Shown here: positions 1 through 64,000 of the stretch, in pieces
Layout: every line of letters starts with the position of its first letter
Numbering within the stretch: position 1 is the stretch's first letter
Origin: Natrinema ejinorense
GTDB lineage: Archaea; Halobacteriota; Halobacteria; Halobacteriales; Natrialbaceae
Assembly (NCBI RefSeq): GCF_002494345.1
Contig: NZ_NXNI01000001.1
Span: 3,410,001-3,474,000 of the forward strand
DNA: 64,000 nt
Direction: 5' to 3'
Program-made: the position numbers and the translations under genes
The notes under the pieces: generated by a model
What the model saw: the letters and a program-made list of their open reading frames with translations, nothing else
Told to the model about the DNA's origin: nothing
Database searches by the model: none

Positions 1-333
1 GCCCTGACCGCGACCGAAAACGGTGCCGTCCTCGAGGATCCGGCGAACGACCTCGCGCGTGCTGCAACTCGCGAAACGGCACGGGTCGCTCGGGCCTGTA
101 CCGTTTCCCTCTCGAACCGCGAGGCGCTGGCGGCGGTAGAAGCCGTTGCCGAGGCGACGGCTGCGAACACGTCTTCGATGCACCAGGACGTGCTGGCCGA
201 CCGGCGAACCGAAATCGACGCGATCAACGGCTACGTCGTCGATCGCGCGCTGGAGGCAGGACTCGAGGTCCCGACGAATAGGACGCTCACCGCGCTGGTC
301 AGGACCTGGGAACGCGGTCGCGGCCTGCGGTGA
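1..333 (+). CDS. panE: 2-dehydropantoate 2-reductase, C-terminal part (5' end outside window)
   Basis: The open frame runs from the window edge to a TGA at 331-333 and gives about 110 residues. The segment SSMHQDVLADRRTEIDAING followed by a conserved N-R-T motif is the helical C-terminal domain of ApbA/PanE ketopantoate reductases, which bind substrate there. The enzyme reduces ketopantoate to pantoate with NADPH in coenzyme A synthesis. The N-terminal Rossmann domain lies outside the window. The gene converges on the NifU-domain gene, with about 120 bases between them. Confidence 0.8.
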   Translation, partial: ALTATENGAVLEDPANDLARAATRETARVARACTVSLSNREALAAVEAVAEATAANTSSMHQDVLADRRTEIDAINGYVVDRALEAGLEVPTNRTLTALVRTWERGRGLR

Positions 334-455
334 ACGGTCGTTCGGCCACCGCACGCTCCCCCGGCCGATGGTTCTATCCGACACTGGCGGCGGACGACGC
401 GGCTACTGGGGAAAAACAAAGACGGCAGATCGGCGTTTCCGCGACGAACGGCGGG

Positions 456-821
456 TTAGAACGGTGCTTCCGGCCCTTCGTTGGCTTCGCTGCCGTCGTC
501 GTCGACGGTTTCGCCCGGGAAGGAGGGACTCATGCCGCCCATCTCTTCTTCGCCGCCGTCCATGCCGGTCGAGGCGTTGACCGTCTCGATCTCGGGGATT
601 TCCTTGACCATTCGGCTCTTGATCGCCTGAATCGTCATCGGAGAGATCCCACAGCCGCTGCAGGCACCACCGAGGGCGATACTGACTTCGCCGCTCTCGC
701 GATCGATGTCCTGAATCGCCGCGCTGCCGCCGTGCATCTGGATCTGTGGGAAGTTCCGTCGCAGGAAGTTCGTCACGCGTTCCTCGAGGTCGTCCCCGTC
801 GTTCTGGGTCTCGGTGCTCAT
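456..821 (-). CDS. NifU C-terminal-domain Fe-S scaffold/carrier protein
   Basis: The protein has 121 residues. Residues 10-75 form a NifU C-terminal (Nfu) domain with the Cys54-x-x-Cys57 pair in the sequence GGACSGCGIS, which in this family holds a transferable [4Fe-4S] cluster. The tail is acidic and Gly/Met-rich. The ATG at 821 is preferred over one 15 codons upstream, because a TATA-like gtttagg lies about 25 bases before it (near 847) and would give a leaderless transcript. It probably delivers Fe-S clusters to apoproteins. The main sulfur genes sufU and sufS are elsewhere in the window. Confidence 0.85.
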   Translation of the reverse strand: MSTETQNDGDDLEERVTNFLRRNFPQIQMHGGSAAIQDIDRESGEVSIALGGACSGCGISPMTIQAIKSRMVKEIPEIETVNASTGMDGGEEEMGGMSPSFPGETVDDDGSEANEGPEAPF

Positions 822-902
822 AGAAATCCCTTGGGTATCAGCCCCCCTAAACCTTCCGTCCTCCATGTTCGCCTGCCGGCTACCGGGGCGTGAGCGGTCG
901 AC

Positions 903-1220
903 TCACTGGAACCCGAACACGCGCTGTAGTTCGGTTTCGATCTCCCCGATGTGGGTCTCCAGGATTTCCTCGAATCGGTCTTCGTCGACGAGCACGCCCG
1001 AGAGCCGACCGTACGGATCGTCGGGGAGCTCGATGCGGAACTCGCCGTCGCCCTCGTAGAAGGGCTCGCTCTCGTTCAAGACCTGCTGGTCGATCGCGTG
1101 GACGAGCTGGGAGTCGTAGCGGTCGTTCATCCGGTTAAACGCGTTCTTGTACGCCTGCTGGAGTTCGGGGAAGTAGTTGGCGTACTTGTCCTCGAACTTC
1201 TCGGGATCGAAGTCAGCCAT
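903..1220 (-). CDS. Conserved haloarchaeal protein (DUF5783-like)
   Basis: This is a 105-residue acidic, soluble protein beginning MADFDPEKFEDKY, with no membrane segment, cysteine or catalytic signature. The start and overall pattern match what I remember of the haloarchaeal family DUF5783, whose function is unknown. It is transcribed away from the next gene, and a weak TATA-like tttgt lies about 25 bases upstream. I cannot assign a function. Confidence 0.7.
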   Translation of the reverse strand: MADFDPEKFEDKYANYFPELQQAYKNAFNRMNDRYDSQLVHAIDQQVLNESEPFYEGDGEFRIELPDDPYGRLSGVLVDEDRFEEILETHIGEIETELQRVFGFQ

Positions 1221-1395
1221 ACGCTAGTCCAACGGTAGCGGGGACAAAAGTCAGACGATCGTCCTCGTCCGTCGGGCCCACGTCCGGATCCGACCCCCGT
1301 ACCCATCAATTATCTAACGTTGTAGGGGACGCCTATATAGGTACCCGCGCTTGCAAGCGGAACCGACACCCCCGCTGTTGGCGATACCGACGTAC

Positions 1396-1788
1396 ATGAT
1401 CGCAGATCAGGACCCCATCCCTCGGGAAGCGTTGCCGCCGAGATGGGGGCTTGCGGAGCGCTGTGAAGACCGGTTTACCTACCGATACAGGCGACCACCG
1501 ATCGAATTGATCGCGGAGCGCATCGCCGCCGACCGCTCCCATCCGGGACTCGGTCTCTGTCGGTGCTGGGAGCTTCGCTACCGCTACTTCTTCTCGGATC
1601 GATCGATTACCGAGCCGATCGGCCACGTTTCCACCCAGCGAGCCGCCATCGACGGGTTGCTCGAGTGTATGCATCGCGTCCACGACACGGTCTCGGCGAC
1701 CGATGGCCCCCTCAAACTCGGGGAGGTACTCGAGAACGTCTCGCTCTCGGATCTCGTTCCGAGCGGCGACTCCGATACACTGGAGTGA
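1396..1788 (+). CDS. Hypothetical haloarchaeal protein
   Basis: The protein has about 130 residues from the ATG at 1396. A longer reading would need a TTG at 1351. A good TATA box (tatatag, around 1334-1340) places transcription start near 1360, so the ATG at 1396 fits better. The sequence contains the aromatic, basic run FTYRYRRPPIE near residue 28, and three cysteines (CRCWEL and LLECMH). I do not recognise a family. It converges with the DUF7260-like gene. Confidence 0.6.
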   Translation: MIADQDPIPREALPPRWGLAERCEDRFTYRYRRPPIELIAERIAADRSHPGLGLCRCWELRYRYFFSDRSITEPIGHVSTQRAAIDGLLECMHRVHDTVSATDGPLKLGEVLENVSLSDLVPSGDSDTLE

Positions 1789-1884
1789 GTCGGTCGGGAT
1801 CCGTTTACGGGCCGGCTACCGGCGGCAGCCTCGTCCTCGAAAACGCGGCGCGTCTCGTCACGCCGCTTCGACGCGAGGCGACGA

Positions 1885-2688
1885 TCACACGCGCCGGGTC
1901 AAGTGTGCACGAACCGTCCGCTGACAGTCGCCACAGATCCCGTACAGTCGGGCCGCGCTCGAGAGCACCGGGTACTGTACGTCGAGGTCGGAATAAATAG
2001 CCGGTATCAGCGTTCGATGACGGGTTCCGCCTCGGCCGTATCGGTTCGTTGATTCGGTAAACTGGGCTTGTCGCTCCGCGGTGAGAGCGTCGAGTCGCTC
2101 CCGATACGCCTCGAGTTGCTCGTGTTTCGCCCGCAGTGTCTCGAAGTCACACTGCAGGAGGGATTCCGCGGCGGTCGACTGCAGCCAGCCGAGGATATCG
2201 TCGATGTCCTCGATTGCCCCTTCGAGCGTGGCCCGTTCGCTTCGCAGGGTTTCCCCCAGCAGCTCCACCTCCCGCTGTCTGGTCGTTATCTCCTCGAGGA
2301 CGGCCGTTTTGAGCGCTGGGGTCCAGCCGGTTTCCGTCGCGAGGGCGACGGCGATGTCCTCGGTCAACTCCGCTGCGATCGTCTCGACGAGCGACTCGTC
2401 GCCCGCACGGTCGGCGATACTGTGGGGGCGGACCGTTTCTGCGAACGCCGCTCGAACGGTGAGACACCGCTCCTCCGACGGGGTAGATTGCTGGGTCTGG
2501 ACCGGTGTCGCCATCGCTGTCGGCGTCGATCCGGTCGGCTGTTGTCGTTGCCCTCCGATGGGGCTCTCCGCTGGCACCTCCTGTACGCGCCGTTTGAACG
2601 TCTCGAAGGCGTCGCCTCGATCCGCAACCGCCTCCTGTTCCGTCTGGAGGCAATCGAGTGCGCGGTTGACCGCCGTCGATCCGGTCAT
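1885..2688 (-). CDS. DUF7260-like haloarchaeal protein with coiled coil and C-terminal CxxC
   Basis: The protein has 267 residues. The N-terminal half is Gln/Thr-rich. A long helical, probably coiled-coil section follows (about 120-215). The end is GICGDCQRTVRAHLTRRV, where a CxxC could bind a metal or sense redox state. It resembles haloarchaeal proteins labelled DUF7260, of unknown function. Its ATG overlaps the stop of the upstream gene by four bases, so the two are translated together. That unit starts behind two iron-box-like operators, which suggests an iron-linked role; this is inference. Confidence 0.6.
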   Translation of the reverse strand: MTGSTAVNRALDCLQTEQEAVADRGDAFETFKRRVQEVPAESPIGGQRQQPTGSTPTAMATPVQTQQSTPSEERCLTVRAAFAETVRPHSIADRAGDESLVETIAAELTEDIAVALATETGWTPALKTAVLEEITTRQREVELLGETLRSERATLEGAIEDIDDILGWLQSTAAESLLQCDFETLRAKHEQLEAYRERLDALTAERQAQFTESTNRYGRGGTRHRTLIPAIYSDLDVQYPVLSSAARLYGICGDCQRTVRAHLTRRV

Positions 2689-3614
2689 GGCCGTCCCTCC
2701 TGGGTACAGACGAGCCCACCCGTCGGCTCCGTGTCGCTCGTCAGGACGAACTGCCAGTCGCCGTCGCCGAGGGCGGTAACATCGGTCACGCTCAGTCGGT
2801 CCGTTGGGGCTGGCGATCGGCGCAGGATGTCGATCCCGATCGGCAGCGTCGGGAACCGCCGTTCGTCACACTCGATAGCGTACCCTCGGAGTGAGACCGT
2901 CCAGCGATCCCTGCCGCTCGTCCCGACCGAATCGTGTGCAATGCCGTACTCCCGTATCAACGACAGCGAATCCAGGAACGCGAGACTCTCCGAAACCGGG
3001 TCCGCCGCCGACTCGACCGGCGAGAGGTTCGCTGCTGCCGCCCCCAACAGCCGTGTTCGCTCCGCCGCAGTCAGGTGTGTCTCGAGTTCGGTTGCCATCG
3101 TCTCGAGCAACACCAGACAGAGCGTGTTCCGGTCGGTCGTCGCTTCGGCGGCGACCAGATACGTGTCCATGATGGCTCGCTCGGCTGCCTCGTGGTCGCG
3201 GGCCGAGAGCGACTCGAAGACCGCTCCCGAGACGTCGTGGCAGAAACTGATCAGGGGTGTGTCGGTCCCACGCTGTCGATCTCGGGGGACCGACGGCTGT
3301 CCCGTCGGTTCTGCGACCGGCCGATCCGAATCGGCGGCAGCGGTCGTCTCCGCCCCGCCGGGTGCGTTCGCGGATCGTTCCTGACAGACGACCGGATCGT
3401 AGAACGGCAACTGTGGATCGTACCGTCTGAGTGCGGCACGGTACTGTTCGGTTGCGTGTGCGGCGTCTGCTGCGTCCGTCCGGGTCGCGAACCGCTGGCC
3501 GGCGACCGGTACCGGCCGTTCACCGGAGCGAGCACAGACCACGTAGTACTCTCCGTCGTTGCTTGCCAGCCGTTCGATGTGGTGGCGGATCTCTCGAAGT
3601 GTGGTTCCGACCAT
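2685..3614 (-). CDS. DUF7551/DUF7552-like haloarchaeal protein, first gene of an iron-box unit
   Basis: The protein has 309 residues from the ATG at 3614. An in-frame start 15 codons further up is possible but adds a poorly structured leader. Residues 1-45 (MVGTTLREIRHHIERLASND and on, then a YYVVCARSGERPVP motif) form a small domain I associate with DUF7552. A Pro/Ala-rich linker follows. The rest is helical and then beta-rich, with no known catalytic residues. It is co-transcribed with the DUF7260-like gene. Two TTAGG-N4-CCTAA palindromes lie about 125-175 bases upstream, so a DtxR-type regulator probably controls it. Confidence 0.6.
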   Translation of the reverse strand: MVGTTLREIRHHIERLASNDGEYYVVCARSGERPVPVAGQRFATRTDAADAAHATEQYRAALRRYDPQLPFYDPVVCQERSANAPGGAETTAAADSDRPVAEPTGQPSVPRDRQRGTDTPLISFCHDVSGAVFESLSARDHEAAERAIMDTYLVAAEATTDRNTLCLVLLETMATELETHLTAAERTRLLGAAAANLSPVESAADPVSESLAFLDSLSLIREYGIAHDSVGTSGRDRWTVSLRGYAIECDERRFPTLPIGIDILRRSPAPTDRLSVTDVTALGDGDWQFVLTSDTEPTGGLVCTQEGRP

Positions 3615-3740
3615 GGGGGATTCCTCCAGTAGGGCCGTCTCGGTCCCGCGGGCGCTCACACGGACGTGGGAAACGTCTGCCGACGGCCACGCTCCCGTCT
3701 ATCGGCTCGTCCGCCCGCTGTGGGACCGATCGTTCACTCT

Positions 3741-3754
3741 TTAGGCTGACCTAA
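3741..3754. promoter_or_regulatory. DtxR/IdeR-type iron box, copy 1
   Basis: The sequence TTAGGCTGACCTAA is a perfect TTAGG-N4-CCTAA palindrome; one further T and A outside make it 16 bases. It matches the half-sites of the bacterial DtxR consensus and of archaeal DtxR/SirR-type regulators. It lies between the DUF7551 gene and a TATA-like tttatg on the minus strand (about 3758-3764), where bound repressor would block transcription. Confidence 0.65.
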
Positions 3755-3776
3755 AATGTCATAAACCCATCGGAAT

Positions 3777-3790
3777 TTAGGCGAACCTAA
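3777..3790. promoter_or_regulatory. DtxR/IdeR-type iron box, copy 2
   Basis: TTAGGCGAACCTAA has the same half-sites as copy 1, with centres exactly 36 bases apart. The pair brackets the putative minus-strand TATA box of the DUF7551/DUF7260 unit. No gene is seen on the plus strand until 4113. Confidence 0.65.
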
Positions 3791-4112
3791 CTACTGTCCG
3801 CCCCCTCGGTTGTCCGTCGTCCTGGTCTCCTGTCGCAATTGTCTGCTGTTCCACGACTCGATGGTCGCCTCGGCGTTGGTTCGGCGGAGCAGCGGTCCCA
3901 GAGACGACGTTCCGGGAGCTCCCACCGGCCAGTGGTACGAGGACGGTGACGTCCGTGATATCCCGTGTCGGACCCGCGGCCGACCCAGGAGCAAACTCTA
4001 TAGTGCTATATCAAACTCGTTCCGATCCGTCATTGGCGGCCGGTAGCACAGTGTTTATGCGCGACAACGAGTTATTGGCGGTAGCGTCCACTGTCCCCGT
4101 TCCCTGGATTCC
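3791..4112. other. Intergenic region with no gene seen
   Basis: About 320 bases between the iron boxes and the PHP gene. The short open frames here lack acidic haloarchaeal composition and any recognisable motif. A tttatgc at 4054-4060 is the likely TATA box of the downstream gene. Confidence 0.5.
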
Positions 4113-4868
4113 ATGACCACTCAGATTCCGTTTGCAATCGACTTTCACGTCCATTCCGACGACTCCTACGATGGGCACGAACCGATCGAACTCATCCTCG
4201 AGCACGCCGCCGACATCGGCCTCGATGGGGTGGTCGTCACGGACCACGACGAGATCGACGAGTCCCGTCGGGCCGCCGACCTCGCCCCGGAGTACGGACT
4301 CGTCGGTATTCCGGGCGTCGAGGTCTCGACGCGACACGGTCACCTGCTGGCGATCGGGGTCGAAGAGCGGCCCGACCCCGGCCAGCCGTTCATGGAGACC
4401 GTCGAGATCGTCCGCGAACTGGGCGGCGTGGCGATCGTTCCACACCCGTTCCAGCGCAGTCGTCACGGGGTTCGAAAACGCTACATCGACGACGCCGACG
4501 CGATCGAGACCTACAACTCGATGGTCTTTACCGGCTACCGCAATCGACGCGCTCGCACGTTCGCTCGGCGACGGGACTATCCCCAGATCGGAGCCAGCGA
4601 CGCACACTACCTGCCCAACGTCGGCAAGGCCTACACCGAGGTCCTCGTGACGCCCGACACGGCGAACCCGACGAAAGCCGACATCGACGGCGCGGACCTC
4701 GTCGAGGCGATCCTCGAGGGCCGGACCCAGATCCGCGGCAAGCGAACGCCGATCCGCAAGAGCGCGGTGCAGTACGGAAAGGGTGCGGTACGGAAGACGG
4801 CGTACATGTTCACCTCGCGTGCGCCGCTCCTGCCGACGGTGCCGGCCTCGATGGATCGATCGACCTAA
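4113..4868 (+). CDS. PHP-domain metal-dependent phosphoesterase
   Basis: The 251-residue protein carries the PHP metal-binding set: DFHVHSDDSYD near residue 10, VVTDHDEID near 42, GVEVSTRHGH near 70, VPHPFQ near 110 and GASDAH near 160. These residues bind three metal ions in PHP phosphoesterases related to YciV/TrpH and the PolX PHP domain. The substrate cannot be read from the sequence. The C-terminal 50 residues are unusually basic for this genome and may contact nucleic acid or membrane. A second, different PHP protein lies at about 25.2-26.0 kb. Confidence 0.8.
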   Translation: MTTQIPFAIDFHVHSDDSYDGHEPIELILEHAADIGLDGVVVTDHDEIDESRRAADLAPEYGLVGIPGVEVSTRHGHLLAIGVEERPDPGQPFMETVEIVRELGGVAIVPHPFQRSRHGVRKRYIDDADAIETYNSMVFTGYRNRRARTFARRRDYPQIGASDAHYLPNVGKAYTEVLVTPDTANPTKADIDGADLVEAILEGRTQIRGKRTPIRKSAVQYGKGAVRKTAYMFTSRAPLLPTVPASMDRST

Positions 4869-5216
4869 GTACGACCCGCGGGCTCGAGTTGATCCGTTTC
4901 GTTTGCGCGGGTCCGGTCGGAGAGGCTCCATCGTCCGAGAGCACCGAGCACGGGCCGTTCGACCGCACTCCGACCCGCGAGCGTGCTGCTATCGCGGCAA
5001 CGAGGCGTCGCCACGCCCTCCCCAACCGACTCACTCGCTGTGCTCGTTCGTCCATAGGAAGACGCTTCGCGTCTTCCACGCCTTCGTTCACACGTTCACG
5101 AAGACCTCGCGCGACCGTCGAGTCGCGGGTCGCCGATCGGCGACCCGCGACTCGGCGCGCGCCACCGCACGTCGGTTCATCGATCGCCGAGGGATAGCGA
5201 TCGGCCGTCGCTGGCG
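4869..5216. other. Hairpin-rich intergenic region (mosaic element 1)
   Basis: This gap between the convergent PHP and RecJ-like genes has no coding region. It contains a 9-bp hairpin with a 3-base TTC loop (5057-5077), a tcactcgctgtgctcgttcg stretch (5031-5050) and a perfect 34-base palindrome (5120-5153). Similar clusters occur at about 26.5 and 60.1 kb. Confidence 0.6.
5120..5153. repeat. Perfect 34-bp palindrome
   Basis: The arms are 17 bases each with no spacer (gagtcgcgggtcgccga and its complement). It could form a strong hairpin at the 3' ends of two convergent genes and could terminate or protect both transcripts. Confidence 0.8.
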
Positions 5217-6701
5217 TCAGGATAGTTGCTCGCCGACGATGTCGTCGGCGTGCTCGACGAACGCTTCTTCGCTGCCGTTCGGAACCGTCGCCCCCGCTGC
5301 GACGTCGTGGCCGCCGCCGTCGCCGCCGACTGCCTGGGAGGCGTCGCTCATCACGGTCGAGAGATCGAGGCCCTGCCGGACGAGCGAATGGGTGCCCCGC
5401 GCGGAGACCTTGACCTCCTCGTCGTTCTTTTCGGCGAAGGCGATGATGGGTTTCGAGCGGCTGATCCCGTCGTTGCCCATCGCCATTCCCGCGACGATAC
5501 CGACGATGGTCTCGCGGATCTCGTCGCTCGCGTGGAACCACTGCACGTGCTCTTCTTGGGTTGCTCCCGCTCGGGTCACGAGGTCGATGCCGTTCGAGAG
5601 GTTGCGCCGGTGTTCTCGCAGCAGCTGTCGTGCGCGCTCGAGTGCGCCGTCCCGATCGCCGAGACAGACGCCCAGCCCGACGTCGGCCCGCTCGTAGCGG
5701 GCGGTCGCGTTCAACAGGGTCGAGAACTCGCTTGCGTCCCGGAGTTCGGTGCCGACGGGTTCCTCGCTGAGGACGTAGGCCGTACTCACGAGTCCGTCGA
5801 TCTTCGTCGCGGGAACGCCACTCGAGACGGCCCGTCGGACGAGCGCGCTGGCGACCGTCTGTTTCTCGTCGTTCGTCAGCCCGGCCCAGCGCCGCCACTC
5901 CCCGTCGCGTTTCAACTCGAGGTCGAGTCCGTCGAGGAATCGGAGCGCGCCGTTCTCGTCGTTCGAGATGCCGGGGATGTGGACGTCGGTGGCGTACTCG
6001 AGGAGTTTGGGGAGCGGTCGGGTCTGCTTTCCGTAGAGCGCGAGGTCCTTGCCCGTCTCGAGGACGCCGGCCGCGACGCCCTCCTCGACGATTCCCTCGT
6101 TCGCGCCGTGGAGTTCGCCGCCGGCGGCCTGCATGTCGCCGACGGCCCCGACGACGGCGAGGGCGGCGAGGTCGCGGTTGTCGGCGCGGGCGTTCGCGGC
6201 CCCCGACGCGGTGGCGGCCCCGCCATCGGCCGCAACTGACGGCTCCGGATCGGTGTCGGACACGTCGGCCAGCGCCCGCGCGAGGACGTAACTCGCGCCG
6301 GCACCCGAGAGTTCGGACGCGCCGTTGATGCCGAACAGGAGCGGGTTGAGGTGGAACTCGGTGTCCCGGTCGGCGGGCTGATGGTGGTCGGCGATGACGG
6401 GCGTGAACTCGCCCGCGTCCTCGTGCTCGCCGATGCTGTCGAGTTGGCCGCTCCCGAAGTCGGTAAAGAGAACGGTCTCGTAGGCGGTCCCCGCAATCGC
6501 GGCGATCGCCTCCTCGTCGAGTTGCTTCTCGAAGACCGTCTCGAAGGGAATCCCGGCTCGTTCGAGGGCCTGTGCGGCGATCGCAGCGCTCGTGAGTCCG
6601 TCGGCGTCGATGTGTGAGGCGAGCAGCACGCGATCGGCCTCGCACAGCCGCGTTGCACACGTCCTCGCACGATCCTCGAGTTCGGGAACCGGCCCTGCCA
6701 T
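5217..6701 (-). CDS. RecJ-like DHH-family nuclease/phosphoesterase
   Basis: The protein has 494 residues from the ATG at 6701. The open frame continues far upstream, but that part is out of character. SHIDADGLTSAAIA (about 29-42) and the DHH motif in VIADHHQP (Asp105-His-His) are the manganese sites of DHH exonucleases. A glycine-rich GGHDVAAGA near residue 470 is the DHHA1 substrate-binding end. Archaeal RecJ-like proteins act on single-stranded DNA or RNA, and one class (GAN) joins the GINS-MCM replicative helicase. Haloarchaea have several paralogues, and I cannot tell which this is. Confidence 0.85.
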   Translation of the reverse strand: MAGPVPELEDRARTCATRLCEADRVLLASHIDADGLTSAAIAAQALERAGIPFETVFEKQLDEEAIAAIAGTAYETVLFTDFGSGQLDSIGEHEDAGEFTPVIADHHQPADRDTEFHLNPLLFGINGASELSGAGASYVLARALADVSDTDPEPSVAADGGAATASGAANARADNRDLAALAVVGAVGDMQAAGGELHGANEGIVEEGVAAGVLETGKDLALYGKQTRPLPKLLEYATDVHIPGISNDENGALRFLDGLDLELKRDGEWRRWAGLTNDEKQTVASALVRRAVSSGVPATKIDGLVSTAYVLSEEPVGTELRDASEFSTLLNATARYERADVGLGVCLGDRDGALERARQLLREHRRNLSNGIDLVTRAGATQEEHVQWFHASDEIRETIVGIVAGMAMGNDGISRSKPIIAFAEKNDEEVKVSARGTHSLVRQGLDLSTVMSDASQAVGGDGGGHDVAAGATVPNGSEEAFVEHADDIVGEQLS

Positions 6702-6929
6702 CGAGGAATCCTGGGGCGGCTTCGGGGATAAAGGTGCGGTCCTGCGGGTCGCGAGGGGAGTCACCAGTGGCGGTTCACGCCTGCAGTTCAGGGGTGGAAC
6801 GGTACTCGGACCTGCGGGAGCGCTGATCGCTCGACGGGAATCGAACTGGTTTTGGTTCCGTCGCGTGGCGGATCGAGTGAACTGTCGACGGGTCAGTACA
6901 ATTAAGATCTCGTGACGGCGAGACTCGGT

Positions 6930-7802
6930 ATGGAAGTTCTGGTCGCGGGCGGCACCGGGTTCGTCGGCCGGGCGCTGTGTCGCGTCCTGGTCGATCGCGG
7001 GCACAGGATCACCGCGGCGTCGCGAACGCCCGACGCGGACGGCCTCCCAGCCGCCGTCGAGACCGTCGTCGCCGACGTGACCGATCCCGACCTCGAGGCG
7101 ATCGTCGACGGGCACGACGCGGTCGTGAACCTCGTGGCGCTTCCCTCGCACGTGCAGCCGCGAGGACGGAGTCACGAGGCGGTTCACTTCGATGGCACTC
7201 GGCACCTCGTGGCGGCCAGCGAGCGGGCCGGGGTCGAGCGATTCGTCCAGCTGAGCGGTCTGGGCGTCGAGTCGGGCGTCGAGACGGCCTACTTTCGGGC
7301 GAAGCGGCGGGCCGAGCGCGTCGTTCGCGACGCCGACCTCGAGTGGGTCATCTACCGGCCGTCGGTCGTGTTCGGCGACGGCTGTGCATTCGTTCCGTTC
7401 GTCGAACGGATGGTACCGCCGCTGCTCACGCCGCTCCCGGGCGGCGGCCGAACCCGGCTCCAGCCCGTCTGGGTCGAGGACCTCGCGCCGATGCTCGCGG
7501 ACGGACTCGAGGACGATCGTCACGTCGGGAACTGCTACGAGATCGGCGGTCCCGAACGGCTCACGCTCGCGGAGACGGTCACGCTGATTCGCGGCGGCGG
7601 TGTCGTCGTTCCGATTCCGATGGCGCTGGCGGCCGTCCTGGCGACGGTGATCGATCCGCTCCCCTGGATCCCGTTCGGCCGCGACCAGTACCGCGTGCTC
7701 GAGGTGGACAACACCACGACGGACAACGACGTCACGGCGTTTGGCGCTGACCCGGAGTCGCTCCGAACGCTGTCGGCGTACCTGGCGAAAGGCGGTGACT
7801 GA
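6930..7802 (+). CDS. SDR-type NAD(P)-binding protein, complex I NDUFA9-like
   Basis: The protein has about 290 residues. It begins MEVLVAGGTGFVGRAL, a Gly-rich Rossmann motif of atypical short-chain dehydrogenases. Later segments such as VQLSGLGVES, YRPSVVFG and IGGPERLTL fit the NDUFA9/YlbE-like subgroup, which binds NAD(P)H without a clear dehydrogenase active site. An aattaaga TATA-like box about 27 bases before 6930 supports a leaderless start there. Three bases separate it from DUF4166, so it is the first gene of an operon ending with a YndJ-like membrane protein. Confidence 0.8.
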   Translation: MEVLVAGGTGFVGRALCRVLVDRGHRITAASRTPDADGLPAAVETVVADVTDPDLEAIVDGHDAVVNLVALPSHVQPRGRSHEAVHFDGTRHLVAASERAGVERFVQLSGLGVESGVETAYFRAKRRAERVVRDADLEWVIYRPSVVFGDGCAFVPFVERMVPPLLTPLPGGGRTRLQPVWVEDLAPMLADGLEDDRHVGNCYEIGGPERLTLAETVTLIRGGGVVVPIPMALAAVLATVIDPLPWIPFGRDQYRVLEVDNTTTDNDVTAFGADPESLRTLSAYLAKGGD

Positions 7803-7805
7803 CCC

Positions 7806-8483
7806 ATGACCGGACTATTCGAGCGCGAGGTCGGACCGGCGTGGCGGACGCTTCACCCCCGCGTCCGGGAGCGATACGGTCTCACGGCCGACGAGGGGCG
7901 CGAAGCGGTGGGTGTCGGACGGATGGCCGACCTCGCTCGACACCCCCTCGCGGTACCGGCGCTCTGGCTCGGGACGCTCGACGATTTTCTCTTTCCCGAA
8001 GGCGGGACCGACGTTCCGTTTACGATCGTCACGGAACCGTTCGTCGACTGCGACGGCAACGAGGCGCTCACCCTCCGTCGGCGCTTCGAGACGTCGCCGC
8101 CGCGGACGTTCGTGGACACGCTGCGGTGGAACCCCGATCGAGGGTGTCTCACCGACCTGTTCGGCCACCGCGGACACGTCGCCGCCGACGTTCACGTCGA
8201 TGCCGAAGACGGGGCGCTGGCGCTCTCGATCGGTACCCAGTGGCTTCGGATTGGGGATCGGTCCCTCGCGCTCCCGTCCCCGCTGTCGGTCGATGGCCGC
8301 CTCCGTGACTGGTACGACGACGAGGCCGACTGCTTCCGCGTCGCGGCGTCGATCACGAATCCGCTCCTCGGGACGGTCTTCGGGTACGACGGCGCGTTCG
8401 AAAACGAGTTCCAACCGTCCGACGGCGACGCGACGGCGCGACCGTCTCTCGGCGGCATCGACCTGCCGGGTGAGACCGCGTGA
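7806..8483 (+). CDS. DUF4166-family protein
   Basis: The protein has 225 residues, is soluble, and begins with a segment typical of DUF4166 (FEREVGPAWRTLHPRVRERY). No catalytic residues are known for this family, which is often found near YndJ-like membrane proteins or as a fusion with Rossmann proteins. Both partners are present here. The stop codon overlaps the GTG start of the next gene (GTGA), indicating coupled translation. Confidence 0.75.
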   Translation: MTGLFEREVGPAWRTLHPRVRERYGLTADEGREAVGVGRMADLARHPLAVPALWLGTLDDFLFPEGGTDVPFTIVTEPFVDCDGNEALTLRRRFETSPPRTFVDTLRWNPDRGCLTDLFGHRGHVAADVHVDAEDGALALSIGTQWLRIGDRSLALPSPLSVDGRLRDWYDDEADCFRVAASITNPLLGTVFGYDGAFENEFQPSDGDATARPSLGGIDLPGETA

Positions 8484-9499
8484 CCGACCTCGAGCCGGCG
8501 CCCCCTCGAGCTGGCGGCCCACCGGGGAGTCACCCTCCCGTCGTCGCCGGTCGGCGCGTGACCGATCTGAGCGCGGCAGCGGGCGGCGTCGTCTGGCTGG
8601 GAGTCGTCGCCGGCACGGTCGGCGGCGTGCTCTCCCTTTCCTCGCCGGCGCTGTACGTGGGGCTCGCCGCGCTCGTCCTCGTTCCCCTCGGCCTCGGCGT
8701 CCTCGAGTCGCCTCGAGACGCGACTCCCCGGGGGACGGCCTATCGGGTTGTCGCTGTCGGACAGCTTCCGGCCGCCCTGGCGCTCGTCGTTGCTCTCGCC
8801 GCGCCACAGGGGTCGCTCGCCGCGGTCGCACTCACCGTCCCGTGGCTCGGCGTCACCGGCACGGTCGCGCTGTGGGGACTCGGCCGGCTCGTCGACCGCG
8901 GCGGCGGTCCGCTGCCCGAACTCGCGATCGACGCCGGCCTGCTGTACGTGCCGGTCGCCGCTGCGTTTCTCTGCTTGCACGCCGCGGGCGTCAGCCTCCA
9001 GTTCGCCCCGATCATCGTCCTCCTGACGGGGGTCCACTTCCACTACGCCGGATTCGCGTTGCCACTCGTCGTCGGCCTGACGGGGCGACACCTGGCGGGA
9101 GCGGACGGTCGATTCTCGGCGACGATCACGGGACGAGCGACGGCCGGGACGACGGTCGTCGTCGTCGCCGGCATCCTCCTGATCGCGATCGGAATCACGT
9201 TCTCCCCGCTACTCGAGGTCGTCGCCGTCGTCGCCTTCACCGCCGGCGTCGTGGGATTCGCCCTGCGAACGCTCCGTGACGTCGTCCCCACGGTGGCGCG
9301 ACTTCCGGGACTGTTGCTCGCCGTCGCCGCGCTGTCGCTGTGCTGGACGATGGCGCTGGCGCTCGCGTTCGCATATTCCTCCCTTTCCGGGACACCGTCG
9401 CTCGTCACGATTCCCGAGATGATCCGCTGGCACGGAAGCGTCAACGCGTTCGGATTCGCACTGCCCGCCCTGCTCGCGTTCCGACTGCTCGAGGCGTGA
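8480..9499 (+). CDS. YndJ-like integral membrane protein
   Basis: The protein has 339 residues from a GTG start that overlaps the DUF4166 stop. About ten hydrophobic helices are visible. The conserved VHFHYAGFALP (about 180) and RWHGSVNAFGFALP (about 315) motifs mark the YndJ family. Histidines inside membrane segments could bind a metal or carry protons. The biochemical role is unknown. With the SDR protein and DUF4166 it probably forms one membrane-associated unit. Confidence 0.75.
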   Translation: MTDLEPAPPRAGGPPGSHPPVVAGRRVTDLSAAAGGVVWLGVVAGTVGGVLSLSSPALYVGLAALVLVPLGLGVLESPRDATPRGTAYRVVAVGQLPAALALVVALAAPQGSLAAVALTVPWLGVTGTVALWGLGRLVDRGGGPLPELAIDAGLLYVPVAAAFLCLHAAGVSLQFAPIIVLLTGVHFHYAGFALPLVVGLTGRHLAGADGRFSATITGRATAGTTVVVVAGILLIAIGITFSPLLEVVAVVAFTAGVVGFALRTLRDVVPTVARLPGLLLAVAALSLCWTMALALAFAYSSLSGTPSLVTIPEMIRWHGSVNAFGFALPALLAFRLLEA

Positions 9500-9618
9500 G
9501 TCGCGATAGTCGATGAGCGATTCGTGGCGGTGCCGATTCCGGCTGTCGCTCGTCGGACGGACGACGAGGTCGCCGACGCCCTCGCGTACGATCATCTCAT
9601 CGCGACTCACGCCTCGCG

Positions 9619-9837
9619 TCAGGTTACGTCGAGGGCGTACAGCCTGCCGTCGTTGCTCCCGACGTAGACGCGGTCGCTCGCGGTCGTCGGCGGCGCGTAG
9701 ATCTCCCCGCCCGTCTCGACTCTCCACTGCTGGTCCCCGTCGAGCCCGATCGCGTACACTCGGTGGTCGACGCCGCCGACGTACAGGGTGTCGCCGTCGA
9801 TCGCCAATTCTTCCCCGGGTGGCCCCGTGAGACGGTT
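9619..9837 (-). pseudogene. Remnant of a PQQ-type beta-propeller protein (C-terminal repeats)
   Basis: Reading from about 9837 to the TGA at 9619-9621 gives roughly 72 residues with two propeller blades: DTLYVGGVDHRVYAIGLDG and RVYVGSNDGRLYALDVT. There is no ATG or GTG start or N-terminal half, and the frame runs back into hemD. A complete 401-residue protein of the same type lies at 46.4-47.6 kb. This looks like the surviving tail of a second copy. A TTG at 9807 could only start a 62-residue product. Confidence 0.65.
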
Positions 9838-9839
9838 GG

Positions 9840-10583
9840 TTACCCGCTCTGACTCGGGATCGCCGCGACCGTCTCGTGAGCGAGCGCATCGAACGTGGCT
9901 TCCTCGGGCACCACGTCGACATCGACCCCCCGCGACGCGGCGGTCTCGGCCGTCGGCTCGCCGATCACGCCGACGGTCGCGTCCGCGAGTCCCTCGAGTG
10001 CGTCCTCGCGGATCCCTCGTTGGGCGGCGGCTTCGAGGAAGTGCTCGACGGTCAGCGACGAGGTGAAACAGGCGGCGTCGAGCCCGCCTTCGGCGGCCAG
10101 CTCGGCCGACCGTCCGCTTTCCGCGGGGCGAACGAGCCGATACAGGATCGTCTCGTGGACGTACGCGCCCGCTTCCTCGAGGCCTTCGAGCAACACCGCA
10201 CTGCCGTGATCGCTACGGGCCACCTCGACGCGTGCGCCGCCGACCTCGCTTTGCAGGACGTCGACGAGCCCGCTCGAGGTGAACTCGTCGGGGACGAGGT
10301 CGACCGCGTATCCCTCCTCGCGGAGCGCGTCGGCCGTCGCCGGGCCGATCGCACAGACGATCTCGTCGCCCGGCTCCCAGCCCGCTTCGGCGACGAGTTC
10401 CGCACCGGTCTTGCTGGTGAAGACGACGTAATCGGCGTCTGTTCGAGGAGTCGTGCCGGTCGCTTCGACCGCGAGCATCGGGTCGGGGACCGGCTCGGCT
10501 CCGAGACGCTCGAGCAATTCCACGGCCCGCTCGAGGCGGTCGTCGTCGGGGCGGAAGACGGCCACTGTGGGGGTGTCGCTCAT
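9840..10583 (-). CDS. hemD: Uroporphyrinogen-III synthase
   Basis: The protein has 247 residues. The HemD fold has few invariant residues. Visible ones are the N-terminal TVAVFRPDDD, YVVFTSKTGAE near residue 50, ACFTSSLTVEHFL near 175 and VGVIGEPTAETA near 205. The enzyme closes hydroxymethylbilane with inversion of ring D. It is the last gene of the operon hemC-cobA-hemD, three bases after cobA. Gene order strongly supports the call. Confidence 0.9.
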   Translation of the reverse strand: MSDTPTVAVFRPDDDRLERAVELLERLGAEPVPDPMLAVEATGTTPRTDADYVVFTSKTGAELVAEAGWEPGDEIVCAIGPATADALREEGYAVDLVPDEFTSSGLVDVLQSEVGGARVEVARSDHGSAVLLEGLEEAGAYVHETILYRLVRPAESGRSAELAAEGGLDAACFTSSLTVEHFLEAAAQRGIREDALEGLADATVGVIGEPTAETAASRGVDVDVVPEEATFDALAHETVAAIPSQSG

Positions 10584-10586
10584 CGC

Positions 10587-11396
10587 TTATCCCTCGAGTT
10601 CGTCCTCGTCGGCGGCCGTGCCGTACTCGTTCTGGAGGAATCCGACGACCGACTCGCGGGTCCCTGCAACGTCGCCGATCACCGTCACTGCCGGGGGGTC
10701 GATCCCCTCCTCGTCGCGGGCGTCGACGATGGTCTCGAGGGTTCCCGTCGCGACCTGCTGGCCGGGCCAGGTGCCCCGTTCGACCAGCGCGACCGGCGTC
10801 TCGGGAGCCATACCGGCCTCGAGCAGCGCTTTCGTGTAATCCGGCAGTCGACCGACCCCCATCAGGACGACGATGGTGCCGCCGGTCGCAGCCAGGGCGT
10901 CCCAGTCGACCGCCGACTCCGCCTTGGTCGGGTCCTCGTGGCCCGTCACGAAGGAAACCGAGGAGGCGTGATCGCGGTGCGTAACTGGAATCCCGGCCAC
11001 CGCGGGTGCGGCGATCGCCGACGTGACCGCTGGGACGACCTCGAACGGAACGTCGTGGGCCGCGAGATACTCCGCTTCCTCGCCGCCGCGACCGAAGACG
11101 AAGGAATCCCCGCCCTTGAGCCGGACGACGGCGTTCCCCTCGCGGGCGAGTTCGACCAGCCGCTCGTTGATCGCCGACTGGGGCGTGCGCTCGCCCCCGG
11201 CGCGCTTGCCGACGTCCTCGCGGCGGTCCTCGGGGAGGGTCTCGATGATCTCGGGACCGGGAAGCTTGTCGTGGAGGACGACGTCCGCGGCCTCGAGCAG
11301 CCGTTTCGCCTTGACGGTCAGGAGGTCGGGATCGCCGGGGCCGCTGCCGACGAGGTAGACGGTACCGGGTTCGGCGTCGGTATCGGATGCTGACAT
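10587..11396 (-). CDS. cobA: Uroporphyrinogen-III C-methyltransferase (SUMT)
   Basis: The protein has 269 residues. VYLVGSGPGDPDLLTVKA (about 13-30) is the tetrapyrrole methylase N-terminal signature. GKRAGGERTPQSAIN, VVRLKGGDSFVFGRG and GIPVTHRD are the SUMT substrate and AdoMet motifs. It makes precorrin-2, the branch point to siroheme, cobalamin and, in archaea, heme through the Ahb route. It sits between hemC and hemD in one operon. Confidence 0.93.
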   Translation of the reverse strand: MSASDTDAEPGTVYLVGSGPGDPDLLTVKAKRLLEAADVVLHDKLPGPEIIETLPEDRREDVGKRAGGERTPQSAINERLVELAREGNAVVRLKGGDSFVFGRGGEEAEYLAAHDVPFEVVPAVTSAIAAPAVAGIPVTHRDHASSVSFVTGHEDPTKAESAVDWDALAATGGTIVVLMGVGRLPDYTKALLEAGMAPETPVALVERGTWPGQQVATGTLETIVDARDEEGIDPPAVTVIGDVAGTRESVVGFLQNEYGTAADEDELEG

Positions 11397-11410
11397 TCGT
11401 TACTCGCTAG

Positions 11411-12550
11411 CTACTTCCCCTCGGGTATATTTTCCTCGGAGACGTCGTCCGCGTCCCCGTCGGCGTCCTCGCGGGCCGCCTCGATCAGCGCGTCGGCACC
11501 GCGGTCCGCGAGATCCCGCGCGAACTCGCGGGCCGCTTCCGCGTGCGTCTCGACCGGCAGATCCCGGCTGGCCGTGACCGACTCCTCGCCGTCGCGGTCG
11601 AAGACGCTCACGTTCGCGTGGACGTACTCGCCCTGGACGACCGCGTAAATCCCGACCGGAGCGATACAGCCCCCGCCCAGTTCCGCGAGCACGGTCCGTT
11701 CGACGGTCGTCTCGACGCGGCTCCGCGGGTGATCGATGTGCGTCTGAATGTCGCGGGCCGTCTCCCCGTCGGGTGCGGTCACCGCGAGCGCTCCCTGTCC
11801 CGGGGCGGGAACGAACGTCGACGTCGGCAACTCCTGGTAGTCGACGTAGTGGGCGAGCCCGCTGCGCTCGAGGCCCGCGCCCGCCAGCACGATCGCGTCG
11901 TACTCGGTCTCGACCTCGCGGCCGAGCGCGCCCTTCTCGAGTTCCGAGAGGTCGTCGAACCAGTCGTCGACGTTGCGGTCGTATTCGGGTTCGAAGTCGT
12001 CGTTGCCGGTGTTCCCCTTGCGCTCCTTGTCGGCTTCCGTCCGTTCCTGGTGTTCTTCCTGCATCGCGGGGGCGAGCAGTTTCTCGATGCGCGTATCGAC
12101 GTTCCCGCGCAGGGGCTCGACGGTGAGGTCCGGCCGCTCGGACAGCAGTTGCGCGCGCCGGCGGAGACTCGAGGTGCCGACGGTCGCACCCGAGGGCAAC
12201 TCCTCGAGCGTCGAGCCGTCGGGCGTGACCAGGACGTCGCCCGGCCGGCCCCGCTCGGGAACGGCGGCGGTCACGAGTTCCGCGGGCTGTTCGGTCGGCA
12301 TGTCCTTCATCGAGTGGATCGCGCCGTCGAGGTCACCTTCGAGGACGCGCTCGTCCAGTTCGCGGACGAACGCGCCGGTCTTCCCGAGTCGGTGAATCAA
12401 CTCGTCTCTGATCTGGTCCCCCGTCGTCTCCACGGTGACGAGTTCGACCTCGTACCGGCGTTCCTCCAGGGCCTCCGCTACCAGTGAGGCCTGTCGCCGG
12501 GCGAGTGTGGACCCCCTCGTCGCCAGTCGCAGCGTCCCGCGCGTTCTCAT
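11411..12550 (-). CDS. hemC: Porphobilinogen deaminase (hydroxymethylbilane synthase)
   Basis: The protein has 379 residues from the ATG at 12550; the frame is open further up but without homology. TRGSTLARRQA (11-21), HSMKDMPTE (79-87) and VGTSSLRRRAQL (124-135) are substrate and cofactor segments. Cys295 in GGGCIAPVG attaches the dipyrromethane cofactor. The protein is longer than the usual ~310 residues, because an acidic, hydrophilic insertion occupies about 161-215. It is first in the hemC-cobA-hemD operon. Confidence 0.93.
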   Translation of the reverse strand: MRTRGTLRLATRGSTLARRQASLVAEALEERRYEVELVTVETTGDQIRDELIHRLGKTGAFVRELDERVLEGDLDGAIHSMKDMPTEQPAELVTAAVPERGRPGDVLVTPDGSTLEELPSGATVGTSSLRRRAQLLSERPDLTVEPLRGNVDTRIEKLLAPAMQEEHQERTEADKERKGNTGNDDFEPEYDRNVDDWFDDLSELEKGALGREVETEYDAIVLAGAGLERSGLAHYVDYQELPTSTFVPAPGQGALAVTAPDGETARDIQTHIDHPRSRVETTVERTVLAELGGGCIAPVGIYAVVQGEYVHANVSVFDRDGEESVTASRDLPVETHAEAAREFARDLADRGADALIEAAREDADGDADDVSEENIPEGK

Positions 12551-12730
12551 AGCCACCAGTCGGACCCTCGAGTATGAAAAGCGCACGCTTGTCCGACGTG
12601 AGCGAAGCGTGAGCCGCCAAAAATTGTGTTTTGCTGTCACGATCCCGTTTCGGGAGGGGGTTGGATCGAGTCCGACGGGCGGTCTGCTTGACGTTCACAA
12701 ACAATATTTTTGCAAAACGGATTCGGGATG

Positions 12731-12742
12731 CTATTTATATTA
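12731..12742 (+). promoter_or_regulatory. Promoter of the truncated hemoglobin gene
   Basis: The AT-rich tttatatta lies 26-30 bases before the ATG at 12767, in an AT-rich stretch that stands out from its surroundings. It fits a leaderless archaeal promoter and rejects the ATG at 12710. Confidence 0.6.
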
Positions 12743-12766
12743 CTTGAGTTAGATAGATCCGACGGA

Positions 12767-13132
12767 ATGGCAGACACCCTCTACGCACGACTCGGTGGCG
12801 AAGACGCGATCACGGCGGTCGTCGACGAGTTCTACGATCGCGTCATGGCGGACGAACAGGTCGCAGGCTACTTCGACGACGTCGACATGCAGAAACAGCG
12901 CGCACATCAGGCCCAGTTCATCAGTTCGGTCACCGGCGGTCCCGTCGAGTACGCCGGCGGGGAGATGGAAGCGGTCCACGCGGACATGGGCATTACGCCG
13001 GCGGACTTCCAGGCCATCGCGACCCACCTCGACGACGCGCTCGCGGAATTCGACGTCGGTGAGGACGATCGCGAGGCGGTCCTCGAGGAGATCGCGAGCT
13101 ATCAGGACGCGATCGTTACGGCAGCCGATTGA
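12767..13132 (+). CDS. Group I truncated hemoglobin
   Basis: The protein has 121 residues, the usual length for 2-on-2 hemoglobins. The N-terminal TLYARLGGEDAITAVVDEFY and the QRAHQAQFISSVTGGP segment, whose His binds heme iron, are diagnostic. Such globins bind oxygen or nitric oxide. The gene lies about 200 bases before the nitric oxide reductase gene on the same strand and next to the heme operon, so NO handling is a reasonable role. It has its own TATA box. Confidence 0.88.
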   Translation: MADTLYARLGGEDAITAVVDEFYDRVMADEQVAGYFDDVDMQKQRAHQAQFISSVTGGPVEYAGGEMEAVHADMGITPADFQAIATHLDDALAEFDVGEDDREAVLEEIASYQDAIVTAAD

Positions 13133-13267
13133 GCGCGCCCGAGCGGATCGGTCGGTAGCGACCCGGGATCGGACGACCACTCTCGCTCCGCGAAATATGT
13201 CGGCGGACACGCCGACGGCCACGGCCGTTCCTCGCTCCTACGAGTCTTCGTCGACTAATCGTTTCTA

Positions 13268-13279
13268 CGAACATGTTCG
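13268..13279. promoter_or_regulatory. NarO-like 12-bp palindrome before the NO reductase gene
   Basis: CGAACATGTTCG is a perfect palindrome 68 bases before the norB start codon, just upstream of a TATA-like ttccatatc (about 13287-13295). From memory, this is the palindrome reported at denitrification promoters controlled by the oxygen-responsive regulator NarO in Haloferax. Confidence 0.6.
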
Positions 13280-13347
13280 CACCCTTTTCCATATCGTAGG
13301 AATACGTCCGACGTTTGACGGGGCCTTGCGTTCGAGTTGCGGCTGTC

Positions 13348-15666
13348 ATGCAACTATCTAGGAAACAACTCGCCACGTTCCTCGCGGCGATTTTCGTCCT
13401 CAACCTCGTCGTCATGGGTGGCGGTGCGTGGCTGTCGTACGCGAACGAACCCGAGATTCCCGATACGATCGTCGGGCCGGACGGTGAGACGGTCGCGACG
13501 AGCGACGACGTCCAGTCCGGGAAGACGGTGTTCCAGGAGAACGGCCTGATGAATCAAGGCTCGATCCTGGGTCACGGGAGTTACTACGACACCGACTACA
13601 CCGCCAACGCGCTCGAGTTGAAGACCGAGCACATGCGCGAGTACTACGCCCAAGAGCGCCACGGCAAGGCGTACACAGCCCTCGACGCCTCGGTTCAGGC
13701 CGGGGTCGACCAGCAGGTTCGCACCGAACTCCAGTCGAGTCGGTACGAACCCGAACGGGTCGAGTACTCCGCTGCGGAGGTCTACGCTCACCAGCAAGTC
13801 CGTGAGGAGTACGTCGAACGCTACCACGAGGGCGACCGCGAGCGCGGGATCCCCGAGGAGCAGGTGCCAAGCGCCGAGGAGGCCGAGGAGTTCGCCGACT
13901 TCGCGCTGTGGACCGCCTGGATCTCTCACACCGATCGCCCGGATTCGGAGGCGTCGTTCACCAACGACTGGCCGTACTCGCCCGCCGCGGGCAACGCGGC
14001 CGGCGGTCCGGTGATGACCTGGAGCGTCATCGCGATGGTATTGCTCGTCGGCGGTGCGGGGGCGGCGATCTGGCTCTACCAGAGCGTCGACCTTCCCGAG
14101 CCCGAAGCCGACGGCGTCTCGATCCCCCACCCGAAAGAGATCGAGCTAACGCCGAGCCAGTTGTTGAGCACTCGATTCGTCCTCATCGGCGCGCTCCTCT
14201 TTGCCGCCCAGACGTTCCTCGGTGGCTTGCTGGCGCACTACTACGTCGAACGCGACGGCTTCTTCGGGCTCAACGAACTCATCGGGTTCGACATCCTCCA
14301 GTGGCTTCCCTGGTCGATCGCCCGGACCTGGCACGTCGACCTGGGCGTGCTTTGGATCGCGACCATGTGGCTCGGCGCCGGTCTCTTCCTCGCGCCGCTG
14401 CTGACCGGCCGCGAACCGCCGAAACAGGCCCGCTACGTAAAGATCCTCGTCGGTGCGTTGCTCGTCGTCGCGGTCGGCGGGCTGGCCGGCATCTGGCTCG
14501 GCATCAACAACGTCTTCGGCGATCAGCTCTGGTGGCTGCTGGGCAACGAAGGGCTGGAATACCTCGAGATCGGCCGCGTCTGGCAGTTCGGCCTGCTGGC
14601 CGGCTTCCTCGGCTGGACCGCCCTCGTCGCTCGCGGGTTCAAGCCGCTGCTCGACCGCGAACCCCGCTACGGGCTCGCCCACATGATCGTCTACGCGGGC
14701 GGTTCGATCGGGCTGTTGTTCATCGCGGGCTTCCTCTACACGCCCCAGACAAACATCGTGACGACCGAGTTCTGGCGCTGGTGGGTCGTCCACATGTGGG
14801 TCGAGGGCGTCTTCGAGTTCTTCATCGTCGTCGTCATCGCGCTGACCCTCGTCTCGATGAACCTCCTCTCGAAGAAATCCGCCGAGAAGGCCGTCATCTT
14901 CCAGGCCGCCCTCGTCATGGGCAGCGGGATCATCGGCGTCTCCCACCACTACTGGTGGGTCGGCCTCCCCGAGGCCTGGCTCCCGATCGGGAGCGTCTTC
15001 TCGACGCTCGAGTTCATCCCGCTCCTCTTTATCCTCTACGAGGCGCTTGGCCAGTACCGCGCGATGGACACCGCGGGCACGGACTTCCCCTACCGGATGG
15101 CCTTCTACTTCATCGTCGCCTCGTCGGTCTGGAACTTCTTCGGGGCCGGCGTGATCGGCTTCTTCATCAACCTCCCGCTGATCAGCTACTACCAGACGGG
15201 TACCTACCTCACCGTCGCCCACGCCCACGGCGCGATGTTCGGTGCCTTCGGCCTGCTCGCGATGGGAATGGCCGTCTACATCCTCCGGCTCACCACCCGC
15301 AGCGAGCGGTGGACCAGCCGGCGGCTGCGCTGGTCGTTCTGGTGTTGTAACCTCGGGCTGGCGCTGATGATCTTCCTGTCGCTGCTCCCCATCGGCTTCC
15401 TCCAGCTCGAGACCGCGTTCACCCAGGGGTACGCCGCGGCCCGCAGCCTCGAGTTCTACAGCGGCGAGCTGATCCAGACGCTGTTCTGGCTCCGCATGCC
15501 CGGTGATACGCTGTTGATCCTCGGGGCAGTCCTGTTCGCCTGGGACGTCGCCGCGAAGTTGCTCTTCCAGCGAAAGGCGACTGCCGGCGAGACGAGCGGA
15601 CACGTCATCGCCGACCGGATCTTCGGCGACCGCGACGCCGTCGACCCGGTCAGCGACGACGACTGA
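13348..15666 (+). CDS. norB: Quinol-dependent nitric oxide reductase (qNor)
   Basis: The protein has 772 residues. The N-terminal soluble extension has qNor-specific segments (KTVFQENGLMNQGSILGHGS near 55, and ALELKTEHMREYYAQERHGK). About fourteen membrane helices follow, with heme and metal ligands in HMWVEGVFEFF, VSHHYWWVGLPEAW and AHAHGAMFGAFG. It reduces two NO to N2O, taking electrons from the quinol pool in the membrane. The extension and length separate it from cytochrome c oxidases and cNor. The NarO-like site upstream suggests induction without oxygen. Confidence 0.92.
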   Translation: MQLSRKQLATFLAAIFVLNLVVMGGGAWLSYANEPEIPDTIVGPDGETVATSDDVQSGKTVFQENGLMNQGSILGHGSYYDTDYTANALELKTEHMREYYAQERHGKAYTALDASVQAGVDQQVRTELQSSRYEPERVEYSAAEVYAHQQVREEYVERYHEGDRERGIPEEQVPSAEEAEEFADFALWTAWISHTDRPDSEASFTNDWPYSPAAGNAAGGPVMTWSVIAMVLLVGGAGAAIWLYQSVDLPEPEADGVSIPHPKEIELTPSQLLSTRFVLIGALLFAAQTFLGGLLAHYYVERDGFFGLNELIGFDILQWLPWSIARTWHVDLGVLWIATMWLGAGLFLAPLLTGREPPKQARYVKILVGALLVVAVGGLAGIWLGINNVFGDQLWWLLGNEGLEYLEIGRVWQFGLLAGFLGWTALVARGFKPLLDREPRYGLAHMIVYAGGSIGLLFIAGFLYTPQTNIVTTEFWRWWVVHMWVEGVFEFFIVVVIALTLVSMNLLSKKSAEKAVIFQAALVMGSGIIGVSHHYWWVGLPEAWLPIGSVFSTLEFIPLLFILYEALGQYRAMDTAGTDFPYRMAFYFIVASSVWNFFGAGVIGFFINLPLISYYQTGTYLTVAHAHGAMFGAFGLLAMGMAVYILRLTTRSERWTSRRLRWSFWCCNLGLALMIFLSLLPIGFLQLETAFTQGYAAARSLEFYSGELIQTLFWLRMPGDTLLILGAVLFAWDVAAKLLFQRKATAGETSGHVIADRIFGDRDAVDPVSDDD

Positions 15667-15764
15667 TCCCGTCTCCGCTTTTCTCGACGCTGCGACGACC
15701 CGTGACGGAACGGATCGGACGCAATGGCCAGAAACGCTAACCGATTCGAACGGAGTTACCAGGT

Positions 15765-16949
15765 ATGCGATGGGTCGAGAACACCAGTGTCCTCTCGAAA
15801 AACCGGATTCCACGGTACTTAGTCGGATTCGGGACGGGGCTGGCGTTGGTTTTACTCTGCGAAATCGTTCTGGTGTTCTCGGCTGATCCGAGATCCGTCG
15901 ACACAGCGTCGTTTCTGGCGGGGGCCGTCACTACCGTTCCCTTTCTCGTCGGAATCGCGTACGCCGGCTATTGGCTCCGCTCGTCCGTGCTCTCGGCCTC
16001 CCGATATCCGCGTATTGCGGGGTGGTGTCTCGGCGGGTTGGCTGCCTTTCTGTTCATCAATCTCGTGCTGATCGTCACTATGCCGGCCGAATCCTGGATC
16101 GTCGCTGCGTCGTGGATTCGGTGGGCCGTCGCCTTCGGTGCCGGAATCGGATTGCTCATCGGTTGTCTCGAAGGTCGTGCCATCGAGCGCGCCCTGACTG
16201 CCGAACGCGCTGCGCTCCGGACGGAACACCTCGAGGAGCAACGGGATTACCTCGACTATCTCAACGGTATCCTCCGCCACGAGGTGTTGAACACCGCGAC
16301 GGTCATCAACGGCTACGCATCGCGGGTACTCGAGGAGGAGTCGACGCTGGACGACCACAGTCGGGAGTGGCTCGAAATCGTTATCGACCACTCGGAGGAC
16401 ATGTCGACGGTGATCGACGACGTACGCGTGCTTCTCCAGACCAGGGACGGGACGCCCCAGCTCGAGCCGGTAAACGCCACGCGAGTACTGGCCGCCGAAC
16501 TTCGCAAATTGGAGAACGAACGGGACGGGGTCGAGGTGGTGACATCGATCCCGCCGGACGTCTTCGTCCTCGCTGACGACTTGCTCCCCCGCGTATTCGG
16601 CAACCTCCTCTCGAACGCGGTCGAACACAACGATGCGGTGATGCCACGCATTACGGTCACGCTCGAGCCCGGGACCGATACCGTCCGCTGCGAAATCGCG
16701 GACAACGGCTCCGGAATCCCCGAGTCGGAAATCGACTCCCTCTTCGACCGCGTCGAACGCCGTGGAAGCACCCACGGACTGGGGCTCTATCTGGTCGACC
16801 AACTGGTCGCCCGCTACGACGGGACCGTCGAACTCGCGGAAACCGGCCCCGATGGCAGCCGTTTCGTGATCGACCTCCCGGCGGCCTCCCCCGGACGGGA
16901 CGGCGAGTCATCCGACGAGCGCTCGATGGTCGCGCTCGCGTCGGAGTGA
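15765..16949 (+). CDS. Membrane sensor histidine kinase
   Basis: The protein has 394 residues. Four hydrophobic helices (about 20-145) form a membrane input domain. The H-box is GILRHEVLNTATVINGY near residue 178. The ATPase domain has an N-box (NLLSNAVEHND), a G1 box (EIADNGSGIPESE) and a G2 box (GSTHGLGLYLVDQL). No partner regulator is adjacent. Its position just after the NO reductase gene suggests a link to redox or respiratory signals, which is inference only. Confidence 0.85.
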   Translation: MRWVENTSVLSKNRIPRYLVGFGTGLALVLLCEIVLVFSADPRSVDTASFLAGAVTTVPFLVGIAYAGYWLRSSVLSASRYPRIAGWCLGGLAAFLFINLVLIVTMPAESWIVAASWIRWAVAFGAGIGLLIGCLEGRAIERALTAERAALRTEHLEEQRDYLDYLNGILRHEVLNTATVINGYASRVLEEESTLDDHSREWLEIVIDHSEDMSTVIDDVRVLLQTRDGTPQLEPVNATRVLAAELRKLENERDGVEVVTSIPPDVFVLADDLLPRVFGNLLSNAVEHNDAVMPRITVTLEPGTDTVRCEIADNGSGIPESEIDSLFDRVERRGSTHGLGLYLVDQLVARYDGTVELAETGPDGSRFVIDLPAASPGRDGESSDERSMVALASE

Positions 16950-16972
16950 GTCCCCTGGGCAGCAGCGCTCGA

Positions 16973-18319
16973 CTACAGCGCCTCCTTGTACGCCTCGAGC
17001 GTCCTCTCGACGTCTTCCTCGGTGTGGCCGTAGCTGACGAACTGACATTCGAACTGGTTCTGTGAGAGGAAGACGTCCTGATCCTTCATCTGCCCCCAGA
17101 AGATGCGCCGCCAGCGTTCTGTTTCGGCGTTTTTGACGTCGGCGGCGTTTTTCGGACAGTAGTCGTAGCGCGGACAGGTCGCGTTCTGTCGACAGCCGGC
17201 CTCGCACTGTTCCTCGAGGGAGTCCGGTCCCGGCCCCTCTCGAGTGAAGATCACCTTGAACATGCTGTCGGTGCCGGTGACGGTGTAGCTTGGGGCCTGA
17301 TCGGCGAGGATATCCGTCAGCCCGCACCGGAGTCGCTCGCCGAGTCCGTTGACGTGGTCGTAGACGTCGTTTGCGGCGGCGAACTGTAGGGTCTCGAGGC
17401 CGGCTGCCATCGTGACGGGATGGCCCGAGAAGGTACCCGCCTGGAAGACGTCGCCGGAGGGTGTGAAGTGCTCGACGATTTCGGCGCGACCACCGATCGC
17501 GCCGACGGGGAAGCCACCGCCGATGATCTTTCCGAAGGTCGTCAGATCGGGCGTGATCCCGAACTCGCTCTGGGCGCAGCCCAGTCCCCCGACGCGGAAA
17601 CCGGTGATCACTTCGTCGAAGATCAGCAGGGAACCGTGGTCGTCGGTGATCTCCCGGAGGAATTCGTGGTAGCCGTCTTCGGGGTAGACGATGCCGTAAT
17701 TGCCCAGAATGGGTTCGGTGAGGACGGCCGCGATGTCGTCGCCGTGTTCGTCGAATACCTCGCGAATCGCGTCCTCGTCGTTGAAGGGAACCGGTAGGGT
17801 GTGCTCGGCGAACGACTGCGGGATGCCCGCCGAGGAGGGACGGGGATTCTCGGCGTCGCCTTCGACCAGCGTCGACTCCTGTGCACCGTGGTAGCCACCC
17901 TGCATGACGACGATCTTGTTCCGGCCGGTGTAGCCGCGTGCGAGCCGGACGGCCGAGACCGTCGCCTCGGTACCGGAGTTGACGAACCGGATCTTCTCGA
18001 CGCTGGGAACGTGGCGGACGACGAACTCGGCGAGATCGACTTCGACCGGCGTGGGCGTGCCGTACATCGGCCCTTCGCTGGCTTTCTGCTGGATGCTGGC
18101 CTGCACCGGTTCGGGCAGGTCGTGGCCCAACAACAGCGGACCAAGACCCATCACCCAGTCGATGTAGCGATTCCCGTCCGCGTCGATGACGTGACCGCCC
18201 TCGCCCTTCCGGACGAAGAACGGATAGGGTTCGATCGCCGCGCGGACTGCGGAGTTGACGCCGCCGGGCATCACCGACAGCGCCCGGTCGTACAGCTCCT
18301 GTGAGTTGTCCTCGGTCAT
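16973..18319 (-). CDS. hemL: Glutamate-1-semialdehyde 2,1-aminomutase
   Basis: The protein has 448 residues from the ATG at 18319. [23 protein letters not shown] and the PLP lysine Lys264 in [15 protein letters not shown] are diagnostic. It forms 5-aminolevulinate for the hemB and hemC steps encoded nearby. One oddity is an insertion after about residue 365 holding four spaced cysteines (372, 376, 382, 388; C-x3-C-x5-C-x5-C), which could bind a metal or Fe-S cluster. Confidence 0.94.
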
Positions 18320-18666
18320 ACCCGCCACTTCGAATTGGGACGGCAAAGTAGTACCGAGGTTCGGCTCCGAACCGCACCGAAGCAGCCGAACGTGTGCGTC
18401 TCGAGTGCGCTCTCGGTTCAGTCAGTTCCGAACACGAGATGCGGAGAACCGCGACGAAACACGTGGAATCCAGCCACAGCGGTATCCGACCGAAACCGCG
18501 GCGGACTGCACTGGGCGTCGGCCGCGAACCAACGGGCCACAGCCGACGCGACGCCCGATTCGGGCGGGCATCGAACTGCGGAGTGTCAGAGGCGGATCGC
18601 GAAACGCGGGTCGCGTGAGTCAGCTCACGCGGCGGTCCGTCGGCGGGTGGACCGCGTGGGCCGAGC
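18320..18666. other. Intergenic region, no gene seen
   Basis: About 350 bases between hemL and amt. I found no convincing open frame, tRNA or strong repeat. It must hold the hemL promoter and the end of the amt transcript. Confidence 0.4.
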
Positions 18667-20367
18667 TTAGACGGCGTCGGGACCGGTTTTGCCGGTGCGG
18701 ATCTGCGTCGCGCCCTCGACGGGCATGACGAAGATCTTGCCGTCGCCGGGTTCGCCGGTTTCGGCACCCTCGCGGATCGCATCGACGACCTCCTGGGCCG
18801 GGATGTCCGCGACGACGCACTCGATTTTGACCTTCTGGTGGAGGTCGACCGTGTACTCCTCGCCGCGCCACTGTCCCTTCTTGGCGGGCTGGGAGCCGCG
18901 ACCGGAGACGTTGGTGACGGTCAGCGACGGCGCGCCGGCTTCGGCCAGCGACTGCTTGATCGCACCGAGGCGGTCGGGACGGACGATCGCGGTGACCATC
19001 TTGATCTCGCCGTCGTTCGGCTCGCCGCCATCGGCGCGGATGATTTCGTCGGTGCTGCCACCGTCGGTGGCGACGTCGGGCTTCCCGAACTCGGGGTAGG
19101 TGTCGACGCCGTGTTCGGAGACGTCGAGGCCGTCGCGTTCGTGTTCCTCGGAGACGCGGGCCTGTCCCACGGCCTTGAACGCGCCGAAGACGATCGCGGT
19201 CGCAACGATCGTCCAGACGGTGATGACGGCGACGCCAGCGAGCTGAGCCGCGAACGCGGTCCCGATGCTATCGACGACGCCCGGCGCTGCCACGAACGGG
19301 AACAGGAGCGTTCCGATGATGCCCGCGGACCCGTGGACGGGGAAGACCGCACAGACGTCGTCGATCTTCAGGTAGTCCTCGACGAATTCGAAGACGATCG
19401 GCAGCTGTGCGCCGGCGATGCCGCCGACGACGAACGCGCCCCACCATGCAGTGGTATCGGGGATCGCGGTGATGCCGACCAGACCGGCGAGCAGACCGTT
19501 CGCGACGTAGAGGGTATCGACCTTGCCGGTTTTGAGCCACGCGACGAGGCCGGCTCCGATCGCACCACACGCCATCGCGAGCGTCGTAGTCAGGGCGACG
19601 CGACCGACGGTCGCGAAGGAAGCGAGCGCGAGTTCACCGGACTCGGTGACCTCGAAGACGGTCGCTGCGGTCCCGACGTTGAAGCCGTACCAGCCGAACG
19701 CGAGGATGAGCGTTCCGAGCACGGCGAAGGTCAGCGAGTGGCCGGGAATGACGTTCGCACTGCCGTCGTCGTTGTACCGGTCCATGCGCGGGCCGAGCAC
19801 CCAGGCAGCGGTGAGACCGGCGATACCGCCCATTCCGTGGACGATCATCCCGCCGGCGAAGTCGTGGAACCCGACTCCGATAACGTCACCGAGCATGCCA
19901 TCTGCAGTGAGCGGCCCTGCCGTGCCCCACCCCATCCCGGCGACGACCGGGTAGATGACCGCGGCCAGCACGAAGGTGTAGCCGACGTACGCGCGAAGTT
20001 TCGCACGGCCGGCGACGGCTCCCGACACGATGGTTGCCGCAGTCATCGCGAAGACGGCACCGAACAGCCAGCCGACCCATTCGTTCGGGCTTTCGGCGGC
20101 CAACGTCAGCGAGAATCCATCACCGCCGACGACGCTGGAGATCGCCGCACCGATCAGGAAGAACACGGCGACCCCGACGCTCCAGGTCAACAGGTTCTTC
20201 GTCAGCTGGTTGGCGACGTTCTTCGAGCGCACCTGCCCCGCCTCGAGCATGGCGAAGCCGGCGTGCATGAAGAAGATCAGGAAGGTCGCGACCAGCACCC
20301 ACAGGAGATTGACCCCGTCGGCGATGACCTGTGGATCCACTTCGGTCTGCAAGAGCGTCGGCTCCAT
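18667..20367 (-). CDS. amt: Ammonium channel Amt fused to a P-II (GlnK) domain
   Basis: The protein has 566 residues. Residues 1-400 are a full Amt/Rh channel with eleven helices; the pore histidines are His168 (GFHDFAGG) and His345 (VFPVHGSAG). A charged linker (401-455) leads to a complete P-II domain (456-566) with [18 protein letters not shown], a T-loop GRGSQP...RGEEYTVD (Tyr505) and [11 protein letters not shown] proteins normally bind ATP, ADP and 2-oxoglutarate and plug Amt as separate subunits; here plug and channel are one chain. Its ATG overlaps the stop of a 26-residue leader ORF. Confidence 0.9.
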
Positions 20368-20447
20368 CAGACGCCCACCCCTCTCTCCCGGTCACTACCA
20401 CACCCATCTGCCATACGATCGTCCTCTTTTAGTGCAATCTCGTTCAT
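20367..20447 (-). CDS. 26-residue leader ORF coupled to amt
   Basis: The ATG at 20447 is preceded by a textbook Shine-Dalgarno (aggagg, 20453-20458), rare in this mostly leaderless genome. It opens a 26-codon frame beginning [16 protein letters not shown]. Its TGA overlaps the amt ATG (TGATG), so ribosomes finishing it can restart on amt. It may regulate amt translation or simply load ribosomes. I know of no homologue. Confidence 0.6.
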
Positions 20448-20503
20448 GATCGTCCTCCTAATCACGTTCGAGTCGATTGTCCTTGTTCCATTTAAGGATT
20501 AGC

Positions 20504-20524
20504 GTTGACAAACGAGTAAAATAT
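20504..20524. repeat. Inverted repeat arm proximal to amt
   Basis: The 21-base arm gttgacaaacgagtaaaata(t) is repeated inverted at 20613-20633 with one mismatch and 88 bases between. It lies just upstream of a TATA-like cttaaatg on the minus strand (about 20488-20495) and so could be an operator for amt. Confidence 0.7.
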
Positions 20525-20612
20525 TGGCTGTAATAGGTCGATCCGTTCAATGCTAAAGCAGGTTTAATGTGTATAAGGGTGTTGGAAATCACGTCTTTTT
20601 CGAGCGACGGTT

Positions 20613-20633
20613 ATATTTTACCCGTTTGTCAAC
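20613..20633. repeat. Inverted repeat arm distal to amt
   Basis: This is the partner of the arm at 20504-20524, matching at 20 of 21 positions. Paired distant operators of this kind can allow looping. The rest of the gap to hemB (to 20858) shows no convincing gene. Confidence 0.7.
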
Positions 20634-20858
20634 CAGGGCCGGGTGGCGAACGGCTCGGAATCGAGCAGTTTCCCCTCGAATCGTCGTCTGAACGGGCCGT
20701 CTCGGCGCGGCTACGCTCGCGCGCGGCAGATATTGCCACCCCGTCACGCGGGCCGGGAACGATATTGACGTTCGTCTAATCGACCGTTCCCAGCAGCAGA
20801 AAGTGGTCGGTTTCGCTTCGGTGGTTCTATGAGGGCCTCGGCAGCGGTCGACGCCGTC

Positions 20859-21872
20859 TTACAGCCGCTGTGCAACGTCTTCGGCGAAGTACGTCACGAT
20901 GAGATCCGCACCTGCCCGCTTGATCGACAGCAGCGACTCGAGGGCGACGTCGGCTAACTCCAGCCACCCTTTCTCGGCGGCGGCGTGGAGCATCGCGTAC
21001 TCGCCGGAGACGTTGTAGGCGGCGACGGGATGATCGAACTTCCGGCGGACGTTGGTGATGATGTCGAGATACGCCAAAGCGGGTTTGACCATCATGACGT
21101 CCGCGCCCTGTTCGGCGTCCAGTCGAACCTCCCGCATGGCTTCCCGCGAGTTCGCGGGATCCATCTGGTAGTGTCGGCGGTTGCCGAAGGACGGCGCGCC
21201 GTCGGCGGCGTCGCGGAAGGGGCCGTAGAACGCGCTCTCGTATTTGGCCGCGTAGCTCATGATCGGCACGTGTTCGAAGCCCGCGTCGTCCAGCGCCGAC
21301 CGGATGACCCCGACCATGCCGTCCATCATCCCGCTCGGTGCGACCATGTCCGCGCCCGCACGGGCGTGCGAGACACCGATCTTCTCGAGTGCCGCGAGCG
21401 TCGCGTCGTTGTCGACGGTCGTCGTCGGTTCACAGGCTGGCCCGTCCGCAGCGATCCTGCCCTCGCCGCGCAGTTCTTCCTCGAGCGGGCCGCAGTGGCC
21501 GTGGTCGGTGTACTCACAGAGGCAGACGTCGGTGATGACGTAGGCGTCGGTCTCGGCGCTGATCCGGCGGAGCGCCTCCTGAACGACGCCGTCCTCGGCC
21601 CAGGCGCGGGTGCCTTCGGAGTCTTTCGATTCCGGAATTCCGAAGAGCATGACCGCCTCGACGCCCGTCTCGAGGATCTCCTCGACGCGGGCGACCGCTT
21701 CGTCGATCGGCACTCGATCGTGACCGGGCATCGACTCGATGGGCATGCGCTCGTCGGTCGTGGCGTCGACGAACACCGGTGCGATGAGATCGGCTGGCTC
21801 GAGGCTCGTCTCGCTGACGAGGCCGCGAACCCGGTCCTGACGAAGTCGTCGGGGGCGGTGGGTGAGATCCAT
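20859..21872 (-). CDS. hemB: Delta-aminolevulinic acid dehydratase (porphobilinogen synthase)
   Basis: The protein has 337 residues. The metal cysteines lie in DVCLCEYTDHGHCGPL near residue 120. The two Schiff-base lysines are in SYAAKYESAFYGPF (near 205) and MMVKPALAYLDII (near 260). It joins two aminolevulinates into porphobilinogen, the step between hemL and hemC. The gene follows the aldehyde dehydrogenase on the same strand with 63 bases between. Confidence 0.95.
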   Translation of the reverse strand: MDLTHRPRRLRQDRVRGLVSETSLEPADLIAPVFVDATTDERMPIESMPGHDRVPIDEAVARVEEILETGVEAVMLFGIPESKDSEGTRAWAEDGVVQEALRRISAETDAYVITDVCLCEYTDHGHCGPLEEELRGEGRIAADGPACEPTTTVDNDATLAALEKIGVSHARAGADMVAPSGMMDGMVGVIRSALDDAGFEHVPIMSYAAKYESAFYGPFRDAADGAPSFGNRRHYQMDPANSREAMREVRLDAEQGADVMMVKPALAYLDIITNVRRKFDHPVAAYNVSGEYAMLHAAAEKGWLELADVALESLLSIKRAGADLIVTYFAEDVAQRL

Positions 21873-21935
21873 ATCGGTGCATTCGCCGGGAGTCGCAAAA
21901 GCACCTCGCTCGTGGAATCGTCGGTTCCGGGGTCG

Positions 21936-23543
21936 CTATCGAAACCAGCGCTTGACGTCCGAGACCGTTGGTAGCCGCCGCTGGAGCCGCGTCAGCGCGA
22001 ACATCCCGCGGGCGTACCACGACGTCGGTACGCCCGGCGGGGCGTCGAGCGGGCCGATTCGGGAGGTCGCGACCGTCCGGGACTCGAGGTACCGCTCGAT
22101 ACCCTCCGGACCGTGTCGGCGGCCGAGTCCGGAGTCGCCGAACCCGCCCATCGGTGCATCGACGGCCGCCCAGCCGGAGATGTACGCGTCGTTGACGCAG
22201 ACGGTCCCACAGTCGATTTCGCGCGCGACGGCGACGCCGCGCTCCCGGTTGCCCGTCCAGACGCTCGCGTTCAGGCCGTACTCGGAGTCGTTCGCCCGCT
22301 CGATCGCCGTCCCGACGTCGGGAACCGATTCCACGGCGACGACCGGACCGAACGTCTCCTCGCAGGCGGCTGTCGCATCCGGGTCGAGATCCGTCAGGAT
22401 CGTCGGCTCGTAATAGAACGGTCCGACGTCCGGCCGGTGAGTACCGCCCGTCTGCACCGACGCGCCCCGCTCGCGAGCGTCCTCGACGTGGGTCTCGACG
22501 CGCTCGAGTTGATCGCCGTCGATCAGCGACCCGACGTCGGCCTCGAAGTCGAAGTCGGTGCCCAGCGAAAGCCGCTCCGTCGCCGCGACGAACGCGTCGA
22601 GGAACTCGTCGCGTATCGACTCGGCGACGTAGATTCGCTCGGCGGCGAGACACAGCTGGCCGGCGTTCGTGAAACAGGCCTGGACGGCACCGCGGGCGGC
22701 CGTCTCGACGTCGGCGTCGTCGAGGACCAGTAGGGGGTTCTTCCCGCCGAGCTCGAGCGAGCAATCGATCAGATTTCGACCAGCCTGTTCGGCGACGAGG
22801 CGGCCCGTCTCGGTGCTCCCGGTAAACGAGACGTAGTCGACCCGATCGATCAGCGCCGGGCCGACGATCGGCCCCTGACCGGTGACGACCTCGACGCAGC
22901 CGTCGGGAAGGCCGGCGCGCTCGAGCAGTTCCGCGAGCGCGAGTGCGGTGTAGGGCGTCTTGTCGTCGGGTTTGAGGACGGCGGCGTTGCCGGCGACCAG
23001 CGCCGGGAGGAGGTCGGTCACCGAGAGCGTGAGCGGGTAGTTCCACGGCGAGATCGCGCCCACGACACCGACGGGCTCGTACGTCACGCGGGCGGTCGTC
23101 GCCAGCGGGAACACGCCGCGTCGCCGCTCCTCGGCGAGCGCCACAGCGCCGTGTTCGGCGTAGTACGAACTCGTCGCCGCGACGTCGACGACTTCCTCGA
23201 CGGCGTGGCGACGGGACTTCCCCGTCTCGAGTTGCAGGAGGTCGAGCAGTTCCTCGCGGTGTGCGAGCACGAGGTCGCCGAACCGCTCGAGGATGTCGCC
23301 GCGCTCGTCGACCGGCGTGTCGGCCCACGACGACTGAACCGTTCGGGCACGGTCGATGGCCCGCTCCACGTCGGCTTCGGTGCAGTCGGGAATCGATCCG
23401 ATCCTGGTATCAGTCGCTGGCGCTCGAACGTCGATCGTGTCGGTGCCGTCGGTCTCGACGCGGTCGGCAAGCGTCTCGAGGCGTCCGGCGGAGAGATTCG
23501 TCCCGGCGAACGCCCTCGGTCGCGACTCCGTCTCGGATGTCAT
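21936..23543 (-). CDS. NAD(P)-dependent aldehyde dehydrogenase, succinate-semialdehyde type
   Basis: The protein has 535 residues. It has the ALDH oxyanion Asn (SPWNYPLTL, 165-173), the catalytic base Glu264 in LELGGKNP, the nucleophile Cys298 in TNAGQLC, and a late EETFGPVV. Overall it most resembles succinic semialdehyde dehydrogenases, but specificity cannot be read with confidence. The C-terminal 40 residues are basic and extend past the usual end of the fold. An IS element lies upstream of it, beyond about 260 bases. Confidence 0.85.
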   Translation of the reverse strand: MTSETESRPRAFAGTNLSAGRLETLADRVETDGTDTIDVRAPATDTRIGSIPDCTEADVERAIDRARTVQSSWADTPVDERGDILERFGDLVLAHREELLDLLQLETGKSRRHAVEEVVDVAATSSYYAEHGAVALAEERRRGVFPLATTARVTYEPVGVVGAISPWNYPLTLSVTDLLPALVAGNAAVLKPDDKTPYTALALAELLERAGLPDGCVEVVTGQGPIVGPALIDRVDYVSFTGSTETGRLVAEQAGRNLIDCSLELGGKNPLLVLDDADVETAARGAVQACFTNAGQLCLAAERIYVAESIRDEFLDAFVAATERLSLGTDFDFEADVGSLIDGDQLERVETHVEDARERGASVQTGGTHRPDVGPFYYEPTILTDLDPDATAACEETFGPVVAVESVPDVGTAIERANDSEYGLNASVWTGNRERGVAVAREIDCGTVCVNDAYISGWAAVDAPMGGFGDSGLGRRHGPEGIERYLESRTVATSRIGPLDAPPGVPTSWYARGMFALTRLQRRLPTVSDVKRWFR

Positions 23544-23800
23544 TCTGTCACATCTGTCTTGGCCCGCCCTGATACAGCTTTGCGTCGCGGAGGGCCGTCC
23601 GTCGGTCGCTCTCCGCCGACCGATTCGCTTTCAGTGGTCGTCCCGCCCGTGAGCGCTCGTCTTCGCCGCGCCGGCGGTAACTGTGTGTTCACGCCGATCC
23701 ACTGACCCGCGAACTGCTCGGTGACCGGCTCGCGGAACGCGACGGGGATCGAACGACGGGCGAGTCGTTCACGGCCGTCCCGAGCCCGGGGGTTCCCGCG

Positions 23801-23808
23801 GTGCAGTG
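23801..23808. repeat. Target site duplication, left copy
   Basis: GTGCAGTG directly precedes the left end of the IS element and recurs directly after its right end. Eight bases is the usual target duplication of the IS6 family. Confidence 0.8.
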
Positions 23809-24881
<1,073 letters not shown>

Positions 24882-24898
24882 AAGGGAGGCGCGCGGTC

Positions 24899-25063
24899 CT
24901 ATTCGGCGCGATCCACGTCGACTTTCTCCTTCAGGCTCTCGAGGCCGTCGGCTTCGGCGAGCTCCTGGAGGCGCTCGCGGAAGTGCTCCTCGCAGAGGCC
25001 AACTTTGAGCCCGTCGGACTCCGCCGCGAAGGCGGCCTCGCGGTCACAATAGTGGCAGTTCAT
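24899..25063 (-). CDS. Small zinc-finger-like protein (DUF6757-like)
   Basis: This 54-residue gene begins MNCHYCDREAAFAAE and continues with GLCEEHFRERL. The CxxC and C-x2-H pairs form a likely zinc site of the treble-clef kind, followed by an acidic helix. It matches my memory of the haloarchaeal family DUF6757, of unknown function. It converges with the ferredoxin gene, 17 bases away. Confidence 0.75.
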   Translation of the reverse strand: MNCHYCDREAAFAAESDGLKVGLCEEHFRERLQELAEADGLESLKEKVDVDRAE

Positions 25064-25209
25064 ACCCCTCCGTTGGGACCACGATGCATTGAACCCTCCG
25101 CTAGCGGCCAGGATTCAGATCACACAGCTATCATTTCGTGGGTCAGCTGGTCGCCGGAAGAGCTCCATCGAACGACCGTGGTCGGGGGGATGCCGCCGCT
25201 CAGCACCCG

Positions 25210-26016
25210 CTAGGCCAACTCGAGGCGTTCGTAGTCCCTCCGGGAGAGCCCTTCGATCCCGAGCTGGTCCTCGTGAGCGTCGCTGCCGCCGGTCGCGAGC
25301 AGGCCGTGGCGTTCGATCGCGCGTTCGACGGGGGCCCGGTCGACGTCGCGTTCGTAGGGGTACTGGAGTTCCACCGCGTCGAGTTCGGCCGCCGCCGCGA
25401 GCGCGCGTTCGGGATCGGGATAGCGGAGCGGATGGGCCAGGGAGACGAGCCGACACGACTCGGCGAGGGCCGCCCGTCCGCGCTCGAACGACGGCACCTC
25501 CCGTGGCACGTAACACGGGCAGCCGGAGCCGATGAGGTGGTCGAAAGCGCCCTGATAGTCGTACTCAGCTTCGGGGTGCGCGTCGATCGCTCGCGCGATG
25601 TGAGGGCGCCCGAACCCGGTGTCGATCGACACGTCGAGATCGATCCCGAGCCGCGATTCGACGCAGTCGACGATCGCCCGGCCGCGCTCGATGCGGTTCG
25701 CCTGAATCCCCTCGAGAATCGACTCGAGCTCCGCGCTCGGCTCGACTCCGTAGCCCAACAGATCGATCCGCTGGCTGCCGTCGGCTCCCCGCCCACCACT
25801 CGCCTCGTCGCTGTCGATCTCGACGCGGAGTTCGAGCCCGTGGATGATGGTCAGTCCCTCGCGCTCGACGACCGGACCGTCGAAGGGCTGTAGCCGGTCG
25901 TGATCCGTCACTGCGACGACCGCGACGCCGTCGCGACGTGCGGCCTCGGGCACCGCCTCGAGTTCGAGGCTCCCGTCCGACCGCGTCGTATGGACGTGCA
26001 AGTCCGCATAAGGCAT
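25210..26016 (-). CDS. PHP-domain phosphoesterase (YciV/TrpH type)
   Basis: The protein has 268 residues. The PHP metal ligands appear in order: YADLHVHTTRSDGS (3-16), AVTDHDRLQ (about 35), HGLELRVEID (about 60), SLAHPLRYP (about 195) and TGGSDAHED (about 240). This set matches nucleoside 3',5'-bisphosphate or 5'-3' oligonucleotide phosphatases such as YciV. The insert between motifs is larger than in the PHP protein at 4.1 kb, so they are not recent duplicates. A ctttagg box about 27 bases upstream fits a leaderless start. Confidence 0.82.
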   Translation of the reverse strand: MPYADLHVHTTRSDGSLELEAVPEAARRDGVAVVAVTDHDRLQPFDGPVVEREGLTIIHGLELRVEIDSDEASGGRGADGSQRIDLLGYGVEPSAELESILEGIQANRIERGRAIVDCVESRLGIDLDVSIDTGFGRPHIARAIDAHPEAEYDYQGAFDHLIGSGCPCYVPREVPSFERGRAALAESCRLVSLAHPLRYPDPERALAAAAELDAVELQYPYERDVDRAPVERAIERHGLLATGGSDAHEDQLGIEGLSRRDYERLELA

Positions 26017-26166
26017 ACGATACCCGAACCGTCCCGCTCCTAAAGGCGTTTCTCCGTCCGCGTTTCGGCGTCTCTAGGGTTATATTAGGTGTACTAGGTA
26101 TCCAGTGCTACTAGGAAACATAGATGGACAATGTTTATAATTATCGTTCACGGAGGACCAGGTGTA

Positions 26167-26454
26167 ATGCTGCTCAACGGCACCGGCGACGTCATCGACG
26201 ACTACGAGTACCCCGCCACGACCGAGGAACTGATCGACGATCACGGGGACCGTACCCTCGAACTCCCCAACGGGTCCGAGACGGTCGGCGATGTACTCGC
26301 CCGCCTCGAGTCCGAAACCTTCGAAACCGCAGAAGACGCCCGCTTTGCCGTCTACTCCGCCGTCAGCGACAAGGCCGTCGGCCGCGTCGGCTACAGCGAC
26401 CGCGACCCGACCCCGGTCGGCAGTCCCTACTCGCCCGACGCGGTTTCCTTCTAA
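26167..26454 (+). CDS. DUF5789-like haloarchaeal protein
   Basis: The protein has 95 residues, is acidic, and begins MLLNGTGDVIDDYEYPATTE. It has no cysteines, membrane helix or catalytic signature. It matches the haloarchaeal DUF5789 family, thought to be small structural or regulatory proteins. A TATA box (tttataa, 26134-26140) lies about 30 bases before this ATG, which rejects the upstream ATG at 26131. Confidence 0.75.
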   Translation: MLLNGTGDVIDDYEYPATTEELIDDHGDRTLELPNGSETVGDVLARLESETFETAEDARFAVYSAVSDKAVGRVGYSDRDPTPVGSPYSPDAVSF

Positions 26455-26466
26455 CAAACTTTTTTA
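26455..26466 (+). terminator. T-run terminator after the DUF5789-like gene
   Basis: A run of six T (26460-26465) follows the stop codon directly. Oligo-T is the usual archaeal termination signal. Confidence 0.5.
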
Positions 26467-26698
26467 GCGGGGTCCTCCCTCGCTACGTCTTCGCGCGGCG
26501 AAGCCGCACCCGTGGTTCGAAAGGCGCTTCGCGCCTTTCGTCATCAAGCGACCTCGAGCAGTCGGCGCGAAGCGCCGACGACCTCGCGAATTCTGGCGGG
26601 ATATCCATCCCGCTGACCTCGCGGGAGCTTCGCTCCCGCTTAGCTTCGATTCGCTCAGTCACGAGAGAGTTTTGCTCTCTCGAACGACAGAGCAAAAT
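26467..26698. repeat. Hairpin mosaic element 2
   Basis: At least six perfect short hairpins are packed in this gap: 26495-26507, 26518-26540 (10-bp stem, TTC loop), 26561-26579 (8 bp, GAA loop), 26596-26613, 26621-26639 (8 bp, TTC loop) and 26662-26682 (8 bp). The stems differ in sequence, but the loops are mostly TTC or GAA. No coding frame is convincing. The cluster lies between convergent genes. Confidence 0.7.
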
Positions 26699-27763
26699 TT
26701 AGTTGAAGGTGTCGATGACCGGAATGCCGACGGTTTCGAAGTCGGTCATCGCCTCGAGTTTGTCGCTGACGTCCGCGAGGCCGATCGTCTCCGAGACGAC
26801 GGCTTCGGGCTCGAGTTTGCCGGTCGCGACCATGCGGAAGATCTCGTCGTAGCGGGTCGGGGGCATTCCCAGCGAGCCGATGAACTCGATCTCTTGCATG
26901 ACCATCGCGTCGGTCGGCAGGTGGACCATCCCCTGTTCGTCCTGGGTCGTGAGCCCGACCTGGATGTGCTGGCCGCGGGTGCCGAGGCTCAGCACGGAGT
27001 TCTGGCTGGTGGTTTCGATCCCGAGCGCGTCCATCGCGATACCGGCCCCGCCGTTCGTGATCGCTTGGACCTCGCCGGGAACGTCGTCGACCTCCTCGGC
27101 GTTGACCGTCTCGACGGCACCGAGCTCTTCGGCCTTCTCGAGTTTCTCGTCTTTCAGATCGACAGCGACGACGTTGCCCCCCAGGGCGTCGGCGATGTGG
27201 ACCGCCGAGAGGCCGACGCCCCCACAGCCGTGGATCGCCACCCAATCGCCAGCACCGATGTCGGCGCGGTGGGCCAACGCGTGAAACGACGTCATGAAGC
27301 GACAGCCGAGTCCGGCCATGTCGACCGACGAGACGCCGTCGGGGAGTTTCACGAGGTTGTGATCGGCGACGGGGACGTGGAGTTGCTCGGCGAAGGCACC
27401 CTGTACCTCCTCGATGAATCCCAGCGGCATCACGTTCTCGCAGGTGTTCGAGTGGCCCCGCCGGCACTGCGGGCAGACCCCGTCGCCGAGGTTGAACGGT
27501 ACTGCAACGTGATCGCCCTCGGCAATCCCTTCTACCTCCTCACCGACGGCGACGACGTGTCCAGCGGGCTCGTGGCCGAGAATCTGACCCGGCTGGGTCT
27601 CCAGACCGAGCCATCCCCAGTCGCCCTGCCAGCCGTGCCAGTCGCTCCGGCAGACGCCACAGGCTTCGACGTCGACGACCGCGCCGTTCGGTGTCGGATC
27701 GGGTGCGTCGACGTCGTCGATCGAGAGCGGTTCGCCGTGTTCCTCGAGAACTGCTGCGCGCAT
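26699..27763 (-). CDS. Zinc-dependent medium-chain alcohol dehydrogenase
   Basis: The protein has 354 residues from the ATG at 27763. Catalytic zinc ligands are in ACGVCRSDWHGW and LGHEPAGHV. The structural zinc motif CPQCRRGHSNTC has three cysteines plus one outside (CENV follows). The NAD-binding motif is GCGGVGLSA. A minus-strand TATA-like tatttg centred near 27787 puts the transcript start at this ATG. Substrate is unknown. The family includes NAD-dependent alcohol and threonine-type dehydrogenases. Confidence 0.85.
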   Translation of the reverse strand: MRAAVLEEHGEPLSIDDVDAPDPTPNGAVVDVEACGVCRSDWHGWQGDWGWLGLETQPGQILGHEPAGHVVAVGEEVEGIAEGDHVAVPFNLGDGVCPQCRRGHSNTCENVMPLGFIEEVQGAFAEQLHVPVADHNLVKLPDGVSSVDMAGLGCRFMTSFHALAHRADIGAGDWVAIHGCGGVGLSAVHIADALGGNVVAVDLKDEKLEKAEELGAVETVNAEEVDDVPGEVQAITNGGAGIAMDALGIETTSQNSVLSLGTRGQHIQVGLTTQDEQGMVHLPTDAMVMQEIEFIGSLGMPPTRYDEIFRMVATGKLEPEAVVSETIGLADVSDKLEAMTDFETVGIPVIDTFN

Positions 27764-27863
27764 GCGTAGGCTGACCATACCATACTACAAATAGTTCACA
27801 CGCCGTTGCAGCAGCTGACAGCGTCCGAAACGAGACGCCGCCCGCCGCCGAGTTCCTCGAGAG

Positions 27864-28898
27864 TCAGTCCAGAAACGTCATCGCATCGGCCAACTCGAGT
27901 GGGACTCGTCCTTTCCGGTAGCCTTCGACGTGGCCGTTCGGTCGGGTACGATAGACGACGGCGGGGCGGTGGCGCACGTCGGGTTGTTCGCCGCGGACGG
28001 CCGCCCAGGAGTCGTCTCGGAAACTCGAGCAGTCGACGAACAGGACGGCACCGCCGCCGTGTTCGGCCAGCTGGCCGTTGGTCTTGGTCTCGGCGGTGTC
28101 GCGGACGGCGGCGACGGGGCCGGACGCGGCGCGGTTTCCCGGGGGCTGTGGCCGCGTGACCTCGACGAGAACGTTGGTATTCTCGGTTTCGGCCCGGAAG
28201 TCCAGCGAGTGACCGGTGGTCACTTCGATCTCCGGGACGACGTCGTAGCCCGCGTCCGTGAGGATCTTCGCGGCGATGAACTCGGCCATCGCGGCGCTCA
28301 TTCGGACGCGGTCGACGTGGTCGCTGGTCCCGAGTTTGCCCGACATAACGTGGCGGTAGTCGTCCAAAACGCCGGTTGCCAGGAAGTCCTCGAAGAAACG
28401 GGTCGTTTCCCGGCGACCGGCGTCGGGAAAGCCGGCGGCGTGCTCGCGGAAGAACGACCGGGTCGACTCCCGCCCGTCTTTCGACATGAACACGGGCAGG
28501 AAGAACCACGAGAGATGTGGATAATCGGCGAGCCAGGGGTCTTCCTCGTGGAGCGTCGCCGTCAGTTCCCGCTTGGCCCACCGCGAGACGTGGTGGGGGA
28601 CCGTTTGCCACCCGAACTTGTCGGTCTTCCACAGTGCGGATGGCGTTTCGGTGTTGCCCATCCAGTAGGCGTCCGAGTCGGTGCGCGCAAAGAGGGCAAT
28701 ATCGCCGTTTTGCATCTCGAAGCGATGGGCCTGCCAGTCGCCGCCGATCTTGAACCACGGTGTGACGGCTTGTGCACCGATATTAGACTGAAGCGGCTGG
28801 AGAATATCGTGTCGTACTCGCCCGTCGCTCCAGGACTGGGGCGAGTACCGAAAGCGAAGCGGCCGTGCCACGATCCTCTCTACGAGATGGGGGTGCAT
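27864..28898 (-). CDS. DUF5784-like protein with a possible PD-(D/E)XK nuclease core
   Basis: The protein has 344 residues. I recognise it as the haloarchaeal family DUF5784, without known function. Residues about 215-265 read AAKILTDAGYDVVPEIEV, then GHSLDFRA and VLVEVTRPQPP. A helix, then an acidic strand, D, and E-x-T on the next strand is the layout of PD-(D/E)XK nucleases, with Thr in place of Lys. A VLFVDCSSF strand follows. Nuclease function is a hypothesis. Confidence 0.65.
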   Translation of the reverse strand: MHPHLVERIVARPLRFRYSPQSWSDGRVRHDILQPLQSNIGAQAVTPWFKIGGDWQAHRFEMQNGDIALFARTDSDAYWMGNTETPSALWKTDKFGWQTVPHHVSRWAKRELTATLHEEDPWLADYPHLSWFFLPVFMSKDGRESTRSFFREHAAGFPDAGRRETTRFFEDFLATGVLDDYRHVMSGKLGTSDHVDRVRMSAAMAEFIAAKILTDAGYDVVPEIEVTTGHSLDFRAETENTNVLVEVTRPQPPGNRAASGPVAAVRDTAETKTNGQLAEHGGGAVLFVDCSSFRDDSWAAVRGEQPDVRHRPAVVYRTRPNGHVEGYRKGRVPLELADAMTFLD

Positions 28899-29029
28899 AT
28901 ATCGTTCGCTGCTTGGGTCTCCGAGTTCGGCTTCGTTCGTTCAGCCGCTGATTACCGGGGGTCCACCCAGTGTGTGTGATTGACCGTTACATTAATTACC
29001 GGCACCGCCGTACCATGTCTATAGCTACC

Positions 29030-29203
29030 ATGTCAATGGGTGCCTATGACGAAGACGAACACGAGCGCCGCGAAAAACAGGCCTCGAGGGTTGACGCCGA
29101 CTTCGACGACGAGCGGACGATCTACCACGGCGAAGTCGAGTACGATTCGGGCGATTCTGCCGAGGAACTCCTGGACAAGTTCGAGCAGATCAAGTCGAAT
29201 TAA
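29030..29203 (+). CDS. DUF5786-like small acidic protein
   Basis: The protein has 57 residues and begins MSMGAYDEDEHERREKQ. It is very hydrophilic, with VEYDSGDSAEELLDKF near the end. It matches the small haloarchaeal family DUF5786, of unknown function. Two further in-frame ATGs lie within 15 bases upstream, so the exact start is uncertain. Its stop codon and that of the convergent membrane-protein gene share the same TTAA. Confidence 0.75.
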   Translation: MSMGAYDEDEHERREKQASRVDADFDDERTIYHGEVEYDSGDSAEELLDKFEQIKSN

Positions 29204-29934
29204 CGGCGATCGGCGACTTCTGACGGTTTCACTCGCCGTCCCTGAATCCCGATCGAAAGCGTCGCAACGATCAGGACCGCGGCGGCGTGGCCCCCGAGTG
29301 CGACGAGCAACACGGCGTGACCGATAACCAACGGCGCCAGGAGGAACTGTACTGCCGCGAAGCCGATATTTATCGCGTCGATACGCCGGTACTGTCGCGT
29401 CGGTCCCGGGTCGAACTGGTAGACGATCGATCGCCACAGTCCGACGACGCTCGCCCACCAGCAGGTTCCGATCCGATAGACGACGTCCCAGAGCACGAGC
29501 AACGCGAGCCCGACCGCGAGTGCCGGCGGTTCGGCTCCGAATAGTTCGATCAGCAGTGACCGTCCGGGGTCGCTTCCCCGCGGATCGATCACGAACAGGT
29601 AGGTGACGAGCGTCACGAACGCCAGCACGCCGAGGACGACGTCGATACTCGAGCCGAAGAGCAACTTCCGATAACCGTCGGGCGTGGGCAGGTCGCGGAC
29701 GGCCCGGCTGAACCGGAGCATGAGCCAGCTTCCGACCGTCGCGACGACGACGGCGACCGTTCCGGGGACGACCGCAGCCCAGAGGTCGTAGACGGCTGCG
29801 ACGACGAGGATCGCGGCCTCGAAGCCGAGGAACTGGACGCCGATCGCCGTCCGGCCCGAGACGTTCAGTCCCGGGACCGTCCCGAGGAGACTCTCGTAGA
29901 CCCACGTCTCGCCGTATTCCGGCGACTGGGTCAT
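29200..29934 (-). CDS. Haloarchaeal multi-pass membrane protein
   Basis: The protein has 244 residues with about six hydrophobic helices (for example 45-85, 100-125, 145-165, 200-235). A soluble N-terminus begins MTQSPEYGETWVYESLLGTV. I recall similar haloarchaeal proteins labelled DUF7530; no function is known. Its ATG overlaps the stop of the SDR gene by four bases, so the two are co-translated and may work together. Confidence 0.7.
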   Translation of the reverse strand: MTQSPEYGETWVYESLLGTVPGLNVSGRTAIGVQFLGFEAAILVVAAVYDLWAAVVPGTVAVVVATVGSWLMLRFSRAVRDLPTPDGYRKLLFGSSIDVVLGVLAFVTLVTYLFVIDPRGSDPGRSLLIELFGAEPPALAVGLALLVLWDVVYRIGTCWWASVVGLWRSIVYQFDPGPTRQYRRIDAINIGFAAVQFLLAPLVIGHAVLLVALGGHAAAVLIVATLSIGIQGRRVKPSEVADRR

Positions 29935-30878
29935 TCGCCGCCTCGGTCCGACGGCGTCGCCGGTTCGGCACGATCGGACTCGGAGTCGGCCTCGAGACCG
30001 AGGGCTCGCCGGACCGCCACGTCGTACGGCGTCGGCTCGATATCGACGAGGTCCTCGAGTCGATCGTCCGTGACGACGACGCGATTGCGGACCCCGTCGA
30101 TCAGCGGATAGGCGAGCCGGTTCGGGACGTCGGTGACGAGTCCGACCCAGTGTGCCGAGAGCCGCGGGCTCAGGACCGGGACGGGGAGAATGAGCGGTCG
30201 ACGGCCGGTGATGATCTCGCCGGTTTCGAGCAACATCTCCCGGTAGGTAATGACGTCGGGCCCACCGATCTCGTAGGTCTCGCCGGCCGTCTCCGGCCGC
30301 TCGAGGACCGCCAGACAGTACGTGACCACGTCCTCGATCGCGATCGGCTGGCAGTCGGTGTCGACCCACTGTGGCGTTATCATCACCGGAAGCCGCGTCG
30401 CGAGCTGGCGGACCAACCGAAAGCTCGCGCTGCCGTCGCCGATGATGATCGCGGCTCTGAGGACGGTCACGTCGGCGGTTCCCTCCCGGAGTATCGATTC
30501 GACCTCCCGGCGGGAGGCGAGATGACTCGAGAGGGAGTCGCCATCGCTGCCGAGCCCGCTCAGATAGATCACCCGCTCGAGGCCCGCGTCGCTCGCGGCC
30601 CGTTCGAAGTTCCGCGCCCCCCGCCGATCCCGCTCGGCGAAGTCCCCGCTTGCGCCCATCGCGTGGATCAGATAGTAGGCGACGTCGACGTCCGCCAGTC
30701 CGTCCTCGAAGCTCCCCGGCTCGAGGACGTCCCCTTCGACGACGGCGACGTCGTCCGGCGCCTCGTAGCTGGCGGCGTCTCTGACGAGGACCGTCACGTC
30801 GTGGGTCGTCTTCGTGTGGAGGGCCGTCACGAGTCGACCCCCCACGAATCCCGTTGCTCCCGTTACGAGTACGCGCAT
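29931..30878 (-). CDS. SDR-type NAD(P)-binding epimerase/reductase family protein
   Basis: The protein has 315 residues. It begins MRVLVTGATGFVGGRLV, a GxxGxxG Rossmann motif, and has VIYLSGLGSDGDS, VLRAAIIIGDGSA and YEIGGPDVITYREM, typical of the NmrA/NDUFA9-like atypical SDR group. The usual YxxxK pair is absent, so a classical dehydrogenase reaction is doubtful. The C-terminal 40 residues are acidic and disordered. It is translationally coupled to the membrane protein downstream. Confidence 0.8.
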   Translation of the reverse strand: MRVLVTGATGFVGGRLVTALHTKTTHDVTVLVRDAASYEAPDDVAVVEGDVLEPGSFEDGLADVDVAYYLIHAMGASGDFAERDRRGARNFERAASDAGLERVIYLSGLGSDGDSLSSHLASRREVESILREGTADVTVLRAAIIIGDGSASFRLVRQLATRLPVMITPQWVDTDCQPIAIEDVVTYCLAVLERPETAGETYEIGGPDVITYREMLLETGEIITGRRPLILPVPVLSPRLSAHWVGLVTDVPNRLAYPLIDGVRNRVVVTDDRLEDLVDIEPTPYDVAVRRALGLEADSESDRAEPATPSDRGGE

Positions 30879-30939
30879 ACTGTCCGTTCGGGTCGAACGA
30901 TCTTAACAGTCAGCCGGATCGAGGGGTCGATCGGTGCCG

Positions 30940-31926
30940 TCACTCGAGGGCGTCCCAGCCCGGCGTTTCGGGTGCGCCCCGATCCGTTTCGACGGCATCG
31001 GCGACGGTCGGCGAGGGGACGGCCCCGTCGGCTTCCCGATAGCGTCGATACCACTCGCGGATCGCCGGACCGACCCACGACTCGCGTTCGGTCGTCACGT
31101 CGTCGGCTCCCTCGAGTGCCCGTTCTTTCCCCCACTCGTAGTGATGGTCGGAGATCGCCAGCGTTCCGGGACTCGAAGCAGCGGCGATCGCGATCGTTTC
31201 GGCGCGATCCCGTCGGGTGAGCGTGCCGGTCGCGGCCCGGTCGACGATCCCTTCCAGATCGCCCGGTCGCGGATGACAGAAGAGCTTCGCGCCGATCGCC
31301 TGTGGGCCGAGCAGCAGGCCGTCGGGATCGTCGTGATCCGCCTCGAGCAGGCGGTCGCCACCGAACGCCGACTCGACGCGTTCGCATTCGGTCTCCTGCT
31401 CGAGTGCGAGGTTGTGTTCCGGATACGCGCGACACTCGTCGGGGTACAGGTCACCCTCGTGGATCCGACACTGCAACGTCGTCGGATCGAGAAAGACACA
31501 GGTCGGCAGCCACGTCGGTTCTTCGCGGCCGAACGGAGCGACGGGTTTCGGCGGCTTCCGGAGGCCCACGAAAAACGCCGGTCGATCCGCGATGGCAGCA
31601 ACGGTGTAGCCGTCGATTTCGACGCCCTCGCTCGTGTCGCGGGCGTGCCAGAACCGCGGCGTCAGCGCGTCGGCCAGTCCCGCCTCGAGGAACGCCCGCA
31701 CCTCCTCGCGGGTCAGCGGGACGAAGGTTCGGTCGTCGTCGAGCGGCTTCCGGGAAGCCCCCTGTCTCCCCTCTCGCCGGGCGAACGGATCGTGCGACCG
31801 CCGCTGGTCGGTTTCGTGGTCGTCCCGGCCGTCGGCGTCTCGAGTAGCGATCGACGCCGCGCCGTCCGCGATCAGTGACTGCCAGTCCATGCAACACCCC
31901 GCACAGCCCTCGCAGTGCACCTTCAT
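30940..31926 (-). CDS. YkgJ-type cysteine cluster protein
   Basis: The protein has 328 residues from MKVHCEGCAGCCMDW. The N-terminal C-x2-C-x2-C-C group, together with later cysteines in LPTCVFLD, LQCRIHEGDLYPDECRAYP and KLFCHP, is the YkgJ (CxxCxxCC) pattern that binds zinc or an Fe-S cluster. The molecular function of the family is not established. Preceding ATG codons add only a short basic leader. Confidence 0.8.
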   Translation of the reverse strand: MKVHCEGCAGCCMDWQSLIADGAASIATRDADGRDDHETDQRRSHDPFARREGRQGASRKPLDDDRTFVPLTREEVRAFLEAGLADALTPRFWHARDTSEGVEIDGYTVAAIADRPAFFVGLRKPPKPVAPFGREEPTWLPTCVFLDPTTLQCRIHEGDLYPDECRAYPEHNLALEQETECERVESAFGGDRLLEADHDDPDGLLLGPQAIGAKLFCHPRPGDLEGIVDRAATGTLTRRDRAETIAIAAASSPGTLAISDHHYEWGKERALEGADDVTTERESWVGPAIREWYRRYREADGAVPSPTVADAVETDRGAPETPGWDALE

Positions 31927-32047
31927 GTGCGTCCGTATGACACGATCCGACATAACCGCTGTGCGGGCACTGGCCGTCGGAGGGCCACGCGGAACGAGCC
32001 ATCACACCGGGAGAACGACTTTCACCGTCGGGCACCCACTCCCGCAT

Positions 32048-32302
32048 ATGTCGAAAGCCTCCTGTGACGGCTGTGGCCGAACGGTCACGGTTTCCGGCGG
32101 GATCGCCAACCTCTGGTCGTTCGGTACCGACGCCGGCACCGTCGGGACCGGGATCACCCTGGAACTCGAGGACGGAACCTCCCACTTGCTGTGTTACCCG
32201 TGTCTCGAGGTGGTGCCCGACTACCCGACCGCCGAAGACATCGAGCGGTTGGAGCAGGTCGACGAGGAAACCTCACGGGTTGGCACGCAGCGCACCGAGT
32301 GA
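32048..32302 (+). CDS. Small zinc-ribbon-like protein (DUF7561-like)
   Basis: The protein has 84 residues. The pairs SCDGCGRTV near the start and LLCYPCLEVVP near residue 50 form a likely four-cysteine zinc site. Between them lies a Gly/Thr-rich beta segment. It resembles small haloarchaeal proteins labelled DUF7561, of unknown function. It starts 121 bases from the divergent YkgJ-type gene. Confidence 0.7.
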   Translation: MSKASCDGCGRTVTVSGGIANLWSFGTDAGTVGTGITLELEDGTSHLLCYPCLEVVPDYPTAEDIERLEQVDEETSRVGTQRTE

Positions 32303-32385
32303 TACGGTTTGCTGTCCCGGTTTCCCGGTGGGACTGCAGGGCGGTCCCGGTTCCACCGGCACTGACGGACAGGAGACCGTATGAG

Positions 32386-32474
32386 CGGAAGGGGTGGGAT
32401 TCGAACGCCACGAGGCGAAATGCCGCCGCGGAACCGGATGGAACCACGGTGCTCTGCCGCTGAGCGACCCTTCC
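32386..32474 (-). tRNA. tRNA-like sequence, isotype unclear, possibly degenerate
   Basis: Read on the minus strand, GGAAGGG (32474 down) pairs with CCCTTCC at the other end as a 7-bp acceptor. CGCTCAGCGGCAGAGC is a good D arm and TTCGAAT a good T loop. The middle does not fit. The stem CCGTG/CGCGG encloses 14 bases with a GGTTCC-ATCC-GGTTCC partial duplication. The T stem GTGG-C-G/CCCAC carries one extra C. It may be a pseudo-tRNA, or a gene with an intron in the anticodon loop. No anticodon can be assigned. Confidence 0.5.
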
Positions 32475-32601
32475 TCGCTCGATTCGATGGCGGGGTTCGT
32501 CTTTGTAATCAGTCGACTACCTGACCGCCGACCCCGCTAGGATGTCGATACCGACCGGTAGCCGCCGGTTTCGCCCTCGATACGATCCCCTGTCTCGAGT
32601 G

Positions 32602-32662
32602 GCCGGCGACCCCACAGCCGGCTCCGTGGGTCGCCGGCACCGACTGACGGCGGTCCGTCTGA
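32602..32662. repeat. Three-copy hairpin element, copy A
   Basis: A perfect 11-bp stem (32602-32612 with 32628-32638) with a 15-base loop is followed by caccgactgacggcggtccg. Copies B (44998-45045) and C (57387-57440) have the same order: stem, 14-base loop, then (c/t)ac(c/t)gac ... gtccgt. Confidence 0.5.
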
Positions 32663-32670
32663 GACGAGGT

Positions 32671-32720
32671 CACAGCGGTACGCCGCGGAAGCCAACGGCT
32701 TCAGCCGTTGGGAGCTGACG
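32671..32720 (+). mobile_element. IS200/IS605-like right-end remnant
   Basis: The stretch cacagcggtacgccgcggaa followed by the hairpin ccaacggc-ttca-gccgttgg (32692-32711) and ggagctgacg resembles the right end of haloarchaeal IS200/IS605 (IS1341-type, TnpB-only) elements, as I remember it. In those elements this segment is also the end of the guide RNA scaffold. No tnpB or tnpA frame is nearby, so it would be a fossil or a solo end. The match is by memory. Confidence 0.45.
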
Positions 32721-32779
32721 CGGCGCCGGCGAGTTGCAGCGGGCGCGATGGTCCGCAGGGTTTAGGATGCGGCCGCGCC

Positions 32780-34651
32780 GTGAGTCGAACGGTGAATCTC
32801 GAGCGGATCTTCGAGGAGTTCCCCGCGCCGAGCTATCGCGGGACCCAACAGCAGGCCCTCCGTGACGTTCGCGACGCGTTCGCGGCCGGCAACGACGTCG
32901 TGCTCGTGCGTGCGCCGACGGGCAGTGGCAAGTCCCTGCTGGCCAGGGCCATCGCGGGCTGTGCTCGCCGCGCCGATGCGGGCGATCCCAGCGACGCGAC
33001 GGGGGCGTACTATACGACGCCGCAGGTCTCCCAGCTGGACGACGTGGCGGCCGACGACCTGCTGGCCGACCTCAACGTCATCCGGGGGAAGTCCAACTAC
33101 AGCTGTATTCTGCCCGAGGAACGCGATACGCCGGTCAATCAGGCACCCTGTGTGCGAGAGCGGGGGTACGACTGCTCGGTCAAACACCGGTGTCCGTACT
33201 TCTCCGACCGGGCGATCGCCTCGAACCGGGAGATCGCGGCGATGACGCTCGCGTACTTCATGCAGACCGCCGGCAGCGAGGTCTTCCGGAAACGCGACGT
33301 CGTGGTCGTCGACGAGGCCCACGGTCTCGCCGAGTGGGCGGAGATGTACGCGACCATTCAACTGGGACCGCGAACCGTTCCGTTCTGGAACGAGCTTCGA
33401 GTTCCGGAGATCGACGACATCGAACGCGCCGTCCGCTACGCCGAGACCCTCGCGGGAACCTGTACGCGCCGGAAAGACGAACTGCTCGCACAGGCGTCGC
33501 TGTCGCCGGGCGAGGTGCGCGAACGCGACCGTCTCCAGGAACTCATCGGCGAACTCGAGTGGTTCGTCTCCGATTACCGCGATCCACAGAGCCCGACGAC
33601 GTGGCTGGTCGATCAGTCCGAACCGCGGTCCCGCGATGCCGGCGGCACTGGCGACGACGGCGACGACGACCCCCAGGGCGGTCCGCTGACGATCAAGCCG
33701 ATGAACCCCGAGAAGTACCTCCAGCACACCGTCTGGGATCGGGGCAACAAGTTTGCCCTCCTCTCGGCGACGATCCTCAACAAGGAGGCGTTCTGCCGGC
33801 AGGTCGGGCTCGAACCCGACAGCGTCGCCTTGGTCGACGTCGATCACACCTTCCCCGTCGAGAATCGGCCGCTGTACGACGTTACGCAGGGGAAGATGAC
33901 CTACGAGGAACGCGACGAAACGACGCCGAAGATCGCCCGGACGATCGTCCGGCTGATGCAACACCACCCCGACGAGAAGGGACTGATACACGCCCACTCC
34001 TACGACATTCAGGACCGGCTGGCCGACCTCCTGACTGACTTCGGCGTCGGCGATCGGATCCGAACGCACGACCGCGACGGCCGCGACGCCGCACTCGAGG
34101 CCTGGAAGGCCGCCGACGACCCCGACGTCTTCCTCTCGGTGAAGATGGAGGAAGCCCTGGACCTCAAAGGCGACCTCTGTCGCTGGCAAGTGCTCTGTAA
34201 AGCGCCGTTTCTCAACACCGGCGATTCGCGGGTGGCCCACCGCCTCGAGGAGGGACAGTGGGCCTGGTACTACCGGACCACGCTCCGGACCGTCATGCAG
34301 GCCTGCGGGCGGGTCGTCCGCGCCCCCGACGACTACGGGGCGACGTATCTGACGGACTCGAGTCTGGTGGATTGTTTCGAGCGCGCCCGAACGGACATGC
34401 CCGACTGGTTCGCAGCACAGGTCGACCGGATGGAACGGCCGGACCTGCCGGCGTTCGAGCCCCGAGCCGCACTCGGTGCGTCCGGGACCAGTCGCCGGGC
34501 CAGTTCCGGTTCGGCGTCGCGTCAGGGCCGAGCCAGCGAGACGGGAGCCGACGATGGCCGGCGGACCGACCGTTCGTCGTCGCGATCGAGCCGGTCCGGG
34601 CGATCCTCCCGCTCGAGTCCGCTCGCGGATGTCTGGGACACGGACGGGTGA
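32780..34651 (+). CDS. XPD/DinG-type ATP-dependent DNA helicase with Fe-S cysteines
   Basis: The protein has 623 residues from the GTG at 32780; a second GTG lies four codons later. Walker A is RAPTGSGKS near residue 49, the DEAH box is VVVDEAHGLAE near 183, motif IV is near GLIHAHSYD, and motif VI is QACGRVVRAPDDYG near 520. Four cysteines between motifs I and II (NYSCILPE, APCVRERGYDCSVKHRCPYF) are placed like the [4Fe-4S] ligands of XPD/FancJ helicases. It should unwind DNA 5' to 3' in repair. The C-terminal 70 residues are Ser/Arg-rich and disordered. Confidence 0.85.
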   Translation: MSRTVNLERIFEEFPAPSYRGTQQQALRDVRDAFAAGNDVVLVRAPTGSGKSLLARAIAGCARRADAGDPSDATGAYYTTPQVSQLDDVAADDLLADLNVIRGKSNYSCILPEERDTPVNQAPCVRERGYDCSVKHRCPYFSDRAIASNREIAAMTLAYFMQTAGSEVFRKRDVVVVDEAHGLAEWAEMYATIQLGPRTVPFWNELRVPEIDDIERAVRYAETLAGTCTRRKDELLAQASLSPGEVRERDRLQELIGELEWFVSDYRDPQSPTTWLVDQSEPRSRDAGGTGDDGDDDPQGGPLTIKPMNPEKYLQHTVWDRGNKFALLSATILNKEAFCRQVGLEPDSVALVDVDHTFPVENRPLYDVTQGKMTYEERDETTPKIARTIVRLMQHHPDEKGLIHAHSYDIQDRLADLLTDFGVGDRIRTHDRDGRDAALEAWKAADDPDVFLSVKMEEALDLKGDLCRWQVLCKAPFLNTGDSRVAHRLEEGQWAWYYRTTLRTVMQACGRVVRAPDDYGATYLTDSSLVDCFERARTDMPDWFAAQVDRMERPDLPAFEPRAALGASGTSRRASSGSASRQGRASETGADDGRRTDRSSSRSSRSGRSSRSSPLADVWDTDG

Positions 34652-34663
34652 GACGGTCCGCTA

Positions 34664-34750
34664 CTAGAAGATCGCCGTCGCACCCCAGGCGACCATCGAG
34701 GACACCATGAGGAAGGCGAAGACGATAGCGATGATCTGACTTCTGTTCAT
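34664..34750 (-). CDS. 28-residue single-pass membrane microprotein
   Basis: The ATG at 34750 opens MNRSQIIAIVFAFLMVSSMV, ending WGATAIF. It has a short basic N-terminus, one hydrophobic helix and nothing else. It lies downstream of taw2 on the same strand (76 bases) and converges on the helicase. The clean membrane helix and a sensible start make it credible. Function is unknown. Confidence 0.6.
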   Translation of the reverse strand: MNRSQIIAIVFAFLMVSSMVAWGATAIF

Positions 34751-34826
34751 ACACGTCGGGAGGTGCTCCGCGAGTATCAATGCCACGACACCGTGTTCGG
34801 GACACGATCGTGTCGGGACGGGCGTA

Positions 34827-36041
34827 TTACTCGAACTGCGCATCGACCACGACGTGTGCGACGCCCGCACTGTGGCTTTTCACCCGCCGCTTTTCGAGGA
34901 CCTCGAGGTCGCGTCCGGCCGCGTCGGCGGCCGATTCGAGTCGCTCGAGGGGCCGGTCCCACAGCCGCGCTTCCGGGGTCGCCTCGTGGTAGTGGACGAC
35001 GCCGCCGGGGACGAGCGCTGCGAGGGCGTCCGGGAGGTATTCGTGTGCCTCGTCGGCTCGCGTTCCGTGTGCCCCCTCGTCGCCGGCGTCGCCGTCCGAA
35101 CTGCCGTAATACCCCATGACGACTCGATCGACGTCGAGTTCGCTCGCGAGGTCGCGACAGTCGGTCATGTAGGCGTCGACGCGGTCGCCGACGTCGTTGA
35201 GCATGGCGTTCTCGAGCAGATACCGAAACGCGGTCGGGTTGACCTCCGTCGCCGTCACGTGCGCACCGGCCCGGGCCAGCGGCAGGGTGAAGTAGCCGAT
35301 GCCGGCGAACATGTCGAACACGCGCTCGTCGGCGCTCCCGATCGTTCCCATTCGGGCGCGCTCGGCCTGGTTGCCGGCCGAGAACATCACTTTCGCGGGA
35401 TCGAGGCCGTATCGGGTTCCGTGCTCGGTGTGGATCGTCTCCGTATCGCTCTCTCCGGCGAGCAGTCGAGTGCGGGGCTCGCGGTATGTCCCGGCGGCCC
35501 CGTCGTTGGCGATCCCCTCGTCGGCCAGCACGCTGTCGGCCTCGCCGTGGAGTTCGAGCAAGGCCTCGCCCAGTTCCGCCTCGTCGGGACAGCCCGCGGG
35601 CACCGTCACGAGGATCACCGACCCGATCACCGCCCACGAGCCGGGTGCCGACTCGAGGTCCGCGTCGCTCCAGCCCCGCTCGGCAAGCAGGTCCTCGAGA
35701 TCCGGGCTTCGGGGCTCGGGCTCGAGTTGTTTGACGACCTCGGAGACCGCCGTCTCGCTCGGCGGCTCGGTGACCGGGAGTGCGACCCGTTCCGGTCCGT
35801 CCTCGCGGGTCTTCGACCCGTCCGCGGGATTCGCTCCGCGTGCGCCTCGCGCCTCGCGGACGCGCCGCGAATCGTCGTAGACGCCCTCGGCACGCAGCGA
35901 CTCGATCGCCGTCTCCGCGCGTGGTTTGTCGACGAGTACAGCGAGGGGCGCGTCCGCCGTCGCCGGTTCGAGGACGTCCTCGACCGCCCGCTCGAGGTCG
36001 TGAGGCTCCGCCTCGGGATCGGCCGCGTCCTCGTCAGTCAT
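34827..36041 (-). CDS. taw2: tRNA wybutosine-synthesis aminocarboxypropyltransferase Taw2 (Trm5-like fold)
   Basis: The protein has 404 residues. A class I AdoMet fold is marked by VFDMFAGIGYFTLPLA and TATEVNPTAFRYLLENA. Trm5 methylases have an NPP-type motif, but this protein has DRVVMGYYGSSD and GGVVHYHEATPE, as in the Taw2/TYW2 branch, which adds an aminocarboxypropyl group to demethylwyosine at position 37 of tRNA-Phe. The Ala/Glu-rich N-terminal 60 residues are variable. Its start overlaps the nmd3 end by eight bases. Trm5 is the alternative call. Confidence 0.75.
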   Translation of the reverse strand: MTDEDAADPEAEPHDLERAVEDVLEPATADAPLAVLVDKPRAETAIESLRAEGVYDDSRRVREARGARGANPADGSKTREDGPERVALPVTEPPSETAVSEVVKQLEPEPRSPDLEDLLAERGWSDADLESAPGSWAVIGSVILVTVPAGCPDEAELGEALLELHGEADSVLADEGIANDGAAGTYREPRTRLLAGESDTETIHTEHGTRYGLDPAKVMFSAGNQAERARMGTIGSADERVFDMFAGIGYFTLPLARAGAHVTATEVNPTAFRYLLENAMLNDVGDRVDAYMTDCRDLASELDVDRVVMGYYGSSDGDAGDEGAHGTRADEAHEYLPDALAALVPGGVVHYHEATPEARLWDRPLERLESAADAAGRDLEVLEKRRVKSHSAGVAHVVVDAQFE

Positions 36042-37158
36042 CGCTCTCGTCGGGCAGGACGTGCACTCCGGCGCGGCTCTTCAGGACGGGCACGGTCTCG
36101 GCCTCGGGGTCGAAGTAGTCCGGCCGCGAGACGGTCTTCGCCCGGAACGTCTCGGGGTCGAGTAGCTGTACGGCGTTTTCGTCCTCGACGGTGACGACCG
36201 TCGCCTCGGTCGCGTCCTCGAGGTCGCCCAGTTTCCGCGCGTCGGGGGAGTTCCCCTCCTCGTAGCTCGCTTCGTAGCGTTCGCCGGTCGTCACGCGAAC
36301 TCCCTTGAGGTTGCCGTGGGCGCTGCGAACGAGGACGGGGCCGCCGTCGTCGTCGACGAGGTCGATCACGTCGCCGGGCGTGTACGGCGGCAGGCGAACG
36401 GCGAAGGTGACCCGATAGACCTCGTTGCCGTCCTCGTCCTCGGTGACGAGCGTTTCGGCGTCGTTGACGGTTCCTCCGAACTCCTCGATCATCTTGTTCG
36501 AGATCTTCTTGCCGATCTTGTTGGTCGAGACCTTGATGTTCAGCCCGTCGTCGGTTTCGCCGACTTCGGTGACGAAGGCGTTGCGGTCGCCCGTGGCCTC
36601 CATGTCTTCGACGATCCGGTTTGCGATCTCCTTCGCTCGCTCGGTTTCTTCCGTGGTCGGCGTTCGATCCTCGGCGCGGATCTGGACGATGCTGGCGTAG
36701 TAGTCGCCGGCGATCCGGCCACACCGAGTACAGGTCTGGCGGGCGATCTTGACCGGGACCGTCACCTGTTCCTCGACGGGGGTCCCGCGGACGACGCCCG
36801 TGAAGAAACAGTGCATCCGGATCGTGTTCTGGTCGACCTGTTCGGGATCGATCTGCCAGGCGACGTCCTCGACGTCGACGTGGACGCCCAGCGCCTCGCT
36901 GACCTCCTCGATGGCGATGTCGGTGTAGTCCTCCGCACCGACGTCGACCCACCGGTTCCCCCGGTAGACCGCGCCACACCGGGCACAGACGCGAACGTCG
37001 ATCCGATCGGGCGCGTCGACGAAGTCGAAATCCTCGAAGTAACAGGAATCACAAAGTTCGACCTCCGCGCCGGGGCGCAACGGATCGTTCGCGTCGCTCG
37101 CCGATCGCTCGGGGACGGGGTCCCCACATCGGGGACAGAACGCACGCGACTCACTCAT
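36034..37158 (-). CDS. nmd3: NMD3-family ribosome-associated protein
   Basis: The protein has 374 residues from MSESRAFCPRCGDPVPE. Four zinc-ribbon-like pairs (CPRCG, CDSCY, CARCGAVY, CTRCGRI) and the segment NAFVTEVGETDDGLNIKVST are typical of archaeal Nmd3. In eukaryotes it is an export adaptor of the large ribosomal subunit. In archaea it is thought to act in late 50S assembly or as a translation factor. It is co-transcribed with taw2. Confidence 0.88.
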   Translation of the reverse strand: MSESRAFCPRCGDPVPERSASDANDPLRPGAEVELCDSCYFEDFDFVDAPDRIDVRVCARCGAVYRGNRWVDVGAEDYTDIAIEEVSEALGVHVDVEDVAWQIDPEQVDQNTIRMHCFFTGVVRGTPVEEQVTVPVKIARQTCTRCGRIAGDYYASIVQIRAEDRTPTTEETERAKEIANRIVEDMEATGDRNAFVTEVGETDDGLNIKVSTNKIGKKISNKMIEEFGGTVNDAETLVTEDEDGNEVYRVTFAVRLPPYTPGDVIDLVDDDGGPVLVRSAHGNLKGVRVTTGERYEASYEEGNSPDARKLGDLEDATEATVVTVEDENAVQLLDPETFRAKTVSRPDYFDPEAETVPVLKSRAGVHVLPDESDD

Positions 37159-37332
37159 TGGCCCCGTTTGGGATCTCACGGAGTTAAGCGACCCGTTCCA
37201 CGACCGTTCAGGGGTCGGATTGCCGGTCGCGACGTCCGCGGACCCGCCCCGTCTCGAGCGTGGCCGCGGCCAGCCGATCCGGATCCGATACCCCTCGGAG
37301 ACGGAGAGTGTTCATTACGGCTGACATCGACG

Positions 37333-37338
37333 TTTTAT
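37333..37338 (+). promoter_or_regulatory. TATA box of the response-regulator gene
   Basis: ttttat is centred 27 bases before the ATG at 37363, with no Shine-Dalgarno between: a typical leaderless promoter. Confidence 0.65.
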
Positions 37339-37362
37339 CGCCACACCTGATACTCGTCATAA

Positions 37363-37815
37363 ATGGGGACCGAAGACGAACGACTGGACGAGCCGATCGA
37401 CATCCTGCTGGTCGAACCTAACCCCGGCGACAGTCGGCTCTTCGAGGAGAATTTCACGGATGCGAAGCTGCTGAACACGATCTATGTCGTCTCCGATGGG
37501 GAATCGGCGCTCGATTTCGTCCACCAGCGAAACGAGTTCGCGAACGAACCGCGTCCGGATATCGTCCTCCTCGAGCCGCAGTTGCCCGGCAAAAGCGGGG
37601 TCGACGTTCTCTCGGAGCTGAAGAACGAACCATCGCTGAACGAGATCCCGGTCGTGGTGCTCACGAGTTCCGACGCGGGCGAACGGATCGTCCAATCCCA
37701 CGGCCTCGAGGTGGACACGTACATGCGAAAGCCGGTCGAACCGAAAGAGTTCGTCGAGTTCGTCCAGTCGATCGAGGCGTTCTGGCTCACGATCGTCCAG
37801 CGGGAATCCCAGTGA
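37363..37815 (+). CDS. Single-domain response regulator with Glu at the phosphorylation site
   Basis: The 150-residue protein is a CheY/Rcp1-like receiver with no output domain. ILLVEPNPGDSRLF (acidic pocket, Glu18; the second acid is Pro19) and RPDIVLLEPQLPGKSG show that the phospho-acceptor Asp is replaced by Glu71. The switch residues Thr101 (VVVLTSSD) and Lys123 (MRKPV) are kept at the normal spacings (30 and 22). Glu at this place often mimics the phosphorylated state, so it may act without a kinase. No kinase gene is adjacent. Confidence 0.85.
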   Translation: MGTEDERLDEPIDILLVEPNPGDSRLFEENFTDAKLLNTIYVVSDGESALDFVHQRNEFANEPRPDIVLLEPQLPGKSGVDVLSELKNEPSLNEIPVVVLTSSDAGERIVQSHGLEVDTYMRKPVEPKEFVEFVQSIEAFWLTIVQRESQ

Positions 37816-37907
37816 CTGCCCATCGGATTTCGGTCGGGGCGCACTGAATCGGCTCGACTCGGCCTCGGACGGCGCGCTTATATCCGAGCCGTGGGACACG
37901 ACCGACG

Positions 37908-38540
37908 ATGCTCGAGGCAGTTCGCGACCGTGCTCGTCCCTACTTCGATGACGCATCGCCGGCCCACGACTGGCACCACGTCCAGCGGGTCGAAACGCTC
38001 GCCGAGACGCTCGTCGATAGACATCCGGAATCGACCGACGAACGAGTCGTCCGACTCGCCGTTGCCCTCCACGATATCGGCCGACCCCGGGAAGATCGCG
38101 GGGAGACCGACGATCATGCGAGCTGGGGTGCCCGGGAGGGCGGCCGGATCCTGCGGGATCTCGGTGCGGCGACGGAGACGGTCGATCGCGTCCAGCACTG
38201 TATCCGCGCCCACCGGTACTCGAACGATGTCGAGCCCGCGACGCTCGAGGCGAAACTCGTCTCCGACGCCGACAACCTCGATGCGCTCGGAGCGGTCGGC
38301 ATCGCTCGCGTGTTCACGTATGGCGGCGAGATCGGCGAGCCGATCCACGATCCCACCCGGTCGCTCGAGGAAGACGACACCGACGCCGGCGCGACACAGT
38401 ACAACCACTTCCACAAGAAGATTCTGGACCTGCCGGCGCGGATGTACACCGATGTCGGCCGGGACCTCGCTGCGGATCGGGCAGGGTTCGTTCGGGAGTA
38501 CCTCGATCGATTCGACGGGGAACTCTCGGGCGAGGCGTGA
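37908..38540 (+). CDS. HD-domain phosphohydrolase
   Basis: The protein has 210 residues. The HD metal set is visible: H in DWHHVQRV, HD in VALHDIGRP (about 54-55), H in TDDHASWG and D in VSDADNLDALG. It belongs with YedJ-like HD hydrolases, which act on nucleotides or related phosphates; the substrate is unknown. It stands alone, with genes of unrelated function on both sides. Confidence 0.82.
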   Translation: MLEAVRDRARPYFDDASPAHDWHHVQRVETLAETLVDRHPESTDERVVRLAVALHDIGRPREDRGETDDHASWGAREGGRILRDLGAATETVDRVQHCIRAHRYSNDVEPATLEAKLVSDADNLDALGAVGIARVFTYGGEIGEPIHDPTRSLEEDDTDAGATQYNHFHKKILDLPARMYTDVGRDLAADRAGFVREYLDRFDGELSGEA

Positions 38541-38626
38541 CGGAGCCCAGCGCTCGCACGATCCACTGTGAATAAATAACAAACGTTGGAAAGGTTTTCT
38601 CATCTCACGGTCCTATCATGGCTGCC

Positions 38627-38633
38627 GAGGTGA
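38627..38633 (+). promoter_or_regulatory. Shine-Dalgarno that sets a CTG start
   Basis: GAGGTGA is a perfect match to the 3' end of archaeal 16S rRNA. It ends six bases before the CTG at 38640. No ATG, GTG or TTG in that frame lies between the preceding in-frame TGA and the conserved protein start. Confidence 0.6.
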
Positions 38634-38639
38634 GAACGT

Positions 38640-38888
38640 CTGTACGAGAAACCGATCGGTCATCCCGGCGGAGATCCGCTCGAGGCCCTGGTCGACGTTC
38701 TCACCGCGGCGACGCGGTATGATCTCCCGTTGGGGGTCATCCCGCTCGCGTTCGCGGTTGCGCTGGTCACCGCGACCCTGCTGGAACTGTCGGGGGTGCA
38801 GACGCTGCTGATCGCGGGAGTCGTCGACGCGTTCGTCGTCGTCGACGCCTGCTACCTGAATCCGCCCGTCGACCAGGGTTCAGCGTAG
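38640..38888 (+). CDS. Small two-helix membrane protein with an apparent CTG start
   Basis: The frame gives 82 residues beginning YEKPIGHPGGDPLEALVDV after the first codon. Two hydrophobic helices (about 31-50 and 54-70) follow, and the end is YLNPPVDQGSA. The protein looks complete and haloarchaeal. Its first codon is CTG instead of ATG, a TGA stands in frame three codons upstream, and a strong GAGGTGA lies at the right distance. A TATA-like aataaat (38572-38579) is upstream. It uses a rare start codon or has lost its ATG. Function is unknown. Confidence 0.6.
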   Translation: MYEKPIGHPGGDPLEALVDVLTAATRYDLPLGVIPLAFAVALVTATLLELSGVQTLLIAGVVDAFVVVDACYLNPPVDQGSA

Positions 38889-39078
38889 CGGCACCGACTT
38901 TCAACCGTTCGCCGACACGGAGGGTTCTCACGCAGCCCGGCTCGCCAGCAGCCGGTGTCTCCCGAGGACTCGACGGGCGACGGCGACGAAGCGGCCCCGA
39001 ACCAATCGAAGCGGGACGTGACCGCTCGTTTACCCCCCGGAACCCTTTTACAACTCACTGGCTTATCCGTATCCAATA

Positions 39079-39498
39079 ATGGGACTGGGCTCCGATATGT
39101 ACCGACAGCAGATCCTCGACCACTACAAGAACCCCCGCAACTACGGGGAACTCGAGGATCCCACGTTCACGCACATCGGCGAGAACCCGATGTGCGGCGA
39201 CGAGATTCGCATGGACGTCGAACTCGCCGACGACGAGGAGACGATCGAACGGGTCGCCTTCCGGGGCGACGGCTGTGCGATCAGTCAGGCCTCCGCCAGC
39301 ATGCTCTCGGGCGAACTCGCCGGCAAAACGATCGAAGAACTCCACGAGATGGATCGCGACGACGTGATCGAGATGCTCGGCGTCGAGATTTCGCCGATGC
39401 GAGTCAAATGTGCCGTCCTTGCCGAAAAGGTCGCCCAGGACGGCGCGGAGATCTATCAGGGCGAACTCGACGTCGACAAGACGACGACCGAGGACTGA
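39079..39498 (+). CDS. sufU: SufU-type Fe-S cluster assembly protein
   Basis: The protein has 139 residues and begins MGLGSDMYRQQILDHYKNPR. The three conserved cysteines are Cys39 (ENPMCGDEI), Cys66 (GDGCAISQAS) and Cys111 (MRVKCAVL), with Asp41 beside the first, the zinc/sulfur-transfer site of SufU. It accepts sulfur from SufS, which is encoded at 60.4-61.6 kb. A tttta box about 30 bases upstream fits the ATG at 39079. Confidence 0.92.
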   Translation: MGLGSDMYRQQILDHYKNPRNYGELEDPTFTHIGENPMCGDEIRMDVELADDEETIERVAFRGDGCAISQASASMLSGELAGKTIEELHEMDRDDVIEMLGVEISPMRVKCAVLAEKVAQDGAEIYQGELDVDKTTTED

Positions 39499-39587
39499 CG
39501 CGGTTTTCTGCGATCGGGCGATCACCGTTTGCTCGCCTTTCGAGGGGGCGGAGCGCCGAGTCGAGCACAGTCACGACCTGTGAGAGC

Positions 39588-40358
39588 TTAGAGCGATCGC
39601 TCGATGTCGGCACGGGACTTCATCTCGAGGACGTTGTACGGAGCGCCGACGTCGGCGGCGACTGACCGAAACGAGGGAAGTGGATCGTGTGCATCCGTCT
39701 CTCCGTCGTTGTCGTGGAGATGGACGAGGTGAATCCGGTCCTCGAAGCGGTCGACGAATCGCTCGTACTCGACGTCGCTGGCCTTCGCGTGGCCGACGTC
39801 GAGGGTAATTCGAAGCGCGTCCGATCCGACGCCGACATCCTCGAGGAAGGACGCGAGACGGTCCGGGGTCGCGGTGAAGCGTCGGACGTCGGACTTGCAT
39901 CGCTGGTTCTCTAGACAGAGCGGGACGTCCACGTCCGCGGCGCGGCGGGCACACGCTCGAAGCGTCTCGACGGCCTGAGAACGGACATACTCGCGGACGC
40001 GGGTCGGGTACCGCGTCCGTGCGCCACCCCCGTGGACGACGACGCCGACGGCGTCGATGGCGGCGGCGAACTCGAGTGCGTCCGTCGTCGCCTCGACGAC
40101 GCCCGACCGGACGTGGTCGTTGATCGCCCCCGGTGCGACGTCGAGGTGTGGGGCGTGGACGGAGTAGGTTACGTCGTACTCGTCGGCCACGGTCCGGAGT
40201 GTCCGTGGATCGGGACCGTCCTCGCGGACGTCGAGATAGCCGGCGCGGAGTTCGACGTGCTCCAACCCCGCGTCGGTCAGAAAGGCGACGAACGACTCCA
40301 CGTCCGTCTCGAAGCGGATGTCCATCGCAGCGCCGAATCGAGGGGTCGACTCAGACAT
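39588..40358 (-). CDS. Sugar phosphate isomerase/epimerase-like TIM-barrel protein
   Basis: The protein has 256 residues from MSESTPRFGAAMDIRFE. The AP endonuclease 2-type barrel is marked by VELRAGYLDVRE, YSVHAPHLDVAPG, VVVHGGGAR, PLCLENQRCKSD, ITLDVGHAKASD and HLVHLHDNDGETDAH, which supply the metal-binding His, Glu and Asp residues. The family includes xylose isomerase-like and endonuclease IV-like enzymes, and the substrate is unknown. Nothing adjacent gives a pathway. Confidence 0.8.
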   Translation of the reverse strand: MSESTPRFGAAMDIRFETDVESFVAFLTDAGLEHVELRAGYLDVREDGPDPRTLRTVADEYDVTYSVHAPHLDVAPGAINDHVRSGVVEATTDALEFAAAIDAVGVVVHGGGARTRYPTRVREYVRSQAVETLRACARRAADVDVPLCLENQRCKSDVRRFTATPDRLASFLEDVGVGSDALRITLDVGHAKASDVEYERFVDRFEDRIHLVHLHDNDGETDAHDPLPSFRSVAADVGAPYNVLEMKSRADIERSL

Positions 40359-40496
40359 CGGCAACACCCGCTTCGACGAACCGGTCCGCTTCGGTACGCA
40401 ACTCCACGACGCTCCGTTTGCGACGAACTGCTGTGTCCATCGTCCGAATGCGACGAGCACCGATACGTAAGCCCAACTATGAGACATATATATCTC

Positions 40497-40550
40497 ACAT
40501 ATCGGTAGTGCAATCTATTGAACGGGGCCCTCCCGCCGGTTCCGATATGT
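40497..40550. promoter_or_regulatory. Inverted repeat before the ECF transporter operon
   Basis: acatatcgg (40497-40505) and ccgatatgt (40542-40550) are 9-base inverted arms 36 bases apart. Next to the left arm is the near-palindrome gagacatatatatctc (40481-40496). The right arm ends just before the operon TATA box (about attataag, 40557-40564). This is a likely operator. Confidence 0.5.
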
Positions 40551-40600
40551 AGCTCAATTATAAGATTACAAATACGAATCAGGGGACCACTGACCCGTAC

Positions 40601-41461
40601 ATGAGTACATCGACAGCTACGGAGAGTCGTTTTACGTTGGGCAAACACGACATGATGGTGTTCATACTCGTGATGTCGCTCACGGGACTGCAAAACGCCG
40701 TCACGGAGATCATGCCGGAATTCACGCTCGGACCGCTCGAGTTAGGGGTCGGCGGGTTCGTCTTCATTCCGATCGTGCTGGTTCTCCTGTTTCGGACCTA
40801 CTGGGCGGCGCTGGCCGTCCCCGTCGGCGAGATCGTCTTCGGCGAGATTCTGCTTGGCGAGTTCGACGGGCTGGGCGCGATGGAGGGATTGCTACTGATC
40901 CCCGTCTGTTACTATTTCGCCGCGAAACTCCTGCAGGATCCCGAGAATACGACGCAGCTGGCACTGGTCGTGTTCCTCGCGGAGGCTCTCGAGGAGTTCT
41001 TCGCGATGTGGATCGACATCGGAAAGATCTACGTCGGCGTCGAGGAACTCGAAGCGGTCCCCGGCCTTCCCGAGAGCATCCTCGTGCTCGAGGGAGTCGA
41101 CTTCGTCACGCAAATGGCGATCACCGGGATCGTCTTCGGCGTGCTCCCCGCACTGTATCTCTATCCCAAGCTCCACGGAAAGGTCGAGCCGCTGCTGGGG
41201 ATGGAGTCGTTCCGGGGCGAGCGCGGTGCGTCGATGGCCGGCGGCGTCTCGGTCAAAGCGCTCCTGGCACTGCTGATCGCCGTCCCGCTTGCGTTCGTGG
41301 CCGAGGCTGCGAGTGAAGTCGGCGGGGCCATCAACGTGATCTGGGAGCCCGAATTCCTCGACGTGTACGGCCAGCCCTTCATCGCGGTCCCCATCGTCGT
41401 CGCCGCGGCCGTCGCGGCTATCGTCTGGTACCGAGCGAGCAAGTCCCCACGAGAACGATGA
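40601..41461 (+). CDS. ECF transporter S-component-like membrane protein
   Basis: The protein has 286 residues with about seven hydrophobic helices, including KHDMMVFILVMSLTGLQNAV and a late C-terminal one. I do not recognise the substrate family. The call rests on context: its stop overlaps the start of a double ABC ATPase, and an EcfT gene follows, so it takes the place of the substrate-binding S subunit. The acidic segment AEALEEFFAMWIDIGKIYVG in the middle is unusual. A TATA-like box near 40557 starts the operon. Confidence 0.65.
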   Translation: MSTSTATESRFTLGKHDMMVFILVMSLTGLQNAVTEIMPEFTLGPLELGVGGFVFIPIVLVLLFRTYWAALAVPVGEIVFGEILLGEFDGLGAMEGLLLIPVCYYFAAKLLQDPENTTQLALVVFLAEALEEFFAMWIDIGKIYVGVEELEAVPGLPESILVLEGVDFVTQMAITGIVFGVLPALYLYPKLHGKVEPLLGMESFRGERGASMAGGVSVKALLALLIAVPLAFVAEAASEVGGAINVIWEPEFLDVYGQPFIAVPIVVAAAVAAIVWYRASKSPRER

Positions 41462-43206
41462 CGGAAACGCACGACGCTGGGATCGTCGTCGACGACCTCT
41501 CGTTTCGCTACCCGGGGACCGACGATGCCGTCCTGTCGGGCGCGGATCTGGAGATCGACCCTGGCGAATTCGTCGCGGTCGTCGGCGGGAACGGCTCCGG
41601 CAAGACGACGCTGTGTAAGTCGTTCAACGGGATCATTCCCCACTTTTACGAAGGGGAGATCGACGGACAGGTGACGGTCGCCGATCTCGACGTGCGGACG
41701 AGCTCGGTGTCGGAGCTGTCCCGCCACGTCGGCTACGTGTTCCAGGAATTCGACAACCAGCTCGTCAGTCCGACGGTGTTCGAGGAGGTTGCGTTCGCCC
41801 CGCTGAACTACGGGCTCGAGGACTATCGCGAGCGAGTCTACCGGACGCTCGAAACCCTCGACCTCGAGGGGCTCGAGGACCGGTTCGTCTGGGAGCTGTC
41901 GGGCGGCCAGAAACACCTCGTCGCACTGGCTGCGGCGCTCTCGCTCGATCCCGAGATCCTCGTCGTTGACGAGCCGGCCGCGCAGCTCGATCCGATCAAC
42001 GCCCGCGAGACGTACGATCGCCTCGCCCGGCTCAACCGGGAGCGGGGAAAGACGATCGTCACGATCGAACACCAGACGGAGTTCATCGCGGAGTACTGCG
42101 ATCACGTGGTTCTCGTCGACGACGGTGCCGTCAGCTGGAAACTCCCCGTCGACGAGGCGCTGAACAGGCTCGACGACCTTCGAGCGCAGGACGTCCATCC
42201 GCCGCAGGTGACCCGGATCGCGGATCGCGTCCTCGACGACGGCGATCCGCTTCCGGTGACGCTGACCGATGGCATCACTCGGTTCGCGGAACACGCGTCC
42301 GAGACGGCGGTTCGAACCGACGGCTCCGCCACGGATGCGCCGCCGGCCGACCGGCGATCCGAGCCCGTGGTCTCGTTCGACGGCGTCTCCCACACCTACC
42401 AGACGCTCCGGAGCGGGACGCGAACGGTCCTCGACGACCTGTCGCTGGATCTCTATCCCGACGATCGAATCGCCCTCGTCGGGAGCAACGGGGCGGGGAA
42501 ATCGACGCTCTTGCAGTTGATTACCGGCCTCGAAACGCCCGACACGGGGACCGTAACCGTCGACGGCGTCGACACGGGGACGGTCCTCCCGGAACGGCTC
42601 GCCGACGACGTCGTCTACGTCCACCAGAACCCCGAGGAGATGTTCATCGACGACTCGGTGCGGGCCGACGTGGCCCACTATCTCGAGGACAGGGGCTATC
42701 CCGACGGGGCGGAGCGCGTCGACGACGTGATCGACTTCCTCGATCTCGGTGCGCTACAGGACCGCGACGGACGACTCCTCAGCGTCGGTCAGCAACGGCG
42801 TGCCTCGCTGGCGATCGGGCTGGCGACCGATCCGTCGATCATTCTGCTGGACGAACCGACCGGCAGTCTCGACCTCGCGAGTCGTGAAGAGGTCGGCCGG
42901 ACGATCGACCGGGCTGGAACGCGCGTCGAGACGGTGGTCGTCGCGACGCACGACCTCGAGCTCGCGGCGGCGTGGGCGACCCGCATCGTCGTCCTCGACG
43001 ACGGCGACGTCATCGCGGACGGCGCTCCCGAGCACGTCTTCGCGGACACCGACGTCCTCGAACGGGCGAACCTCCATCCGCCGCAGGTCGTCCGTCTCGC
43101 CGCGGAACTCGGTCTCGATCCCGCACCGCTGACCGTCGAGGCGTTCGCGGACCGACTCCGTGCCGACGGTCCGTCGCCGGCGTCGATTGTGGGGGACGAG
43201 CGATGA
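41458..43206 (+). CDS. ECF transporter ATPase with two fused ABC domains
   Basis: The protein has 582 residues. Domain 1 has Walker A VGGNGSGKTT (about 42), signature WELSGGQKHLVALAAALS and VVDEPAAQLDP. Domain 2 has VGSNGAGKST (about 345), signature LLSVGQQRRASLAIG and ILLDEPTGSLD. ECF importers usually use two ATPases, and here both are in one chain. LxxPPQVxRxA-type segments after each domain are the contacts with EcfT known for this family. It overlaps both neighbours by four bases. Confidence 0.9.
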   Translation: MTETHDAGIVVDDLSFRYPGTDDAVLSGADLEIDPGEFVAVVGGNGSGKTTLCKSFNGIIPHFYEGEIDGQVTVADLDVRTSSVSELSRHVGYVFQEFDNQLVSPTVFEEVAFAPLNYGLEDYRERVYRTLETLDLEGLEDRFVWELSGGQKHLVALAAALSLDPEILVVDEPAAQLDPINARETYDRLARLNRERGKTIVTIEHQTEFIAEYCDHVVLVDDGAVSWKLPVDEALNRLDDLRAQDVHPPQVTRIADRVLDDGDPLPVTLTDGITRFAEHASETAVRTDGSATDAPPADRRSEPVVSFDGVSHTYQTLRSGTRTVLDDLSLDLYPDDRIALVGSNGAGKSTLLQLITGLETPDTGTVTVDGVDTGTVLPERLADDVVYVHQNPEEMFIDDSVRADVAHYLEDRGYPDGAERVDDVIDFLDLGALQDRDGRLLSVGQQRRASLAIGLATDPSIILLDEPTGSLDLASREEVGRTIDRAGTRVETVVVATHDLELAAAWATRIVVLDDGDVIADGAPEHVFADTDVLERANLHPPQVVRLAAELGLDPAPLTVEAFADRLRADGPSPASIVGDER

Positions 43207-44012
43207 GCTACCTCGACGGGCTCCGGGACGCGGCGTCGGTCGACGCGATCAAGACCGATCTGCTCCGGACGGCCTACGAAAACGAGGGCTCGTTCCTCCA
43301 TCGCCTCGATCCGCGGGTCTTGCTCCTGTGGTACGCCGTCTTCCTGTTCGTCCCCTGGCTGTTCTACGACACCGGGGTGTTGCTGGGGCTGCTCGCGTTC
43401 GTCTCGATACTCGCGGTCCTCTCGCGGGTGAGCGTCTTTCTCGTCGGCGTGATGGCGTTCAGCGTCGCCTCGACCCTCGCGTCCTACGCGGTCGTAACCG
43501 CCTTCACCGGCGATCCGGTCGCGGCAGTCCAAGCGCTGATCCCGTTTACGCTAAAGCTGACGATCATCTCGGTCTCGAGTCTGGCCGTCTTCTCGAGCAT
43601 GGGGCCGAAGACGCTCGCTCACGGCCTGCGCAGTCTCGGGGTTCCACGGCAGTTTACGTTTCTCATCACCTACGGCTACCGGATGCTCCCGGTGTTGTTC
43701 GAGGAGTATCACGACCTCGTCAACTCGTATCGATTGCGGAGTGCCGCGCCGGACTCGCCCGGACGGTTCCGCTGGCGACACTACGCGTACCTGCTCAAAC
43801 TCTCGATGCGAGCGTTCTATCCGATGATCTTCAACGTCGCCAAACGGAGCCGGGTCACCGTCGAAGCGATGGAGACCAGGGGGTTCTCCCACTCGCTCCA
43901 CGACGAGGCGAGCGCGGAGCTCCAGCTGGCGGACCTCCGGATCCGGCCGGTCGACGTGGGGTTCTTCGCCGGGTCGCTGGCCGTCGTGGCCGCCATTGCA
44001 CTTCTCCTGTAG
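43203..44012 (+). CDS. ECF transporter T protein
   Basis: The protein has 269 residues. Helices lie at about 40-95, 100-125, 130-150 and 245-268. Two amphipathic coupling motifs are seen: SYRLRSAAPD (near 180) and VTVEAMETRGFSHS (near 218), where ECF T proteins have A-R-G motifs that touch the ATPases. It completes a self-contained S-A-T operon. No second S gene is nearby. Confidence 0.88.
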   Translation: MSYLDGLRDAASVDAIKTDLLRTAYENEGSFLHRLDPRVLLLWYAVFLFVPWLFYDTGVLLGLLAFVSILAVLSRVSVFLVGVMAFSVASTLASYAVVTAFTGDPVAAVQALIPFTLKLTIISVSSLAVFSSMGPKTLAHGLRSLGVPRQFTFLITYGYRMLPVLFEEYHDLVNSYRLRSAAPDSPGRFRWRHYAYLLKLSMRAFYPMIFNVAKRSRVTVEAMETRGFSHSLHDEASAELQLADLRIRPVDVGFFAGSLAVVAAIALLL

Positions 44013-44144
44013 GCCACGAACCAACCAGTTTTCGACAGCGACCGTGGAAACACGTCGAGCGACCGCACTCCGCAAGCGGGACGTCGCCTCGTATATATAG
44101 CCGATTATAGGCGACCAACCGGCTGCATATCGCTCTTAGTTAGC

Positions 44145-44152
44145 CTATTATT
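44145..44152 (+). promoter_or_regulatory. TATA box of the ComB-like gene
   Basis: ctattatt is centred about 26 bases before the ATG at 44174, so the gene has its own leaderless promoter and is not just read through from the ECF operon. Confidence 0.6.
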
Positions 44153-44173
44153 CGCGGGTGGGAACACGGGCAC

Positions 44174-44938
44174 ATGAACGTCGTTACCGACGATCCACTC
44201 GAATCCAAACTGCTAGAGACGATCGTTCCCTCACGTGTGAGGATCCCCGACGATCCCGCACCGGGAAATTACGTCGTCATCGACGTCGCCCAGTTTTCGA
44301 CGACCGTTCCCGAACTATTAGCCAACGGTGCGGAGTACGTCTACATCACCGAAGAGCGGGGGAAGGAGCCGGCGTTCAAAGAGGAGCACCCGCGAGCGAA
44401 GATCGGCGGCGGCTCCGGCCCGAACTACGAGGGCGAAGCGGGGTACGACTTCTTCAATTCGCCGAGTTTCGTTCAGGACGTCGACGTGGCCGGGCGACCG
44501 ACGGCGATGACGTCGACCAACGGCGGAAACGCCGTCACCGATCTCCGGCTGGCCGGCGGCGACGACGTGGAGATCTACGTCGGCGGTCTGACGAACGGCA
44601 AAGCCGTCGCGGACCACCTCCGGGACAGCGATCGGGAAACGTATTTCGTCGCCGCCGGCTCGAACGGGAAACCCTCGCCCGAGGACACCGTCGGCGCGCT
44701 GTATATCGCCCGCCACCTCCACGGCGTCCCCCCGACCGAGGAACAACGCGAGACCTACCGCGAGGTCGTTCAGTTCGGGAAGGGGCCAAAGTACGAGGAG
44801 AAACCGCAGGTCAAGCGAACCGACCTCTACGAGTACACCCTCGCGTTCGACAGCCGGGAGATCGTCCCGAAACTCGAGGGACAGCGCCTCGTGGACGCGG
44901 CAGCCTCCGCCGCGCAACGCGATGAACGCCCGTCGTAA
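44174..44938 (+). CDS. ComB-like 2-phosphosulfolactate phosphatase family protein
   Basis: The protein has 254 residues. It follows the ComB pattern: NYVVIDVAQFSTTVPELLANGAEYVYITEE, then MTSTNGGNAV and YVGGLTNGKAVADHL, and FVAAGSNGKPSPEDTVGALYIA near 160. ComB removes phosphate from phosphosulfolactate in coenzyme M synthesis. Haloarchaea are not known to make coenzyme M, so the real substrate is probably different. It lies 161 bases after the ECF operon, possibly a functional link. Confidence 0.8.
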   Translation: MNVVTDDPLESKLLETIVPSRVRIPDDPAPGNYVVIDVAQFSTTVPELLANGAEYVYITEERGKEPAFKEEHPRAKIGGGSGPNYEGEAGYDFFNSPSFVQDVDVAGRPTAMTSTNGGNAVTDLRLAGGDDVEIYVGGLTNGKAVADHLRDSDRETYFVAAGSNGKPSPEDTVGALYIARHLHGVPPTEEQRETYREVVQFGKGPKYEEKPQVKRTDLYEYTLAFDSREIVPKLEGQRLVDAAASAAQRDERPS

Positions 44939-44997
44939 CTGTGGGAAACAGGTCCGCGATGCCGGTGGCGATCCGGTCTGCTGTCACTGGGTCCCGA

Positions 44998-45045
44998 CGC
45001 ACCCGCGACCCGCCCTGTGGGTGCGCCGGTACTGACTGGAGTCCG
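44998..45045. repeat. Three-copy hairpin element, copy B
   Basis: The stem is CGCACCC (44998-45004) with GGGTGCG (45019-45025) and a 14-base loop gcgacccgccctgt. It is followed by ccggtactgactggagtccg. It lies in the convergent gap between the ComB-like gene and radA; nothing else is seen in this 265-base gap. Confidence 0.55.
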
Positions 45046-45203
45046 TAGAATCGACGGTGGACGACACCCCAGGCGTCGTCGATCGTCGCGGTCCCGTGTG
45101 GTGACACGGGGGATCGCGACAGTAGACGGGGCGATCTGCCCTCGTATAGATGCGGCACCGATAGCGAAACCGAATCCGGCAGTCCGCAGCGAGCGGAACC
45201 GCT

Positions 45204-46235
45204 CTATTCGGGCTTCAGCCCTTCGTCCTGCACGCGCATGACGGCCTCGCCGTCGGCCAGGTTCGGTGCGTCGACCAGTCGGACGATCCGCTTGTCGCCT
45301 TTGGACTTGCGCAGATAGATCCGGAACGTCGACTTGTGGCCCAGAATGTTGCCACCGATCGGCTGGGTCGGGTCGCCGAAGTAGGAGTCGGGGTTCGAGG
45401 CGACCTGGTTGGTGACGATGACCGCGGCGTTGTAGAGGTTTCCGACCTTGTCGAGGTCGTGGAGGTGCTTGTTGAGTTTCTGCTGTCGATCCGCGAGTTC
45501 GCCACGACCGACGTACTCCGCACGGAAGTGGGCGGTCAGCGAGTCGACACAGAGCAGTCGAACGGGGTACTCCGAGTCCTCGTGTTCGCCCGCGAGTTCC
45601 TTCGCCTTCTCGGCGAGCAGCATCTGGTGGTTGGAGTTGAACGCCTTCGCGACGTGGATCTTCTCGAGGACGTCCTCGACGAGTGCGTCGACCGCCTCCT
45701 CGTCGTCGGCCGACCCCTCGATCTCGCGGTCCTCGAGCGTCGCGTCGATGGCCTCGTCGGGCAGCCCCCGAACCATGTCGTCGATCCGCTCGGGCCGGAA
45801 GGTGTCCTCGCTGTCCATGAAGATGGCGCTGCCGTGGAGGCCGCCGACCTCCTGTGGAAGCTGGACGTTGACGGCCATCTGGTGGGTGACCTGGGACTTG
45901 CCGGCACCGAACTCGCCGTATACTTCGGTGATCGACTGCGTCTCGATCCCGCCGCCGAGCAGGTCGTCGACCTCGTCGATGTGCCAGCTCAGCTTGCCGA
46001 TCTCGTTTCGTCGCTCGAGGACCGTCGAGCCGGTCTCGAAGCCGCCGATGTCGGCGGCACCGCGGGCGGCGCGAACGATGTCCGCGGCCGTCGACTCGCC
46101 GACGTCGGCCGTGTTCGATAGCTCCGATGGCGCGGCGACGGCGAGGCTCTGATAGGAGTCGAAGCCTGCATCGTGGAGTTTGTCTGCGGTTGCTGGTCCG
46201 ACGCCGGGGAGTTCCTCGAGATCTGATTCGGGCAT
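45204..46235 (-). CDS. radA: DNA repair and recombination protein RadA
   Basis: The protein has 343 residues from [20 protein letters not shown]. An N-terminal helix-hairpin-helix domain (about 5-60) leads to the RecA core, with Walker [15 protein letters not shown] (about 100), polymerisation and L2-loop regions ([20 protein letters not shown] near 280) and [18 protein letters not shown] near the end. It forms filaments on single-stranded DNA and carries out strand exchange. It is the expected archaeal recombinase. Confidence 0.96.
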
Positions 46236-46382
46236 ACTCCCTCGTTGTGCCGGACCCCCCATAAACCCTCGTTAACAGGGAAGTGAAAGTGAAAGTGCCG
46301 GCGGGCGACGGGGTTGATCGAGGGACAGTCAGTGAATTGAAGTGTGAAGGCGCGCCTCGAGGAGGGGGATCGGACACCCGTC

Positions 46383-47588
46383 TCAGTGAAGTTGCTCCTC
46401 GGCGTCCCACTCGAGGCAGTAGAGTTGCCCGCCGTCGCTGCCGACGTAGAGCCGTTCGGCCGCGATCGCGGGCGTCCCGCTGATGGCGTCCTCGGCCGCG
46501 AACCGCCAGAGCGGTTCGGGGTCGTCGACGGCGACGCCGTAGAGCGACCCGGTCGCGTCGCCGACACAGAGCACGTCACCGGCGACGACGGGACAGGTAC
46601 GGATCGGGCCGTCGAGTTCGACACCCTTCCGTGAGAACAGCCAGCCGCGCAGTTTGCGTCGACCGACGGTCGTGTCGGTGACGTGGAGGTAGCCGTCATC
46701 GGCACCGATGAACGTCGTCTCGGCGGCCGCGAGCACGGTCGCGGACGTGGTAAACCCCGCCTGAATCTCGTAGGTGAACCACGACTCGCCGGTGCCGGCG
46801 TCCAGCGCGACCATCGTGCCGCCATCGTCGCCGACGTAGATCCGGCCATCGGCGATCGTCGGGCCGGCGGCGACGGTGCCGCCGACCGGCGCGGTCCAGC
46901 ACTCTTCGCCGGTTTCTGCCTCGAGCGCCAGCACCGTCCCGTCGGCGGTCCCGGCGAATACACGTTCCTGAGTCGCCCCCCAGCGGTGCTCGGGATCCGG
47001 TCGTCGGTCCGCGTCGAGTGTGGACGGCTCCAGGGACTCGAGCGTCTCCTCCTGGCCCCAATCCAGGGCCGAGCGACGCTGCTCGCCCTCACGCCCGTCG
47101 GCGATCGCCGGCGCGCCGACGACGGCCGATTCGGTCTCGTGGTTCCACAGTTGCGTTCCCGTTTCGGCCTCGAGCGCGGACAGCCCGGCCGAATGCCCGG
47201 CGTAGAGTCGTCCCGCCGAGAGGGCGAGCGCGGACTCGAGCGAGCCCGGTAGCTCGGCGTGCCACTGCTCCTCGCCGGTGGCGGGATCGAGCGCGTAGAC
47301 GGTGCCATCACCTGCCCCAAGAAACAGTCGCTCGCGGGTGCGGACCGGCGTCGCGTCGGTCGCCGCCGCGGTCTCGACGGTCCATCGACGGCGACCCGTC
47401 TCGGCCTCGAAGGCGTAGCAGTTCCCGCGAGTCGTGCCGACGTAGACGGTGTCGCGGTCGAGTACCGGCGACCCCACCGCACCGGCGAGGTCGGTCGTCC
47501 ACGCCTCGCCCACCCGGATCGGTCCCTCGAGATCGCGCCGGAGTCCCGAATTGTGCGAATCTCCCTTGTACTGATTCCACTCGGTCAC
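46383..47588 (-). CDS. PQQ-type beta-propeller repeat protein
   Basis: The protein has 401 residues. It contains about eight blades of the form VYVGTTRGNCYAFEAETGRR(R)W, that is a D/E-x-G-x-L/V-x-A-L-D core ending in Trp. There is no signal peptide or membrane helix, so it appears cytoplasmic. Such proteins are either PQQ enzymes or, as here without catalytic residues, protein-binding scaffolds. A charged insert (about 168-210) interrupts the repeats. A fragment of a similar protein lies at 9.6 kb. Confidence 0.8.
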   Translation of the reverse strand: MTEWNQYKGDSHNSGLRRDLEGPIRVGEAWTTDLAGAVGSPVLDRDTVYVGTTRGNCYAFEAETGRRRWTVETAAATDATPVRTRERLFLGAGDGTVYALDPATGEEQWHAELPGSLESALALSAGRLYAGHSAGLSALEAETGTQLWNHETESAVVGAPAIADGREGEQRRSALDWGQEETLESLEPSTLDADRRPDPEHRWGATQERVFAGTADGTVLALEAETGEECWTAPVGGTVAAGPTIADGRIYVGDDGGTMVALDAGTGESWFTYEIQAGFTTSATVLAAAETTFIGADDGYLHVTDTTVGRRKLRGWLFSRKGVELDGPIRTCPVVAGDVLCVGDATGSLYGVAVDDPEPLWRFAAEDAISGTPAIAAERLYVGSDGGQLYCLEWDAEEQLH

Positions 47589-47917
47589 TGCGAAGGGGTA
47601 CCGACCGAATCGCTATAACAGTGGGTGGGACGGCGACGCGCGGTGGCGCGCTGTCCCGCCGCCGCTCTCGTGTCGATAGCCGACGCTGCTCGAGCCGGCG
47701 GCTCGCCACTACGGAACCGGGTGCGGCAGGAAAAGGGGGAGGCAACTGGTGTATGGCGCAGTTGTGATGATGTGGCTTCCTGCCGCGTACTTCTCCGTAC
47801 ACGTGCCACTGCAATACCGATGACTCCTACACAGTTTGGGAGATGCCTGCAAGGGGAGGAAACCGGGACGCGAAGCGACGGCCGCCGCCACCGCCGTCTG
47901 CCTCCCCAGCACCGCGT
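47589..47917. other. Intergenic region, no gene seen
   Basis: About 330 bases upstream of the propeller gene and downstream of pspAB. A purine-rich aaaagggggagg and a few T/C-rich bases are present. No tRNA, clear repeat or convincing open frame was found. Confidence 0.4.
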
Positions 47918-48523
47918 TCACTCCCAGGGATGGGTCCCGCGCTCGCTGGGCCAGAGCGGATACCAGTACTCCTTCTCGCGCTCGATTTCGAGTTCGCCGT
48001 CTAACGCCGACTCGAGGGTAAATTCCGCGCTCGAGTCCCGTTCCCGCCCGGACCGGGGAACGAACGGATAGAAGCGTCCGCGCCGGAAGGAGTAGATCCA
48101 GTAGGCTTCCCCGTCCCGGTTTTCGTAGGCGAAGACGGCCGCGAGCAACCGCGAGCCGTAGTCGTGCTCGATGAAGGTGTCCGCGGCGAAGTGCATGCTC
48201 GTGATCAGGTCCTCCGGGTCGTCGTCTGCGAGGACGACCCAGTGATACCCGTGGTCGTCGGACGTGACCGAGAAGTCGGTGCCGGTCTCCTCCTGTCCGG
48301 CCTCGAGGATCGCCTCGACCTCGTCGACGGCATCCCGGAAGTCCGTCGAGTCGACGCCGGAGAAACAGAGCGCGCCGACGTCGAGCGATTCGTAGCCCAG
48401 ATCGGCCTCCATCGTGAGATAGGCGGTGCTCATCCCGAAGAGGTCGTCGGGGTCGGCGTCGCGTCCGGCGTCGGCCTCGGCGCGCGAGCCGAGGATCGCG
48501 CGGAGTCCGTCGAGTAGTCCCAT
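47918..48523 (-). CDS. pspAB: PspA-associated protein PspAB
   Basis: The protein has 201 residues and begins MGLLDGLRAILGSR. The acidic, soluble sequence with MEADLGYESLDVGALCFSG and YEYWYP-like ending (KEYWYPLWPSERGTHPWE) matches the PspAB family found with PspA and HtpX in membrane-stress loci. It follows htpX by 24 bases on the same strand, the usual order in haloarchaea. Its molecular role is not established. Confidence 0.8.
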   Translation of the reverse strand: MGLLDGLRAILGSRAEADAGRDADPDDLFGMSTAYLTMEADLGYESLDVGALCFSGVDSTDFRDAVDEVEAILEAGQEETGTDFSVTSDDHGYHWVVLADDDPEDLITSMHFAADTFIEHDYGSRLLAAVFAYENRDGEAYWIYSFRRGRFYPFVPRSGRERDSSAEFTLESALDGELEIEREKEYWYPLWPSERGTHPWE

Positions 48524-48547
48524 AGGTCGTGTGACGGTGCCAGTTCC

Positions 48548-49450
48548 TTAGAAAGATTGCATTTCGCGCTCGAGGTCCCGAAGCTGCTCGACGCGGCGCT
48601 CGGTCGGCGGATGCGTCGAGAAGAGCCGGCCGACGATGCCGGACTTGATCGGAATGATGAAGAAAGCGTTCATCTCGGCCTCCTCGCGCATGTCGTCTTT
48701 CGGGACCTTGTCCATCCGTCCGGAGATCTTCAGGAGCGCGGAGGCGAGCGCGGAGGGGTTGCCGGTGATGGCGGCAGCCCCGCGGTCGGCGGCGTACTCG
48801 CGGTATCGGGAGAGCGCCCGAATGAGTAGGTAGCTGACGATCCAGACCACCAGCGAGACGAGGATCGCGACGATGATACCGCCGCCACCGCCTTCGCGGC
48901 CGCCGCCACGACCGTGCCCCCCGCCGAAGAACGCCCCCCAGCGAACGATCATGAACGCGATCGTCGAGAGGAAGGAGGCGATCGTCATCACCATCATGTC
49001 GCGATTTTTGACGTGGGCGAGTTCGTGTGCCAGGACGCCGTCGAGTTCGTCCTGATCGAGCGTGTTCACGAGCCCGGTCGTCACGCAGACGGCGGCGTTT
49101 TTCTGGTTGCGTCCGGTCGCGAAGGCGTTTGGCACGCTCGAGTCGACGACCGCGACCGTCGGTTTCGGGAGGTCGGCCTGCTGGGAGAGCCGTTCGATCG
49201 AGGCGTGGAGTTGCGGGTACTCGTCGGCCGAGACCGTCTTCGCGCCCATGCTCTTCAGCGTCAGCGTATCGCTGAAGTAGTACTGCACGAGCGAGAACCC
49301 GCCAAACAGGACCGCGATCATGAGCAGGCCCGGGCCGCCGCCGCCGAGATACAGGGCGAGCGCGCCGGCGAAGACGATGTACAGCGCAAACAGCAGGAAC
49401 ATCGTTACGAACATCCGAAACCGCAGCCCCCAATCCGCCTGCCAGTTCAT
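48548..49450 (-). CDS. htpX: Zinc metalloprotease HtpX
   Basis: The protein has 300 residues from MNWQADWGLRFRM. Two N-terminal helices (11-58) are followed by the M48 protease domain with zinc motif HELAH (142-146), two more helices (155-175 and 190-215) and a distal E-x3-D in YREYAADRGAA. It cleaves misfolded membrane proteins from the cytoplasmic side. It forms a stress operon with pspAB. Confidence 0.93.
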   Translation of the reverse strand: MNWQADWGLRFRMFVTMFLLFALYIVFAGALALYLGGGGPGLLMIAVLFGGFSLVQYYFSDTLTLKSMGAKTVSADEYPQLHASIERLSQQADLPKPTVAVVDSSVPNAFATGRNQKNAAVCVTTGLVNTLDQDELDGVLAHELAHVKNRDMMVMTIASFLSTIAFMIVRWGAFFGGGHGRGGGREGGGGGIIVAILVSLVVWIVSYLLIRALSRYREYAADRGAAAITGNPSALASALLKISGRMDKVPKDDMREEAEMNAFFIIPIKSGIVGRLFSTHPPTERRVEQLRDLEREMQSF

Positions 49451-49552
49451 ACCTGAACTGAGGGGCTCCGGCGAAATAAGTACCTTGCCGAGACGGTTAC
49501 ACATCGTCGCGTCCGTCGGCCGTCAGCGCTCCCGTTGAGTCCCGGGACAGCG

Positions 49553-50194
49553 TCACTCCTCGAGCGCCTCGTCGGGTGCCCAGATCAGGGTCTCCCCGTT
49601 CGCGTCGTCCTCGTATTCGATCCGGAGGTCGGCTGGTGTCACGTCGTCGGGAACCTCGAACGCGAGCGCGTTGTGAGAGACGATGCCCTCCGCACCACTC
49701 CCCTGTCCGACGGCGTACCCAGCCCTGATCGGTTCGACGACCGCTCCCGTCTGCTCGGGAGCGGAGCGGGGTTGAACGGGCCGACCGTCCGCGCGGACGC
49801 GGTATTCGAACGGATCCGGATACGTGACCAGCTCTCCGTCGGGCGCATCGAGGACTTTCAGGTCGATCCGGAGGAAACAATACTGGGACCCCCGATCGGG
49901 CGTCCAGACGACGTCGTCGTCGTCGAACCGGTCGAAAACGATCCGATCGACCAGCCGGATCGACGCCGGTCTGGTCGCCGTTCGATCCGTCACCAGCCCC
50001 CACCGCCCGATCCGAAGCGCGTTTTCCGTCGGCGAGTCGTCGCCGGAGCCCCCATTCCCTGTGTCGTCCTCGGTCGGACTCTCACTGCTGTTTCCGTTGC
50101 CGTTTGACCCCGTCTCGGTGGGTCCGAGTCCGGAACAGCCGGCAGCGAGCGAGGCGATGCCGACACAGCCCTCGAGATACCGTCGTCGGTCCAT
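49553..50194 (-). CDS. Secreted lipoprotein, probably Tat-exported
   Basis: The protein has 213 residues from MDRRRYLEGCVGIASLAAGC. The RRR at the start, a short hydrophobic stretch and the lipobox LAAGC (Cys20) mark a haloarchaeal Tat lipoprotein. A Gly/Ser/Glu-rich tether (25-60) leads to a beta-rich domain reminiscent of DUF4352-like surface domains. It should be anchored on the outside of the membrane. The ligand is unknown. Confidence 0.75.
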   Translation of the reverse strand: MDRRRYLEGCVGIASLAAGCSGLGPTETGSNGNGNSSESPTEDDTGNGGSGDDSPTENALRIGRWGLVTDRTATRPASIRLVDRIVFDRFDDDDVVWTPDRGSQYCFLRIDLKVLDAPDGELVTYPDPFEYRVRADGRPVQPRSAPEQTGAVVEPIRAGYAVGQGSGAEGIVSHNALAFEVPDDVTPADLRIEYEDDANGETLIWAPDEALEE

Positions 50195-50370
50195 TTGTTC
50201 GCCGATCAAACTCGAGAACGATACACGTTCCGGTTTGCCAAACTCTCACGTCGGGAGACGAATCGTCGGTCGCCGCGTTCGATCACTGTCTCGAGTACCA
50301 CGGGACGCCCGAGCGACCGATCGGGAATCTCGGCGGCGTGTTTAAGGGTCCGCCGCCGAAACCAATCCCT

Positions 50371-51600
50371 ATGAGGAGTTTCCGGATCGGCACCCTGTTC
50401 GGGATTCCGATCAAGTTGGATCTGACCTTCCTGCTGGTGCTCCCGCTGTTCGCGTATCTCATCGGGAGCCAGATCGAAGCGGTCGCAGACATCCTGAACG
50501 ACGGGCTGGCTGCGGGGATCGATACCGCCACCATCACCAGCGGCCTGATGCCGTGGCTCCTGGGATTGGCTGCCGCGATCGGGCTGTTCGTCGGCGTCGT
50601 TCTCCACGAACTCGGCCACTCGCTGACCGCCCGACGGTACGGGTTTCCGATCGATTCGATCACGCTCTGGCTGTTCGGCGGGATCGCCGCCTTCTCGGAG
50701 ATGCCCGAGGACTGGCGACAGGAACTCAATATCGCCGTCGCCGGTCCGATCGTCAGCGTTCTTGTCGGTGTCGGCTCCTACGCGCTGTTCTTCGTTACCC
50801 CCGAGAGCCTCAGCGGCGTTCGGTTCGTCCTCGGCTACCTCGCCGTTTTGAACGTCGCACTCGCCGTCTTCAATATGCTCCCCGCGTTCCCGATGGACGG
50901 CGGACGGGTGTTGCGGGCGTTGCTCGCTCGCGGACGGCCCTACGCACAGGCGACCCAGCAGGCCGCCAGCGTCGGGAAACTGTTCGCGGTCTTCATGGGT
51001 CTGTTCGGCCTGCTCGCGTTCAACATCATCCTCATCGGCGTCGCCTTCTTCGTCTACATCGCCGCCTCGAGCGAGGCCCAGCAGGTGACGATGAAGGCGG
51101 CCTTCCAGGACGTCACCGTCGGCGACATCATGACGACGGCCGAGGACCTTCACACCGTCGAGCCCGAGACGACGGTCGCGGAACTGATCCAGCGGATGTT
51201 CACCGAGCGCCACACCGGATATCCGGTCGTCGAGGGCGACGCGTTCGAGGGCGAGCGGCTGATCGGGCTCGTCACGCTGAGCGACGCCCGCGAGGTCGAC
51301 CCGGTCGAGCGCGAGGCCTACACCGTCGAGGACGTGATGACGACGGAGTTGCAGACGATTACCCCGGATTCGGACGCGATGACGGCCATCGAGCGGATGC
51401 GAGAACACGACATCGGGCGGCTGCTCGTGGTCGATAGCGCGGCCCATCGGTCGGCTGACCGTCCGCGCGGCGAGACGCTGCGAGAAGACGACGGCGATCT
51501 CGTGGGACTGATCTCGCGGACCGACGTGATGACCGCCTTCGACATCGTTCAGCAAAGCGGCGTGATCGCGCCCTCGAGTCGGCCGGGACGTGCGGACTGA
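50371..51600 (+). CDS. M50-family site-2 protease with two CBS domains
   Basis: The protein has 409 residues. HELGH (about 73-77, in VGVVLHELGHSL) is the zinc site and NMLPAFPMDGGRVLRALL (about 170) the third ligand; six helices surround them. Two CBS domains (about 250-320 and 322-400) bind adenine nucleotides in this family and probably control the protease. A tttaag box 27 bases before the ATG at 50371 sets the start. It should cut membrane-anchored regulators; the substrate is unknown. Confidence 0.9.
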   Translation: MRSFRIGTLFGIPIKLDLTFLLVLPLFAYLIGSQIEAVADILNDGLAAGIDTATITSGLMPWLLGLAAAIGLFVGVVLHELGHSLTARRYGFPIDSITLWLFGGIAAFSEMPEDWRQELNIAVAGPIVSVLVGVGSYALFFVTPESLSGVRFVLGYLAVLNVALAVFNMLPAFPMDGGRVLRALLARGRPYAQATQQAASVGKLFAVFMGLFGLLAFNIILIGVAFFVYIAASSEAQQVTMKAAFQDVTVGDIMTTAEDLHTVEPETTVAELIQRMFTERHTGYPVVEGDAFEGERLIGLVTLSDAREVDPVEREAYTVEDVMTTELQTITPDSDAMTAIERMREHDIGRLLVVDSAAHRSADRPRGETLREDDGDLVGLISRTDVMTAFDIVQQSGVIAPSSRPGRAD

Positions 51601-51691
51601 TGGGAGACTGGGTGACGTTCACGAACACGGATTCCAGCGGTGAGTTCTGCGAACCAACGGTTTAACCGTGGTCGGGGCCGACACTGCATCG

Positions 51692-52708
51692 ATGCCACCG
51701 GCCATCGAGACGGTCGATCTCGTCAAGGAGTATGGTGATCTACGCGCCCTCCAGGAGCTATCGCTGACTGTCGAGGAAGGCGAGTTCTTCGGCTTGCTCG
51801 GCCCGAACGGCGCGGGCAAGACGACGTTCATCAACACGCTGGTCGGCCTGGTCCGCAAGACCGGCGGCGAGGCGCGGGTCTTCGGCCACGATGTCGAAGC
51901 CGAGTACCAGCAGGCCCGCGACGCGATCGGGCTCGCTCCCCAGGAGTTCAACGTGGATCGGTTCTTCCCGATCAAGGAGGTCCTGACGCACAAGGCCGGC
52001 TACCACGGGATCCCCGAGGACGAGGCCGCCGACCGGGCCGACGAGGTCCTCAAGCGCGTCGGGATCTACGACAAGCGCGACGAGCGCTTCGACTGGCTCT
52101 CCGGGGGTATGAAGCGCCGGCTCCTGCTCGCTCGAGCGCTGGTGACCGACCCGGACCTGCTCATTCTCGACGAGCCGACCGCCGGCGTCGACGTCCAGTT
52201 GCGCCACGACCTCTGGGAGCTCGTGACCGAACTCAACGAGGAGGGGACGACGATCCTGCTGACGACCCACTACATCGAGGAGGCCGAGCGCCTCTGTGAT
52301 CGCGTCGCGATCATGAACGAGGGACGGAAGGTGACCGTCGCGACCCCGGACGAACTGAAAGGCCGGGGGACCGACACCATCGCCGTCCGCCTCGCGTCCG
52401 CTCCCGCGACCACACCCACTCTCGGCGCGTACGCACACGAAACGACGGTCTCCGGGGATCGCCTCGAGGTTCGCGTCGACGACGGCGGCTCGACCGCGCC
52501 GCGACTGCTCAACGACCTCGAGGCCAGCGGCCACGAGATCGCCGACCTCGAGATCACCCGGACCTCGCTCGAGGAGATCTTCGTCGACCTGACGCGGAGC
52601 GAGGACCGGACCGTGACCCGGTCGTCGGCCGAGAGCGCGGACGGGGGCGACGACGACCGTGACGACGCGTCGGCGAAACGCAAGCGCGAACAGGAGGGTG
52701 TCGCCTGA
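51692..52708 (+). CDS. ABC-2 type exporter ATP-binding protein
   Basis: The protein has 338 residues from the ATG at 51692, supported by a tttaac box 28 bases upstream. Walker A is GPNGAGKTT (about 42), signature LSGGMKRRLLLARAL, Walker B LLILDEPTAGVD. The C-terminal 35 residues are acidic and Asp/Glu-rich. Its stop overlaps the permease start (TGATG). It belongs with multidrug or polysaccharide exporters of the DrrA/NatA kind. Confidence 0.9.
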   Translation: MPPAIETVDLVKEYGDLRALQELSLTVEEGEFFGLLGPNGAGKTTFINTLVGLVRKTGGEARVFGHDVEAEYQQARDAIGLAPQEFNVDRFFPIKEVLTHKAGYHGIPEDEAADRADEVLKRVGIYDKRDERFDWLSGGMKRRLLLARALVTDPDLLILDEPTAGVDVQLRHDLWELVTELNEEGTTILLTTHYIEEAERLCDRVAIMNEGRKVTVATPDELKGRGTDTIAVRLASAPATTPTLGAYAHETTVSGDRLEVRVDDGGSTAPRLLNDLEASGHEIADLEITRTSLEEIFVDLTRSEDRTVTRSSAESADGGDDDRDDASAKRKREQEGVA

Positions 52709-53511
52709 TGCTGTCGGTCGGTTTCCGCGCGCTCTTTCGGCGGGAAATCTTGCGGTTCGTCCGCCGCCCGAAGAACACGTTCATGCCGCCGGCGATCACG
52801 AACGTCCTCTACTTCGCCGTCTTCGGCGTGATCCTTGGCAACCGGATCGACAAGATCGCGGGCTTCGATTACATCCTCTTCATCGTGCCCGGCCTCATCG
52901 TGCTGGGCGCGATATCCAACGCCTTCGAGAACGCCTCGTTCTCGATCTTCCACGGCAGATGGAACGAGTACATCCACGAGACGCTGACCTCGCCGCTGTC
53001 GTACGTCGAGATGGTCGTCGCCTACGTCGGTGCCAGCGCGGTTCGAGGACTCGTCGTCGGGGTCATCATCGCCGTCGTCGGCCGGCTGTTCGTGTCGATC
53101 GGTATCGAGCACGGGCTCTACCTCGTGGCCACGATGGTCGTCATCACGTCGTTATTCGCCGGCTTCGGCATCATCGGCGGGCTCATCGCCAGGGATTTCG
53201 ACGACCTGACCGTCATGAACCAGTTCATCCTCCGGCCGCTGGTGTTTTTCGGCGCGGTCTTTTACTCCCTCGAGACGTTCGACTACGCCTGGCAGGTGAA
53301 CCTCTCCCTGCTGAACCCGATGGTCTACATGGTCGACAGCATCCGGTACGGATTGCTGGGCCACTCGGACCTGATCGGCGTCGGTATCTTGCCCGCCCCC
53401 TATACCGACTTCGCGCCGCTGGTCTCGCTTGGCGTGCTCACGGCGGCGACCGTCCTCGTCCTGGCGATCGACGTCTACCTGTTCAAGATCGGGTACGGAC
53501 TCACCGACTAA
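52708..53511 (+). CDS. ABC-2 type exporter permease
   Basis: The protein has 267 residues with six membrane helices and the ABC-2 family segments EILRFVRRPKNTFMPPAI (N-terminal) and MNQFILRPLVFFGAVFYSLE (about 175). It pairs with the ATPase by translational coupling. The transported compound is unknown. Confidence 0.88.
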   Translation: MLSVGFRALFRREILRFVRRPKNTFMPPAITNVLYFAVFGVILGNRIDKIAGFDYILFIVPGLIVLGAISNAFENASFSIFHGRWNEYIHETLTSPLSYVEMVVAYVGASAVRGLVVGVIIAVVGRLFVSIGIEHGLYLVATMVVITSLFAGFGIIGGLIARDFDDLTVMNQFILRPLVFFGAVFYSLETFDYAWQVNLSLLNPMVYMVDSIRYGLLGHSDLIGVGILPAPYTDFAPLVSLGVLTAATVLVLAIDVYLFKIGYGLTD

Positions 53512-53588
53512 TCGAAAACGCGATTCGAACGCGGTTTCGGACGACAGCAGGCATCGGGTCGGTCGACGCCGCGAGGCGGCCCATACTG

Positions 53589-53688
53589 CTGTCCGGTCGT
53601 CTCATACTGCCGGACAGAACGACGTGAAGCCGGTCGCGAATTCGCGGTCGTCCCCATAGGTGACGACCGCACGTCTGCGACCGGCTTC
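53589..53688. ncRNA. Nested hairpin structure in a convergent gap (candidate RNA or double terminator)
   Basis: Three perfect stems follow one another: ctgtccgg/ccggacag (53589-53596 with 53610-53617), then an outer 12-bp stem gaagccggtcgc/gcgaccggcttc (53626-53637 with 53677-53688) that encloses a 9-bp stem gcggtcgtc/gacgaccgc (53644-53652 with 53662-53670). It sits between the ends of the ABC permease and polD1. It may be a bidirectional terminator or a structured RNA. No oligo-T run is present. Confidence 0.45.
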
Positions 53689-53711
53689 GTATTGACTGCT
53701 GTTCAGTAGTC

Positions 53712-55295
53712 TCAGCTGAACTTCTGGACGGTCACGTCGAGCGTGTCCAGGTCGACGATCGGGGCGAAGCCGGCGTCGGGGTCGATGTTGACGCTCTTCT
53801 GGAAGTCGGTCTGGGCCTGCCAGCAGCCGGAGTTGATCGCGAGCACGTCGTGGTACTTGCCGAAGCCGAGTTTGTGGACGTGGCCCGTATGGAAGATGTC
53901 GGGGACCTCGTCGATGATGAGGTAGTCCTTCTCCTCGGGCGCCAGCCGGGTGTGGCCCCCGAACTGCGGCGCGACGTGGCGTTTCTTGAGGAGGTGGTAC
54001 ATCGCCTTGTGTGGGTCGTCGTAGCTGGCCTTCGCCTCGGGCAACTCGGCGATGACCTCGTCCAGTGAGACGCCGTGGTACATCAACACGGAGACGCCCT
54101 CGAGGGTCACCATCGAGGGGTTGCTCACGATCTGGGGGTCGTGTGCGGACATGATCTCCCGGAGTTCCTCGTCGAACCCCGGCTGGGGTTCGGCCAGCCG
54201 GACGGCGTCGTGGTTACCCGGGATCATGACGACCTCGATGTCGCCGGGTATCTTCTTCAGGTGTTCGCTGAACGCCTCGTATTGCTCGTAGATGTCGACG
54301 ATGTCGAGTTCCTCGTCCTGATCGGGGTAGACGCCGACGCCCTCGACCATGTCGCCCGCGAGCAGCAGGTACTCGACGTGCTGGGCCTCCGGGGTGTGGA
54401 GCCAGTCGGCGAACGCGTTCCACGCGTCGGTCATGAACTCCTGGCTGCCGACGTGAACGTCGCTGATCAGCGCCGCTTGCACGTGCCGATCCGCCGTCGA
54501 CGGCTCGTGCGTGCGAGGCACGTCCGGGAAGTGCATCGAATCGACGAAAGCGATCCCCGAATCGTCCGCCAGCGTCCCCTCCATCGCCAGCACCTCGTCA
54601 CAGAGCAACTCGTCGACGAGGTCGACGTACTCTCGGTCCTTCATCACCAGCCACGGGAACGTTCCCGTCGCATCCTCGAGTTCGATCAGCCAGTGGCCGC
54701 TGGCGGTCGATCGGATGTCGTTGACCAGCCCGACCATCGCCACCTCGCTGCCGCCCGGCATGTCCTGAATGGCCGTCGCCGGTCGGTGGTTGACTCGCCC
54801 CCGCAGTTTCGCACCGAGTCGATCCAATCGATCACGGAAAACCGAGACGAAATCGCTGTACTCGCCCGTTCCCGTGCTCTGTCCCGTCATATCGCCGACG
54901 ATCTCGAGCGAGCGTTGCGTTGGGTCGGCCGAGCGGTTCGCGGTGGGTGACCCCTCCGTTTCGACTGGAGCCCGCTCGGCCGATTCACGCCCCGAAGCCG
55001 CGCTGGTTCCAGTTGAAACGGAGGGGGGCACATCGGCCGACGGGGATTCGTCACCGCTGCCGGCGTCGGGCCCGGATTCGGAGCCAGCCGGACCGTCCGT
55101 CCCGTCCGTCGAGAGGGCCCTCCGTACGTGGTCGGTTCGAACGACGAGCGCGTCCTCGGGGACCGTCTCGAGGACGCGCTCGAGGGCCGCAGTCGGATCG
55201 TCGGCTGCCGCGAGTCGGGTCACCGCCTCCCGTTCCGCGTTGTACCCACGGCTCGTGAGTTCACTGACGATCCGAGCGGGGGCCTCGAGTGGCAC
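53712..55295 (-). CDS. polD1: DNA polymerase D small subunit (DP1)
   Basis: The protein has 527 residues. The calcineurin-like phosphoesterase core is complete: ALISDVHVGSQEF, LLLAGDMVEGVG, VMIPGNHDAVRL, LMYHGVSLDE and DIFHTGHVHKLG. It therefore probably keeps the Mre11-like 3'-5' proofreading exonuclease of archaeal PolD. An OB-fold precedes it (about 160-245). The N-terminal 60 residues are helical and a Ser/Gly/Pro linker (65-150) joins them. It lies near orc1/cdc6, as at other haloarchaeal origins. Confidence 0.93.
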   Translation of the reverse strand: MPLEAPARIVSELTSRGYNAEREAVTRLAAADDPTAALERVLETVPEDALVVRTDHVRRALSTDGTDGPAGSESGPDAGSGDESPSADVPPSVSTGTSAASGRESAERAPVETEGSPTANRSADPTQRSLEIVGDMTGQSTGTGEYSDFVSVFRDRLDRLGAKLRGRVNHRPATAIQDMPGGSEVAMVGLVNDIRSTASGHWLIELEDATGTFPWLVMKDREYVDLVDELLCDEVLAMEGTLADDSGIAFVDSMHFPDVPRTHEPSTADRHVQAALISDVHVGSQEFMTDAWNAFADWLHTPEAQHVEYLLLAGDMVEGVGVYPDQDEELDIVDIYEQYEAFSEHLKKIPGDIEVVMIPGNHDAVRLAEPQPGFDEELREIMSAHDPQIVSNPSMVTLEGVSVLMYHGVSLDEVIAELPEAKASYDDPHKAMYHLLKKRHVAPQFGGHTRLAPEEKDYLIIDEVPDIFHTGHVHKLGFGKYHDVLAINSGCWQAQTDFQKSVNIDPDAGFAPIVDLDTLDVTVQKFS

Positions 55296-55451
55296 ACAGA
55301 CGGATTCGAGGGCGAGAGCAAAAGGATAGCGGATTCCCGTCCGACGGGGCCTCGAGTAATCAACGAACCAACAATATCGCGGCAGGGGAACGTCGAGGAC
55401 GGCGCGGATTCGCCGGAAGGTTGATACCCCGCTCCCCGAAATCGGCTAGTG

Positions 55452-56333
55452 ATGGAGAGGCCTGACGACGGCGGACGGAACCGTGACCGAGCCGAATCCC
55501 GGGCACCGAACCCGGATTCCCCTCCGGTTCCATCGGACGACGCCGACGATCAGGGACCGACGGCCGCGACTCGCAACCGATCACCCAGCGACGAGGGGGC
55601 CACGATCGAGGACGACGGGGTCGTCCGCTGGCTGCTCGAGACTGACGATCGAACGGTCTCCGTCTGCCGGGACATCGCCATGATTCTCGCGATCGTTGGG
55701 GCCGTCAACATGCTCTTGTTCGCGGTCAGTGGGGCCTGGCCGCTGTTGGTCGCCGTCGAGAGCGGCAGTATGGAACCGAACGTCCAGGAGGGCGATCTGG
55801 TTTTCATCGTCGACGAAAGCAGGTTCGCGGGCGCGAACGCCGTCGAGGGAACCGGCATCGTCCCCCGCGATATCGGCCGCCAGACGGATCACGAGCGGTT
55901 GGGTGCCGCCGGCGACGTCATCGTGTTCATACCGGACGGTGATCCGACGCGGACGCCGGTGATCCATCGTGCTCACTTCTGGGTCGAGGAAGGCGAAAAC
56001 TGGGTGCGGACGAAAGGCGAATTCCGTTCGCTGAACGAGGTAACCTGTGCGGAGATCGTGTCGTGTCCAGCACCTCACGACGGGTTCGTCACGAAAGGCG
56101 ACGCCAACCCCGCCTACGACCAGCTCCCCCGTTCGGGTTCGGATACCACCGTCGTCAGCCCGGAGTGGATCACCGGCAAGGCGATGGTTCGGATCCCGTG
56201 GCTGGGCCAGATCGGGCTGGGTATCGATTCCATTCGCGTCCTGACCGGTGTCGGGTCGTCCGCCATCCTCATCGCGACGGGCGCGCTCGCGCTCGTCCTG
56301 CTCGGAACAGTCGTCGGCGATCGCGGCCCGTAG
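55452..56333 (+). CDS. Archaeal signal peptidase I (S26), copy 1
   Basis: The protein has 293 residues; a GTG directly before the ATG is an alternative start. After a disordered acidic N-terminal 60 residues comes a membrane helix (about 75-100), then the catalytic Ser in VESGSMEPNVQEGD and the His in TPVIHRAHFWVEE, the Ser-His arrangement of archaeal Sec11. VTKGDANPAYDQ is the conserved box E. A second helix ends the protein. The adjacent copy 2 is its tandem paralogue. Confidence 0.88.
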   Translation: MERPDDGGRNRDRAESRAPNPDSPPVPSDDADDQGPTAATRNRSPSDEGATIEDDGVVRWLLETDDRTVSVCRDIAMILAIVGAVNMLLFAVSGAWPLLVAVESGSMEPNVQEGDLVFIVDESRFAGANAVEGTGIVPRDIGRQTDHERLGAAGDVIVFIPDGDPTRTPVIHRAHFWVEEGENWVRTKGEFRSLNEVTCAEIVSCPAPHDGFVTKGDANPAYDQLPRSGSDTTVVSPEWITGKAMVRIPWLGQIGLGIDSIRVLTGVGSSAILIATGALALVLLGTVVGDRGP

Positions 56334-56420
56334 CGCCGCTGGAGTGACTTCGACGATCAGTTCCGAACGGATCGGGGACGAACAGAAAGTTGATTGGGAG
56401 GCCCAGCAAAACGAGTGACG

Positions 56421-57368
56421 ATGAGCGGTCCTAACCCTGGGGAGCCACCCGGCGATTCCGGTGACGACGATTCCGAGCAGCACGATCGAAGCGCCGAGCC
56501 TTCGCGCCGATCATCTGCGCCCGAGGAATCGTCACGGGGCGGGCCCGATGCCGATCACGACCCGGTCACGATCGAGGACGACGGGGTTCTTCGCTGGTTT
56601 CTCAACACCGACGACGAGACCGTCATGATAACGCGGGACGTCCTGAGTAGCGTCGCGATCGTCGCGGTCGTGGGCCTCCTCCTGTTCGCCGTGAGCGGGA
56701 TCTGGCCGCCACTCGTCGCCGTCGAGAGCCCCAGTATGACGCCGAACATGCAGGAAGGCGATCTCATCTTCGTCGTCGACGACGACCGATTCGGCAACGA
56801 CGCCGCCGTCGAAGACACGGGCGTCGTCACGCTCGAGAACGGCCGGGAAACCGGATACGAGAAGTTCGGCAAGCCCGGTGACGTCATCATCTACCAGCCC
56901 AACGGTGATCCGACGCAGACGCCGGTGATCCACCGTGCCCACTTCTGGGTCGAGGAAGACGAAAACTGGGTCGAGACCAAGGCCGACGAGGACGTTATCG
57001 GTGACGTGACCTGTGCCGAAGTCGATACCTGTCGCCCGGATCACGCCGGATTCGTCACGAAAGGGGACGCCAACAGCGGGTACGATCAGTACGGGAACGG
57101 GATCAGCGACGTCGTCAAACCCGAGTGGGTCACCGGTAAGGCGATGTTCCGGATTCCGTGGCTCGGTCACATCCGCCTGACCTTCGACAGGCTCCTCGGC
57201 GGAATGCTCGTCCCGACGTCGCCCGCGAGCCAGCCACTGCAGGGACCGACGCCGGCAACGGCCGGACCGATACCTGCAGGCCCAGGTGCCGCAGGGGTCG
57301 CCGGTGCCGTCGGGATCGCCAGCGCGGGTGCCGGCGCTGTGATGGCGATCGGTCGGTCTCGTCGCTGA
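56421..57368 (+). CDS. Archaeal signal peptidase I (S26), copy 2
   Basis: The protein has 315 residues from MSGPNPGEPPGDSGDD. It shares layout and motifs with copy 1: VESPSMTPNMQEGDL (catalytic Ser), TPVIHRAHFWVEE (His) and FVTKGDANSGYDQ. The C-terminal 50 residues differ, being rich in Pro, Ala and Gly before a final hydrophobic stretch. The two genes are 87 bases apart on the same strand, so they arose by tandem duplication and may now handle different substrates. Confidence 0.88.
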   Translation: MSGPNPGEPPGDSGDDDSEQHDRSAEPSRRSSAPEESSRGGPDADHDPVTIEDDGVLRWFLNTDDETVMITRDVLSSVAIVAVVGLLLFAVSGIWPPLVAVESPSMTPNMQEGDLIFVVDDDRFGNDAAVEDTGVVTLENGRETGYEKFGKPGDVIIYQPNGDPTQTPVIHRAHFWVEEDENWVETKADEDVIGDVTCAEVDTCRPDHAGFVTKGDANSGYDQYGNGISDVVKPEWVTGKAMFRIPWLGHIRLTFDRLLGGMLVPTSPASQPLQGPTPATAGPIPAGPGAAGVAGAVGIASAGAGAVMAIGRSRR

Positions 57369-57669
57369 GACGGTCCCCTGTACCGACGCAACCGCGACCC
57401 ACCGTGGGGTTGCGCCGTCACCGACGGGCAGTAGTCCGTCCGAATCGGTCGCCGAACCGACCGTTCCGCTCCGTCTTCTCCGTGTCCGTTCGACTCGTCG
57501 TCCGTCCGGCCGTCACTCTCCGACCGTCGGCGACGCCGATCTCGACGTCGAACGCCGGACTCGAGAGCAATGCCTGTCCGTGGGCCGGCAGAAACACGTC
57601 TCAAAAGCGTGCACGGAGTGCGGTAGCGACGACAGCGCCACCGTTCGATGGCCCGTCGGAGCCGCCCGT
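57369..57669. other. Convergent intergenic region carrying hairpin copy C
   Basis: The gap between signal peptidase 2 and orc1/cdc6 shows no convincing gene. Its main content is the hairpin element copy at 57387-57440. Confidence 0.5.
57387..57440. repeat. Three-copy hairpin element, copy C
   Basis: The stem is CGCAACC (57387-57393) with GGTTGCG (57408-57414) and a 14-base loop gcgacccaccgtgg, then ccgtcaccgacgggcagtag and gtccgt. Against copy B, a C-G pair has become A-T with the stem intact, a compensatory change. Confidence 0.55.
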
Positions 57670-59439
57670 TCAGTTCTCGAACCGGGCCTGCACGAACGGC
57701 TGGATGTCGTCGATATCGCTCAGCCGGGAATCGCTCACGAGGACGGCCTCCGTTTCCTCGAGTGGCACCGACAGGCTGATTTCCTTGGTTCGGCCGTATC
57801 GCCCCTTCGAGACGACGACGGCGTTGACGATGCCGAGCATGTCGAGTTCGCTGATGAGGTCGGTCACTCGCCGCTGGGTCAGGACGTCCGCGTCGATCTC
57901 CTCGCAGAGGCGTTTGTAAATGTTGAACACTTCGCCCGTGTTGATGCTGTGAACACCGTTTTTCTCGAGCAGGATGATCGCGAAGAGGACGAGTTTGCTC
58001 TGGGTGGGCAGGGTTCGGACGACCTCCACGACGCGGTCGAGTTCGATCTTGTCCTGTGCCTGCCGGACGTGTTCTTCGACGATCGTTTCCGCCTGGGATC
58101 GTTCGGCCAGTTCGCCCGCGGTTCGAAGGAGATCCAGCGCGCGTCGCGCGTCGCCGTGTTCCTGTGCGGCGAAGGCCGCACACAGCGGGATCACGTCGTC
58201 GGAGAGGGCGTTGCCCTTGAACGCGACCTCCGATCGGTGTTTGAGAATGTCCCGGAGCTGGTTCGCGTCGTAGGGCGGGAAGACGATCTCCTCTTCGCCC
58301 AGCGACGACTTGACCCGCGGATCGAGGAAGTCGGTGAACTTGAGATCGTTACTGATTCCGATGATCGATACTCGCGAGTTCTCGAGCTCCGAGTTCATCC
58401 GCGAGAGGTTGTAGAGGGTGTCGTCGCCGCTCTTCTCGACGAGCTTGTCGATCTCGTCGAGCATGATGACGACGACCCGCTCGTCGTAGTCGACGGCGTC
58501 GAAGAAGACGCTGTAGACGCGGTCGGTCGGCCAGCCGGTCATCGGCACCTCTTCGAAGGACTCCTTGTCTTCCTCGAGTTCCGCGATTCGGTCTTCGACC
58601 TCGGCGCGCGTTCCGAACGGCGTCGACTCGAGGGGGTGGGCCGGTTCCTGTGGGGTCGCGTCGACGGCGGTCCCATCGTCGCGACCGAGGCCGTCGGTGT
58701 CTCCGGGTTCCGTTTCCGTAGCGGGCGGCGATGCCGGATCCGAAGACCCCTTCGCTTCGGGTGGAGAATCGACGGACTCAGCGTCGAATTCTGTTCCAGA
58801 TGAAACGGCTGATCGCGACTCCGTCTCCTCGCTCGAGACGAAATCGAACGGGTCGGATGCCGTCTCCTCGGCCGTTCGATCGGTCGACTCGTCACCCGCG
58901 TGGGTGCCGTCGTCCGCGGTGGCGTCGTACTCTTCGAGGGCGTCTCGCAGCGACTCGAGGTCGTCGATTCGGTCGTCGATTCGCCCTTTGTTCTTCTCGA
59001 TGAACTTGTTCGCGAGTTGTGCGAGGACGCGATACTGGGTATCCGTGACCTCGCAGTTGATGTACTCGACGTCACACGGGACGCTGTACTTCTGGGAGGT
59101 GCTCTCGAGTTCCTTGCTGACGAACTTGGCGCTCGCGGTTTTTCCGGTCCCGGTCTTGCCGTAGATGAGAATGTTCGACGGCGTTTCCCCCCGGAGTGCG
59201 GCGACCAGGATCGTCGCCATTTTGTTGATCTGATCGCTCCGGTGGGGGAGTTCGTGTGGCGTGTAGGACGGCCGGAGGACTTCCTTGTTCTCGAAGATCG
59301 GTTCGCCGCTGAGCAGGTCGTCGAACAACCCCTGGTTCGACTCTTCGTCGCCGAGATCCGCGTCCTCGAAATCCGTCGAGAACCCGCTCGTTCCGTCGAC
59401 GTCGTCCGAACCTGTGATCTCCGAGTTGTCGTCTGACAT
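57670..59439 (-). CDS. orc1: Orc1/Cdc6 replication initiator
   Basis: The protein has 589 residues. The AAA+ core has Walker A IYGKTGTGKTASA (about 92-104), Walker B VVIMLDEIDKLV (about 325) and sensor regions (IGISNDLKFTDFLDPRVKSS). A C-terminal winged helix (about 500-580) binds origin DNA. It exceeds the usual ~400 residues because of an acidic insertion (about 165-300) in the ATPase domain. It is transcribed away from the gap that holds the origin-box repeats, as expected for the main haloarchaeal origin. Confidence 0.95.
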   Translation of the reverse strand: MSDDNSEITGSDDVDGTSGFSTDFEDADLGDEESNQGLFDDLLSGEPIFENKEVLRPSYTPHELPHRSDQINKMATILVAALRGETPSNILIYGKTGTGKTASAKFVSKELESTSQKYSVPCDVEYINCEVTDTQYRVLAQLANKFIEKNKGRIDDRIDDLESLRDALEEYDATADDGTHAGDESTDRTAEETASDPFDFVSSEETESRSAVSSGTEFDAESVDSPPEAKGSSDPASPPATETEPGDTDGLGRDDGTAVDATPQEPAHPLESTPFGTRAEVEDRIAELEEDKESFEEVPMTGWPTDRVYSVFFDAVDYDERVVVIMLDEIDKLVEKSGDDTLYNLSRMNSELENSRVSIIGISNDLKFTDFLDPRVKSSLGEEEIVFPPYDANQLRDILKHRSEVAFKGNALSDDVIPLCAAFAAQEHGDARRALDLLRTAGELAERSQAETIVEEHVRQAQDKIELDRVVEVVRTLPTQSKLVLFAIILLEKNGVHSINTGEVFNIYKRLCEEIDADVLTQRRVTDLISELDMLGIVNAVVVSKGRYGRTKEISLSVPLEETEAVLVSDSRLSDIDDIQPFVQARFEN

Positions 59440-59450
59440 TCGTCGTACAG

Positions 59451-59473
59451 CACCCCTCTATTTCGAGTGGAAC
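59451..59473 (-). repeat. Origin recognition box-like element 1
   Basis: The minus strand reads gttccactcgaaatagaggg followed by gtg. This is the best match to the haloarchaeal ORB pattern (half-site, GAAA, G-string). It lies 12 bases from the orc1 start codon, so initiator bound here could also repress orc1. Confidence 0.65.
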
Positions 59474-59924
59474 CCGAACGAGTACAGCGGAATCCGACGG
59501 TGTGATAGCCTCCTGGGGAGGATACACCGTTCCAGAGACCCGATGCAGGTCCAGTTGATGCAAACGAAACAGAGGAAAAGCATGCTAATAAATGCTTCCC
59601 TTCCCCACCCCATTTCGGAACGGGACCGGCGTGGCCCGGTCGCTCAACTGCGGTGGCCGCGGTGGTACGGGAGGCTACTACCTGCCTCGGCGAGGTACCC
59701 GACCGGGAGCAAGAGCGGCCATGCACGTCCACCGTGCGGAGCCCGTCTCCGTCCGAGTCGGGGTCTCCATCGATCAGCGAGCGACGAGCGTCGTCGGTTC
59801 GACACCGGCCGAACGACTGCCCGAGGTCGAGACCGTACTCGAGTACAGCCTCGGCTCGTGCTCACGGACGTGGCGCAGTTCGACGCTTACTGTCGGCGTG
59901 ACGATCTCGGCATCTCATCGGCCG

Positions 59925-59948
59925 AACCCCTTCGTTTCGGATGGAGAC
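59925..59948 (-). repeat. Origin recognition box-like element 2
   Basis: The minus strand reads gtctccatccgaaacgaagg then ggtt. It shares ccgaaacgaaggggg-like core with element 3. Confidence 0.6.
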
Positions 59949-60021
59949 CGCGTGATGTCGTCCCGTCTGACGATCGAACTCGCGCTGCTGTGTGACGGGG
60001 GGCTGACGGGTTCGATCGACC

Positions 60022-60046
60022 CTCCCCCTTCGTTTCGGGTAAAGCG
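60022..60046 (-). repeat. Origin recognition box-like element 3
   Basis: The minus strand reads gctttacccgaaacgaaggg then ggag, the same core and orientation as element 2, about 97 bases away. Confidence 0.6.
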
Positions 60047-60090
60047 AATCGAACGTCACGTGACGGAACCGATCGCCGTCTTCGCGGTCA

Positions 60091-60356
60091 GCGTTCGCTC
60101 ACGCAAACAGCTGACGCGCATCTACGAAGCGGCTTCGCCGCTTCGAGCCTTGCCTCGTGGTTCGAGAGACCAAGGGTCTCTCGTCATCACGAAACGGCTC
60201 CGCCGTTTCGAACGACGTTGCTCGGCAAGACGTCCCTCGCGCGTCAGCTAAAGAGCTGACGCGCCGGGCAAGAGCTTCGCTCTTGCTGGCGTTCACTCGC
60301 TCACTTCGTTCGCTCGCGAAAACGTCGTCGACACCTCCTCGCACTCTGTTGTTCGC
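60091..60356. repeat. Hairpin mosaic element 3
   Basis: Five perfect hairpins are packed here: 60125-60145 (9-bp stem, TTC loop), 60163-60183 (9 bp), 60190-60210 (9 bp, TCC loop), 60239-60264 (11 bp) and 60268-60286 (8 bp, TTC loop). They are followed by gttcactcgctcacttcgtt. The style matches elements 1 and 2. It lies between the probable origin and the end of sufS. Confidence 0.7.
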
Positions 60357-61604
60357 TTACGCGAACAACTGTCGTGCGTCGTCGATGGCGTCGACCAGTT
60401 TGTCGACCTCCGCTTTCGTGTTGTAGACGTAGAAGGAGGCTCGAGCGGACGCCGCCACGCCGAGTTTGTCGTGGAGTGGCTGGGTACAGTGGTCGCCGGC
60501 GCGGATCGCGACCGCGTGGTCGTTCATGATCGAGGCGAGGTCGTGGGCGTGGACGTCCTCGAGGTTGAAGCCGACCAGTCCGCCCCGTTCCGGTCCGGGC
60601 TCGGGGCCGTAGATCTCGACGTCGTCCTCGGCGGCCAGTTGCTCGTAGGCGTAGCGGGCCATCTCCTCCTCGTGGGCTTCGATGCGTTCCATGCCGATCC
60701 CCTCGAGGTAGTCGATCGCGGCGACGAGGCCGACGGCTTCGGCGATCTGTGGCGTCCCGGCCTCGAACTTCCAGGGGAGTTCGTTCCAGGTCGACTCCTC
60801 GAAGGTGACCTTCGTGATCATGTCGCCGCCGTAGAGGTAGGGCTGCATCTCCTCGAGAAGCTCTTTTTTGCCGTAGAGCGCGCCGATCCCGGTGGGGCCG
60901 GCCATCTTGTGGCCCGAGAAGGCGTAGAAGTCGGCGTCGATGGCCTCGACGTCGACGGGCCGGTTGGGGACGGCCTGGGCACCGTCGATGAAGGCGAGCG
61001 CGTCGTGGTCGTGGGCGATATCGACGAGTTCGGAAACGGGGTTGACGGTGCCGAGCGTGTTCGAGACGTGGACCGCCGAGACCATCGCGGTGTCGTCGGT
61101 GATGAGCTCTCGCGCGTGGTCCATGTCGAGGCGGCCGTCCTCGTCGATCCGGATGTAGTTTACGTCGGCTCCCGTGCGCTTGCCGATCTGTTGCCAGGTG
61201 ACCAGGGAGGCGTGGTGTTCCATCTCGGTGAGGACGATCTCGTCGCCGGGGCCGAGCTCGTTGAGCCCCCACGAGTAGGCGACCAGGTTCTCAGCCTCGG
61301 TCGTGTTCTTGGTGAAGACGATCTCCTCGCGGCCGCCGCTCGCGCCGATGAACTCGGCGACGCGGTCGTGGGCCTCCTCGTAGGCGATCGAGGCTTCCTG
61401 GCTCAGGTGGTGGATTCCCCGATGGACGTTGGCGTTGTACTCCCGATAGTAGTCGCTCATCGCGTCGATGACCGGATCGGGCGTCTGGGTCGTCGCCGCG
61501 TTGTCGAGGTAGACGAGCTGCTCGTCGTTGAACTCTCGCTGGAGGATCGGGAACTCCTCCCGGATCGCCCCGATGTCGAGCGACTCGAGGTTCTGTTGAC
61601 TCAT
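60357..61604 (-). CDS. sufS: SufS-type cysteine desulfurase
   Basis: The protein has 415 residues. The PLP lysine is Lys233 in FSGHKMAGPTG, the cofactor histidine is in EMEHHASLVTW (130-131), and the sulfur-carrying Cys373 is in RAGDHCTQPLHDKLG. It releases sulfur from cysteine and hands it to SufU (39.1 kb). Length and motifs are normal for group II desulfurases. The gene stands alone here, separated from sufU by 20 kb. Confidence 0.95.
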   Translation of the reverse strand: MSQQNLESLDIGAIREEFPILQREFNDEQLVYLDNAATTQTPDPVIDAMSDYYREYNANVHRGIHHLSQEASIAYEEAHDRVAEFIGASGGREEIVFTKNTTEAENLVAYSWGLNELGPGDEIVLTEMEHHASLVTWQQIGKRTGADVNYIRIDEDGRLDMDHARELITDDTAMVSAVHVSNTLGTVNPVSELVDIAHDHDALAFIDGAQAVPNRPVDVEAIDADFYAFSGHKMAGPTGIGALYGKKELLEEMQPYLYGGDMITKVTFEESTWNELPWKFEAGTPQIAEAVGLVAAIDYLEGIGMERIEAHEEEMARYAYEQLAAEDDVEIYGPEPGPERGGLVGFNLEDVHAHDLASIMNDHAVAIRAGDHCTQPLHDKLGVAASARASFYVYNTKAEVDKLVDAIDDARQLFA

Positions 61605-61942
61605 TGGTGACTAGGACGGACTGCACACAAAACACTCCTTCGGTCCGGTGACGGCCGTGTTTCCGGACGCGTTCATGCGGCACGGATTGCCCGTTCGATG
61701 GGGTGGTCGATGGCAGCGGTTGTGGCCGTCTCGAGCACCGAGACCAAAATGGGGGAGCGAGATCGGGTGGCGGGACGCTCACGGCAGGGGGTTGGGGGGT
61801 ACCGTGGTAGATGCTCCTGCCGCAACGCCGTCTTGGCGTGTCTCGGTGATACCAGTGTTCCCAAACGATTTAGGGATCGAGACGACTGCGGCGTCCCCAC
61901 CGTCGCCAGTCGCGGCGAACGACGCCGGCCGTCGGCGCTGTC
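61605..61942. other. Intergenic region, no gene seen
   Basis: About 340 bases between sufS and the membrane-protein operon end. It contains ggggggtaccg-like G runs but no convincing frame, repeat or RNA. Confidence 0.4.
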
Positions 61943-62806
61943 CTATTCCGGGGGTTCGCTAAATATCGACGGCTGGGTGTTCCGAAGCAACAGTTCCGTG
62001 TACCGCGCGAACAGCCACGCGACAGCGTTGAACAGGTGGAGGACGACGAGCCCGACCAGCACGCCGATCGCCGAGAGGGCCAACGCCCCCTCGAGCGAAT
62101 CGATGTAGAACGAGATCAGCTCCCCCTCGGCGAGTGAGAGGGGGACCGGAGAGACGACGTCAATGACCCAGCCGGCGTGTTGGTACGTGAGTTCGGGGAC
62201 GAACTCGACCGGACCGCTGAGGTGAATACCGACCAGTTGATTCCGGTAGTGCAGCGGCGCGGCGACCAGCACGAACGTGAACGTGACCCCGAACGCGAGG
62301 AGGAAAAACGTGGCCAACCCGAGCACGAACTTGCTCCCCAGGTAGCCGACGCCTTTCCACGTCCCCCGATCGAAGACGAGCCGTCGTGCCCGCTCTCGGA
62401 GCGTCGGAGCCGGGTCGGCCGTCGGGATCTCGGTGTCGAGCAACCGATCGGCGAGGACTCGCTCGAGGGCGGTCAACTCGATCGAGGCGAACAGGACGAC
62501 CAGGACGGTCGGAACGCCGATACACAACAGCACCAGTAGGAGGGGGATGCCGGCGATCAGCAAGGCGACGGGTTCCGTCCTCGCCATGTCGACGAGCCCG
62601 AACGTGAGACCCGCCGGGATCGCGATGCCGGTCACGAGGACGGTGAAGTAGCCGATCCCGAGGGGAAACGCGAGCAGGAGGTACGCGACGTTGGCGTAGG
62701 TCCGTTTGCGAACGGCAACGCCGACGAACCAGCGAAGCCAGCCTCTGAGGCGGTCGAGAGCGGTTCTCCCTGCGTCGAGCGGTGATGACGTCCGTGTGGA
62801 TTTCAT
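61943..62806 (-). CDS. Multi-pass membrane protein with sensor-like domain
   Basis: The protein has 287 residues. Four to six hydrophobic helices (about 38-62, 80-105, 158-185, 240-270) flank soluble stretches. The layout, with a TYANVAYLLLAFPLGIGYFT start of the first helix, matches the putative sensor domain found in actinobacterial kinases and haloarchaeal membrane proteins. It has no kinase part. It is the last gene of the operon led by a winged-helix regulator, overlapping its neighbour by four bases. Confidence 0.75.
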   Translation of the reverse strand: MKSTRTSSPLDAGRTALDRLRGWLRWFVGVAVRKRTYANVAYLLLAFPLGIGYFTVLVTGIAIPAGLTFGLVDMARTEPVALLIAGIPLLLVLLCIGVPTVLVVLFASIELTALERVLADRLLDTEIPTADPAPTLRERARRLVFDRGTWKGVGYLGSKFVLGLATFFLLAFGVTFTFVLVAAPLHYRNQLVGIHLSGPVEFVPELTYQHAGWVIDVVSPVPLSLAEGELISFYIDSLEGALALSAIGVLVGLVVLHLFNAVAWLFARYTELLLRNTQPSIFSEPPE

Positions 62807-63168
62807 GTTGAATTAGGCCTCCTGAACGAGCGAACGATCGCGACGAGCCCGACCAGATGGCAGGCAGTGACGACGAGCAGGACGGTCGCGTCCGTTGCGT
62901 CCGCTACCCGATCGACCGCGTACGAAAGCACGAACGGGACGGCCGTCAGGAACGCGACGCCGAGAGCCAGGAACAGCATCGGCCGACTGTCGTTGCGAGC
63001 GTAGCCTCGATAGGCCGTCCACGCCACGATCGTGCCGAGAGTGGCGCTGGTCAGTCCGGCGAAGAAGATCGTCGTCTCCTCGTCGAGCCCGAAAGCCGTC
63101 GTTGCGGCCTCGAGGACGGGGAGCGAACCGACGCCGAGGGCACCGACACCGACGGTCACTCCTCCCAC
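62803..63168 (-). CDS. Small three-to-four-helix membrane protein (DUF7521-like), copy 2
   Basis: The protein has 121 residues from a GTG at 63168; a second GTG is three codons later. Hydrophobic helices lie at about 32-54, 62-85 and 92-112. TIVAWTAYRGYARNDSRPML resembles the copy upstream (VIACWIAKRTYDGYRDVRRTP), so the two are paralogues. I recall this family in haloarchaea as DUF7521, always near ArsR-like regulators. Confidence 0.7.
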   Translation of the reverse strand: MGGVTVGVGALGVGSLPVLEAATTAFGLDEETTIFFAGLTSATLGTIVAWTAYRGYARNDSRPMLFLALGVAFLTAVPFVLSYAVDRVADATDATVLLVVTACHLVGLVAIVRSFRRPNST

Positions 63169-63202
63169 CTCCGTGGGTCGGGCCGAACGGCGGCGATTCC
63201 GT

Positions 63203-63535
63203 TCACGGACGGCCGTAGACGGTATAGAGGATCGCCGTGAGGCCGGCGACCTCGCTGATGCTCGCGAAGACGGTCGTCGTCACCGACGACGCACCGACCA
63301 GCGTCGGCAACAGGAACCGAAGGATCGTCGGCACCGCGGCCAGCAGGGTGATCCCGAGCGCGAGCCACAGCAGGGGCGTCCTGCGAACGTCCCGGTAGCC
63401 GTCGTAGGTCCGCTTTGCGATCCAACACGCGATCACGAACGCGGTCGCCTGTCCGAGGAAGACGGCGACCGCGACCGTCGTCGTTCCGCCCTCGCTTTCG
63501 ACCGTTTGCAGTAGTGGTCCGAGCATGACGATCAC
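63203..63535 (-). CDS. Small membrane protein (DUF7521-like), copy 1
   Basis: The protein has 110 residues with three helices (about 20-42, 52-75, 85-107). It shares the pattern W-x-A-K/Y-R-x-Y-x-x-x-R-D-x-R and PLLWLALGITLLAAVPTILR with copy 2. Its ATG overlaps the stop of the winged-helix gene by four bases, which suggests that the regulator controls or senses through these membrane proteins. Confidence 0.7.
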   Translation of the reverse strand: MIVMLGPLLQTVESEGGTTTVAVAVFLGQATAFVIACWIAKRTYDGYRDVRRTPLLWLALGITLLAAVPTILRFLLPTLVGASSVTTTVFASISEVAGLTAILYTVYGRP

Positions 63536-63873
63536 AGGTCCTCGAACAGTCTGGTGAACCGATCGGCGGGATCCTCGTCGCGGCGGTGCACGTCCATCTC
63601 CATCGAGCCCTCGGCGATCTCGATCGCCACGCGCTCGAGTCGCGTGCTGTAGGTCTTGTAGTGGTGTCCATCGGGATCGAGCTCCTGGTATTCGTCGAGG
63701 AACCCCTGGTCCGCGAGCCGGTCGATCCGCCGGTAGATCGTCGGTGGCGAGGCGTCACAGCACTCGGTGAGTCGCTCGACGGACATGGGTTCCTCACTGG
63801 CCGCGATGAGGATACGGCGTGCATACTCGTCGTCGAGTAGGGCGAGCACTTCTCGGTCCTCATCGTCGGGCAT
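63532..63873 (-). CDS. Winged-helix transcription regulator (ArsR-like)
   Basis: The protein has 113 residues from MPDDEDREVLALLDDEYARR. A winged helix with recognition helix ASPPTIYRRIDRLADQGFL (about 50-68) and wing YQELDPDGHHYKTYSTRL is clear. Cys45-Cys46 (TECCDAS) precede the recognition helix and might sense metal or redox. A TATA box (atataaaa on the plus strand, 63897-63904) lies 27 bases before this ATG, so the transcript is leaderless. Confidence 0.85.
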   Translation of the reverse strand: MPDDEDREVLALLDDEYARRILIAASEEPMSVERLTECCDASPPTIYRRIDRLADQGFLDEYQELDPDGHHYKTYSTRLERVAIEIAEGSMEMDVHRRDEDPADRFTRLFEDL

Positions 63874-63896
63874 TCGGTCGTTCGTATGACAGGAGG

Positions 63897-63904
63897 ATAT
63901 AAAA
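63897..63904 (-). promoter_or_regulatory. TATA box of the winged-helix operon
   Basis: On the minus strand it reads ttttatat, centred 27 bases before the ATG at 63873, the first codon of the transcript. This rejects the longer start at 63912. Confidence 0.65.
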
Positions 63905-63943
63905 GAACCCACAGTTTCGCTGCGTGAAACCGTGGCTGGTGGG

Positions 63944-64000
63944 TTATCCTTCCCGCTGTGGTAGCGTCGTCGAGATGACCGCGATCGAGATGAGCGGCTT
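63944..64000 (-). CDS. C-terminal end of a gene outside the window
   Basis: The frame entering from the right edge reads KPLISIAVISTTLPQREG and stops at TAA (63944-63946). Eighteen residues are too few to name a family, but the hydrophobic stretch would fit the last part of a membrane protein. The 70-base gap before the next TATA box supports a real gene end. Confidence 0.4.
   Translation of the reverse strand, partial: KPLISIAVISTTLPQREG

Follow-up and report, generated by a model that had tools for sequence, protein, structure and literature searches.

The two overlapping genes at 1885-3614 of the window (the whole 64,000-nucleotide stretch of Natrinema ejinorense DNA analysed here) very probably constitute an iron-starvation operon that is repressed by a DtxR-type regulator and belongs to the haloarchaeal iron regulon. 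This interpretation draws on the conservation of a palindromic box upstream of the pair, on the presence of the same box at iron genes and on the iron-gene neighbourhoods of the relatives. A previous sequence-only reading had suggested that the pair may be an undescribed part of the iron response, a view that is now backed by the conserved operator and by its recurrence at iron genes. With regard to function, the two proteins may tentatively be seen as a putative intracellular iron-handling module for ferric-siderophore uptake, and the proposal as a whole, an iron-starvation operon together with a cytoplasmic iron-handling module, is considered somewhat probable. The features involved are as follows.

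3777-3790, no strand assigned: distal iron box, a perfect palindrome TTAGG-CGAA-CCTAA (TTAGGCGAACCTAA), its position kept in relatives
3760-3765, minus strand: predicted TATA-like element TTTATG between the boxes, read off the sequence and its relatives
3741-3754, no strand assigned: proximal iron box, a perfect palindrome TTAGG-CTGA-CCTAA (TTAGGCTGACCTAA)
3623-3627, minus strand: Shine-Dalgarno-like GGAGG, 8 nt before the gene 1 ATG, also found before the ATG in three other loci (L116, L118 and L120)
2685-3614, minus strand: gene 1, a DUF7552 + DUF7551 protein of 309 aa that starts MVGTTL (open reading frame and Pfam)
3378-3602, minus strand: DUF7552 domain, residues 5-79 of gene 1, with the conserved Cys27
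2700-3254, minus strand: DUF7551 domain, residues 121-305 of gene 1, with the conserved Cys125, His126, Glu134, Glu145, Glu157 and Cys166
1885-2688, minus strand: gene 2, a DUF7260 protein of 267 aa with an all-helical model (open reading frame, Pfam and AlphaFold2)
1924-1935, minus strand: the CxxC motif CGDC, residues 252-255 of gene 2, in the last helix and 12 residues before the protein end

The two palindromes, described earlier as perfect copies of TTAGG-N4-CCTAA 36 bases apart that bracket a minus-strand TATA-like box, are exact: they are spaced 36 bp from start to start with a gap of 22 bp, which on the minus strand reads ATTCCGATGGGTTTATGACATT and contains the TTTATG at 3765-3760. From the sequence, the proximal box is expected to lie across the transcription start or directly beside it. 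No other perfect match occurs in the window and none was found in 100 dinucleotide shuffles of it, while the reversed pattern, used as control, gave none in 983 kb of related loci, which rules out chance palindromes. A divergent PHP-domain gene at 4113 points away from the boxes at a distance of about 320 bp, and the palindromes might in principle be a property of that gene or be fortuitous. The probability of either is negligible, as the number expected by chance in the window is zero and the boxes accompany DUF7551 into many genera where the neighbours are other genes, and this conservation refutes an assignment of the boxes to the PHP gene.

Conservation of the palindromes before orthologues had been set in advance as a test by which the iron interpretation could fail, and when run it showed gene 1 to be preceded by a box, or by two, in 26 of 30 loci of the family. 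Among 80 named haloarchaeal DUF7551 loci, covering 983 kb, 140 perfect boxes are present where the density in the N. ejinorense genome predicts about six, and at least one box lies within approximately 6 kb in 76 of them. For the 71 loci in which the DUF7551 start could be located, the box is direct (at most 350 bp from the start codon) in 44, at the head of a co-directional operon in 15, which brings the direct and operon-head cases to 59, and elsewhere in the locus in eight; in the other four no perfect box is found nearby. Many of the seemingly boxless loci carry co-directional binding-protein, FAD-reductase or methyltransferase genes upstream, often with a box at the operon head. The flanks and the N4 core of the boxes vary among relatives while the spacing around the TATA-like element is kept: 23 pairs of boxes are spaced 36 bp, five 35 bp and two 34 bp, with the TATA-like run enclosed, and at several single-box loci a degenerate copy persists at the corresponding distance. 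In many relatives the last base of the box is 1 nt upstream of the ATG, as would fit a leaderless transcript with the operator lying across its start. Taken from the sequences compared, this geometry around the promoter points to repression. When iron is plentiful, a DtxR-family repressor loaded with Fe(II) would occupy both palindromes in the region of the TATA element and transcription start and keep the genes off, and when iron falls its release would allow both proteins to be made by coupled translation.

The double iron box noted previously in front of this pair is indeed present but is not peculiar to it, as the N. ejinorense genome contains 26 perfect boxes (compared to two for the reversed pattern) and the double arrangement is seen at other iron genes too. 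Genes beside these boxes encode siderophore synthesis (IucA/IucC-FhuF and diaminobutyrate transaminase), transport (FecCD permeases, Peripla_BP_2 and other binding proteins, and an ABC ATPase), a ferritin-like Dps and one DtxR-family protein. Because the same box stands at siderophore, iron-ABC, Dps and DtxR-family genes, the name ‘iron box’ is well founded, and the motif is as expected for a DtxR-family iron operator. Its core, in the wider consensus TTTAGG-YNNR-CCTAAA, resembles the DtxR/IdeR half-site. Boxes were detected in all 59 genomes of the class sampled, ranging from 3 to 28 per genome, with a mean of 15.8 in genomes with DUF7551 and 7.6 in those without, figures not corrected for relatedness. 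Since three proteins of the N. ejinorense genome match Fe_dep_repr_C (the one adjoining a box additionally matches Fe_dep_repress), and DtxR-family members elsewhere sense manganese, the boxes could be read by a regulator of manganese or another metal and the pair could serve a non-iron response. This is very unlikely given that the same box accompanies siderophore-synthesis, FecCD, ferritin/Dps and ABC genes in this genome. In haloarchaea, the DtxR-family proteins Idr, SirR and TroR have been implicated in iron homeostasis (PMC11349517).

Two further genes of the same genome lie next to a perfect box. One encodes a DUF5059 lipoprotein-like orphan of 672 aa, its called start 67 nt past the box (contig C1, about 1475618-1477700; L051:2119-4204). 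The other is a FolC-dihydropteroate synthase fusion gene with the box approximately 120 bp upstream (C1 2520856; L054:2057-4202), an unexpected candidate target.

The open frame of gene 1 extends upstream to a GTG at 3659, although the conserved start is the ATG at 3614: a MVGTTL-like start is shared by all 35 aligned relatives, with M1, G3, T5 and L6 invariant, and together with the GGAGG located 8 nt upstream this identifies ATG 3614 as the start. Gene 1 and gene 2 overlap by ATGA (2685-2688), with the start of gene 2 inside the overlap, which is in line with the earlier description of two translationally coupled orphan genes; the unit is however longer than the 2685-3790 assigned to it, as gene 2 runs to 1885. 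Pfam recognises DUF7552 and DUF7551 in the first protein and DUF7260 in the second, all far above cut-off, and AlphaFold2 modelled the proteins with mean pLDDT values of 83.4 (whole gene 1 protein) and 84 (gene 2 protein). No match to a family of known function was obtained for either protein in the Pfam, sequence and structure searches. Conservation in the DUF7552/7551 proteins is concentrated at Cys27 and Cys125 (34 of 35 each) and at His126, Glu134, Glu145, Glu157 and Cys166 (35 of 35), while in 26 box-linked DUF7260 relatives Cys75, Cys252 and Cys255 are each retained in 25 and His189 in all. Cysteine is scarce in haloarchaeal proteins, so the conserved cysteines hint at metal or thiol chemistry, and the pattern of Cys, His and Glu suggests a metal or ferric-ligand site.

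The second protein does end with a CxxC, as had been noticed, and this motif follows the iron boxes through the DUF7260 family. Of 34 DUF7260 proteins whose genes accompany DUF7551, 31 have it. High-scoring relatives (more than 300 bits against the box-linked profile) have boxes in nine of nine loci, including loci that do not contain an intact DUF7551 gene, and mostly carry the CxxC, whereas the low-scoring paralogues have neither boxes (none in 11 loci) nor CxxC. This split in both box and motif identifies the CxxC as a mark of the iron-linked branch, although a few members of that branch are devoid of it. The boxless, CxxC-less subfamily probably has a different function.

Outside the Natrinema-type arrangement, 45 of 67 loci contain iron-type genes within 6 kb of DUF7551 as identified by Pfam (binding-protein, ABC, FecCD, FAD-reductase, Dps and DtxR-family genes were counted), while none of these kinds was found within that distance in Natrinema and in 22 other loci. 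In Natrinema, the window included, the pair is a free-standing operon. In Halobacterium hubeiense pSTJ001 it adjoins binding proteins, an ATPase, an iron permease, an FAD oxidoreductase and a HEAT protein, and in Haladaptatus salinisoli an iron ABC operon faces it. The earlier statement that the genes resemble no iron-uptake gene thus stands for the sequences but missed this context, as the pair is situated inside iron-uptake clusters in many genera. For Haloferax mediterranei, an RNA-seq study reports joint repression of siderophore genes and of an iron ABC cluster made up of ATPase, permease and NAD(P)/FAD-dependent oxidoreductase (PMC11218638), which backs taking clusters of this kind for iron-uptake units under common control.

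Other neighbours recur. A HEAT-repeat protein is encoded beside DUF7551 in haloarchaeal iron clusters at eight loci, in one of which (L090) its tail is zinc-ribbon-like (CPHCG...CPGCG), and at six the gene for an amphi-Trp domain protein immediately follows DUF7551 or lies close to it. In the window, a NifU-domain protein and a DUF5783 protein (456-866 and 903-1220) adjoin the pair; NifU is found near DUF7551 in other genera too (four loci), and a link to Fe-S is possible.

DtxR-family genes are located within 6 kb of DUF7551 at nine loci, and nine loci have such a gene directly after DUF7551 or DUF7551-DUF7260, in several genera. Together with the stand-alone operons, which suit a general role better than a transporter-specific one, this gives rise to the main rival, in which the pair would act in regulation alongside the DtxR-family gene next to it: DUF7551 would sense a ligand or iron, possibly in the manner of an H-NOX or V4R domain, and with DUF7260 tune the DtxR-family repressor or another regulator in a feedback on the iron response. 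Also for this rival, comparison of the gene 1 model (residues 122-296) using VIA-align retrieved many H-NOX domains, which align over approximately 150 residues with Z of about 5-6.5, as well as the MopR/DmpR sensor domain with Z of about 5, values below 8 that unrelated folds can reach and that may represent a common arrangement. H-NOX and MopR/DmpR sensor domains belong to one structural superfamily. Against such a role, Foldseek gave no match with E ≤ 0.001 for the gene 1 model, none of the 35 DUF7552/7551 members has a Pfam V4R or HNOB match, and neither protein has a DNA-binding domain according to Pfam. The regulatory reading is, on balance, rather doubtful. The narrower idea that DUF7551 is a haloarchaeal V4R relative was rejected, its profile comparison having a probability of 0.1%. 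A search of the gene 1 sequence against solved structures gave no match, and the fold search with DUF7260 returned generic helical bundles only, none of them informative.

In the preferred reading, an iron-starvation operon with an iron-handling product, the two proteins would act together in the cytoplasm as a module accessory to ferric-siderophore uptake, a step held with lower confidence than the repression itself. Iron, or an imported iron chelate, would be bound by the conserved Cys, His and Glu of the DUF7551 domain. Its helical partner DUF7260, which carries the CxxC, would help to release that iron, pass it on or sense it. A more speculative and unlikely extension is that the pair constitutes a novel kind of two-protein iron device in archaea, produced under iron starvation. 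An H-NOX-like domain would there bind ferric siderophore, haem or iron via Cys, His and Glu, and the CxxC helical partner would transfer the iron or signal that it has arrived to the DtxR-family repressor, whose gene is adjacent in some genomes.

To our knowledge, the release, carriage and sensing of iron after import of ferric siderophores in haloarchaea are largely unknown. DUF7551 occurs in 218 of 391 sampled haloarchaeal genomes and DUF7260, paralogues included, in 320 of 391, and in the literature searched neither family is named or given a function. The papers on Haloferax TroR, the Halobacterium Idr network and DtxR-regulon comparisons (Leyn-Rodionov) may already list them as unnamed targets. 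Two widespread orphan families hereby gain a concrete and testable place in the haloarchaeal iron response, and since dozens of genera retain the box-linked arrangement, the pair has very probably gone unrecognised as a component of the archaeal response to low iron.

Compared to known systems, the pair does not correspond to a FhuF-type ferric-siderophore reductase: no FhuF match was found by Pfam for either protein, the C-terminal CC-x10-CxxC motif of the [2Fe-2S] site is absent, and DUF7260 has the CxxC alone with no upstream CC. H-NOX and V4R ligand-binding domains share with the gene 1 model the order of helices followed by sheet, at Z values that chance arrangements also give, and show no sequence relationship to DUF7551 by Pfam, by sequence search of the structure database or by profile. 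With FecCD-type siderophore/iron ABC clusters that include an NAD(P)/FAD-dependent oxidoreductase the likeness is one of position, the pair being embedded in them in many genera and free-standing in Natrinema, while Pfam identifies none of its proteins as a permease, ATPase, binding protein or reductase. The closest correspondence is to the DtxR-family iron regulons of haloarchaea (Idr1/Idr2 in Halobacterium; Idr, SirR and TroR in Haloferax; PMC11349517), in which a palindromic TTAGG-type operator likewise lies at the promoter. As in those regulons, one operator is common to the pair and to siderophore, ABC-importer, Dps and DtxR-family genes; it is placed at the promoter and conserved, and the genome encodes regulators of the family. 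Both the operator and the type of regulon are already known, and the pair joins a regulon of this known type.
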